Source: Acidobacteriota bacterium
GTDB taxonomy: Bacteria > Acidobacteriota > Terriglobia > Terriglobales > Acidobacteriaceae
NCBI GenBank assembly: GCA_019236695.1
Contig: JAFAIN010000341.1
Span: 1-33,688, forward strand
DNA length: 33,688 nt
Reading direction: 5' to 3'
Shown: in pieces, positions 1-33,688 of the stretch
Numbering within the stretch: position 1 is the stretch's first letter
Layout: every line of letters begins with the position of its first letter
Notes under the pieces: generated by a model
What the model saw: the letters and a program-made list of their open reading frames with translations, nothing else
Database searches by the model: none
Told to the model about the DNA's origin: nothing
Translations under genes and position numbers: made by a program

Positions 1-41
1 GCCGACGCCCGACACCCAATGCCCGATACCCGAACCCGACC
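1..41. repeat. Degenerate CCCGA-rich short tandem repeat (edge of window)
   Basis: The first 41 bases are a run of imperfect units built on CCCGA (CGACGCCCGACACCC, then CCCGATACCCGAACCCGAC). There is no credible reading frame through it. It looks like the tail of an intergenic low-complexity repeat whose main body lies outside the window. A similar ACGCCCGACGCCCGAT string occurs at about 30790-30806 inside a coding region. The remaining sequence up to 286 contains no gene that I can support; a GATAAT hexamer at 265-270 could be a -10 box for the next gene. Confidence 0.35.
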
Positions 42-286
42 GCTATTTCCCCTCTGTTTGGGAGCCAGCAAAGAAGCGCGACTGGGCGCATGCGATGGTT
101 CTCGCCAGGAACAGCGACGCCGGCGGGCGCCGGTGCGTTTTTTCCCAAGCTGTGCAATAGCTGCCCGGCAGAATAGGCCCGGAGCAGCGCGGTTTTGCGG
201 CTAACCAGCACGTTTTGAGGGGCGGGGCCAGATTGGCCGTCCAAGTGCTGATTGGAAGTGCAGAGATAATCCCAGGGTGGGTAGGT

Positions 287-913
287 ATGGAACCGCAGGC
301 TGAATTCGTTCCGGGGTTGATGCTCGCGAGGGCGGCCGCGTTTTCCTGGCCGGGCCGGCTGGAGGAAGAGTTCCCTGCCGCGGCGGTTCTGGTACCTGCA
401 CTGGCAAACGACAAAGAAGCCAGCAGCCACTCCGACCGCATGTGCCGGCTGGTGGTTGCCGTGGGCAAGGCTTTAACCCTGGGCGAGAGCGACATCCGGG
501 GCCTGTGGCTGGGCGCAGCCCTGCATGATGTGGGCAAGATATGTATTCCGGGTTCCATCCTGCGCAAGGCGGGCCCGCTTGCGGCCGAGGAGCGCGCGAT
601 TCTGAATGAGCATCCCGCGCTCGGGGAGCGCCTGTGCGCTCCATACCGGGCGCTGAAGGCGGCGCTGCCCATTATTCGGCATCATCACGAGCGGTTCGAC
701 GGATCGGGATATCCCGACCGGCTGGCGGGCGAAGCGATTCCGCTGGCGGCCCGCATCGTGCAGATTGTGGACATTTTCGATGCGCTGATTACGGCGCGCT
801 GCTACAAGCCTGCCTGGCCAATCGGGCAAGCGCTGGCCGGCATGCGAGCGGAATGCGATGAAGGTCACATTGACGCTCGCCTTCTGCGGGAGTTCGCAAG
901 GCTGATCGGCTGA
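287..913 (+). CDS. HD-GYP domain phosphohydrolase (probable cyclic di-GMP phosphodiesterase)
   Basis: A protein of 208 residues consisting almost entirely of one HD-GYP domain. Seen in the sequence: an upstream His at about residue 48, the HD metal dyad at 80-81 in a LHDVGK context, a triple His at 132-134, and the GYP signature at 141-143 (FDGSGYP), followed by the usual IVDIFDALITAR helix. HD-GYP proteins hydrolyse cyclic di-GMP and are normally fused to response-regulator or sensor domains; this one has only about 40 extra N-terminal residues, so any input must come from a partner. I chose the ATG at 287 because a GGGTGGGTAGG stretch lies just before it; a TTG at 215 would extend the protein by 24 residues. 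The GYP motif is intact, so activity is plausible. The next gene (cysteine desulfurase) is 110 bp away and is probably independent. Confidence 0.85.
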   Translation: MEPQAEFVPGLMLARAAAFSWPGRLEEEFPAAAVLVPALANDKEASSHSDRMCRLVVAVGKALTLGESDIRGLWLGAALHDVGKICIPGSILRKAGPLAAEERAILNEHPALGERLCAPYRALKAALPIIRHHHERFDGSGYPDRLAGEAIPLAARIVQIVDIFDALITARCYKPAWPIGQALAGMRAECDEGHIDARLLREFARLIG

Positions 914-984
914 GCGCGGCTGCGCGCGCGACCGCCTGCGCTCCGCTCCGTTCCTGAAGCGTAAAATCGAAGCAGCAAGAAGCA

Positions 985-1016
985 TTCACCACAAAGCACA
1001 CGAAGGGTCACAAAGG
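985..1016 (+). repeat. Dispersed intergenic repeat, CACCACRRAG-GCAC type, copy 1
   Basis: The sequence TTCACCACAAAGCACACGAA followed by GGGTCACAAAGG matches the periodic pattern of a second copy at 20232-20260 (TTCACCACGGAGGCACGGGG then GCACAGAGA). Both are intergenic, in plus orientation and near a gene start or end. Short repeats of this CACCACGGAGGCACGG kind are known to be scattered in Acidobacteriota and some other soil bacteria. This copy ends 7 bp before the cysteine desulfurase start, so it forms most of that gene's leader. Confidence 0.5.
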
Positions 1017-1023
1017 CGCGAGG

Positions 1024-2205
1024 ATGCCGGCAGTCTACCTTGACAACAATGCCACCACCCCTGTGCTGCCTGAGATTGTGGAGGCGATGCAGCCTTTTTT
1101 CTCGGCGCAATTCGGCAATGCGTCATCCATTCACCGGCGCGGGCAGCAGGCAAGAGCGGCGGTGGAGCGCGCGCGGGAACAGGTGGCGTTGCTGGTCGGC
1201 GCCCGGCCCGCCGAGATCGTGTTCACCAGCGGGGGCACCGAAGGCGACAACCTGGCACTGTTCGGCCTGCTGGCCCAACTGAAATCCGCCGAAACCGACC
1301 ACATCATTACTTCGACGATCGAGCATCACGCGGTTTTGAACGCCGCTGAACGGTTGCGAGAACTGGGCGTTGAAGTAACGTTCGTCGGAGTGGATTCCGA
1401 ATGCCGGGTAGATCCCGGCGATGTACGGCGAGCTTTGCGGCCGAACACACGACTCATCAGCGTCATGGCCGCCAACAACGAAACGGGCGTGCTGCAGCCC
1501 TTACGGGAGATTGGCAGGATTGCGGCGGAAGCCGATGTCTGGTTCCACACCGATGCAGTACAGGCGGCGGGCAAGATGCGGTTGAACGTGGATGAAATCG
1601 GGTGCGATCTTTTGACCATTTCGGGCCACAAGATGCATGCGCCGCAGGGGATTGGCGCGCTGTATGTACGCAGGAACACGCTGCTGTCTCCGCTGTTGTG
1701 GGGCGGGCGGCACGAGCGGGGCCGCCGCGCCGGCACGGAGAACGTACCTGCCATCGTAGCGCTGGGCAAGGCAGCCGCGGTGGCCTCGGAGTGGCTGGAG
1801 GCCGGCGGGCCGGAGCAGATGAGCGCCGCACGGGACCGCCTGGAAAACGCGCTTGTGAGTGAGATTGAAGCGGCCCAGGTAAACGGGGGCGGCGCTCCGC
1901 GCGTGCCGAATACCACGAATATTTCGTTTGCGGCGGTGGAAGGCGAGGCCCTGGTAATCGCGCTGGACCTTAAGGGGCTTGCCGTATCGACCGGCGCTGC
2001 CTGTTCTTCCGGAGCCATCGAACCGTCACACGTGCTGACGGCCATGGGCCTGGCTGCGGGCCGCGCGCGCGGCAGCCTGCGATTCAGCCTGGGCAAGCAG
2101 ACCACCGCCCCCGACATTGACTATGCCATCCTCCTGGTTCCCGAAACGGTTGCCCGCCTGCGAGAGCTGAGCCCGATGTGGAAGCCCCGGCCGGCAGCGG
2201 TGTAG
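1024..2205 (+). CDS. nifS: Cysteine desulfurase, NifS/IscS family (class V PLP aminotransferase)
   Basis: A PLP enzyme of 393 residues that removes sulfur from cysteine as an enzyme-bound persulfide, feeding Fe-S cluster or other sulfur-transfer pathways. Seen: N-terminal YLDNNATTP, HH at 101-102 for cofactor stacking, Asp177 in HTDAVQ, the PLP lysine K203 in SGHKMHAPQG, and the catalytic Cys327 in STGAACSSG followed by EPSHVL. The short active-site loop places it in the NifS/IscS group rather than the SufS group. The ATG at 1024 follows GCGAGG. No scaffold (iscU), regulator (iscR) or thiouridylase is adjacent. NifS-like enzymes can also release selenium from selenocysteine for SelD, and a selenoprotein selD lies about 3 kb away; a functional link is only inference. 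The exact subfamily is not fixed by sequence alone. Confidence 0.95.
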   Translation: MPAVYLDNNATTPVLPEIVEAMQPFFSAQFGNASSIHRRGQQARAAVERAREQVALLVGARPAEIVFTSGGTEGDNLALFGLLAQLKSAETDHIITSTIEHHAVLNAAERLRELGVEVTFVGVDSECRVDPGDVRRALRPNTRLISVMAANNETGVLQPLREIGRIAAEADVWFHTDAVQAAGKMRLNVDEIGCDLLTISGHKMHAPQGIGALYVRRNTLLSPLLWGGRHERGRRAGTENVPAIVALGKAAAVASEWLEAGGPEQMSAARDRLENALVSEIEAAQVNGGGAPRVPNTTNISFAAVEGEALVIALDLKGLAVSTGAACSSGAIEPSHVLTAMGLAAGRARGSLRFSLGKQTTAPDIDYAILLVPETVARLRELSPMWKPRPAAV

Positions 2206-2339
2206 TGCATAACTGCGGGTTGCTTGCTCCCCGGCAGTGTTGATAAAGTAGTTACTATTCGGGAAGGCAACGAAAGCGGTTCCGCTCTTCTCCCAAATAT
2301 AAGAAGCCCGTACGCCGGGCGAAATCCCAGGCTTATCAC

Positions 2340-4967
2340 ATGTATCGCAGCTTCCCTGTCGTGCTATGTTCCTGCGCAATTTTTCTTTTCGGGGTTCGGG
2401 CCCTGGCCTGCACTGCATCAACGGACCGGACCGTCAACATCTGCTCTCCGGCAGGTGCTTCGACGGACACTTCGCCGGTGCAATTCAGCGCGGCCGCACT
2501 GGACAACGAATATCCGATCACCGGGATGGTTCTGTACGTGGACTCGCAGGTCGCCGCGAAGAGCTCGAGCGCAACATTGTCGGCTTCCGTGACGCTGGGC
2601 GCGGGCAGCCACGCCATCGTGATTCGCGCGTGGGATACATCGGGTTATTACTTCTCATCTTCGGAGAGCATCTCGGTGAGTTCGGCTGCGAGCACTGCGC
2701 CCGCCGTGAGCATGACAGCCAGCCCGAGCTCGGTTCCGGCAGGATCAAGTTCCACGCTGGCGGTTACGGCGCAGAATGCCTCGGCGGTAACGGTAGCCGG
2801 CTCTGACGGAAGCACTTACCCGCTGGGCGCGGCGGGAGGCAACCTAACGGTGAAACCGGCGGCGACGACCACCTACACGGCGACGGCGAAGAATTCAGGC
2901 GGGCAGTCGGCGACCGCAAGCGCAACCGTTACGGTTGCGCCGGCCTCGAGCTGTGCTGCCACCGCAGACCGCACGGTGAAGATCTGTTCTCCGGCTGCGG
3001 GCACAACCGTGAACTCGCCCGTGCAGTTCAACGCGGCAGCGCTGGATAACGAGCATCCAATTACGGCCATGATCCTGTACGTGGATTCGGTGAACTCGGC
3101 AAAAAGTTCGAGCGGCAGCATTTCGGCATCGGTGGCGCTGGGGGCGGGCGGCCACGCGGTTGTGATCCGCGCATGGGACAGCAGCGGCTATTACTTCTCG
3201 TCTTCGGAGAGCATTACGGTGGGCAGTTCCACGGCGTCGCCCTCCGTCACCATCAGCGCCAACCCGTCATCGATTACGGCAGGCGCAGGCTCCACGCTGA
3301 CGATTGCGGCACAGAACGCATCGAGCGTGACGATTACGGGCACGGACGGCAGTTCGTACGCGGTGGCTTCCACGGGAGGAACGGTGGGGGTGACACCGGC
3401 TTCGACGACAACCTACACGGCCAAAGCTTCGAATTCGGCCGGGCAATCGGCCACCAGCTCAACCACCGTTACGGTCAGCTCGACGACTGGAACCGGCATA
3501 TCGGCGGTAAACCACGTCATTTTCATGATGCAGGAGAACCGCAGCTTTGACCACTACTTCGGCATGTTGAATCCCTACCGACGGGCGAACGGATTCAACG
3601 TGGGAGATGACGGCAAGACCTACGATGTGGATGGGATCGATGACAAGCTCTCGAACATCAGCAATCAGGACGACGAGGGAGCCACATTCCAACTGTTCCA
3701 TACCTCGAGCACATGCCTGGATGACATGACGGCCTCGTGGCTGGAGAGCTACGGCGACGTGTACCGGTGGGCATTCGGCACGAATCGTCCCATCAATATG
3801 GACGGGTTCGTGCACACGGCCGAGGGTTATGCGAAGAGCGGCAGCGGCAGCGGCTCATTTACCGACCTGACCGGCCAGCGGGCGATGGCCTATTACGAGG
3901 ACACAGCGGTGGGCGGCACGCCCGAGCTGAACTACTACTACTGGATGGCTTCGCAATTTTCGATTTCCGACCGCTGGTTCTCGCCGGTTTCAAGCAAGTC
4001 AACCCCCAACCGGCTGGCCACGCTCTCGGGCGGCACGACGCAGGGATACGTGCTTGATCCGGGCAGCGATGACCACGCGCCGCAACTGAATGCCGAAACG
4101 ATTTTCCAGTTACTCGACAGCAAGGGCATTTCCTGGAAGATTTACTACTCGGCGACGGATTCGAGTGGGGTTCCGGAGACCACGTTCACGTATTTCAGTT
4201 ACAGCAGCCATTACATTTACCGGAACTCGAGCGGCGCACTGGTAATTGACAGCACGCACGTTGCGCCCATCAGCCAGTACTTCACGGACGTGAACAACGG
4301 AGCGCTGCCGGCATTCAGCTACATCGAAACCCATTATGGAGTTTCCGACGAGCATCCGGGCTCCGGACAATCGATTCTGACCGGCCAGGCAGCAGTGGCC
4401 AACATCATCAACTCGCTGATGTACAGCCCGTCGTGGACCGATTCGGTGTTCTTCCTGGCCTACGACGAGGCGGGCGGGGAATACGAGCACGTGCCGCCGG
4501 TTCCGGGCCAGACAAACAAGAACACGAGCGCGACGCTCGCCTCCGTGGAAGGCGATATTGGCACGATGGCGGTGAACCCCGATGGCTACAATCCATGCCT
4601 GCCGGCCACGGCGGGTGTGTACACCAACCACTGCGATCTGCGCAGCGGGATGCCCGGCGCGAATTCGGGCGACGCTCCCGCGGTGTATGGGTTTGCGGCG
4701 CAACTGGGCTTCCGGGTTCCCAACATGATTATTTCGCCCTTTGCGCGGCGCCATTATGTTGGCCACAACGCAATGGACCATACGGCTGTGATCCATTTCC
4801 TGGAGGAGAGGTACGGCCTGGGCAGCCTGACGAAACGCGACGCGGCACAACCCAGCCTGCTTGACTTCTTCGATTTCACAAATAAGCCATGGGCCACGCC
4901 GCCGCCGCAATCGAGCGTGCCTGTGCCGCCGTCACCGGGCGGGACATGTCATCCGGCAACCATGTAG
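2340..4967 (+). CDS. Secreted phosphoesterase (phospholipase C / acid phosphatase family) with duplicated Ig-like domains
   Basis: An 875-residue protein in two parts. After a Sec signal peptide (about 1-23, ending ALA) come two tandem copies of a unit of about 181 residues (24-204 and 205-385). Each unit holds one Ig-like domain beginning with a Cys and carrying DRTV.ICSP and GYYFSSSES, and a second domain ending in TTTYTA...GQSAT. From about residue 390 the catalytic domain starts with VNHVIFMMQENRSFDHYFG, the hallmark of the PF04185 phosphoesterase family; DEAGGEYEHVPP (near 709) and the GHNAMDHTAVIHFLEERYG segment near 808 complete the alkaline-phosphatase-like fold. Family members hydrolyse phospholipids or phosphomonoesters outside the cytoplasm. 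The substrate here is unknown. The paired Cys in each repeat suggest disulfides and an exported location. It ends convergently with selD. Confidence 0.9.
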   Translation: MYRSFPVVLCSCAIFLFGVRALACTASTDRTVNICSPAGASTDTSPVQFSAAALDNEYPITGMVLYVDSQVAAKSSSATLSASVTLGAGSHAIVIRAWDTSGYYFSSSESISVSSAASTAPAVSMTASPSSVPAGSSSTLAVTAQNASAVTVAGSDGSTYPLGAAGGNLTVKPAATTTYTATAKNSGGQSATASATVTVAPASSCAATADRTVKICSPAAGTTVNSPVQFNAAALDNEHPITAMILYVDSVNSAKSSSGSISASVALGAGGHAVVIRAWDSSGYYFSSSESITVGSSTASPSVTISANPSSITAGAGSTLTIAAQNASSVTITGTDGSSYAVASTGGTVGVTPASTTTYTAKASNSAGQSATSSTTVTVSSTTGTGISAVNHVIFMMQENRSFDHYFGMLNPYRRANGFNVGDDGKTYDVDGIDDKLSNISNQDDEGATFQLFHTSSTCLDDMTASWLESYGDVYRWAFGTNRPINMDGFVHTAEGYAKSGSGSGSFTDLTGQRAMAYYEDTAVGGTPELNYYYWMASQFSISDRWFSPVSSKSTPNRLATLSGGTTQGYVLDPGSDDHAPQLNAETIFQLLDSKGISWKIYYSATDSSGVPETTFTYFSYSSHYIYRNSSGALVIDSTHVAPISQYFTDVNNGALPAFSYIETHYGVSDEHPGSGQSILTGQAAVANIINSLMYSPSWTDSVFFLAYDEAGGEYEHVPPVPGQTNKNTSATLASVEGDIGTMAVNPDGYNPCLPATAGVYTNHCDLRSGMPGANSGDAPAVYGFAAQLGFRVPNMIISPFARRHYVGHNAMDHTAVIHFLEERYGLGSLTKRDAAQPSLLDFFDFTNKPWATPPPQSSVPVPPSPGGTCHPATM

Positions 4968-4968
4968 A

Positions 4969-5063
4969 GGAAAAGGCAAAAGGCAAAAGTCAAAAGGCAA
5001 AATCCATAGCGCGCGAAGCGCCACCACAATTTTGCCTGTTGCCTTCTTACTTTTGCCTTTTCC
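4969..5063. terminator. Large imperfect inverted repeat between convergent genes (AAGGCAAAAGG repeat; possible bidirectional terminator)
   Basis: The 100-bp gap between two convergent stop codons is filled by a hairpin. The outer 14-bp arms are perfect (GGAAAAGGCAAAAG at 4969-4982 against CTTTTGCCTTTTCC at 5050-5063). The next 21 bp pair at 16 positions, giving 30 of 35 paired. The loop of about 25 nt holds a smaller GCGC/GCGC hairpin. The arms are A- and T-rich in a GC-rich genome, so this is not a classical GC-stem/U-tract terminator, but its position fits a two-way terminator. The left arm is built from AAGGCAAAAGG units and resembles 25312-25343 on the other strand, so it may be a dispersed repeat. 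Confidence 0.55.
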
Positions 5064-5067
5064 GGTT

Positions 5068-6114
5068 TTACTCCACCGAAATCACCGGACCGCGCTTTTC
5101 CCGAACTTCGCCGATCACCACGGCGCTTTCGCCGGCGGCCGCGATTCCTGCCACCAGTTCTCGGGCGCCCGCTGTGCCAACCGAGATCAGAAGGCCGCCA
5201 GCGGTCTGGGGATCAAAGAGGATGGTTCTAAGCTCCGCGGGCACGCTGCCGCCGAACTCGACCGCGCATTCGGCAAATTCGCGGTTGGCGTTGAGCCCGC
5301 CCGGTATGAAACCGCGGCGCACGCATTCCAGCGCGCCATGCAACAGAGGAACGGCCTCAGCGCGGATGACGAGGGACACACCGGAGGCGGCTGCCAGCTC
5401 GCGGGCGTGCCCGATGAGCCCGAATCCGGTGATATCGGTCATGGCGTGGACTGCGGGGATTTGAGAGGCTACCAGGGAGGGCAGGCGATTCAGGCGGGTC
5501 ATGCTCAGGGTGGCGGCCTCTACCCACGCGGGATCGGCCTGCTGCCGCTTGATGGCGGTCGATATGACCCCGGTGCCAAGTGCCTTGGTCAGGACGAGCC
5601 GGTCACCGGGTTGCGCGCCGCTATTGGCGAGGACGCGAGCAGGGTGCACGGTGCCGGTTACGGCATAACCAAACTTGATTTCGTCATCGCGAACACTATG
5701 GCCGCCGAGAACCACGCAGTTTGCTTCCATCATTTTCGAAAGGCCGCCGGCCAGGATCTGCTCGAGGACAGCGAGATCGCCCTTCTCAGGAAAGCACACG
5801 ATGGCGAGCGCGCTCAGCGGCCGCCCACCCATGGCATAAACGTCACTGAGGGAGTTGACCGCAGCGATTTGCCCGAAGGTTCCGGGATCGTCCACCACCG
5901 GAGTAAAAAAATCAACCGTCTGCACCAGAGCCAGCTCAGGGCCGAGGCGGTACACTCCGGCGTCATCGGCTTTATCAAAGCCGACCAGCACATTGGGGTC
6001 ATGCTGCCGGGCTAATTTCCCAAGCACCGCGTCCAGCGCCGCCGGACTCAGCTTGGAAGCTCAACCTGCAGCCTTGGCGTGCTCAGTAAGCCGAATTGGC
6101 CCTGTAAGGGTCAT
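5068..6114 (-). CDS. selD: Selenide, water dikinase SelD, selenocysteine-containing (in-frame UGA)
   Basis: SelD makes selenophosphate from selenide and ATP, the selenium donor for selenocysteine tRNA and 2-selenouridine. Reading from the ATG at 6114 through a UGA at 6061-6063 gives 348 residues, almost exactly the E. coli length (347). The N-terminus aligns well: IRLTEHAKAAG-U-ASKLSP against IRLTQYSHGAG-C-GCKISP. The UGA (Sec18) takes the place of catalytic Cys17 and the essential Lys is kept (K21). Downstream are conserved DDAGVY, VDFFTPVVDDP, AMGGRPL, GGHS, MTDITGFGL and DPQTAGGLL. A SECIS-like hairpin follows the UGA. The first non-UGA start (GTG at 6027) would remove the catalytic region and cannot be right. 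The second Cys of the usual U/C-G-C-K motif is Ser here. A TACAAT hexamer ends 6 nt before the ATG and there is no Shine-Dalgarno sequence. selA, selB and selC are not in the window. Confidence 0.95.
6020..6056 (-). promoter_or_regulatory. Bacterial SECIS element of selD (recoding hairpin)
   Basis: On the minus strand, starting 4 nt after the UGA, the RNA can fold into an outer stem CCAAGC/GCUUGG (6056-6051 with 6025-6020) and an apical stem GUCCGGC/GCUGGAC (6047-6041 with 6037-6031, one G-U pair) closed by a GGC loop. The loop begins 20 nt after the UGA and starts with G. Bacterial SECIS elements are described as having a G in the first positions of the apical loop, about 16-37 nt from the UGA. 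The element lies inside the coding sequence, as is usual in bacteria, and would be recognised by SelB. Folding was done by eye. Confidence 0.8.
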
Positions 6115-6120
6115 CGGACA

Positions 6121-6126
6121 ATTGTA
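6121..6126 (-). promoter_or_regulatory. Putative -10 box of selD (TACAAT, leaderless arrangement)
   Basis: TACAAT on the minus strand ends 6 nt before the selD ATG, with no Shine-Dalgarno sequence between. This spacing would place transcription initiation at or next to the start codon. The identical TACAAT-N6-ATG arrangement precedes the gene at 30662. No convincing -35 hexamer was seen. Confidence 0.45.
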
Positions 6127-6165
6127 GTCAGGTGGGGCTGCCGCAGTTCTATTGTGGGCTAGAGC

Positions 6166-6171
6166 TATACT
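6166..6171 (+). promoter_or_regulatory. Putative -10 box of pyrH (TATACT)
   Basis: TATACT lies 10 nt before the preferred pyrH ATG at 6182, in the 67-bp gap shared with divergent selD. The leader would be only about 3-4 nt. No clear -35 or Shine-Dalgarno sequence was seen. Confidence 0.4.
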
Positions 6172-6181
6172 GAAGTGGCTC

Positions 6182-6898
6182 ATGCCCCAGGCCATTTTCA
6201 AACGGATTCTCCTCAAGCTTTCAGGCGAAGCCCTGGCGGCCGACCGCGGTTTTGGCGTGGATACGGTGCGCATTCACGAGATTGCCGGCGAAATTTCCGA
6301 GGTGCATGCGCTGGGCGTGCAAATCGCGATCGTGGTGGGCGGAGGAAATTTTTTTCGCGGCGTGGCGGAACAGGCTCGCGACATGGACCGCGTGTCGGCG
6401 GATCACATGGGCATGCTGGCCACCGTAATCAACGCGCTGGCTCTGCAGGATGCGCTGGAGAAGCGCGAGGTGTACACCCGGGTGATGACGGCGATTGAGA
6501 TGAACCAGGTGGCCGAGCCGTTTATCCGCAGACGGGCCATCCGGCACCTGGAAAAAGGGCGGGTGGTGGTTTTTGCCGCCGGCACCGGCAGCCCCTACTT
6601 TTCCACGGATACGGCAGCCTCGCTGCGCGCCATGGAAATCAAAGCCGACGTGATCATGAAAGCCACCAAGGTGGATGGCATTTATGATGCCGACCCGTTG
6701 GTGGTGAAAGACGCGAAAATGTTCGATAACATCACCTACCTCGATGTCATCAAGCGCGGGCTAAAAGTGATGGATTCCACTGCGATCGCGCTTTGCAAGG
6801 ACAACAACCTTCCCATCCTGATCTTCAATTTGAACCGGCACGGAAACATCAAGCGAGTGCTCACTGGCGAGAAGGTGGGCTCGCTGGTCAGCGCTTAG
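6182..6898 (+). CDS. pyrH: UMP kinase
   Basis: A cytoplasmic enzyme of 238 residues that phosphorylates UMP to UDP in pyrimidine nucleotide synthesis; it belongs to the amino-acid-kinase fold, unrelated to eukaryotic UMP-CMP kinases. Seen: [13 protein letters not shown] at the N-terminus, [11 protein letters not shown], the [19 protein letters not shown] segment, [14 protein letters not shown], and [13 protein letters not shown], all aligning closely with E. coli PyrH (241 residues). I prefer the ATG at 6182 ([17 protein letters not shown]) over a TTG at 6152, because extra N-terminal residues are not typical and a -10-like TATACT lies just before it. In many bacteria pyrH follows rpsB-tsf and precedes frr; here it stands alone, divergent from selD. 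Confidence 0.95.
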
Positions 6899-6942
6899 CG
6901 TCCGCCTGCGGCGCCTGCGGCCGCTGGCCTCCGGTCGGGTAA

Positions 6943-7719
6943 CTAGCGTGCCCCAGAGGAGCCGGCAGCCTGGCTGCTCAGTCGGGTGGTGCCGGCGCCC
7001 ATAATGCGGCCTTTTTCATCCTGAACGAAGACCACCGCATGCAGTTTGTCGCGATGCCAGTCACTCTTGAGCTTCAGGGGCACGGTGCGCGTGAATGCGC
7101 CATCCTTCAATTTGCCGATCGACGCAAGCTGGCGCACAACCGCGCTGTGGTGCAGCGTGCGCGAACGGTTTTCCCCGGCCTTCACGTCAGTGGCGAGATC
7201 GTCTTCGGTGATCGCCAGCCAGATCTTCTGCGATCCGTGGAGGGCCCCTTGGGCCTCAACGGTGACTTCCGCTTCGTTCACGCTGACTCGTACACTGGCC
7301 GCCCTGGGTTCTGCGGCTGCTTTCCGAATCAATCCAAACACCCGGCCAGGGTTGTTCCCCACGGTTTCGTATTCGCCGTCAACCACCGCCTGCGGCGTGT
7401 AGATGGCTTTCGTATGGAACCACCCCTGGTAATCCTGCTGCCGGGCGGTGTAGCTGGAATCGGAAAAGCGATCGCGCCAGCCGTCCTGGTCCCAGTACGT
7501 GACGTGAAAGGCAAGCGGGATCACATTGAAGTTCATAGACTGGCCGCGCGCCATGGCGTTCAGAAGATCATCTGCGGGCGGGCAATCGGAGCATCCTTCA
7601 GAAGTGAACAGTTCTACCAGCACCGGCGCAGGCGGCACCGCCGCAGGCGGTTGCGGCGCGCCCTGAAGTGTGACCAGCATCAACAGCGAGGGAAGCAAAA
7701 AAACGAAGCGCGCATGCAT
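6943..7719 (-). CDS. Secreted DUF1223 family protein (thioredoxin-like fold)
   Basis: A 258-residue protein with a signal peptide (about 1-20: basic start, then VFLLPSLLMLVTLQG). The body matches the DUF1223 family: VELFTSEGCSDCPPAD with a CxxC pair at C43/C46, then HVTYWDQDGWRDRFS and YTPQAVVDG, which is the thioredoxin-like core. Biochemical function in the family is not established; a periplasmic thiol/disulfide role is suggested by the CxxC pair. The start at 7719 is preferred because AGGAG lies 6 nt before it; an in-frame upstream start at 7791 would place an unlikely Arg-rich stretch before the signal peptide. It is convergent with pyrH (44 bp apart) and divergent from the TonB receptor. 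Confidence 0.85.
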   Translation of the reverse strand: MHARFVFLLPSLLMLVTLQGAPQPPAAVPPAPVLVELFTSEGCSDCPPADDLLNAMARGQSMNFNVIPLAFHVTYWDQDGWRDRFSDSSYTARQQDYQGWFHTKAIYTPQAVVDGEYETVGNNPGRVFGLIRKAAAEPRAASVRVSVNEAEVTVEAQGALHGSQKIWLAITEDDLATDVKAGENRSRTLHHSAVVRQLASIGKLKDGAFTRTVPLKLKSDWHRDKLHAVVFVQDEKGRIMGAGTTRLSSQAAGSSGAR

Positions 7720-7901
7720 GGAGAACTCCTGCCAATAGGATGCCCGGCGGCGGGGTTGGTGTCCCCGACGCCCACAATAATAGCCCGGCACAGGCGGGCC
7801 CCTTCAATGGCGCCAGGCGCTATTCGGCTATGCACTTCCCGCCGGAAACCTTGAAGCGGGACATTTCCAACCAGCTTTGACACAGAATGCGGCAAACAAT
7901 C

Positions 7902-7930
7902 TTGACACTTAAAGTTTCCGGGTGTACACC
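7902..7930 (+). promoter_or_regulatory. Putative promoter of the TonB receptor gene with palindromic operator GGTGTACACC
   Basis: In the 311-bp gap between the DUF1223 gene and the TonB receptor, a perfect TTGACA (7902-7907) is followed after 17 nt by TACACC (7925-7930). The -10 candidate is part of a perfect 10-bp palindrome GGTGTACACC (7921-7930), which could be a repressor or activator site. The leader would be about 95 nt. A second TTGACA at 7877-7882 lacks a matching -10. The rest of the gap shows nothing coding. Confidence 0.4.
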
Positions 7931-8030
7931 CCGTAGCGAAGTCCACGAAGTCTGCACATTGCCCCGGCGCCAGACTTTCTGCATGGCGGAGAGCCGGACG
8001 CGCTGACAAAGTGAAGACAGAGGAAGGCAG

Positions 8031-11000
8031 ATGAAATACTTCATGCGGCTGTCGATCATGGGGCTGGGAGTTCTGCTTGCGGCGGAGATTTGTTCCATCG
8101 CGCAAACCATTACTGCGGCCCTGCAGGGGCAGGTGACGGATCCCAGCGGAGCGTTGATTCAGGGAGCGAAGGTGACGGCAAGAAACAAGGCCACCGATTT
8201 CACCCGCAGCGCTGTAGCCGTTTTAGGGCAGTACAACCTCGAGGGCATTCCCGCGGGCGATTACGTCATCACTGTGCAGGCAACAGGATTTGCCACCCAG
8301 GAGCGCGAAATCAGGCTGCAGGTCGGGCAGGTTGGCGCTTTGAGCTTCAGCCTCACGGTCGGCCAGGCCAGCGAAACCGTGGTAGTGCAAGGCCGGTCTG
8401 AGCTGCTCGAGCCCACGCGCACCCAGGTGAGCGACGTGATTACGCAGCAGCAGATTCAGGATCTGCCGGTAAACGGCCGCGAGTTCATCAATTTTGCTCT
8501 GCTCTCCCCCGGCGTGCAGGTGGGCGACACCACTTCCGGCAGCACTGACGTGATCGTGGAACCAGTCACCAAGCTGGCGTTCAACGGCCAGAACATTCAT
8601 TTCAATTTCATCGCGGTGGATGGCGCGGACGATATCTCGACCGCTTCCGGCATCCAGCGAGGCACGCCGCCGCCGGAAGCAGTGCAGGAGTTCCGCGTCA
8701 TCAACACCGACTACAGCGTCGAGTTCGGGCGCGCCACCGCCGGCATCGTCAACATCATCACCAAGAGCGGGACCAACGATCTCCACGGCGCGCTTTACGA
8801 CTACCTGCGCAATGACGCAATGGACGCGCACAGCGCGCTGGCAGCGCCCGGTTTTACCACCCTGCGCCAGAACCAGTTTGGCGCCGCGCTGGGCGGCCCC
8901 GTCAAGAAAGACAAAACCTTTTTCTTCATGAATTACGAAGGCCAGCGCCGCGCCGAGTCGCCCATCTACAACTCCATCGTGCTGGCCAACATCGCCGCCA
9001 TCAACAACGTCAAGGCGAATGTTTTCGGCCTTCCGCCGGAAAATCTCGGAGTGCTCCGCACCGGCAACCTCGATAATGGTTTCCTGCGCTTCGATCAGAA
9101 CATCAACAGCAGGAATTATGTTTATGTCCGCTACTTCATCAACGATGGCCGCCTCACCAACCAGTCGCCGCTGAATAACGGCTTCGACCTGCCCTCCGCG
9201 TTCAAGAACAACTACATTCGTGACCAGTCGCTGGCCGGCGCGCTCGATACCACCATGTCATCGACCTGGCTGAATGATTTGCGCCTGCAGTACGCGCACC
9301 GCACTTTTGATTTTCCCGTGGTTTCCACCCAGCCGCACCTCGAAGTCAGCAATACCTTCGCGGTGGGCGTGAATCGCGGCAATCCTGATATCTACCGCGA
9401 GGCGCGTTTCGAGCTGGTCAACAACCTTACCCACATTGCGGGAAGCCACACTCTCAACTTCGGCGGCAACTTTGACCGGGTTTCCACTTATGAATCATTC
9501 CCGCTCTTCTACCCGTTCGAGGCTGATTTTGCCAATTTGGCGGCTTTCCTGGGCACCGATGGCGCGGCGCCCGGGCCCGATCCGTTCGTTTTGTTCTTCC
9601 AGCGCTTCAGCACCACCACCAACCCGCTGTTCACGGAGGGCACGCTGGCCGGGGGCACCGCGATATATCAAGGCGGGCCCGTGCCGCAGGCCATTCGGAA
9701 TCAATCCGCGGCCACGCTCGACCATACCTATGACGGTCTTTACGTGCAGGACAGATGGCGCGCCACTTCGCGGCTCACTCTGAATGGCGGCGTCCGCTGG
9801 GAGTTTGAAACCTGGCCATCGCGCGTGCTGAACACCAACTGGAGAGATTTCGATCCCCGCTTCGGACTGGCCTATGACCTCGGCACTAGCCGCAATGTGG
9901 TGTTGCGTGCCGGCTTCGGGCTCTTCCACGGCGCCGTCGCGTCACCGCTGCTGATGTGCCAGGCGCCCTCCTGCGGCGGGCTTTCCACCTATCCCGGCCG
10001 CTCCTTCGAAGATGGCCTCAACGCCGGCACCGGGCTGTTCACCTTTGCCAGTGCGCCCTTCATCAATTACGTGGCCCTCAACGCGCTGCTCAAGCGCGCG
10101 CAGTACCCCAACGGAGATACCACCGATGGCGTGGCGCTGGGCTGTCCGGACGGCACGCTGGCCTCCTGCGGGTTCCTGCAGGATGCCACCATCGTGCGCT
10201 TCACTCAGAATTACAAGAATCCCTATTCGATTCAGGCCAGCGCCTCGCTGGAGTTTCAGCCGTTCAAGGATGCCACGCTCAACATCACCGGCATGCACCT
10301 ACGCGGCGTTCATCTGGGCAGCTTCTACAACGTCAACCAGCCCAATCCCTCAGATACCGTGGCCGTCCATGACTCCGCGGGAGGCACGGTTTGCAAAGAT
10401 GTCTATTTCAATTTCCCGGCCTCCGGCTTCGCCAGCCCGCCTGCGCCTTGCAGCCCCTATCCCGCGGCCTTCGCCATTCCCAATACGCCGCACATCAACG
10501 CTATTCCCGGCTTCCGCGACCCGCAGTACAGCGTGTTTTTTGAGGCCGCGGCCAAATGGGATTCGGTGTATGACGGCCTGCTGGTCAACTTCAACAAGCG
10601 GCTGAGTCATAACGTGTCGTATGAAATCAGCTACACCTATTCCCATTCGATTGATGACGGCCCAAATCCCAGTTTTGTTCTGATCCCGCAGGACAGCAGC
10701 GGCGGAAATTTCCGGTCGGAGCGCGCCAATTCCGCCGATGATGTGCGCCATCGCTTCGTGGGCAACGCCACCTTCACCAGCCCCACCGGCTGGAATCCGG
10801 GGCTGCGCAATTTTGCTCTCAGCTTTATCGTCAACCTGCAGTCGCCCCAGTTCTTTACCAAGTACGCGGGCTTTGACGCCAACGGCGACGTTTTCGGCAA
10901 CAACGATCGTGTGGGCGGCGAGCCGCGCAATACCTTCCGCGGCGACTCGCTGCAGACTGTTGACTTACGGCTGGCGCGCGCCTTCCAGATACGGGAAAAA

Positions 11001-11231
11001 GCCAGGATGGAGCTGATGGCGGAAGCCTTCAACGTGGCCAACCGGGTCAACGTCCGCTATTTCAACACCAACTATGGAGCTGCGGATTTTTGCGGGCCCG
11101 ACCCCGGGGCGCCCGGCTGCCTGGGCGCGCCGCATCTCTACAAGGAGGGTTCACCCAATCCGTTTTACGGAACCCCCAGTTCAGTGAACAATCCGCGACA
11201 GATTCAACTGGCCATCCGGTTGAGCTTCTGA
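8031..11231 (+). CDS. TonB-dependent receptor, Oar-like, with carboxypeptidase-regulatory domain
   Basis: An outer-membrane protein of 1066 residues. Signal peptide at about 1-24. Residues about 28-112 form a carboxypeptidase-regulatory-like Ig domain (ALQGQVTDPSGALIQGAKVT, then GQYNLEGIPAGDYVITVQATGF). The plug domain follows (TRTQVSDVITQQQIQDLPVNGREFINFALLSPGV; EFRVINTDYSVEFGRATAGIVNIITKSGTN), then a long beta-barrel ending with typical NNPRQIQLAIRLSF. This architecture is heavily expanded in Acidobacteriota and is thought to take up oligosaccharides or other large substrates, but the ligand cannot be read from sequence. The ATG at 8031 has a good ribosome site (AGAGGAAGG, 3 nt upstream). 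No TonB-box protein or anti-sigma partner is adjacent. The flavin oxidoreductase starts 7 bp after the stop, so the two are probably cotranscribed. Confidence 0.93.
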   Translation: MKYFMRLSIMGLGVLLAAEICSIAQTITAALQGQVTDPSGALIQGAKVTARNKATDFTRSAVAVLGQYNLEGIPAGDYVITVQATGFATQEREIRLQVGQVGALSFSLTVGQASETVVVQGRSELLEPTRTQVSDVITQQQIQDLPVNGREFINFALLSPGVQVGDTTSGSTDVIVEPVTKLAFNGQNIHFNFIAVDGADDISTASGIQRGTPPPEAVQEFRVINTDYSVEFGRATAGIVNIITKSGTNDLHGALYDYLRNDAMDAHSALAAPGFTTLRQNQFGAALGGPVKKDKTFFFMNYEGQRRAESPIYNSIVLANIAAINNVKANVFGLPPENLGVLRTGNLDNGFLRFDQNINSRNYVYVRYFINDGRLTNQSPLNNGFDLPSAFKNNYIRDQSLAGALDTTMSSTWLNDLRLQYAHRTFDFPVVSTQPHLEVSNTFAVGVNRGNPDIYREARFELVNNLTHIAGSHTLNFGGNFDRVSTYESFPLFYPFEADFANLAAFLGTDGAAPGPDPFVLFFQRFSTTTNPLFTEGTLAGGTAIYQGGPVPQAIRNQSAATLDHTYDGLYVQDRWRATSRLTLNGGVRWEFETWPSRVLNTNWRDFDPRFGLAYDLGTSRNVVLRAGFGLFHGAVASPLLMCQAPSCGGLSTYPGRSFEDGLNAGTGLFTFASAPFINYVALNALLKRAQYPNGDTTDGVALGCPDGTLASCGFLQDATIVRFTQNYKNPYSIQASASLEFQPFKDATLNITGMHLRGVHLGSFYNVNQPNPSDTVAVHDSAGGTVCKDVYFNFPASGFASPPAPCSPYPAAFAIPNTPHINAIPGFRDPQYSVFFEAAAKWDSVYDGLLVNFNKRLSHNVSYEISYTYSHSIDDGPNPSFVLIPQDSSGGNFRSERANSADDVRHRFVGNATFTSPTGWNPGLRNFALSFIVNLQSPQFFTKYAGFDANGDVFGNNDRVGGEPRNTFRGDSLQTVDLRLARAFQIREKARMELMAEAFNVANRVNVRYFNTNYGAADFCGPDPGAPGCLGAPHLYKEGSPNPFYGTPSSVNNPRQIQLAIRLSF

Positions 11232-11238
11232 GGCGCTG

Positions 11239-12330
11239 ATGAGGTTCGGAATCTACGCGGAGATGCAGACTCCGCCGGGCAAACCACACGCGGATATGAC
11301 GTGGGAGATCCTGCGGCAGATCGAGCATGCCGATGCCGCGGGATTTGATGTGTACTCGGTCATCGATCACCACTTCTTTCAGAAGTTCTCGATTTCCGCC
11401 AATCCGCTGGCCTTGTTTGCGGCGGCGGCGCAGCGTACGCGGCGCATTCGCCTGCGCACCGCGCTCCACACCCTGCCGCTGGAGAACCCGTTGCGCCTGG
11501 CCGGCCAGATTGCCATGGCCGATATTCTTACTGCCGGCCGCCTGGAGTGCGGCCTCGGCCGCGGCCATGCCTGGCTCTATGGACCGTCAAATGTTCCACT
11601 TGAGGAGAGCCGCCCCCGCTACGAAGAAGCCATCGAGATTCTGGTTCGAGCCTGGACCCAGGACTCGTTCTCCTATGATGGCAGGTATTACAAAGTGGAA
11701 AATGTTTCCGTGGTGCCGAAGCCGCTGCAAAAACCTCACCCGCGGCTGTTTACCGGCGGCACTAGCGACGTGACGTATCAAATGGCGGGCGAGCGCGGCT
11801 GGGGGATTTTTGTTCCTCCGCTGCTTCCTTACAAAGTGCTCGAGGCACCACTCGCCATTTACAAGGCTGCCTGCGCCCGCAACGGCCACGCTTCCGATAT
11901 CGTTTACATCCGCCCCGTATATCTGGATGACAATGAGAGCCAGATTCGACGGGAGGTGGAAGCAGCGCTGCACAACTTCCTGGTCTTCAATTCCTCGCCG
12001 GTGGAGTCGCTGCAGGCCGAAAGCAAGAAGGCCGAGTTGCGCGCCAAAGGCTACGGCTTCTACGCCAGCGGAGCTCTTGAATCGCTTACCCGCCTCACCT
12101 ATGACGAGATCGTCGATCAGGAGATCGCCTTCATCGGCACGCCCCAGAAAGTCATTCGCCAGATCGAGAACCTGGCTTCGACGGGCGGCATCGGCGAATT
12201 GGCGATAGTTTCGAACTTTGGCGGGCTGGAACACTGGAAGTCGATCAAGACGCAACAACTGTTCTCCGAACGTGTGATGCCGGCCTTCCGCTCCTTCAAC
12301 ACAGAAACCGCGGCGACTACCCTCAGTTAA
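11239..12330 (+). CDS. LLM-class flavin-dependent oxidoreductase (luciferase-like monooxygenase)
   Basis: A 363-residue protein of the bacterial luciferase superfamily, which uses reduced flavin and oxygen to oxidise small organic substrates. Seen: MRFGIYAEMQTPPG, IEHADAAGFDVYSVIDHHF, the RTALHTLPLENPLRLAGQIAMADILTAGRLECGLGRG segment (typical of the TIM-barrel phosphate-binding region), YEEAIEILVRAW, and GERGWGIFVPPLLPY. The substrate is unknown; the superfamily includes alkanesulfonate, long-chain alkane and aromatic monooxygenases as well as F420-dependent enzymes. The start ATG at 11239 lies 7 bp after the TonB receptor stop, with GAGG close by, suggesting translational coupling. One possible reading is that the receptor imports the compound that this enzyme oxidises. 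Confidence 0.88.
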   Translation: MRFGIYAEMQTPPGKPHADMTWEILRQIEHADAAGFDVYSVIDHHFFQKFSISANPLALFAAAAQRTRRIRLRTALHTLPLENPLRLAGQIAMADILTAGRLECGLGRGHAWLYGPSNVPLEESRPRYEEAIEILVRAWTQDSFSYDGRYYKVENVSVVPKPLQKPHPRLFTGGTSDVTYQMAGERGWGIFVPPLLPYKVLEAPLAIYKAACARNGHASDIVYIRPVYLDDNESQIRREVEAALHNFLVFNSSPVESLQAESKKAELRAKGYGFYASGALESLTRLTYDEIVDQEIAFIGTPQKVIRQIENLASTGGIGELAIVSNFGGLEHWKSIKTQQLFSERVMPAFRSFNTETAATTLS

Positions 12331-12677
12331 CCGTGACAGCTTTTTTGCGTTGTGGCCCTCCAACCTGAGCGCGTGGGGCGCTGCGAGCAAACCCCGATTC
12401 CTCACCTCACTCGCTCGACTTCCGGTCGGCTGGCCTCTCCGTAATGACCCGTCGGAACTAAGTACGTACTAAGCTGATTTTGGTTCTTACCTAAGTTATT
12501 TACCCCAGCTAGACTCGAAGAAGTGGTTCCGGCCTCCCCGGGCTGGAATACCGCAAGATGCCGCGCAGCGCCGCCCCGACCGGGAGCGCGTGCTATGCGC
12601 CGGCGTTGAAAGACAGGCTGCGCGGTTTGCTCTCCCCACGCTGCGCTCCGTCTCTATGAAACTGAGGAGTGTGCAAG
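12331..12677. other. Intergenic region with ACTAAG direct repeats and AGTACGTACT palindrome
   Basis: No gene is supported in this gap of about 347 bp. It holds ACTAAG-TACGT-ACTAAG (12457-12473), which contains a perfect 10-bp palindrome AGTACGTACT (12461-12470), and a third CTAAG at 12491-12495. The local base composition around 12455-12515 is more AT-rich than the flanks, as expected for a promoter region. These elements could be an operator for the downstream lipoprotein gene about 200 bp away. I saw no strong -35/-10 pair and no terminator hairpin with a U tract. Confidence 0.35.
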
Positions 12678-13496
12678 TTGTTGCGTTGGACCGTGCTGTT
12701 CTGCGTTCCTGTTCTGGTTTTGTTTTGCTTAGCCGGTTGCGGCGGCCGTACTTCGGCGACTCCCGCACCGGGGAATGCTTCCACTGAGGCTCCCCAGGCG
12801 AACTCCACGCCGGCCGCTTCCGGGGTTTACGGGTCTATGGCAAACGCGGTTGGCAACATTGAGCAGATGGGCGGCTGGACGGCGTGCACGGCGCAGTTGC
12901 CGGATGGAATGCCGTGCGCCAGCGGCCTGGGAAACGCCGCATATTCCATGACGCAGCATATGCCCATCCCCTCCCGGGACGGGCATTCGACGCAATTCAG
13001 TATCTCGGGCCCGACCGGCTACTCCAATGTGCTGTGGTGGAACCAACTCACGCCCGCTCCCAGCGCGAGCCACTTCGTGTATGACTTCTGGGTGTATGTG
13101 ACGGAGTCGAATGCGCCCCAGGCATTGGAGTTCGATTTGAACCAGACGTTCGGCGGCACCAAGTACATCTTCGGAACGGAATGCAATTTCAAGGGCACGG
13201 GCGTGTGGGACGTTTGGGACGGCAGGGAAGGGAAATGGGTTCCATCACCGGTGGGGTGCGTTCCCTTTGCCGCAAACTCATGGACGCATGTGGCCTGGAC
13301 GTTCGAACGCGCCAACGGGCAGGTGCATTACGTCAGCATCGCCATCAATGGCACAACCTATCCGGTGAATATGTGGCAGGCGCCCCAGGCCAACGTGGAT
13401 GCGCAGGAACTGAACGTCGCGGTGCAGCTTGACGGGAACAGCAGGCAGCAGCCCTACAGCATCTGGATTGATGACATGAGCCTGAGTTACGACTGA
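12678..13496 (+). CDS. Lipoprotein of unknown function, probable beta-sandwich (concanavalin-like) fold
   Basis: A protein of about 272 residues. The N-terminus is a type II signal peptide with lipobox LAGC followed by GGR, then a Ser/Thr/Pro/Ala-rich linker of about 35 residues. The body is beta-rich with many aromatic residues (HFVYDFWVYV, ALEFDLNQTFGG, WDVWDGREGKWVP, WTHVAWTFER, IWIDDMSLSY), which resembles LamG/concanavalin-like sandwich domains in which a binding surface faces carbohydrate. I do not recognise a catalytic motif. The TTG at 12678 is preferred because AGGAG at 12665-12669 stands 8 nt before it; that same AGGAG overlaps a GTG at 12669, which therefore cannot use it. Its stop overlaps by 10 bp the end of the convergent FAH-family gene. 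Confidence 0.65.
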   Translation: MLRWTVLFCVPVLVLFCLAGCGGRTSATPAPGNASTEAPQANSTPAASGVYGSMANAVGNIEQMGGWTACTAQLPDGMPCASGLGNAAYSMTQHMPIPSRDGHSTQFSISGPTGYSNVLWWNQLTPAPSASHFVYDFWVYVTESNAPQALEFDLNQTFGGTKYIFGTECNFKGTGVWDVWDGREGKWVPSPVGCVPFAANSWTHVAWTFERANGQVHYVSIAINGTTYPVNMWQAPQANVDAQELNVAVQLDGNSRQQPYSIWIDDMSLSYD

Positions 13497-14467
13497 AACG
13501 CAACCACTGGGTTGCGCAACACACCGATGGTTTCGATTTCGCATTCGATGACGTCGCCGGGCTTGAGATACCAGGCTTTCGGGTCGCCGCTGAACGCGGC
13601 CACACCCGACACAGTGCCGGTGGAGACGACATCGCCCGCACTGTAGCCCATGGGCGAGTAATGCGCCAGGATCTCGGGAATTCTGACGGACATCCTGCTG
13701 GAATGCGATGCCTGGCGGCGCTCCCCGTTCACGCGCAGCTCCATGGCCAGGTCGTGTGGGTCGGGCACCTCGTCGGTGGTGACGATGTGCGGCCCGAGGG
13801 GGCAGAACGTATCGATTCCCTTGCAGAAGCTGAACACTCCGGACTTCATCTCCTGTCGCTGAATGTCGCGGGCCGTAATGTCATTAAAGATGAGGTAGCC
13901 CCCTACGTACTGCTCCGCGTCTTTGGCGTTGAAGTGCTTGCCCGCCTTCTTTACCACCACCGCAAGCTCGAGTTCGTAATCGAGTTCGCTGGTCAGGTGC
14001 TGGGGATAGACCACCGGGGCATCGGGCCCGATGATGGCGTCCACATTCTGAAAGAACACGATCCAGGGGAGCACCGGATGCGAGAAACCGGCCCGGCTGG
14101 CCTCTTCGTGATGTTCGCGAAAATTCCCGGCGGTGTGGAAGAACTTGCGGGGACTGACGGGGGCCTCGATGCGCACGTCTCCTGAGGAATAGAAAACCGC
14201 CTCTCCATGGCCGCCTGCCAACTGGTCGCCTCGTGCGTCGGCAAAATCCAGAGCATGGCGAGCCAAATCGAGGGAAGTGTCGCCTCCTGCAAATAACAGC
14301 CGCATGTCGGGCGGGACGTAGGCTTCCGCGAGGCGCAGAAACGCGGATTCATGCCTGAGATCGCGAAAGTATGCAGCCGCGGCGGCGGAGAGATCGACGA
14401 TGCGGCCGCCATGCCGCGCACCAATACGTTGCCGGCCGGCGTTATTTGTGAAGGTGACGAGGCGCAT
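13487..14467 (-). CDS. Fumarylacetoacetate hydrolase (FAH) family protein
   Basis: A 326-residue enzyme of the FAH superfamily, whose members hydrolyse or decarboxylate beta-dicarbonyl acids in aromatic or sugar-acid catabolism using Mg or Mn. Seen: an N-terminal lid domain (MRLVTFTNNAGRQRIGARHG), the metal-binding region SELDYELELAVVVKK at about 160-174, GYLIFNDITARDIQ at 190-203, KGIDTFCPLGP from 216, and the closing YLKPGDVIECEIETIG. The start at 14467 is chosen because family members begin near MRLVTF; the in-frame upstream stretch has no family resemblance. The start overlaps the end of the GHMP kinase by 26 bp, so expression is likely coupled. The substrate is unknown, and its grouping with sugar-activation genes is unexplained. 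Confidence 0.88.
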   Translation of the reverse strand: MRLVTFTNNAGRQRIGARHGGRIVDLSAAAAAYFRDLRHESAFLRLAEAYVPPDMRLLFAGGDTSLDLARHALDFADARGDQLAGGHGEAVFYSSGDVRIEAPVSPRKFFHTAGNFREHHEEASRAGFSHPVLPWIVFFQNVDAIIGPDAPVVYPQHLTSELDYELELAVVVKKAGKHFNAKDAEQYVGGYLIFNDITARDIQRQEMKSGVFSFCKGIDTFCPLGPHIVTTDEVPDPHDLAMELRVNGERRQASHSSRMSVRIPEILAHYSPMGYSAGDVVSTGTVSGVAAFSGDPKAWYLKPGDVIECEIETIGVLRNPVVAFQS

Positions 14468-15857
14468 AGATGGTTTGAGCTGCCGGAAAAATATCACAGG
14501 AAGGCGATATTTCAAGCATTCCCGGGCCGGCATTCGTGGTGAAGAACTCGGCTTCGGAGGCGGCGCCGGGAAAGCGCCTGGAATAATCAACCCTCCAGGC
14601 CTCGAGAAAGGCGTGTGCGTCGGAACGAAGCACGACTGCCCACACGCTGCCTCCGAACCCTGCGCCGAACGAAGAGGCCGCGATTGCGCCCAGGCTCCGG
14701 GCCATCCGCGCAAGAAACACGGTTTCGGCTGTCTGGTTTTTCAGCAGGCGTTCGGCCTGGGTTTGCGAAGCATCCATCGCCTGCCCCAATGCCGCGAAAT
14801 CTTTCGTGCGAAAGGCGGCTGCCACCCGGGGCACAACCTGCTCGGATTCGAAAACAAAGTGCTCAAACCTGTCGCCGAGCTCCTCCGCGGAAAATTCGGC
14901 TTGCCGGCTTGCGCGGAGAGTTTTTCTGATTCGCTCGCAGGTTTCGGCACCGGAGCGAACGGCTTCGCCGAGCGACGCGACAGGCCGGCCTGCGAACTCG
15001 CGCCACGTTTCGAGCACGGTTCGCGCGGCGAGCGAGGCGCGATTGTAGCTGTCGCGCGCCGGCCCGGTCTTCTCCGCGTGTATGCCGCTGGAAGCGACTG
15101 CAAACACCCAATCATGGGGCATGGGGACGTACTCCTGAAGGCGGGCCGGGCAAAACTGAAATTGTGCAAGCCGGCCCGGCTGCGAGAGACAGATGGCGGC
15201 GTGATCTTCGCTGCCTCCGAAGGTGCCAACACCGGCGCCGCCCTCCAGCGGCATTCCGGCAGCGCCCTGAAATGTCTGGCCGTTCTCGACACAACCGAGA
15301 TATTCGATCAGCTCAATCTCCGAGCGAACGGCCGAAAAGTTGGGGGAGCGACCGCAGTCGCTGAAACCGAGCAGCGCCACAAAAACCGCAATTGTCAGCG
15401 CCGAGGAGCTGCTGAGGCCGGCGGCCCGGGGCAGGTCACTGGCCAGCGCAATCTCCACGCCCCGCAGCGCACCCGGATAGTTGCGCTGCAGGCGTTCGTG
15501 AACGGCGGCAGCGTACTCGGCCCAGTGCGGCTGGTCCTGGGGAAGGGAATGCGCGCCGATGGGCAGCACGACCTCGCGGGCTCCTGCAGCCGCGCGAAGG
15601 TCAACCGCTCGAATGAATGGTTCGGGCACGGCGGCGGCCACGACGCAGATTCCGCGTTCGGCGGCGCATACCAGGCTCTGCCCGCCGGCATAGTCGGTGT
15701 GTTTGCCTGCAACTTCGATTCTCCCGGGAACAAACCAGCGCCGGGTTTGCCGGTCAGGATGAAAACGCGCTTCCGCCGCGGCAAACAATGCTGCCTTGCC
15801 GGCTGCCTCCTCAGGCGAAAGGCCGGCCATTGTGAGCTGCTCCGCCAGGCGACTCAA
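14442..15857 (-). CDS. Galactokinase-family GHMP sugar kinase
   Basis: A 471-residue ATP-dependent sugar 1-kinase. Seen: the galactokinase signature in altered form, PGRIEVAGKHTDYAGG at about 44-59; the phosphate-binding GHMP motif PRAAGLSSSSAL near 143-154; GTFGGSEDHAAI, likely to carry the catalytic Asp; and GAGFGGSVWAVV near the C-terminus. In standard galactokinases the first motif reads GEHTDY, where the Glu contacts the sugar; here it is Lys (K52), so the preferred sugar may differ from galactose. The TTG start at 15857 forms a TTGA overlap with the stop of the upstream nucleotidyltransferase and has GAGG about 8 nt before it. With that neighbour it could form a two-step route from free sugar to sugar-1-phosphate to NDP-sugar. 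The length is greater than E. coli GalK (382). Confidence 0.82.
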   Translation of the reverse strand: MSRLAEQLTMAGLSPEEAAGKAALFAAAEARFHPDRQTRRWFVPGRIEVAGKHTDYAGGQSLVCAAERGICVVAAAVPEPFIRAVDLRAAAGAREVVLPIGAHSLPQDQPHWAEYAAAVHERLQRNYPGALRGVEIALASDLPRAAGLSSSSALTIAVFVALLGFSDCGRSPNFSAVRSEIELIEYLGCVENGQTFQGAAGMPLEGGAGVGTFGGSEDHAAICLSQPGRLAQFQFCPARLQEYVPMPHDWVFAVASSGIHAEKTGPARDSYNRASLAARTVLETWREFAGRPVASLGEAVRSGAETCERIRKTLRASRQAEFSAEELGDRFEHFVFESEQVVPRVAAAFRTKDFAALGQAMDASQTQAERLLKNQTAETVFLARMARSLGAIAASSFGAGFGGSVWAVVLRSDAHAFLEAWRVDYSRRFPGAASEAEFFTTNAGPGMLEISPSCDIFPAAQTIYAPRHLHK

Positions 15858-16663
15858 AGCTCGACCTCAACCGAGTCAAGCGCGCGAGCCACTTCGGCGA
15901 TATCGGCGCGCATGGAGAGATCGAGCACGCCGAGTTCCGAGACCTCCGCCCGCATACGCATGCCCGCGCTGACTGCCTGTTGAATGGCCTGCGGCAGCTC
16001 GTATTCGCCGCGTCCCGAGCGTGCAACGGTGCGGCAATAGGGCAGAATTTCGGGCGACAAACGCCACAGATTCATGCTGATCAGGGTATCGGGCGAAGAC
16101 ACGGGAGTTTCTGACGGCACGCGGGTGCCCCCCGGCTTTTCCCGCAAAGCTGAGAGATAGCCGCCGCGGATTTCACAGAACGCGAACTGGCGAAGGCGTT
16201 CAGCGGGAATGTTGCTGCTGCGGACCAAGGCTCCGGCTTTGAAGAGCACTACGCCGGGGGCGCCGAGAGCAGTAAGCCTTCGCAGCACGTCAACCGGGTA
16301 GTAATTGTCCGAATTGAGACACAGGAACTGATCCGAGCCAATGAAGCGTTCGGCGGCTGCCAGCGCGTCAGCAGTGCCGAGCGGCTCCGCCTGTTCCGCA
16401 TAAGTGAGTGCCAGCCGCCGGAGCTGCTGCCCCCGGTAGTGCTGGCGGATTGGGTTTGGGCCGGGAGCAATGACCAGGCAAACCTCTCCAACACCGGCAT
16501 CAGCCAGGCCGCTGAGAACGTAATCAAGAAACGGGCGGCGGAGCGGAATCATCCCTTTGATTCCGGTATCGGCTGCCTGGGATTGTGCATCGGTGAGCGC
16601 AGATGCCGCATGCGCCTGACGCATGCGCCTTCCGACGCCTCGAGCCAGGATGACGGCTTTCAC
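15854..16663 (-). CDS. Sugar-phosphate nucleotidyltransferase (NTP_transferase family)
   Basis: A 269-residue nucleotidyltransferase with a Rossmann-like core. Seen: VKAVILARGVGRRMRQ at the N-terminus (an ARGxGxRM variant of the usual AGGxGTRL nucleotide loop), KGMIPLRRPFLDYVLSGLADAG, YAEQAEPLGTADALAAAERF, the metal-binding FLCLNSDNYYPVDVL, and a C-terminal half with SMNLWRLSPEILPYC and RGEYELPQAI. Such enzymes join a sugar-1-phosphate to a nucleoside triphosphate to give an NDP-sugar. The base and sugar are not determined. The GTG at 16663 is preferred; the in-frame sequence further upstream belongs to the preceding gene on another frame. It starts 14 bp after the Big_2 lipoprotein stop and overlaps the GHMP kinase by 4 bp. 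Confidence 0.82.
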   Translation of the reverse strand: MKAVILARGVGRRMRQAHAASALTDAQSQAADTGIKGMIPLRRPFLDYVLSGLADAGVGEVCLVIAPGPNPIRQHYRGQQLRRLALTYAEQAEPLGTADALAAAERFIGSDQFLCLNSDNYYPVDVLRRLTALGAPGVVLFKAGALVRSSNIPAERLRQFAFCEIRGGYLSALREKPGGTRVPSETPVSSPDTLISMNLWRLSPEILPYCRTVARSGRGEYELPQAIQQAVSAGMRMRAEVSELGVLDLSMRADIAEVARALDSVEVEL

Positions 16664-16677
16664 GCCGAGAGCATACC

Positions 16678-17340
16678 TTAGAACGTAACGGTCACCGAGA
16701 AAGCGGGGCTGGCCACTCCCTGGTAGGTTGCAGTGATGTTGGCCGAACCGGTGGAGACCGCCGTAAGCACGCCGCTGGTGCTCACTGTGGCTACGCTGGT
16801 GTTCGACGAGGCCCACGTCGAGGATGACGTAACGTCCTGTGTGGTGTTATTGGAAAACGTAGCCGTCGCGACCAACTGGATTGCGCCGGTAGCCGTGGTC
16901 ATGGTCACACCGCTGGCCGTGCAGATTCCCAAGGAGCCGGAGCCGCAACTGATGGCAATGGAACTGGCCACCGAATTTGCCACCGTAAGATTGGTGCTGG
17001 CGCTGTAGCCGCCTGCCTTTGCCGTAATGATGGTAGTGCCCAGGCCGACCGCAGTTGCCAGGCCGCTGGTACTGATGGTTGCCACGCCGGTGGACGACGA
17101 GCTCCAGGTGGCACTGCTGCTTATATCCTTCGTGCTCAGGTCGCCGTAGGTTCCGGTGGCACTGAACTGCTGCGTTGCCGCCTGGTTGGAAGAATTGTGC
17201 AGGGTGATGGCAGGATTCAGCGGAGAGAGCGAAATTCCGGCGAGGTCCTTGGCCCCAATGAAGAACTTGCCGCAACTGAGCGCGGTTCCGAGGCACAACA
17301 GAGCGCCCAGCGTGATGGCGATCCTGATGCGATTGGCCAT
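16678..17340 (-). CDS. Lipoprotein with two bacterial Ig-like (Big_2) domains
   Basis: A 220-residue exported protein. Residues 1-23 form a lipoprotein signal (ALLCLGTALSC-G). Two Big_2-type domains follow, with the standard pattern of a theme strand (LSPLNPAITLHNSSNQAATQ), QFSATGTYGD, ATWSSSSTGVATIST-GLATAVGLGTTIITA and, in the second, STWASSNTSVATVSTSGVLTAVSTGSANITATY. These domains usually mediate adhesion or act as spacers; no enzymatic domain is present. It is first in a minus-strand cluster with the nucleotidyltransferase, but a functional link is not evident. A TATACT hexamer at 17380-17385 on the same strand is a possible promoter. Confidence 0.85.
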   Translation of the reverse strand: MANRIRIAITLGALLCLGTALSCGKFFIGAKDLAGISLSPLNPAITLHNSSNQAATQQFSATGTYGDLSTKDISSSATWSSSSTGVATISTSGLATAVGLGTTIITAKAGGYSASTNLTVANSVASSIAISCGSGSLGICTASGVTMTTATGAIQLVATATFSNNTTQDVTSSSTWASSNTSVATVSTSGVLTAVSTGSANITATYQGVASPAFSVTVTF

Positions 17341-17377
17341 AAACCGAGAGCCCCAGGGTTCGCCGGAAGCTCACAGC

Positions 17378-17407
17378 CCAGTATAAAACGCTGAGCCGCT
17401 ATACTGG
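17378..17407. promoter_or_regulatory. Divergent promoter pair / inverted repeat CCAGTATA-N14-TATACTGG
   Basis: Between the divergent Big_2 lipoprotein and the M28 peptidase are two back-to-back TATACT hexamers, one per strand (minus 17380-17385, plus 17400-17405), inside a perfect 8-bp inverted repeat with a 14-nt spacer. Each would give a leader of about 30 nt. This may be two -10 boxes, or a dimer-binding operator controlling both genes. No consensus -35 was found for either. Confidence 0.4.
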
Positions 17408-17438
17408 CTGATTCTCAGCCCAACTCCGGAGGACGTCT

Positions 17439-18815
17439 TTGCGGGCCGTCAATCGTTTTCTGAAATTCCTGTGCATGCTGGCCATGTTTTCGTGCCGGGT
17501 TTTTGGCCAGCCGCCTTTGCCTGCGCCCCAGGCCTGCGTGCGGTGCATACGCTCGGAGATGGAGTTCCTGGCTTCGGACGCGATGCGCGGCCGGGGCAGC
17601 GGAACGCACGACGAGCAAGTCACGGCAACGTATGTCGGCTCAGAGCTGCTGCGCTACGGCATTTCCCCGGGCGGCGACAACGGCACATATATACAGACCG
17701 CAACCATCGTAAATCGTTTCGCGGCCGAGCCTCCGGTAGTGAGCTTTTCGGGCGCCGGCCACCAGGCGCGCTGGACCCATGGCGAACAAATCATCGTTCT
17801 TGGGATGCCCTCCGAAACCGTTTCGGGGCCACTGCAGAAGCTCAAGAGCTTCTCAGATCCAATTCAGGCAGGAGCTGTGGTTCTCATTCCGGCGGGCGCA
17901 AACCAGGAAGGGTTGAGCGGCGTGCTGCATGCAGGAGCCGCCATGCTTCTGGCGCCAGCGCCTCCCCAATATGAGCAGCGCTGGGCGGTGATCGCCAAGC
18001 GCATGCCGCGGATCGGAAGCTCGGCGATGGGGAGCAACAGCGTAGTGCTGCTCAGTCGCGAGGCTGTCGCGGCCATTGCCGAACTGCCCGAAGGAGCGCC
18101 CATTACGATTACGGCGCAAGCAGCGCCCGAGCAGGTGCAGCAGACATGGAATGCGCTGGGGATTTTGCGAGGCAGCGACGCCTCGGCAGATCAGGTGATC
18201 CTGCTCTCGGCTCATCTCGATCACCTGGGGATAGGCCAGCCGGTGAATGGTGACGACATTTACAACGGCGCCGACGATGACGCCTCAGGTACTACCGCCG
18301 TTCTGGAACTGGCTCGAGTACTTGGGTCAGGGCCGCCGCCGCGGCGCACCGTGGTGTTCGCGTTGTTCGGCAGCGAAGAGAAAGGCGGCCTGGGCTCGAA
18401 CTGGTTTCTGGATCACGCGCCGATACCGTTGCAGAGCATTGTGGCCAACCTGGAATTTGAAATGATCGGCCGGCCTGATCCTGCTGTAAAGCCCGGCGAG
18501 CTTTGGCTCACGGGTTGGGAGCGCAGTAACCTCGGCCCCGCGCTGGCGGAACATGGCGCCCGGCTGGTGGGCGATCCGCATCCCAAAGAGAACTTCTTTC
18601 AACGCTCCGATAACATCGTGCTGGCCAGGAAAGGGGTGGTTGCGCAGACCGTTTCGAGCTATGGGTTGCATCCTCAGTACCACCAGCCCTCAGACGACCT
18701 GTCGCACATTGACTGGGTGCACATGGAGCAGGCTATCGGATCTATTTTCGGCCCGGTTGAGTGGCTGGCGAATTCGGATTTCAAGCCGGAGTGGCTGGCG
18801 GGCAAGAAGCCGTAA
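17439..18815 (+). CDS. Secreted M28 family zinc aminopeptidase with PA-like insert
   Basis: A 458-residue exported metallopeptidase. A signal peptide lies at about 1-23 (FLKFLCMLAMFSCRVFG). The N-terminal region has the family pattern MEFLASDAMRGRGSGTHDE...TATYVGSELLRYGI, and about 100-230 looks like a PA-type insert (GAVVLIPAGANQEGLSGVLHAGAAMLLAP). The di-zinc site is visible: SAHLDHLG (H259), GADDDASGTTAVLELARVL, FALFGSEEKGGLGS (EE pair), NLEFEMIGR, and the final His in QYHQPSDD. M28 enzymes cleave N-terminal amino acids from peptides. The TTG at 17439 is supported by GGAGG 7 nt upstream. It is convergent with the amidohydrolase, 23 bp apart. Confidence 0.92.
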   Translation: MRAVNRFLKFLCMLAMFSCRVFGQPPLPAPQACVRCIRSEMEFLASDAMRGRGSGTHDEQVTATYVGSELLRYGISPGGDNGTYIQTATIVNRFAAEPPVVSFSGAGHQARWTHGEQIIVLGMPSETVSGPLQKLKSFSDPIQAGAVVLIPAGANQEGLSGVLHAGAAMLLAPAPPQYEQRWAVIAKRMPRIGSSAMGSNSVVLLSREAVAAIAELPEGAPITITAQAAPEQVQQTWNALGILRGSDASADQVILLSAHLDHLGIGQPVNGDDIYNGADDDASGTTAVLELARVLGSGPPPRRTVVFALFGSEEKGGLGSNWFLDHAPIPLQSIVANLEFEMIGRPDPAVKPGELWLTGWERSNLGPALAEHGARLVGDPHPKENFFQRSDNIVLARKGVVAQTVSSYGLHPQYHQPSDDLSHIDWVHMEQAIGSIFGPVEWLANSDFKPEWLAGKKP

Positions 18816-18838
18816 GCGACCGCGGAGCGCTGAACAGC

Positions 18839-20158
18839 TCAATGGCGCGTTATGTCGTCCTTGAAGACGACGCCCTCCTTCATGACAAATCCGACGTTTT
18901 GCATCAGCTTGATGTCGCGCAGCGGGTCGCCCTGGATGGCGATCACGTCAGCCACCGCGCCCGGCGCGATGACGCCGAGCTTCCCCTGCTGGTCGAGCAT
19001 CACGGCCGGGGCAGAGGTAGCGGATTTGATGGCCTGCATCGGCGCCATGCCATAGTCCACCATTTTGACGAACTCCTGCGCGATGGAATCGGACCATGGG
19101 AAGCCGCCCACGTCAGTGCCGAAGACAATCTTCACTCCAGCGGCCAGCGCCTTCTTGAATGACACTTCGTGTGTGCTGGCGCGCATCCGGTCGCGCTGGC
19201 CCTCGGCGGTATCGGCGGGGGCCCACCAGTAGTAATAGACAGCGAGAGTAGGGCAGTACCACGTGCCCTGCCGCAGCATCTGCTGAATCTGGGCGTCGGT
19301 AATATCGAGACCGTGCTCGATGGAATCGCAGCCCCCATCCAGCGCCCGCTGCAGCCCAATGCCGTTATAGGCGTGGCAGGCGACTTTCTTCTGCCAGCCG
19401 TGGGCTTCATCCACGATGGCTTTGAGTTCATCGACGGTAAGCGTTGGCTGGGACACAAGTTTGCCATTAGCCACCCAGGAGCGATGCGTCATGTACACCT
19501 TGAGCCAATCGGCGCCATTATCGAGTTGCTGGCGAGCAATTTTGCGCAACTGCACCGGCCCATCCCCAAGTTGCGCGCCTTTGGGCACCTCGATTTCCGG
19601 AGCATAGCCCTCGAGCGGATATCCGCCGGTGGTGGAGATGGCGCGAGTGACGCCGAAGATTCTCGGTCCCGGGATATAGCCTTCGTTGATGGCCATTTTC
19701 AAGCCCATGTCACCGTAGCCGGCCCCTTCGGTTTCCAGGTCGCGCACGGTAGTGAAGCCCTGCTCCAGCGCGCGGCGCGCCGAGACCGTGGCGCGCGCGG
19801 CGCGATACGAAATGGGGAACTTCAGCAACTGGACGTCGTAGCCGCCCTTCTCCGGATCCTCGCCCTGCAGGAAAAGATGAGTGTGCGATTCGATAAGGCC
19901 GGGCAGGACCGTGGCGTGCGAGAGGTCGATGACTGCGGCATCCGAAGGGACGCGAACCGAAGAAGCATCGCTAACGCTTTCAATGCGATTGCCGCGAATC
20001 ACAATCACCTGGTTGGCTCGCGGCGTATCGCTCGATCCATCGATCAGCGAACCCGCACGGATGACCATTGTGCGTGTGCCCGGCTGCTGCGCCGAGCCCA
20101 GCCCCGCGCCGAGAAGGATAGCCGCAAGAGAAAGAAGAATGCGCCTGGTGATGCCCAC
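18839..20158 (-). CDS. Exported metal-dependent amidohydrolase
   Basis: A 439-residue amidohydrolase-superfamily enzyme with a signal peptide (about 1-25, ending GLGSAQQ). Seen: VIRAGSLIDGSSDTP and IDLSHATVLPGLIESHTHLF (HTH metal ligands at about 92-94), a Lys in ADWLKVYMTHRS that is a candidate carbamylated metal bridge, KVACHAYN and DSIEHGLD (further His ligands), VFGTDVGGF (catalytic Asp), and the closing APGAVADVIAIQGDPL. Relatives include imidazolonepropionase-like and Xaa-Pro dipeptidase-like (Sgx9260-type) enzymes; the substrate is open. The GTG at 20158 is preferred, since GGAGG lies 6 nt upstream and it begins directly at the signal peptide; an ATG at 20215 would add 19 residues. Confidence 0.9.
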   Translation of the reverse strand: MGITRRILLSLAAILLGAGLGSAQQPGTRTMVIRAGSLIDGSSDTPRANQVIVIRGNRIESVSDASSVRVPSDAAVIDLSHATVLPGLIESHTHLFLQGEDPEKGGYDVQLLKFPISYRAARATVSARRALEQGFTTVRDLETEGAGYGDMGLKMAINEGYIPGPRIFGVTRAISTTGGYPLEGYAPEIEVPKGAQLGDGPVQLRKIARQQLDNGADWLKVYMTHRSWVANGKLVSQPTLTVDELKAIVDEAHGWQKKVACHAYNGIGLQRALDGGCDSIEHGLDITDAQIQQMLRQGTWYCPTLAVYYYWWAPADTAEGQRDRMRASTHEVSFKKALAAGVKIVFGTDVGGFPWSDSIAQEFVKMVDYGMAPMQAIKSATSAPAVMLDQQGKLGVIAPGAVADVIAIQGDPLRDIKLMQNVGFVMKEGVVFKDDITRH

Positions 20159-20231
20159 GCTCGACCTCCGGATGGTTGCGCAGGAATGATAAAGGCTGCT
20201 GTCAAGCGGCGCCATTTTCCCGGTCTATGTT

Positions 20232-20260
20232 TTCACCACGGAGGCACGGGGGCACAGAGA
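20232..20260 (+). repeat. Dispersed intergenic repeat, CACCACGGAGGCAC type, copy 2
   Basis: TTCACCACGGAGGCACGGGG followed by GCACAGAGA shares its periodic layout with 985-1016. It lies between the amidohydrolase start and the aminotransferase stop, in a 108-bp gap. Purine changes (GG for AA) and one small length change separate the two copies, as expected for an old dispersed repeat. Confidence 0.5.
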
Positions 20261-20266
20261 ACAACC

Positions 20267-21451
20267 TCAGGCCAGGAGCTTTGCCATGGCGTCGACCGCG
20301 CCTTCGATGACCTCAGGCTTGGTGGAAAACGTCATCCTCACGTGACGCTCGCCTTCAGCGCCAAACACCACGCCGGGCACAACGGAAACGCGGGCTTTCT
20401 GCAGCAGGACGTCGGCGAATGAATGGCTGTTCTGGTAAGTGGGAGGAATTTGAGGAAAAGCGTAAAACGCGCCGGCCGGCATTTCGATTTGAAGTCCCAA
20501 AGAGCGCAGGCCGCCAACCAGCAACTCACGCCGCCTGCGATACTCCTCCCGGCGGCGGGTCAGCTCTTCCGGGGCGGATTGCAGCGCAGCCACGGCTGCC
20601 CATTGACCTGTGTTGTTCACTCCCGTCGTGGTGTACAGGGCCAGTTTGGTGAGGTGCGTCATCCAGCTCTCGGGGCCGGCCACATAGCCCACACGCCAAC
20701 CCGTCATGGAGTAGGACTTTGAAAAAGTAAAGCACGTCAGCGTGCGCTCCGCCATGCCGGGCAGGCTGGCGATAGAGATGTGCTCGCCCTCGAATACCAG
20801 GTCTTCATAGGCTTCATCGGCAATCACTCCCAGGTCACGCTCCAGGGCGAACTGAGCGATTTCCTCCATCTGCGCTCGCGGCAGCACATAGCCGCTGGGA
20901 TTTTGCGGAGTATTGACGTAGATGATCCGGGTGGCGGCGGTGGCATGCGCGGCCAGGGTTTTGGCGAAGCCGCGGTCGCGGGCGGTGCCGGTTGAAACAG
21001 TTACGGGACGGGCGCCGCTGAGCAGGATGAGATCGTGGATCGGGGTCCAATATGGCGCGAATACCAGCACCTCATCGCCCGGATCGAGCATGGCCTGGAA
21101 TGAACAATACAGGCCATGGATGCCGCCATTGGTGATCACTACCTGTTCGGGTGAGGCGCTGATGCGGTTACTCCCGGCGAGCTTACTGGCCACCAGCTCG
21201 CGTAGCGGCGCGATGCCGGCGGTGGGCGGATAGCGAGTCTTGTTCTCGGCCAGGGATTTGCCGGCGGCCGCCTTGATTACGTCAGGGGTTTCGAAGAACG
21301 GCTCGCCACCATGCAGTTCAAAAACTTTATGCCCCTGCTGCCGGAGCAGGTCGATGGCTTCGCGCACCTTCGCGATTTCGGAGAAGCCGATCTGCCGGAT
21401 TCGCCGCGATGGCGCTACGGCCCTTGCCTTGGGTTCGAAAGTCGTTGCCAT
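20267..21451 (-). CDS. Class I/II PLP-dependent aminotransferase
   Basis: A 394-residue fold-type I aminotransferase of the aspartate/aromatic group. Seen: the N-terminal arm (IRQIGFSEIAKVREAIDLLRQQG), HGGEPFFETP, TRYPPTAGIAPLRELVA, NGGIHGLY, NTPQNPSGYVLP, IADEAYEDLVF (Asp and Tyr that hold PLP), and the Schiff-base lysine at about K245 in CFTFSKSYSMTGWRVGY. The C-terminus has HVRMTFST with the carboxylate-binding Arg. It transfers amino groups between amino and keto acids; substrate choice cannot be set from sequence. The ATG at 21451 is preferred because GAGG lies 7 nt upstream; a TTG at 21463 is an alternative. It is divergent from a possible small membrane gene. Confidence 0.92.
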   Translation of the reverse strand: MATTFEPKARAVAPSRRIRQIGFSEIAKVREAIDLLRQQGHKVFELHGGEPFFETPDVIKAAAGKSLAENKTRYPPTAGIAPLRELVASKLAGSNRISASPEQVVITNGGIHGLYCSFQAMLDPGDEVLVFAPYWTPIHDLILLSGARPVTVSTGTARDRGFAKTLAAHATAATRIIYVNTPQNPSGYVLPRAQMEEIAQFALERDLGVIADEAYEDLVFEGEHISIASLPGMAERTLTCFTFSKSYSMTGWRVGYVAGPESWMTHLTKLALYTTTGVNNTGQWAAVAALQSAPEELTRRREEYRRRRELLVGGLRSLGLQIEMPAGAFYAFPQIPPTYQNSHSFADVLLQKARVSVVPGVVFGAEGERHVRMTFSTKPEVIEGAVDAMAKLLA

Positions 21452-21497
21452 TTTCGGCCTCAATTTCAGTGCATTGCTGGGCTACACTTGCTGCAAC

Positions 21498-21644
21498 GTG
21501 CAGAGAAAAGTCTTCTGGATGACGTTCCTGGCCGTGAACCTGGTGCTCGATGTAGTGTTCCCGCTGCTCTGGGCGACCGTGCTGAGCATTCCGGCGGTGT
21601 TCGCGTGCTGGTGGGTCGCTTACCGAAGCGGCTGGTTCGAATGA
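21498..21644 (+). CDS. Possible small membrane protein (48 residues)
   Basis: A GTG-started frame of 48 residues lies between the divergent aminotransferase start and the alaS stop (3 bp away). It reads VQRKVFWMTFLAVNLVLDVV followed by a second apolar part ending WWVAYRSGWFE. One long or two short transmembrane segments are possible, with a basic N-terminus. A TACACT hexamer ends 9 nt before the GTG, and no Shine-Dalgarno sequence is present, like other leaderless candidates here. An ATG at 21519 is an alternative start. The hydrophobic composition and snug fit between neighbours favour a real gene, but I recognise no family. Confidence 0.4.
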   Translation: MQRKVFWMTFLAVNLVLDVVFPLLWATVLSIPAVFACWWVAYRSGWFE

Positions 21645-21647
21645 GCC

Positions 21648-24374
21648 CTACTGCCGTTCTGACGTCAGCATCCGTTCCACAACTTTGTAAGCTTCGCTTA
21701 ATGCCGCTTCCAGATCCTGCGGTCGTTCCCCGCCGCCCTCCGCCAGATCGGGGCGCCCGCCGCCCTTGCCCCCGACCTTCTGGGCTATGGGAAGAAGCAC
21801 CTTGCCTGCCTGCACACGCGCCGAAACGTCTTTGGTCACGCCCACAATCAACGCTACCCGGCCATCGCTCGCTGATCCCAGTACGACCACGCCGGAGCCG
21901 ATCCGCGTGCGGAGGTTATCCACCAGCGTGCGCAGTTGGGGACGGTCGAGGTTGTCGGCGCGGTGGGCCAGCACTTTGACTCCGCTGACAACGCGAACTT
22001 TGTCCTCGATATTGGCGGCGCCAGCGGCCGCTGATTTCATGCGCGCCTGCTCCACTTCCTTGCGCAGCCGGCGGATTTCTTCATCCTTGCTCTCTATTTC
22101 ATAGCGTAACGCAGTGGCGATAGAACCGTGGTCATCATTGTGGTCGGCGCGGACGTAATTTCGCGCCACAGCCTCCAACTGGTGGTCGGCGCGGAAATGG
22201 CGCAGCGATTCCGTGCCGGCAACCGCCTCCACGCGCCGCACTCCCGAGGAAACACTCTGCTCGCGCAGGATCTTCAGCAGGCCAATTTCGCCGGTGGCTG
22301 CGGTGTGCGTTCCCCCGCACAGTTCGGTGGAAAAATCGCCAATCTTTATCACGCGCACGCGCTCGCCATATTTTTCCCCGAACAGCGCCATAGCCTTGTA
22401 TTCGTTAATGGCAACGTCAATGGGCACATTTTCGATGACCTGCACCCGGCTGTTTCTCAGGATTTCGTCATTCGCCAGGTCTTCAATGTCCTGCATCTGC
22501 TCGTCTTCCACTGCGGCGAAGTGCGAGAAGTCGAAGCGCAAATGGCCCGGATCAACCAGCGATCCTGCCTGCTTCACATGCTTCCCCAGGACTTCGCGCA
22601 ACGCGGCATGCAGCAGGTGCGTGGCCGTATGGTGGCGCATGGTGCGCTCGCGCACCTCGGTATGCACAACCGCCTGCACCTTCATGCCCACATGGATTGG
22701 CTGCCGCGCACGCACCCGGTGCGCCCGCACGCCCTGAACCGGCATGGTGCAGCCGTTCACGTCACCAAGCAGCCCGTTGTTTTGCTCGCCATAGAAAACG
22801 CCGATATCGCCCACCTGGCCGCCGGAATCGGCATAGAACGGCGTGTGATCGAGAATCACTTCGCCTTCTTCTCCGGGGCGCAGTTCGCCCACCCCCTGGC
22901 CGTCGCGCACAATGGCCAGAACCTCGCAATCGCCTGCGCTCGTCTGCCGGTATCCGAGGAATTCGGTCTTTTTGAGGTCGCGATAAACGGGCGAGGCCGC
23001 CTGCTTTCCGGCACCTCCTTTCCATGACGCTTGAGCGCGGGTGCGCTGCTCTGACATGGCGCGGTCAAAGCCTTCCTGGTCGAGCGCTATGCCGGCATCG
23101 CGGCAGGCATCCTGGATGAAATCGAGCGGCAGGCCAAAAGTGTCGTACAGCTTGAAAGCTTCGTCGCCTCGAACCTGCTGGCCCGATTTGCCGATGAGCT
23201 CGTCGAGCCGGGCGAGGCCAATATCGAGTGTGTGCGCAAACCGTGTCTCTTCGGCGTAAATCGCGCGGGCCACCTGCTCGGCCGTTTCCACGAGCTCCGG
23301 GTAGGCGTCCCTCATTCCGTCGCGAACCGCGTGCGCCATCTCGTAGAGAAACGGCTGCTGCGCGCCCATCAGCCGCCCATGGCGGATGGCGCGCCGCATG
23401 ATCTTGCGCAGCACGTACCCCCGGCCTTCATTCGAGGGCAGTACACCATCAGAAATCAGGAACGTGGTGGCCCGGGCGTGATCGGCAATTACGCGCAGCG
23501 AAGCGGCCGAGCGCGCCTGATTTTCGCTCTGCAGCTCGCGCGCAGCGTCAACCCCGGTGAGTTCCGCGGCGCGCGCGATCAGGGGCCGGAACAGGTCGGT
23601 GTCGTAATTTGAAACCACGCCCTGCAGCACGGCGGTCACGCGCTCAAGGCCCATGCCAGTATCCACGCAAGGTTTGGGCAACGGGTTCAGATTGCCCCCG
23701 GCGTCGCGGTCGAACTGCATGAACACCAGGTTCCAGATCTCGACATAGCGGCCGCATTCGCACGGGAACCTGCAGTCGGTATGGCCTTCGGCAGAAGCTT
23801 CCGCGCCCATGTCGTAATGCAGTTCGCTGCAGGGCCCGCAGGGGCCGGTTTCGCCCATCGCCCAGAAGTTATCCTTCATGCCCATGGCGAACACGCGCTC
23901 CGGCGGCACACCCACTTCCTGCCAGAAGCGCTCCGCATCTTCATCGCGGGGAATGCCCTGTTCGCCCACAAAAATGGTGGCGTACAGCCTTTCCTCGGGC
24001 ATGCCGAACCATTCCTTTGAGGTGACCAGTTCCCACGCGAACTGCACGGCCTGGCGCTTGAAGTAATCGCCAAAGCTGAAGTTCCCGAGCATTTCGAAAA
24101 ACGTGTGGTGGCGATGGGTAAAGCCCACGTTTTCCAGGTCATTGTGTTTGCCGCCGGCGCGCACGCATTTTTGCGATGTGGTGGCGCGCAGGTAGTCGCG
24201 CTTTTCCAGCCCGAGAAACACGTCCTTGAACTGGTTCATGCCGGCGTTGGTGAACAGCAATGTGGGATCGTTAGCCGGCACGAGCGATGAGGAGTGCACC
24301 CGGCGGTGCGCCTTGCTCTCAAAAAACCGCAGAAATTGCTCGCGAATTTCGCTACCGGTGAGCATTGCTTTCAT
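21648..24374 (-). CDS. alaS: Alanyl-tRNA synthetase
   Basis: A class II synthetase of 908 residues, slightly longer than E. coli AlaRS (876). It charges tRNA-Ala and edits misacylated Ser or Gly. Seen: catalytic core with [40 protein letters not shown] and [18 protein letters not shown]; editing domain with [16 protein letters not shown] (near 585) and [13 protein letters not shown] (near 684), which hold the zinc-binding His/Cys residues; C-terminal DHHA1-type domain with [12 protein letters not shown]. The ATG at 24374 has AAAGG 6 nt before it; a second ATG three codons in is possible. The stop is 3 bp from the small convergent gene. Confidence 0.97.
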
Positions 24375-24505
24375 TCTAACCTTTCGCCCCGGATGGATGA
24401 CGCAGAGGAGCGGTGAGGGCAGAGGCGGCTGGATTTTTGCGCGACAGAGCGCCTGCGGCAGAATATCGTACGCGTCGGCACAGCCGGGGCGGTTGTCTGA
24501 TGCCG

Positions 24506-24511
24506 TATCCT
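24506..24511 (+). promoter_or_regulatory. Putative -10 box of rlmB (TATCCT, leaderless arrangement)
   Basis: TATCCT ends 5 nt before the rlmB GTG at 24517 and no Shine-Dalgarno sequence is present. Initiation about 6-7 nt after the hexamer would fall on the start codon. No -35 was identified. Confidence 0.35.
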
Positions 24512-24516
24512 AAGTC

Positions 24517-25257
24517 GTGCCTCAAGTAATTTATGGCATTCACGCGGTGGAGGAGGCGGTGCGGGCGCGGGCCCGCTCGCTCGACTACGTGGGAGTTGCG
24601 CGAGAGCGCTGCAACGATTCGCGCATCCTGCGGTTGCTGGAAGCCGCGCGCTCGAACGGGGTGAGCGTGCGCACGCTCGATCGCGAGCAGGTATCGAAGC
24701 TGGCTCACAACGATCTTCACCAGGGCGTAGTGGCGGTGGGCGGGCGGTTTGGCTATGCCGACGTATCCGAACTCCTGGCGCACCGGCGCGGCGAGCACGG
24801 GCTGCTGCTGGTGCTGGATGGCATTGAAGATCCGCACAACCTGGGAGCCATTATCCGCACCGCGGATGCCGCCGGGGCTGACGGCGTAGTGGTGCCGGAG
24901 CGCCGCGCGGCGGGAATAACCGGTACGGTCGCCAAAGCTTCGGCGGGCGCCAGCGAACACGTGCCCATTGCGCGCGTCACTAACGTCGCGCGTACTTTGG
25001 AAGAACTGAAACAGAACAACGTCTGGACGGTGGGCCTGGACGAGCGTGCCACCCAGTCCTATGACGAGGTGGACTACCGCATGGATTGCGCTCTGGTTCT
25101 TGGCGCCGAAGGGCGCGGGCTGCATGACCTGGTACGCCGGAAATGCGATTTCCTGGTTTCCATCCCGATGCATGGCCACGTGCCATCGCTGAATGTTTCG
25201 GTGGCGGCGGCGGTCGTGATGTACGAAGCAGCCCGGCAGCGGCGGACCCGCAAATGA
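24517..25257 (+). CDS. rlmB: 23S rRNA 2'-O-ribose methyltransferase, RlmB/TrmH family
   Basis: A 246-residue SPOUT methyltransferase with an N-terminal L30e-like substrate domain (VIYGIHAVEEAVRARA...LAHNDLHQGVVA) and a C-terminal trefoil-knot domain. The three SPOUT motifs are visible: GIEDPHNLGAIIRTADAAGA (motif 1, near 105), LGAEGRGL (motif 2, near 197) and IPMHGHVPSLNVSVAAAVVM (motif 3, near 220). E. coli RlmB methylates G2251 of 23S rRNA; close relatives act on other rRNA sites, so the exact position is inference. The GTG at 24517 lacks a Shine-Dalgarno sequence. The gene overlaps the next one in an ATGA junction. Confidence 0.9.
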   Translation: MPQVIYGIHAVEEAVRARARSLDYVGVARERCNDSRILRLLEAARSNGVSVRTLDREQVSKLAHNDLHQGVVAVGGRFGYADVSELLAHRRGEHGLLLVLDGIEDPHNLGAIIRTADAAGADGVVVPERRAAGITGTVAKASAGASEHVPIARVTNVARTLEELKQNNVWTVGLDERATQSYDEVDYRMDCALVLGAEGRGLHDLVRRKCDFLVSIPMHGHVPSLNVSVAAAVVMYEAARQRRTRK

Positions 25258-27014
25258 AGAGATTCGCATTCCGGTTGCTCCCGCGGGTCCTGCCGGCAAT
25301 GCGTTTGCTCTCTTTTGCCCTTGTGATTTCTGCCTTTTGCCTTGTATCGCTCGCCCAGCCCGCGGTTCTTGACCGTACGGCGTTTACCTTTACCCGCTAC
25401 GACCTGAAGATCTCGATCTCGCCCGCCACCCACGAGCTCTTGGCAACCGGTACAGTCCAGTTGCGGAACGACTCAAAAAGTCCGCAGAGGAACCTCTCGC
25501 TGCAGATTTCATCCTCGCTGGCCTGGCAATCGATCGAGCTGGGGGGCAAGCCGGTTCAATATCTGGCGCAGGCATACACCAGCGACGTGGATCACACCGG
25601 CGAACTCAGCGAAGCGGTGGTTTCGCTGCCCACTGCCGCCGTGCCGGGTGCAACCGTCGAACTGGCCATTCGCTATGCGGGGATGGTGGTGCAGAACTCC
25701 GGCCGCCTTGAGCGCGCCGGCGCACCCCCCGAGGTGCGCATCCGGCAGGATTGGGACCTGATTTCCTCGGAGTTCACGGTGCTTCGCGGCGCCGGGTTTG
25801 TGGTGTGGTACCCGGTGGCGATGCCGGCCGCCAGCATTTCGAACGGGAACGAATTTGCCGAGGCGATGAGCGAATGGAGCGCGCGCGAGCAGCAGGCCGG
25901 AATGGATCTGCAGCTTTGCCGGCCGGCGGCGGACAGCGGCGCGGATTTCGTCACCAGCGGCCGGCAGGAAGCCTTCCCGGCCGGAACCGCTTCGGGAGAC
26001 TGCAGGCGCTACTCCTGGTCGCCACTCGGACTGGCCGCTCCGAGTTTTGCGCTCGCCCAATTCAAAGAGTTGAATCCGGTTGCCGATTTCCACATTGCGT
26101 ATCTCGAGCCGGCTGCAGAAGGCGCCCGAAGCTATGGCGAGATCGCCAAAAGCCTGGCGCCGTTTATTGCGGAGTGGTTTGGGCCGCCGCATCAGCCTGC
26201 GGGTGTGGTGCAGCTTCCGGAAAACCGGTGGGCGCCGTACGAAAGCGGAGCTACGCTGTTTTCTTCGCTTCCGGAGTCGCTTTCGCCGCAAGCCGAGGAG
26301 CTTACGCAGGTAGTGCTGGCGCACCAGTTGACCCACGCGTCACTGGTGTCGCCGCGGCCCTGGATCTTTGAAGGGGCGGCGCATTTTGCGCAGGCCCTTG
26401 AGCGTGCGCGCCAGGGCGGCCGGGGTGCGGCGTTGCGTTACCTGGTTGACCAGTTGCCGGCGCTGCGCGAAGCGGAAAAACATCCCGGGCTGTCGCTCAT
26501 CAACACCACTGACGATGTGTACTACCGCACCAAAGCGATGTACTGCTGGTGGATGCTTCGCGATACGGTTGGTGATATCGCGCTGCAGCACGCCTTCGCC
26601 CGGTATCACGCAGTCGAGGACCGTGATGCCGGTTATATGCAGCGCCTGCTGGAAGCAGAATGGCGCAAGCCGCTCGACTGGTTTTTTAATTCGTGGATCT
26701 ACCATGACGATGGCCTGCCGGATTACACGATAGCCGCGGTTTCCACTCGCCAGAGCCTTGCGGGAGGATACCTGGTTGCCGTAACGGTAGAAAATTCAGG
26801 CGGCGGCGAAGCGGAGGTCCCGGTGGTGGTCCGCAGCAACGAGTCAGAAGCGTTTGGCCGCGTGCGCGTTCCCGCGCACGGCCGTGCAACAGTGCGGATT
26901 CAGCTCGGCCAGTACCCTGCCACCGCGATCGTGAACGACGGCAGCGTGCCGGAGTCAAATTTTCAGAACAACAGCTTTAAGGTTTCTCCGCCGCAGCACT
27001 CGGGCGGCGGATGA
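25254..27014 (+). CDS. Secreted gluzincin-like protein with HQLTH motif (probable inactive peptidase) and CARDB-like C-terminus
   Basis: A 586-residue exported protein. A signal peptide is evident (hydrophobic run at 19-34, cleavage near SLAQ); an ATG at 25299 would give a shorter, more ordinary signal. An N-terminal beta-sandwich region (FTRYDLKISISPATHELLATGTVQLRND) resembles the first domain of M1-type peptidases. The zinc site reads H357-Q-L-T-H361, with E373 in WIFEGAAHFAQ, the spacing of the Peptidase_MA group. Zn ligands H, H and E are kept, but the catalytic Glu is Gln (codon CAG). About 500-585 looks like a CARDB-type domain (VAVTVENSGGGEAEVPVVV). It may bind rather than cut peptides. 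It overlaps rlmB by 4 bp at the start and cmk by 38 bp at the end, tail to tail. Confidence 0.75.
   Translation: MKRFAFRLLPRVLPAMRLLSFALVISAFCLVSLAQPAVLDRTAFTFTRYDLKISISPATHELLATGTVQLRNDSKSPQRNLSLQISSSLAWQSIELGGKPVQYLAQAYTSDVDHTGELSEAVVSLPTAAVPGATVELAIRYAGMVVQNSGRLERAGAPPEVRIRQDWDLISSEFTVLRGAGFVVWYPVAMPAASISNGNEFAEAMSEWSAREQQAGMDLQLCRPAADSGADFVTSGRQEAFPAGTASGDCRRYSWSPLGLAAPSFALAQFKELNPVADFHIAYLEPAAEGARSYGEIAKSLAPFIAEWFGPPHQPAGVVQLPENRWAPYESGATLFSSLPESLSPQAEELTQVVLAHQLTHASLVSPRPWIFEGAAHFAQALERARQGGRGAALRYLVDQLPALREAEKHPGLSLINTTDDVYYRTKAMYCWWMLRDTVGDIALQHAFARYHAVEDRDAGYMQRLLEAEWRKPLDWFFNSWIYHDDGLPDYTIAAVSTRQSLAGGYLVAVTVENSGGGEAEVPVVVRSNESEAFGRVRVPAHGRATVRIQLGQYPATAIVNDGSVPESNFQNNSFKVSPPQHSGGG
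25312..25343 (-). repeat. Copy of the AAGGCAAAAGGC repeat within a signal-peptide coding segment
   Basis: Read on the minus strand, these 32 bases begin AAGGCAAAAGGCAGAAATCA and then CAAGGGCAAAAG. They match 4973-5003 at 27 of 32 aligned positions with one gap. Here the plus strand encodes the hydrophobic core of the signal peptide of the gluzincin-like protein. Composition alone (A/G-rich) could inflate the match, but the surrounding DNA is GC-rich. Confidence 0.45.
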
Positions 27015-27675
27015 GTGCAAGGATCCGCTCCACTACCTCATCAACGCTCAGCCCTGTTGAATCGATGATCATGGCGTCTTCAGCCGCCACCAGAGGCGAG
27101 TTCACACGCGTTCGGTCGCGGCGGTCGCGCTCGTGCAATTCCGCTGCCACCGTGTCGCGTTCTGCGGGCCGGCCGGTCTTCTGCTGGTGCTGCGCGAGGC
27201 GTCTCTCGGTGCGAACGTTAGGTGAAGCGTCAAGAAACACTTTCAGTTCGGCGTCAGGAAAGACCACGGTCCCAATGTCGCGGCCCTCCATAATCACGCC
27301 GCCCTGCGCTCCGAGTTCCCGCTGCTGCGCAACCATCCATTCCCGCACTTCCGGATGCACGCTGACCCGGGAGGCGGAATCGGTGATATCGGGCTGCCGG
27401 ATACGCGCCGAAACATCGGCACCATCGAGGAGAACGCGGTTTCCTTCGGGAGTGGGAATCAGCTCAATGCGGGAACGGCGGGCCAGTTCGGCAAGGGCAG
27501 GCCCATCGTCAACTGCAGTGCCGCTCTCGATGGCTTTCAGCGACAGCGCCCGGTACATCGCGCCGGTTTCAATATTCAGGAAGCCGAGCCTCTCCGCCAG
27601 CCGGCCGGCGATGGTGCTTTTGCCGGCGCCGGCAGGGCCGTCAATGGCGATTACGGGTCTGAAACGAGAATCCAT
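26977..27675 (-). CDS. cmk: Cytidylate kinase (dCMP/CMP kinase)
   Basis: A 232-residue P-loop kinase that phosphorylates CMP and dCMP. Seen: VIAIDGPAGAGKSTIAGRLA (Walker A) at about 8-27, FLNIETGAMYRALSLKAIE, the CMP-binding insert region with ITDSASRVSVHPEVREWMVAQQRELG, and GRDIGTVVFPDAELKVFLDAS, all classic for bacterial Cmk; a lid with RDRRDRTRVNSPL follows. The ATG at 27675 is 6 bp after the previous gene's stop. No Shine-Dalgarno sequence is seen, but CATAAT ends 5 nt before the ATG, so an internal leaderless start is possible. The last 38 bp overlap the convergent gluzincin-like gene. Confidence 0.95.
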   Translation of the reverse strand: MDSRFRPVIAIDGPAGAGKSTIAGRLAERLGFLNIETGAMYRALSLKAIESGTAVDDGPALAELARRSRIELIPTPEGNRVLLDGADVSARIRQPDITDSASRVSVHPEVREWMVAQQRELGAQGGVIMEGRDIGTVVFPDAELKVFLDASPNVRTERRLAQHQQKTGRPAERDTVAAELHERDRRDRTRVNSPLVAAEDAMIIDSTGLSVDEVVERILALIRRPSAAAEKP

Positions 27676-27681
27676 TGAGGA

Positions 27682-28599
27682 TTATGCTCGATGACGGCGC
27701 GGTCCAGGCACACCAGGAACCGGGGCTATTGTTCGTTCGTTGCGGCTGGTTCGGTCTCTGGCTGGAACTGCCGGCGTAATCTGCAGCATGCTGCGGTTGC
27801 CAACCTGGACGGTTGCGATCTCGCGCGCAATCAGCAGAGCCTTAATCGCCTCTCTCACCCGCGATCCCGCAGCGAGGATGGAGAAAAAACTCTCCACCTC
27901 ACCCTGTTCTGCTGCAATGACTGCCTCAAGATACCTGGAAACCAGGGCCGAAAGGGCCGCCGTGACTGAAATGCCCTCTGCTTCCTTTATGGCCGCGGGC
28001 GCGGACCGGCTGAGCCGGACCCAGACGTTGCCGGCTTGCGCAGTGCAGTCGGCGCGAGCAATGCGAAATCGCCGCCACAGCTCATGGATTGCACGGCGCA
28101 GGGCCACTTCGCTCACTCCCGATCCGAACTGCTGGCGGAGCTGGCTTTCATTCAATGGCGCGGTCGCGCGCGTGAACTCAGCCCACACATCGCTCGAGAG
28201 CTTCGACAGGGTTTGACCCGCCGCCCATGAGGGCTGCTGCTTTCCCTCGCGGTCGCCGGCCAGCGCCGACACAAACGGAAAAACAGAAGCCGCAATCAAC
28301 AGGACAGAACCATCCAGGGGCCATTCCCAGGCCGCTCCTTCGCGCACCAGGCGCAGCGCCATGCTCTCGGCCCCGGCAGCTTCGCCGGAAGGAACAGCTC
28401 CGCGAGCGCCCAAAGCGGCGGCGTCACTGCCCGCCCAGGCTCCCAGAAACGTGGGCGCCGGGCCGGGCACGGTTTCCGGAACCATGGGGCACAGCCCCAC
28501 TTGCTCGAGAAAACTCGCGCATTCTTCGAATGTGCGTACGGGTGCGCCATCCAGCCGCCACTTCTTTCTTCGCAGTGCCTTGAGTTCGTCGAGGGTCAC
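27682..28599 (-). CDS. Winged-helix protein, AlkZ-like (hypothetical)
   Basis: A 305-residue cytoplasmic protein. The N-terminus (VTLDELKALRRKKWRLDGAP, then VRTFEECASFLEQVGLCPMVP) resembles small proteins of Acidobacteriota distantly related to the AlkZ/YcaQ winged-helix DNA glycosylases. The C-terminal half has a helical region with AAPLNESQLRQQFGSGVSEVALRRAIHELWRRFRI, which looks like a winged-helix segment. The AlkZ catalytic Gln-x-Asp/Gln motif was not identified, so I do not claim glycosylase activity. The GTG at 28599 forms a GTGA overlap with the mutL stop, giving strong translational coupling to a mismatch repair gene; this supports a DNA-related role. The family assignment is from memory of the N-terminal pattern. 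Confidence 0.6.
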   Translation of the reverse strand: MTLDELKALRRKKWRLDGAPVRTFEECASFLEQVGLCPMVPETVPGPAPTFLGAWAGSDAAALGARGAVPSGEAAGAESMALRLVREGAAWEWPLDGSVLLIAASVFPFVSALAGDREGKQQPSWAAGQTLSKLSSDVWAEFTRATAPLNESQLRQQFGSGVSEVALRRAIHELWRRFRIARADCTAQAGNVWVRLSRSAPAAIKEAEGISVTAALSALVSRYLEAVIAAEQGEVESFFSILAAGSRVREAIKALLIAREIATVQVGNRSMLQITPAVPARDRTSRNERTIAPVPGVPGPRRHRA

Positions 28600-30551
28600 A
28601 GCCGCTTGAATGCCCGCTGAATGTCTTTGAAAGAATACCGCAGCACTACCGGCCGGCCGTGCGGGCAGGTCATGGGGCAGGCGGTTTTCGCCAGCTCGGC
28701 AAGCAGCCATTCCATCTTGTTCTGTTCCAGCGAGGTGTTGACCTTAATGGCTGCATGGCAGGCAATGGAAGCCGCAATGCGGGCGCGTACGGCCTCCATA
28801 TTGAGCTCCTGCTCCTCGCGCCGGAACTGATCGAGCAGTTCGCCCAGCATGCGCTCGATGTCGCAGGCATCCACTCCGGCGGGAGCAGTCTTTACGGCGA
28901 TGGTGCGGGCGCCGAAGGGCTCGACTTCAAAGCCGTTGTGGCGAAGTTCGTCGCTGATTTCGGTGAACACTGCCTGCTGCGCCGGTGTGAGCTCCAGAAT
29001 AAGAGGCATCAGCAGCCGCTGGCTTTCGACACTGCGGGCGCCGCGCTGGCGCAGCACTTTCTCGAACAAAACACGCTCATGGGCAACGTGCTGGTCCACG
29101 ATCCACAGACCGTCGCCGTTGACTGCCAGAATGAATGAATCGCGAATCTGCCCCAGCGGCCGCAGGCTGGAGATGGGCGCGGCGCCTGTTTCGACCGGGT
29201 CGTCGCCGGCGATGGCGGGCGCGCAGGCGGTGGCGGCGGTCAACGCGCCCAACCCGGCAACGCCAGCGGGGCCATTTGGGAACTGGGCCGCGGCCACTGC
29301 AGCATTCGCTTCAACCGCCATAGAACCTTGAAAATCCAGGTGCGCGGTCTGCGGCGGCGCGGCGGGCGCGGTAAGCGCGAAGTCGCTTTGCCCGGCGGCT
29401 GAGGGCGCGGCGGCCGGCAACGAGCCCGGCGTCAACGACCGCGCCGCGGTGGGATGCGCGCGGATTTCAGCCACAAACTGCGGCACGGGCCGCGCCGCGG
29501 TCAGCGCCTGCCGCAGCGCGTCGCGTGTGAAATCATGCACGAACTGCTGGCGCCGGAACCGCACTTCAGTCTTCGACGGATGTACGTTGGCATCGACCTC
29601 TGAGCAGGGCATTTCGAAAGACAGCAGGACCACGGGAAAGACCGTGGGCGGCAGGATATTGCGATAAGCCTCGGTGAGCGCATGCTGGATGAGCCGGTCG
29701 CGTACCAGCCTGCCATTGACGAAGACGAAAATCGAGTTGCGGTTGAGCTTTTGAATTTCGGGCTTCGAAATGAATCCGCGGAGCCGCAACTCGCCGCTCG
29801 CCGGCTCCGGTTCTTCATCGAGGTTCGATTCCGGGGCGTAGCCGGCAGAACCCTGAGCTTCGAACGGAATGGACGCGGCCAGGGGAATCATCTGGTCGAG
29901 CGTCTCGCGCCCGAACACCTGGTACAGGCGCTCCGCAGGCGAAGCCACCGGCGAAACCACCAGCATCGCGTGGGTTGCGGAGTGCAGTTCAAAATGCTTG
30001 TCGGGATGGGCAAGCGAGTAATGCGTAACCAGCGATGCGATGTGCGAGAGTTCGGTTGATTCCGAGCGCAGGAACTTACGGCGGGCCGGCGTATTGAAGA
30101 AAAGATCGCGCACCGTAATGGAAGTTCCGGCAGGCAACCCCGCCTCCGCCACGTTCAGGATGCGCCCCCCGGCAATGTCGATTACGGTGCCGCCGGGCTC
30201 TTCCGGGGTATGAGTCTCCAGGTGGAGCCGCGAAACCGACGCAATCGAGGGCAACGCTTCGCCGCGGAACCCAAGCGTCGAAATGTTGAGCAGGTCTTCG
30301 GCATCCTTGATCTTTGACGTTGCATGGCGCTCGAAGGCCAGCAGTGCGTCATCGCGCAGCATGCCGCATCCGTTGTCGTTTACCTGGATAAAGCGCTTGC
30401 CGCCGGCCTCAACCGAAATGCGGATGCGGGAGGCGCCCGCATCCAGCGCGTTCTCGAGCAGTTCCTTCACCACAGAGGCAGGCCGTTCCACCACCTCGCC
30501 GGCGGCGATCTTGTTGGCCACGTTCTCCGGTAATACATGTATTCGACCCAT
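28596..30551 (-). CDS. mutL: DNA mismatch repair protein MutL (endonuclease-type)
   Basis: A 651-residue GHKL ATPase that links MutS mismatch recognition to strand incision. N-terminal motifs: VANKIAAGEVVERPASVVKELLENALDAGA, DNGCGM, STLGFRGEALPSIASVS, and TSITVRDLFFNTPARRKFL. After a low-complexity linker rich in Ala and Pro (about 360-455), the C-terminal dimerisation domain keeps the metal-dependent nicking motif in DQHVAHERVLFE (usual DQHAxxExxxxE, Ala to Val here), ACHAAIKVNTSL and the CPHGRP motif. This is the latent-endonuclease type found in bacteria without MutH. The ATG at 30551 (MGRIHVLPENVANKI) is preferred over a TTG at 30560. It heads an operon with the AlkZ-like gene and cmk. 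Confidence 0.96.
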   Translation of the reverse strand: MGRIHVLPENVANKIAAGEVVERPASVVKELLENALDAGASRIRISVEAGGKRFIQVNDNGCGMLRDDALLAFERHATSKIKDAEDLLNISTLGFRGEALPSIASVSRLHLETHTPEEPGGTVIDIAGGRILNVAEAGLPAGTSITVRDLFFNTPARRKFLRSESTELSHIASLVTHYSLAHPDKHFELHSATHAMLVVSPVASPAERLYQVFGRETLDQMIPLAASIPFEAQGSAGYAPESNLDEEPEPASGELRLRGFISKPEIQKLNRNSIFVFVNGRLVRDRLIQHALTEAYRNILPPTVFPVVLLSFEMPCSEVDANVHPSKTEVRFRRQQFVHDFTRDALRQALTAARPVPQFVAEIRAHPTAARSLTPGSLPAAAPSAAGQSDFALTAPAAPPQTAHLDFQGSMAVEANAAVAAAQFPNGPAGVAGLGALTAATACAPAIAGDDPVETGAAPISSLRPLGQIRDSFILAVNGDGLWIVDQHVAHERVLFEKVLRQRGARSVESQRLLMPLILELTPAQQAVFTEISDELRHNGFEVEPFGARTIAVKTAPAGVDACDIERMLGELLDQFRREEQELNMEAVRARIAASIACHAAIKVNTSLEQNKMEWLLAELAKTACPMTCPHGRPVVLRYSFKDIQRAFKRL

Positions 30552-30649
30552 TGGAGGCAAGTGTCAGCGGTTGCAGGCTGTGGATGCAAGCAGGAAGTTT
30601 TGGCCGCGGGAAACAAAAGCTCGCACGCAGAAAAAATGCGTAACTGGCA

Positions 30650-30655
30650 TACAAT
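30650..30655 (+). promoter_or_regulatory. Putative -10 box of the C45 hydrolase gene (TACAAT, leaderless arrangement)
   Basis: TACAAT ends 6 nt before the ATG at 30662, the same hexamer and spacing as in front of selD. There is no Shine-Dalgarno sequence. The gap to divergent mutL is 110 bp, and shows no other gene. Confidence 0.45.
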
Positions 30656-30661
30656 CGGCAA

Positions 30662-32143
30662 ATGCCGAAACCCCGCATCCTGCTTGCCACCGCAACTCTC
30701 ATCGCATGCGCGGCCGCCCTGCTCTGGGCCAGCGCCTCACGCCCTGACGACAACACGCAGCGGGTTCCGTCAGTGCCGCCCCGCGCGCGCACGCCCGACG
30801 CCCGATTGCTGGGGGATGCGGCCCGATTCGAACAGGGCCGGTGGACTTACGTTCACCTCCAGGGGTCACCACGGCAGATCGGGTACCAGCACGGCTTTTT
30901 GCTGGCAGCCGAGATCCAGGATGCATTTCAGGCAATGCGCGACTACGATACGCACCGTACCAAGCGCAACTGGGATTTTTACCGCCAGACGGCGCGCGAC
31001 ATTCTGTGGCCGCACATTGAACCGGAGTACCGCGACGAACTCAACGGCATCGTGGAAGGCCTGCACGCAGCGGGAGGCAAGCTCGACCTCTATGATCTGG
31101 TGGCCCTCAATGCCTTCGAAGAGGTGCCCGACTACTATGTCCCCACACTGAATCGCAAAGAGCAGCGCGCGAATGCCCCGCATCTTTCGGCGCCCGGCAA
31201 CTGCAGCGCATTTGTGGCAACCGGCAGCTATACCCGGGACCACAAGATTGTCATTGCCCACAACAACTGGACCAGCTTCATCGATGGGGCGCGCTGGCGC
31301 ATTGTGTTTGACATTGTCCCCGAGCGCGGAAACCGCATGGTGATGGATGGCTTTCCCGGCGTGATCGCGAGCGACGACGATTTTGGCATCAACTCCAATG
31401 GCCTGCTGGTCACCGAAACCACCATCACCCAGTTCAACGGCTTCGACCCCAAAGGCAAGCCGGAGTTCGTGCGCGCTCGCAAGGCGCTGCAATACGCAAA
31501 TTCCATCGACGACTATGTTCGCATCATGCTCGACGGCAATAATGGCGGCTATGCCAATGACTGGCTGCTGGGTGACAACAAGACCGGCGAAATTGCGCGC
31601 TTCGAGCTCGGGCTGAAGGACCACCGTGTGTGGCGCACCCGCGATGGGTACTATGTGGGCTCGAATTTTCCGAGCGATCCGAAGCTCACCCGGGAAGAAA
31701 CCGATTTTGATTCGAGCGACATGAGTTCCTCACCCAATGCGCGCCGCGTGCGGTGGGAGCAGCTTATGGCGCAGTACAAAGGCCAGATTGATGTCGAACT
31801 GGCGCAGCGCTTCCTTGGCGACCATTACGACAGTTTCCAGAAGAAAGAAGAGGCTAACGAGCGCACGCTTTGCGGTCACTTGGAGAATTCGCCGCGGGGC
31901 GCGAAAGTTTGGGATGAGCCGCCGTTTGCGCCGGATGGCGCGGTGCAGGGCAAAGTGACGGATTCGGACCTGGCCAGGCAGATGAGCTTCTGGGCACGCC
32001 GCGGCCATCCCTGCGGCACTGATTTCATAAAGGATCAATTTCTGAAGGAGCACCCGGAGTTTGCCTGGGAGGCGCCCATGCTTACCGACATGCAGGCCGG
32101 GCCATGGACCTTGTTCCGGGCAGGCCAGAAAGCGCCGGAATAG
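30662..32143 (+). CDS. Exported C45 / phospholipase-B-like Ntn hydrolase
   Basis: A 493-residue protein with an N-terminal signal or anchor segment (about 5-26, ILLATATLIACAAALLWASA). It belongs to the N-terminal-nucleophile group that includes C45 acyltransferases and phospholipase-B-like proteins. Seen: GSPRQIGYQHGFLLAAEI at about 69-84, IVEGLHAAGGKLDLYDLVALNAFEE, and the probable self-cleavage site GN-C181 in PGNCSAFVATG; Cys181 would become the N-terminal nucleophile. Then IVIAHNNWTSFIDGARW and FPGVIASDDDFGINSNGLLVTETTI follow the family. Such enzymes hydrolyse amide or ester bonds of lipids or acylated amines; the substrate here is open. dinB starts 16 bp after the stop, so cotranscription is possible. 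Confidence 0.82.
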   Translation: MPKPRILLATATLIACAAALLWASASRPDDNTQRVPSVPPRARTPDARLLGDAARFEQGRWTYVHLQGSPRQIGYQHGFLLAAEIQDAFQAMRDYDTHRTKRNWDFYRQTARDILWPHIEPEYRDELNGIVEGLHAAGGKLDLYDLVALNAFEEVPDYYVPTLNRKEQRANAPHLSAPGNCSAFVATGSYTRDHKIVIAHNNWTSFIDGARWRIVFDIVPERGNRMVMDGFPGVIASDDDFGINSNGLLVTETTITQFNGFDPKGKPEFVRARKALQYANSIDDYVRIMLDGNNGGYANDWLLGDNKTGEIARFELGLKDHRVWRTRDGYYVGSNFPSDPKLTREETDFDSSDMSSSPNARRVRWEQLMAQYKGQIDVELAQRFLGDHYDSFQKKEEANERTLCGHLENSPRGAKVWDEPPFAPDGAVQGKVTDSDLARQMSFWARRGHPCGTDFIKDQFLKEHPEFAWEAPMLTDMQAGPWTLFRAGQKAPE

Positions 32144-32159
32144 CTTCGGAACCCACGGC

Positions 32160-33395
32160 ATGCAATCCACCATCTTCCATCTGGATATGGACGCGTTCTT
32201 TGTCTCCGTGGAAGAGCTTTATGACCCATCGCTCAAGGGAAAGCCGGTAATCGTGGGCGGGAAGGCCAATGAGCGGGGCGTAGTGGCGGCTGCTTCCTAC
32301 GAAGCGAGGAAGTTCGGCGTCCACTCCGCCATGCCGCTGCGTACCGCCGGCAAGCTATGCCCGCAGGCGGTGTTTGTGGATGGGCACCCGCAGCGCTACC
32401 GCGAAAAATCCATGCAGGTGCGGAGGGTGCTGGAACGGTTTACGCCGGCTTTCGACATGGCATCGATCGATGAAGCCTATTTGGATATGACGGGCACTGA
32501 GCGCCTGCTGGGCCATCCCTTGCGTGCTGCTCACAAGCTGCATGAAGCCGTTGCCCGCGACACGCAGTTAAATTGCTCCATCGGGATTGCGGGCACGCGT
32601 GTAGTTGCGAAGATGATGTCAGACCTGGCCAAGCGGAACGGCATTCTGTATGTGGTTCCCGGAATGGAGGCGCAGATCATCGCGCCGCTTCAGGTCCGCA
32701 GAATGCCCGGTGTGGGCAAGGTGACGGAGCAGAAGCTGCAGCGACTCGGGATCTATACGATCGGGCAGTTGGCCCTTCGGGATGACCTGCGCGAGCATTT
32801 GGGCGCGTGGGGAGCAGCCCTCGGCGGCAAGGGTCGCGGTGAAGACGCCGGCGGCTGGTTCGATGAGGCAATCGGCAGCGATTCCGCCCCCAAGTCCATC
32901 AGCCACGAGCATACTTTCAGCCGCGATGCCGCGAACCCTGATCTGTTGCAGTCCACCCTGGCGCGGCTGACGGAGATGACCGCGCGGCGCCTGCGCGAAT
33001 GCGAGCTGCACGCCCGCACCGTGCAACTGAAGCTGCGCTACGAGGATTTCACCACCATCACCCGCGCTCACTCCCTTCCGGAGCCAACCCAGGTGGATGC
33101 CGTGCTGCTCGATGCCGTGCGCCGCTTGTTTCACGCCAACTGGAAGAATGGCCGGCCGGTGCGGCTTCTGGGGGTGCACCTTTCCGGCTTCGAAGCTCCG
33201 GTGGGTCAGCTTGAACTCGGCGCGGAGAAGAGCCAGGCCCGATGGGGACAGGCGCTCCAGGCGGCTGACCGCATGCGCGACCGTTTTGGTGACTCCGCGG
33301 TCAGCCTGGGCGGAGCGCTCAAGTCGCAGTTTCGCGAGCGCACCCATGAAAGCCCGGCCGTCCGGAGAAAGAAGGATCAGGAGCGCCCGGCGTAA
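32160..33395 (+). CDS. dinB: DNA polymerase IV (Y-family translesion polymerase)
   Basis: A 411-residue error-prone polymerase that copies past damaged bases. Seen: FHLDMDAFFVSVEELYDPSL with metal-binding Asp9, PVIVGG, AAASYEARKFGVHSAMPL, ASIDEAYLDMTGTE with D104/E105 completing the active site, SIGIAGTRVVAKMMSDLAKRNG, and a helix-hairpin-helix with MPGVGKVTEQKLQRLGI. The little-finger domain follows (SISHEHTFSRD; LRYEDFTTITRAHSLP). A QLELG segment near 349 occupies the place of the QLxLF clamp-binding motif in relatives, in degenerate form. The ATG at 32160 directly precedes the conserved N-terminus. No LexA-type box was recognised in the 16-bp gap upstream. Confidence 0.95.
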   Translation: MQSTIFHLDMDAFFVSVEELYDPSLKGKPVIVGGKANERGVVAAASYEARKFGVHSAMPLRTAGKLCPQAVFVDGHPQRYREKSMQVRRVLERFTPAFDMASIDEAYLDMTGTERLLGHPLRAAHKLHEAVARDTQLNCSIGIAGTRVVAKMMSDLAKRNGILYVVPGMEAQIIAPLQVRRMPGVGKVTEQKLQRLGIYTIGQLALRDDLREHLGAWGAALGGKGRGEDAGGWFDEAIGSDSAPKSISHEHTFSRDAANPDLLQSTLARLTEMTARRLRECELHARTVQLKLRYEDFTTITRAHSLPEPTQVDAVLLDAVRRLFHANWKNGRPVRLLGVHLSGFEAPVGQLELGAEKSQARWGQALQAADRMRDRFGDSAVSLGGALKSQFRERTHESPAVRRKKDQERPA

Positions 33396-33492
33396 CCCAA
33401 GGCCGGGTGCTCATCCCTAGCCGAGCGGGCAGGCTGCTCACGCTGGCTCTCGCCCAACCCGATGGACTCAACGGCTCACGCACGGCTTCCTG

Positions 33493-33688
33493 TCAACCCC
33501 GAACGCTGAGCACCTCTTCTGCGGCCCGGATGCCGGTTTGCATTGCCCCATGCACCGTCCCGTTATGCCCCTGGCTGTTGGTCGCCTCGCCTGCAAAAAA
33601 AAGCGCTCCGTCGAGCGGTTCGGCGAGCGCGCGCTGCGCGCCTTCGCCACCTGCGCACACCCAGGAATACGCGCCGCGGGAATATGGA
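33493..33688 (-). CDS. Flavin-containing amine oxidase, C-terminal fragment (runs off the window)
   Basis: On the minus strand an open frame enters from the right edge and stops at 33493. It encodes the last 64 residues or so of a monoamine/polyamine oxidase-like FAD protein: PYSRGAYSWVCAGG, then LAEPLDGALFFAGEATNSQG, HNGTVHGAMQTGIRAAEEVL. The FFAGEAT and GTVHGA..(S/T)G.RAA patterns are the C-terminal FAD-binding signature of this family. The start lies outside the window. The 97-bp gap to dinB (convergent) shows no clear terminator. Substrate type cannot be judged from the fragment. Confidence 0.8.
   Translation of the reverse strand, partial: PYSRGAYSWVCAGGEGAQRALAEPLDGALFFAGEATNSQGHNGTVHGAMQTGIRAAEEVLSVRG

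Follow-up and report, generated by a model that had tools for sequence, protein, structure and literature searches.

Does the selD gene of a Terriglobales bacterium (Acidobacteriota) begin at the GTG codon from which a mechanical list of open reading frames starts it, or at an ATG further upstream, from which the frame passes through a UGA? The gene lies on the minus strand of a stretch of 33,688 nt, called the window here. The two starts give different proteins, and only the longer one contains the catalytic position. The coordinates of the features discussed below are collected in Table 1. As judged from sequence comparison, the gene very probably encodes a selenophosphate synthetase that carries selenocysteine (Sec) at its catalytic position.

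Table 1. Features of the selD locus and the selC-like candidate of the same genome.
Feature	Position	Strand	Basis or remark
selD coding sequence	5068..6114	-	348 residues, Sec at 18, stop codon included; read-through translation, TIGR00476, 3u0o, Pfam
In-frame UGA read as Sec18, catalytic Cys position (putative)	6061..6063	-	TGA in 47 distinct Terriglobales genes; TGC/TGT in Cys homologues
Frozen-synonymous block, UGA-SelD genes only	6005..6066	-	Includes GGT codon before UGA; runs ~17 nt beyond hairpin
Upper hairpin of the SECIS, GUCCGGC-GGC-GCUGGAC, with GGC at 6038-6040 as apical loop	6031..6047	-	Fold and 20-sequence alignment
Possible lower SECIS stem, 6051-6056 with 6020-6025	6020..6056	-	86.7% of cells paired
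Candidate second hairpin UUGGG/CCCGG, 6019-6023 with 6007-6011	6007..6023	-	18/20 sequences pair, in an invariant stretch
selC-like tRNA-Sec candidate	G000:C227:5260-5349 (L003 1501-1590)	-	RF01852 alignment

Reading frame and start codon of selD

The minus-strand frame from ATG 6114 contained one TGA (6061-6063) and was otherwise free of stops over 348 residues. Coordinates and translation agreed in this with the first-pass annotation, which had proposed the read-through. The identity of the product as SelD, also proposed there, was borne out by the TIGR00476 (selD) profile (368.8 bits against a cut-off of 125, E 2e-110, residues 8-313) and by E. coli SelD (PDB 3u0o; E 3e-73, residues 6-343), and the Pfam domains AIRS and AIRS_C were found in the read-through protein. 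The similarity to the SelD models and to the E. coli protein already began upstream of the TGA, and the match to the SelD family, an alignment suggested in the first pass, spanned the UGA. The UGA corresponded to residue 18 and was aligned with the catalytic Cys of E. coli SelD, which lies in the motif GAGCGCK. The G-C/U-x-x-K motif was present in the window SelD, with AAG-U-ASK opposite GAG-C-GCK of E. coli, and this alignment agreed with the claim that the UGA occupies the catalytic Cys position between matching flanks.

The mechanical list did start the gene at GTG 6027, with a product of 319 aa, as had been predicted for automatic calls. Standard callers would therefore clip 29 residues, the catalytic one included. 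The existence of this GTG-started frame is the point in favor of taking the UGA as a true stop, or the gene as a pseudogene, so that SelD would lack its N-terminal loop. However, the residues before the UGA align to E. coli SelD, and the Cys homologues read continuously through the UGA point. Among 47 distinct Terriglobales UGA genes, these residues (RLTE, KAAG) were conserved in the protein, and most of their third positions were variable. This indicated that the codons ahead of the UGA belong to the translated SelD, and a start at GTG 6027 or a pseudogene is very improbable.

Recurrence of the UGA and constraint on the RNA

An error of sequencing or assembly, with TGA in place of TGC or TGT in an ordinary Cys SelD, would be the simplest way to explain the stop, and the assembly is indeed a draft of 363 contigs. 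SelD was found over the cut-off in 132 of the 298 genomes of the order that were searched, and about 96 of these 132 had exactly one in-frame TGA in the gene (hand count), including the independently assembled G260 of the same genus. The first-pass annotation had considered relatives with a true stop and another start; instead, the relatives had the same UGA. It was also present outside the order, in other Acidobacteriota (Pyrinomonadaceae, Chloracidobacterium) and in Syntrophales, among named public genomes. The codon at the Sec18 position was TGA in 89, TGC in 12 and TGT in seven of 108 distinct SelD sequences. Because the UGA recurs in the genus, the order, other Acidobacteriota and Syntrophales, and because constraint acts at the codon level, sequencing error and pseudogene were both rejected. 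The former is the more remote of the two and hardly conceivable, since the synonymous freezing described below was confined to TGA genes.

Mean normalised synonymous entropy was calculated for the 47 Terriglobales UGA genes and for 15 Cys genes. It was 0.63 for codons 3-17 of the UGA genes, 0.162 for codons 19-34 and 0.733 from codon 35 on; of 189 equally long stretches downstream, none was as low as codons 19-34. In the Cys genes there was no frozen block (0.684 for codons 19-34 vs. 0.782 downstream). Selection on the RNA immediately after the Sec18 codon was seen only in genes in which this codon is UGA. The glycine codon before the UGA (6064-6066) was GGT in all 47 Terriglobales UGA genes and in 34 of 43 other UGA genes, vs. 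two of 20 Cys genes.

A SECIS-like hairpin with a G-initial loop, claimed in the first pass to lie 20 nt past the UGA, was placed exactly there by folding. The loop was 3 nt (GGC) and the upper stem 7 bp. Published constraints on bacterial SECIS elements (bSECIS) require a loop 3-9 nt long that has G in its first two positions, an upper stem of 4-16 bp and a distance of 16-37 nt from the UGA (PMC13188914), and the selD hairpin agrees with them in loop, G, stem and distance. The 49 nt from the UGA folded at -22.7 kcal/mol, whereas shuffled sequences averaged -15.9 (z -2.4) and did as well in 4 of 200 cases, so the fold score by itself beats chance only moderately. The strong evidence for a recoding signal is comparative and consists of the recurrence of the UGA and of synonymous freezing confined to UGA genes. 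In an alignment of 20 sequences, the upper stem was paired in 98.6% of cells and showed double changes from G-C to A-U in two outgroup rows. The outermost pair of the lower stem was absent in half of the sequences, and this stem is not kept in all relatives. A scan of the window with Rfam at gathering thresholds gave no matches and thus says nothing for or against the hairpin.

Beyond the hairpin, the sequence CUUGGGAAAUUAGCCCGG, which reaches to about +58 nt, was almost invariant in UGA genes and could form a second hairpin. Its UUGGG/CCCGG pairing was nearly invariant, with few double changes, all from two outgroup rows, and because the stretch itself does not vary, the pair counts say little. 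The second hairpin and the lower SECIS stem are mutually exclusive. A 62-nt covariance model of the block (R1) matched selD only, with one match in each genome, if two marginal additional matches are set aside; in the window's genome it found selD alone, at the block position. Here, we tentatively propose, as a rather doubtful possibility, that the recoding signal of Terriglobales selD exceeds a standard SECIS and comprises a block of ~60 nt from the GGU to about +58, in which a hairpin of CUUGGGAAAUUAGCCCGG would compete with the lower stem and perhaps tune recoding, e.g., by selenium supply.

The SelD of the window fell within the Terriglobales Sec group of a tree with 109 SelD rows, with weakly supported neighbours, and at least seven changes between the Sec and Cys states were required. 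Some Cys genes that fall inside the Sec group retained traces of the signal, with an intact hairpin relic after TGT in L039 and a partial one after TGC in L030. This agrees with an earlier study, in which SelD changes from Sec to Cys were frequent and relic SECIS structures persisted (PMC1794560).

One Cys-SelD labelled as uncultured Acetobacteraceae (L086, CALNAL010000349.1) sat inside the Terriglobales group of the same tree, and its position suggests a misbinned contig or a transfer.

Selenocysteine machinery of the genome

The first-pass annotation had proposed that the organism decodes selenocysteine and that selA, selB, selC and further in-frame UGA genes be looked for. The window's genome contained selA (contig C27, 546.9 bits) and selB (contig C283, 349.9 bits). 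Two genes resembling formate dehydrogenase, each interrupted by a single TGA, were also found, one on C62 that was over the cut-off and one on C29 that consisted of fragments below the cut-off. This part of the proposal stood; for selC there was a candidate with a UCA anticodon that lacks 4 nt. Among 48 sampled SelD genomes, 47 had selB over the cut-off. The tRNA selenouridine synthase SelU was not found in the window's genome, and selenouridine is therefore no evident second use of selenophosphate there.

The selC candidate aligned over its full length to RF01852 at 38.6 bits (cut-off 47) and had a GCCA end. G260, of the same genus, has an intact selC that was called by ARAGORN. Compared with it, the candidate has lost the 4 nt from the 3′ half of its T stem and has a poorer variable arm, and ARAGORN made no call on it. 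A direct DNA search of the window's genome, a draft that is 87.8% complete, found no further selC copy, and no synteny was found between the selC-like locus and the selC locus of G260. The other RF01852 matches that were checked in this genome were tRNA-Ser, Leu, Cys, Arg, Met, and Glu and were rejected as selC.

These observations bear on a third alternative, that this strain has recently lost Sec decoding by decay of selC, in which case SelD would have been a selenoprotein until recently and would now be truncated. The single selC-like sequence, with its T-stem deletion and further changes relative to G260, and the differing surroundings of the two loci are what such a loss would leave. However, the genes selA, selB and selD are all intact, as is the long frame of the formate dehydrogenase, and since the genome is incomplete, an intact selC may have fallen into a gap. 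We consider the recent loss unlikely, although less so than the two readings rejected above. The preferred explanation is that the copy is either a relic that accompanies an intact but unassembled gene, or an assembly error.

Five other genomes (G063, G080, G101, G004, and G013) had UGA-SelD and SelB and no UGA formate dehydrogenase or SelU over the cut-off; they may have few selenoproteins besides SelD, or none. Two genes from selD, the window encodes a class-V aminotransferase of the cysteine desulfurase type (1024-2205, plus strand). Cysteine desulfurase-type enzymes can deliver selenium.

Proposed decoding, significance and relation to known systems

By analogy with established bacterial Sec biology, SelA would convert Ser-tRNA-Sec using selenophosphate made by SelD, SelB would bind the hairpin after the UGA and bring Sec-tRNA to the ribosome, and the ribosome would insert Sec18 in the N-terminal selenium-binding loop. 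Since this insertion uses the selenophosphate of SelD, the enzyme would need its own product for its completion.

The arrangement itself is already well documented, and the UGA here is almost certainly read as selenocysteine. The main value of the result is therefore correct gene annotation. Because standard callers start at GTG 6027, the SelD proteins of many Terriglobales are probably mis-annotated, with the catalytic residue dropped. Once re-annotated, SelD marks the lineage as Sec-decoding. The UGA and Cys versions of the gene, with at least seven switches and relic hairpins, form a handy natural series on the loss of selenocysteine, and the extended constrained RNA block is amenable to a simple reporter test.

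SelD with Sec has been described as one of the two most frequent bacterial selenoprotein families (PMC1794560) and as the second most widespread prokaryotic one (PMC13188914); the remark in the first pass that bacterial SelDs can carry Sec at this position was thus well founded. Like other bacterial Sec-SelDs (TIGR00476), the window gene has a UGA at the catalytic Cys codon with a bSECIS within 16-37 nt, and it co-occurs with selA, selB and a UGA-containing FdhA. No functional difference from them was seen, but the constrained RNA block in Terriglobales is longer than the hairpin alone. Cys-SelDs (E. coli 3u0o and those of other Terriglobales) share the domain pair and the N-terminal motif; they differ in having Cys for Sec and in an RNA block that is free to vary, with the intact relic of L039 as a retained hairpin. 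The 7-bp upper stem, the 3-nt GG-initial loop 20 nt from the UGA and a predicted energy below -7.5 kcal/mol are as in the bSECIS consensus. In contrast to that consensus, the constraint in Terriglobales extends to about +58 nt, with a possible alternative pairing.

Follow-up and report, generated by a model that had tools for sequence, protein, structure and literature searches.

Several described systems resemble the gene pair analyzed here, a galactokinase-family kinase and a nucleotidyltransferase of an Acidobacteriota bacterium. In humans, N-acetylgalactosamine (GalNAc) is converted by GALK2 to GalNAc-1-phosphate and by AGX1/UAP1 to UDP-GalNAc, the same chemistry as that proposed here for the pair; however, GALK2 has the motif GEHIDY, the human genes do not form an operon, and AGX1/UAP1 represents a different, larger pyrophosphorylase family. 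The N-acetylhexosamine 1-kinase NahK would act with a nucleotidyltransferase by the same logic, but it was not among the solved-structure matches of the kinase under study and has another, aminoglycoside-phosphotransferase-like fold. A two-step kinase and nucleotidyltransferase logic is also seen for fucose (FKP) and heptose (HddA/HddC), whose kinases belong to other GHMP branches: the kinase part of FKP resembles ours only distantly in structure (9iip, Z 25.3), and heptokinases match weakly (4n3o, E 4e-9; 3k85, E 2e-5). The Leloir galactokinase GalK shares with our kinase the family, the catalytic Arg and Asp, and, as modeled, the fold, whereas our kinase differs by a Lys in place of the Glu of the GEHTDY motif and by its partner, a nucleotidyltransferase instead of galT/galE. 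Bacterial GalNAc use is described as proceeding via GalNAc-6-phosphate, with AgaS as the marker gene (PMC5583593, PMC12118421). This Aga/Kba route (AgaA, AgaS, KbaZ, and AgaR) apparently handles the same sugar as the pair and has hydrolases and the symporter type in common with it, but differs in its GalNAc-6-phosphate intermediate (PMC12118421) and in AgaS, which is missing from all 26 genomes with the pair.

The window, i.e., the whole stretch of DNA analyzed, comprises 33,688 nucleotides. Genes were called with a simple custom script. A preliminary description had reported a GKHTDY kinase that overlaps by 4 bp a nucleotidyltransferase with an ARGxGxRM loop, and both genes, including the overlap, were confirmed on the minus strand (Table 1). 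The translated nucleotidyltransferase starts with VKAVILARGVGRRM, and the translated kinase contains VPGRIEVAGKHTDYAGG. A 527-amino-acid open reading frame (ORF) on the other strand (14400-15983) was dismissed as spurious, since homologues support the minus-strand frames. The downstream fumarylacetoacetate-hydrolase-family ORF (PF01557, 217.6 bits, scanned from 14464) is probably cotranscribed with the pair. A homologue was found at only one other locus (L061), where it does not adjoin the pair, and this gene was rejected as a third member of the unit because it is not conserved.

Table 1. Features of the gene pair and the adjoining ORF in the window
Feature	Position	Strand	Remarks
Fumarylacetoacetate-hydrolase-family ORF	13487..14467	-	Overlaps kinase 3' end by 26 bp
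GHMP kinase, galactokinase family, GKHTDY	14442..15857	-	471 aa, TTG start at 15857
GKHTDY codons, kinase residues 51-56	15690..15707	-	Lys52 in place of Glu of GEHTDY
Nucleotidyltransferase stop/kinase start overlap, 4 bp (TTGA)	15854..15857	-	-4 overlap common to most relatives
Nucleotidyltransferase, RmlA/GalU/GlmU-type, PF00483	15854..16663	-	269 aa, GTG start at 16663
ARGVGRRM codons, nucleotide-binding loop, nucleotidyltransferase residues 7-14	16622..16645	-	

Conservation of the two genes as neighbors across Acidobacteriota, which the preliminary description had proposed as a check, was borne out. The nucleotidyltransferase gene lies directly upstream of the kinase gene in 22 of 25 other, orthologous Acidobacteriota loci and in 57 of 80 loci from named genomes of several phyla, and adjoining pairs mostly have the same -4 overlap. 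In addition, the distance matrices of both proteins are correlated (r 0.768 for 79 pairs; 0 of 2,000 permutations as high). Adjacency and correlated distances thus reject a chance neighborhood, and the genes appear to form a conserved, translationally coupled unit of a putative sugar 1-kinase and sugar-1-phosphate nucleotidyltransferase, in line with the coupling initially claimed. This two-gene unit occurs in many soil and water bacteria; named cultured species in which we encountered it are Cutibacterium avidum (L154) and C. porci. The kinase alignment (A1) omits loci L055, L059, and L076, which have stops within the extended translations; the neighbor alignments A3 and A4 omit 9 and 3 rows relative to lists D1 (58) and U1 (52), respectively, and alignments A7 and A8 omit 25 of 85 and 27 of 88 rows.

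The kinase matched the galactose-binding signature (PF10509, 39.5 bits) and both GHMP domains, N-terminal (PF00288, 34.2 bits) and C-terminal (PF08544, 29.1 bits), all above cutoff. It scored 83.7 bits with the galactokinase equivalog TIGR00131, for which the cutoff is 226.65, and stayed under the cutoffs of four other galactokinase models. The position of the Glu in GEHTDY, which presumably contacts O6 of galactose in GalK, is occupied by Lys52 in 78 of the 79 neighboring pairs and by Arg in one; this Lys is invariant in the 45-row kinase alignment. At the sequence level, the Glu-to-Lys change is a hallmark of this kinase family. The Glu is not absolute for galactokinases, as a GSHTDY kinase at locus L143 passes TIGR00131 with 296.2 bits. 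GalNAc as such does not explain the change, since human GALK2 retains the Glu in the alignments (GEHIDY). The catalytic residues are intact: R46, H53, D55, and D218, including the catalytic Arg and Asp of galactokinases (R46 and D218), are present in 79 of 79 pairs and Y271 in 78 of 79. Lys263 is likewise invariant at the 79 pair loci and has a Lys counterpart in human GALK2, the second-best PDB match of the kinase by profile (E 5e-36). The AlphaFold2 model (pLDDT 92.4) has a predicted fold closest to the solved structures of galactokinases and GALK2; the latter (Z 37.3, 397 residues, rmsd 3.0 Å) follows behind the galactokinases (2dei, Z 42.6). Matches also include a structure named AbGHMP, of which we found no published account, and our search of the open-access literature retrieved neither the motif GKHTDY nor any GHMP-type GalNAc kinase of bacteria that is paired with a pyrophosphorylase.

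The preliminary description had noted the lack of nearby Leloir genes and had argued against a role in galactose breakdown. The former holds within the window, but the same genome has a galK-galE-galT cluster on another contig (C73), away from the pair; the latter gains from this finding, since the presence of that cluster elsewhere indicates that the pair is not the galactose route. Sequence comparison supports a kinase distinct from an ordinary galactokinase, an assignment that we rejected on the basis of (i) the model cutoffs, (ii) the motif, (iii) the partner gene, and (iv) the separate galK-galE-galT cluster.

The nucleotidyltransferase matched PF00483 with 41.6 bits, above cutoff. In a 30-row alignment, K36, Gln91, D119, K176, and D248 were invariant, as were the loop residues A7, G9, G11, and R13. 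Q91 and G96 align with enzymes of the RmlA/GalU type, which we take to be dTTP or UTP users; the roles of the catalytic residues are assumed likewise. None of the equivalog cutoffs for RmlA, GalU, GlmU, AglF, HddC, and MurU was reached, the best score being 80.6 bits for AglF (cutoff, 400 bits).

GH109 is a family of alpha-GalNAc hydrolases. Of 26 pair genomes, 21 contain it (full-length in 19, partial in 2), versus 89 of 370 others (Fisher 8e-9, ignoring the relatedness of the genomes); genome G243, in which one contig carries GH109 and, at its end, the nucleotidyltransferase, was counted as non-pair. GH109 was present in none of 8 genomes of genus g46 that contain the nucleotidyltransferase without the kinase. 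A GH109 neighbor of the pair matches the solved GH109 structure 6t2b (E 7e-106) and the alpha-N-acetylgalactosaminidase 2ixa (E 7e-77). At the 80 loci, however, GH109 accounted for 8 of 277 near and 5 of 367 far genes, a nonsignificant difference (p 0.14), so that its support comes from whole-genome co-occurrence. GH109 is absent from the window's genome, which encodes, away from the pair, a second hydrolase, termed c2. This protein lies within 2 genes of the pair at 13 of 80 loci, corresponding to 13 of 277 near genes versus 0 of 367 more distant ones. Nothing significant was retrieved for c2 from Pfam, NCBIfam, and PDB sequences, and it was placed by fold search only; its model (pLDDT 63.6, whole-chain rmsd above 20 Å) most resembles GH36 galactosidase/galactosaminidase and GH129 alpha-N-acetylgalactosaminidase. 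Four of the 26 pair genomes have neither hydrolase. No hydrolase or symporter adjoins the pair in the window, three loci have an arabinofuranosidase as neighbor instead, and no epimerase or regulator is a recurrent direct neighbor of the pair.

AgaS was sought with a threshold of 195 bits set for this analysis; none of the sequences reached the curated cutoff of 529. None of 26 pair genomes contained it, versus 29 of 64 non-pair genomes with a hydrolase (Fisher 8e-6), the latter chosen by hand from about 99 that have GH109 or a strong c2 match. Pair and AgaS thus exclude each other, in one direction only, since the remaining 35 of the 64 genomes also lack AgaS. Within genus g47, the GH109-bearing genomes divide accordingly: 4 of 4 with the pair lack AgaS, and 3 of 3 without the pair contain it.

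Genome context points to GalNAc as the substrate, and we consider it moderately probable that the pair is a two-step GalNAc salvage unit composed of a GalNAc 1-kinase and a UDP-GalNAc pyrophosphorylase. GalNAc would be freed by an alpha-GalNAc hydrolase exported from the cell (GH109 or, for the window's genome, the GH36/GH129-like c2) and may be imported by the sodium:solute symporter found beside the pair in many species. The kinase would then phosphorylate the anomeric hydroxyl, and the nucleotidyltransferase would convert GalNAc-1-phosphate and UTP to UDP-GalNAc and pyrophosphate. UDP-GalNAc could enter glycans or, by C4 epimerization and reversed uridylyl transfer, GlcNAc catabolism via a mutase. 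That the pair replaces the Aga route is the best reading of these data, and the route to activated GalNAc is probably one so far not known from bacteria. The uncommon sugar initially suggested is therefore probably too exotic, as the context indicates GalNAc, which is a common amino sugar; what would be uncommon is the bacterial route by which it is activated. If this is correct, genomes of Acidobacteriota, Planctomycetota, Gemmatimonadota, Actinomycetota, and others have been misjudged as GalNAc incapable, a large family whose current name derives from galactokinase must be renamed, and two soluble proteins provide a compact route to UDP-GalNAc.

Other substrates were weighed against GalNAc. 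A bypass of GalT, in which galactose would be converted to galactose-1-phosphate and, by a UDP-sugar pyrophosphorylase, to UDP-galactose, followed by GalE and phosphoglucomutase, agrees with the predicted kinase fold, which is nearest to galactokinases (2dei), and with phosphoglucomutase-like genes within 2 genes of the pair at 6 of 80 loci, including Cutibacterium. Moreover, a PF01087 match of at least 100 bits is lacking in 18 of 26 pair genomes, and a galactokinase above the TIGR00131 cutoff in 15 of 26. We nevertheless regard it as distinctly unlikely, given the complete Leloir cluster in the window's genome, the 6 of 26 pair genomes with both a galactokinase above cutoff and a GalT match above 100 bits, and the Lys at the position of the Glu assumed to lie at galactose O6; it also leaves the AgaS exclusion and the GH109 link unexplained. 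As a general role, GalT replacement is weakened because pair and Leloir genes are found both together and apart. The same Lys52, or Arg once, in 79 of 79 pair loci at the presumed O6-contacting position would suit a galacto-sugar whose C6 is negatively charged (galacturonate, N-acetylgalactosaminuronate, or a 6-sulfated sugar), the charge pairing with Lys52; the motif GAHIDH of plant galacturonokinase also lacks this Glu, and Lys263 is invariant too. Since GALK2 has a Lys at the aligned position, Lys263 is no specific mark of an acidic sugar. The 25 commonest families listed per scan (219 neighbors) included none for pectin or uronate processing, and GH109 and the AgaS exclusion indicate GalNAc; we judge this alternative unlikely. 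A variant in which Lys52 reads the C6 charge of a galactosamine derivative, N-acetylgalactosaminuronate or 6-sulfated GalNAc, which the pair would activate, is given only a slim chance. It would imply, across many uncultured phyla, direct salvage to a nucleotide sugar for which bacteria are known to use only de novo oxidation.

The links to GH109 and c2 could also reflect shared lineage and lifestyle, with the pair activating an unrelated sugar (L-arabinose, fucose, or heptose) for surface glycans. Fucose and heptoses are known substrates of GHMP kinases that work together with nucleotidyltransferases, GH51 neighbors occur at 3 of 80 loci, and pair genomes cluster in few families, so that the Fisher tests overstate independence. 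We consider this highly improbable in view of the 4-to-3 split of GH109 genomes between pair and AgaS within a single genus (g47), the absence of GH109 from all eight kinase-less relatives, and the location of c2 beside the pair; nor did a glycosyltransferase cluster recur among the listed neighbor families.

Gene neighborhoods in non-pair genomes place the same hydrolases in other GalNAc contexts. At L172, c2 is part of an Aga operon with AgaR, a PfkB-type kinase, and AgaS; at L176, it occurs with AgaS, KbaZ, and AgaR; and at L193, GH109 is accompanied by AgaR, KbaZ, and AgaS. The symporter beside GH109 and AgaR at L198 is 58 to 60% identical to pair-linked symporters. In L175, which belongs to the window's own family, c2 lies beside an N-acetylhexosamine 1-kinase, matching PDB 4ocu (E 5e-81), and a different nucleotidyltransferase. 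A search for NahK with a query of only 70 residues gave matches in 1 of 14 pair genomes versus 7 of 13 GH109-bearing genomes that lack AgaS (p 0.013).

The window, 33,688 bases long, spans an entire contig. Its RmlA-type nucleotidyltransferase gene and the gene for the galactokinase-family (GHMP) kinase with the motif GKHTDY overlap by 4 bp, the 3' end of the former covering the start of the latter. The kinase scores far below every NCBIfam galactokinase cut-off, and the nucleotidyltransferase reaches no named equivalog cut-off. The adjoining FAH-family hydrolase gene is not a conserved neighbor across the compared loci; the closest NCBIfam model to its product is didehydro-deoxy-rhamnonate hydrolase, matched far under the cut-off.

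Coordinates of the gene pair, its neighbors in the window, and related genes at other loci
Feature	Location	Coordinates	Strand	Remarks
FAH-family hydrolase gene	Window	13487-14467		First 26 bp lie within the 3' end of the kinase gene
Kinase gene	Window	15857-14442	Minus	Three galactokinase Pfam domains over cut-off
Nucleotidyltransferase gene	Window	16663-15854	Minus	PF00483 over cut-off
Small Big_2 (bacterial Ig-like) domain protein	Window	16678-17340	Minus	Directly 5' of the nucleotidyltransferase gene
GSHTDY kinase, GalK family	Locus L143	8484-9662		Over the TIGR00131 cut-off
c2, nucleotidyltransferase, and N-acetylhexosamine 1-kinase genes in a row	Locus L175	4830-8892		Kinase matches PDB 4ocu (E 5e-81)

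At a threshold of at least 240 bits, the kinase was found in 26 of 396 Acidobacteriota genomes, including that of the window, and the next-best match scored 91 bits. The nucleotidyltransferase gene lies immediately upstream in 22 of the 25 other loci, with intergenic gaps of -25 to +9 (most commonly -4); in genome G227 the two halves are at contig ends, and in G172 and G285 no nucleotidyltransferase adjoins the kinase. The distribution is patchy, since no other sampled genome of the family to which the window belongs has the pair. A search through named genomes yielded 464 confirmed kinase relatives, and the 80 loci retained came from Acidobacteriota, Gemmatimonadota, Planctomycetota, Actinomycetota (including Cutibacterium), Marinimicrobia, Latescibacterota, and one Bacteroidetes bin. 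Here the nucleotidyltransferase was directly upstream in 57 loci, elsewhere in the locus in 5, and absent in 13, with the kinase at a contig edge in 5. The distance matrices of the two proteins correlated with an r of 0.768 (79 pairs; highest of 2,000 permutations, 0.185). Phyla were grouped in the kinase tree, albeit not cleanly, and the window kinase stood without well-supported close kin.

Two observations argue against the galactose pathway as the role of the pair, in agreement with the doubt voiced in the preliminary description. (i) The genome of the window has separate, adjacent galK, galE, and galT genes on contig C73 (365.5, 429.4, and 472.5 bits, all above the TIGRFAM cut-off). (ii) Six of the 26 pair genomes have both a galactokinase over the cut-off and a GalT match of more than 100 bits, and others have neither; because Leloir genes are thus both present and missing among pair genomes, the pair is independent of this route.

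The gene neighborhoods and genome contents point to GalNAc. In the 106 loci examined, the recurrent neighbors were a sodium:solute symporter cluster (31 loci), GH109 (a family of alpha-GalNAc hydrolases; 11 loci), a second, unnamed putative hydrolase cluster (c2; 11 loci), phosphoglucomutase-like genes (7 loci), and a glucosamine-6-phosphate deaminase/PIG-L fusion and a GH51 arabinofuranosidase (3 loci each). When genes within two of the pair (277) were compared with more distant ones (367) in the 80 named loci, c2 (13 versus 0; P = 1.5e-5) and the symporter (18 versus 4; P = 2e-4) were enriched, the mutase more weakly so (P = 0.006), and GH109 not significantly (P = 0.14). The neighboring GH109 proteins match the solved enzymes 6t2b (E 7e-106) and 2ixa (E 7e-77). 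GH109 occurs in 110 of the 396 genomes, namely, 21 of 26 pair genomes (in two of them as short, incomplete matches) versus 89 of 370 others (Fisher test, 8e-9); with full-length proteins only, 19 of 26 pair genomes retain it (6e-7), and both tests ignore the relatedness of the genomes. Eight genomes of genus g46 (family f29) have the nucleotidyltransferase but neither the kinase nor GH109; at eight loci (L063 to L065 and L067 to L071) this ortholog, about 48 to 50% identical, is followed by a PF00464 serine-hydroxymethyltransferase-like gene (c3), and in this setting the enzyme may serve another, unrelated function. The genome of the window contains no GH109 and has a strong c2 homolog on contig C43 (1,056.6 bits).

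Neither Pfam nor NCBIfam contains a match to the c2 family (about 690 amino acids), and no PDB sequence resembles it significantly. The structure model of c2, which is weak, is nearest to GH36 alpha-galactosidases, the Flavonifractor galactosaminidase, and the GH129 alpha-N-acetylgalactosaminidase NagBb, suggesting that c2 is probably an unrecognized glycoside hydrolase family near GH36/GH129. Its members (L082, L083, L090, L110, L113, L130, L172, L175, L176, and, in the window's genome, L171 on C43) are found beside the pair, inside Aga operons, and beside NahK. Other Acidobacteriota have longer relatives of about 900 amino acids, which score near 300 bits.

In genomes that lack the pair, c2 and GH109 can be found in Aga-type GalNAc operons: L172 contains AgaR (over its own cut-off), a PfkB-type kinase, c2, and AgaS; L176 contains AgaS, KbaZ (over its own cut-off), AgaR, and c2; L193 contains AgaR, GH109, KbaZ, AgaS, and a PfkB-type kinase; and L198 contains GH109, AgaR, a PfkB-type kinase, and a symporter 58 to 60% identical to those adjoining the pair. 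In 20 GH109 regions inspected (10 from pair genomes, 10 from others), Aga-type partners were near GH109 only in L193 and L198, elsewhere being absent save for two distant symporters in L190. AgaS, called with TIGR02815 at our own threshold of at least 195 bits (model cut-off, 529), was present in none of the 26 pair genomes versus 29 of the 64 GH109- or c2-bearing non-pair genomes tested (Fisher test, 8e-6) and in 4 of the 38 genomes tested that had neither of these (accompanying Fisher value, 4e-4). Each of the seven GH109 genomes of genus g47 has exactly one of the pair (4) or AgaS (3). Since 35 of the 64 hydrolase-bearing non-pair genomes lack AgaS, alternative routes exist or GH109 is also put to other uses. 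A NahK match, from a query of only the first 70 residues, was obtained in 1 of 14 pair genomes versus 7 of 13 GH109-bearing genomes without AgaS. Locus L175, from the window's own family, holds a second kinase-plus-nucleotidyltransferase pair, in which an unrelated kinase takes the same logical place and the nucleotidyltransferase has no NCBIfam match. The AgaS-family proteins of Acidobacteriota peak at about 301 bits (529 was exceeded in none of 48 and none of 80 genomes), so that TIGR02815-based annotation would miss all of them.

In animals, GALK2 and AGX1 convert GalNAc to GalNAc-1-phosphate and then to UDP-GalNAc. The simplest account of our data is that the pair would catalyze these two steps, which are also those proposed for NahK and its nucleotidyltransferase in some bacteria. 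A 2025 review describes GalNAc use by bacteria as proceeding via GalNAc-6-phosphate and nowhere mentions UDP-GalNAc or GalNAc-1 (PMC12118421); a 2017 survey names AgaS as the signature gene (PMC5583593). In the open-access literature searched, no GalNAc kinase of the GHMP type was listed for bacteria together with a dedicated pyrophosphorylase.

The catalytic residues are intact. Over 79 pair loci, kinase residues Arg46, His53, Asp55, Asp218, Lys263, and Asn272 are invariant and Tyr271 is kept in 78. The 30 aligned nucleotidyltransferase rows all share Lys36, Asp119, Lys176, Asp248, Gln91, and Gly96; the last two align with the RmlA/GalU type, in which the Gln presumably recognizes the base (uracil or thymine). 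With a pLDDT of 92.4, the kinase model most resembles galactokinases (2dei; Z 42.6, rmsd 2.0 Å, 349 residues), followed by human GalNAc kinase (2a2c; Z 37.3, rmsd 3.0 Å, 397 residues), and this predicted fold leaves the sugar specificity undecided. The Glu of GEHTDY, which we take to contact O6 of the sugar (Glu43 in galactokinase), is replaced by Lys in 78 of the 79 loci and by Arg in one. This residue, Lys52, is the weak point of the GalNAc reading: GALK2 keeps the Glu, and GalNAc does not explain its replacement, which leaves room for a sugar altered at C6. The Glu is not absolute among galactokinases, since the L143 GSHTDY kinase passes TIGR00131; with similar genes in L090 and L097, this second kind of change at the same position lies near the pair in three loci.

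Two further gene arrangements were observed. In Phycisphaerae, a deaminase/PIG-L deacetylase fusion of the PRK02122 type lies immediately 5' of the pair (L114 and L116) or of the kinase alone (L147). In the cultured genus Cutibacterium, a phosphoglucomutase/GlmM-like gene lies downstream of the pair on the same strand (L146, L153, and L154).
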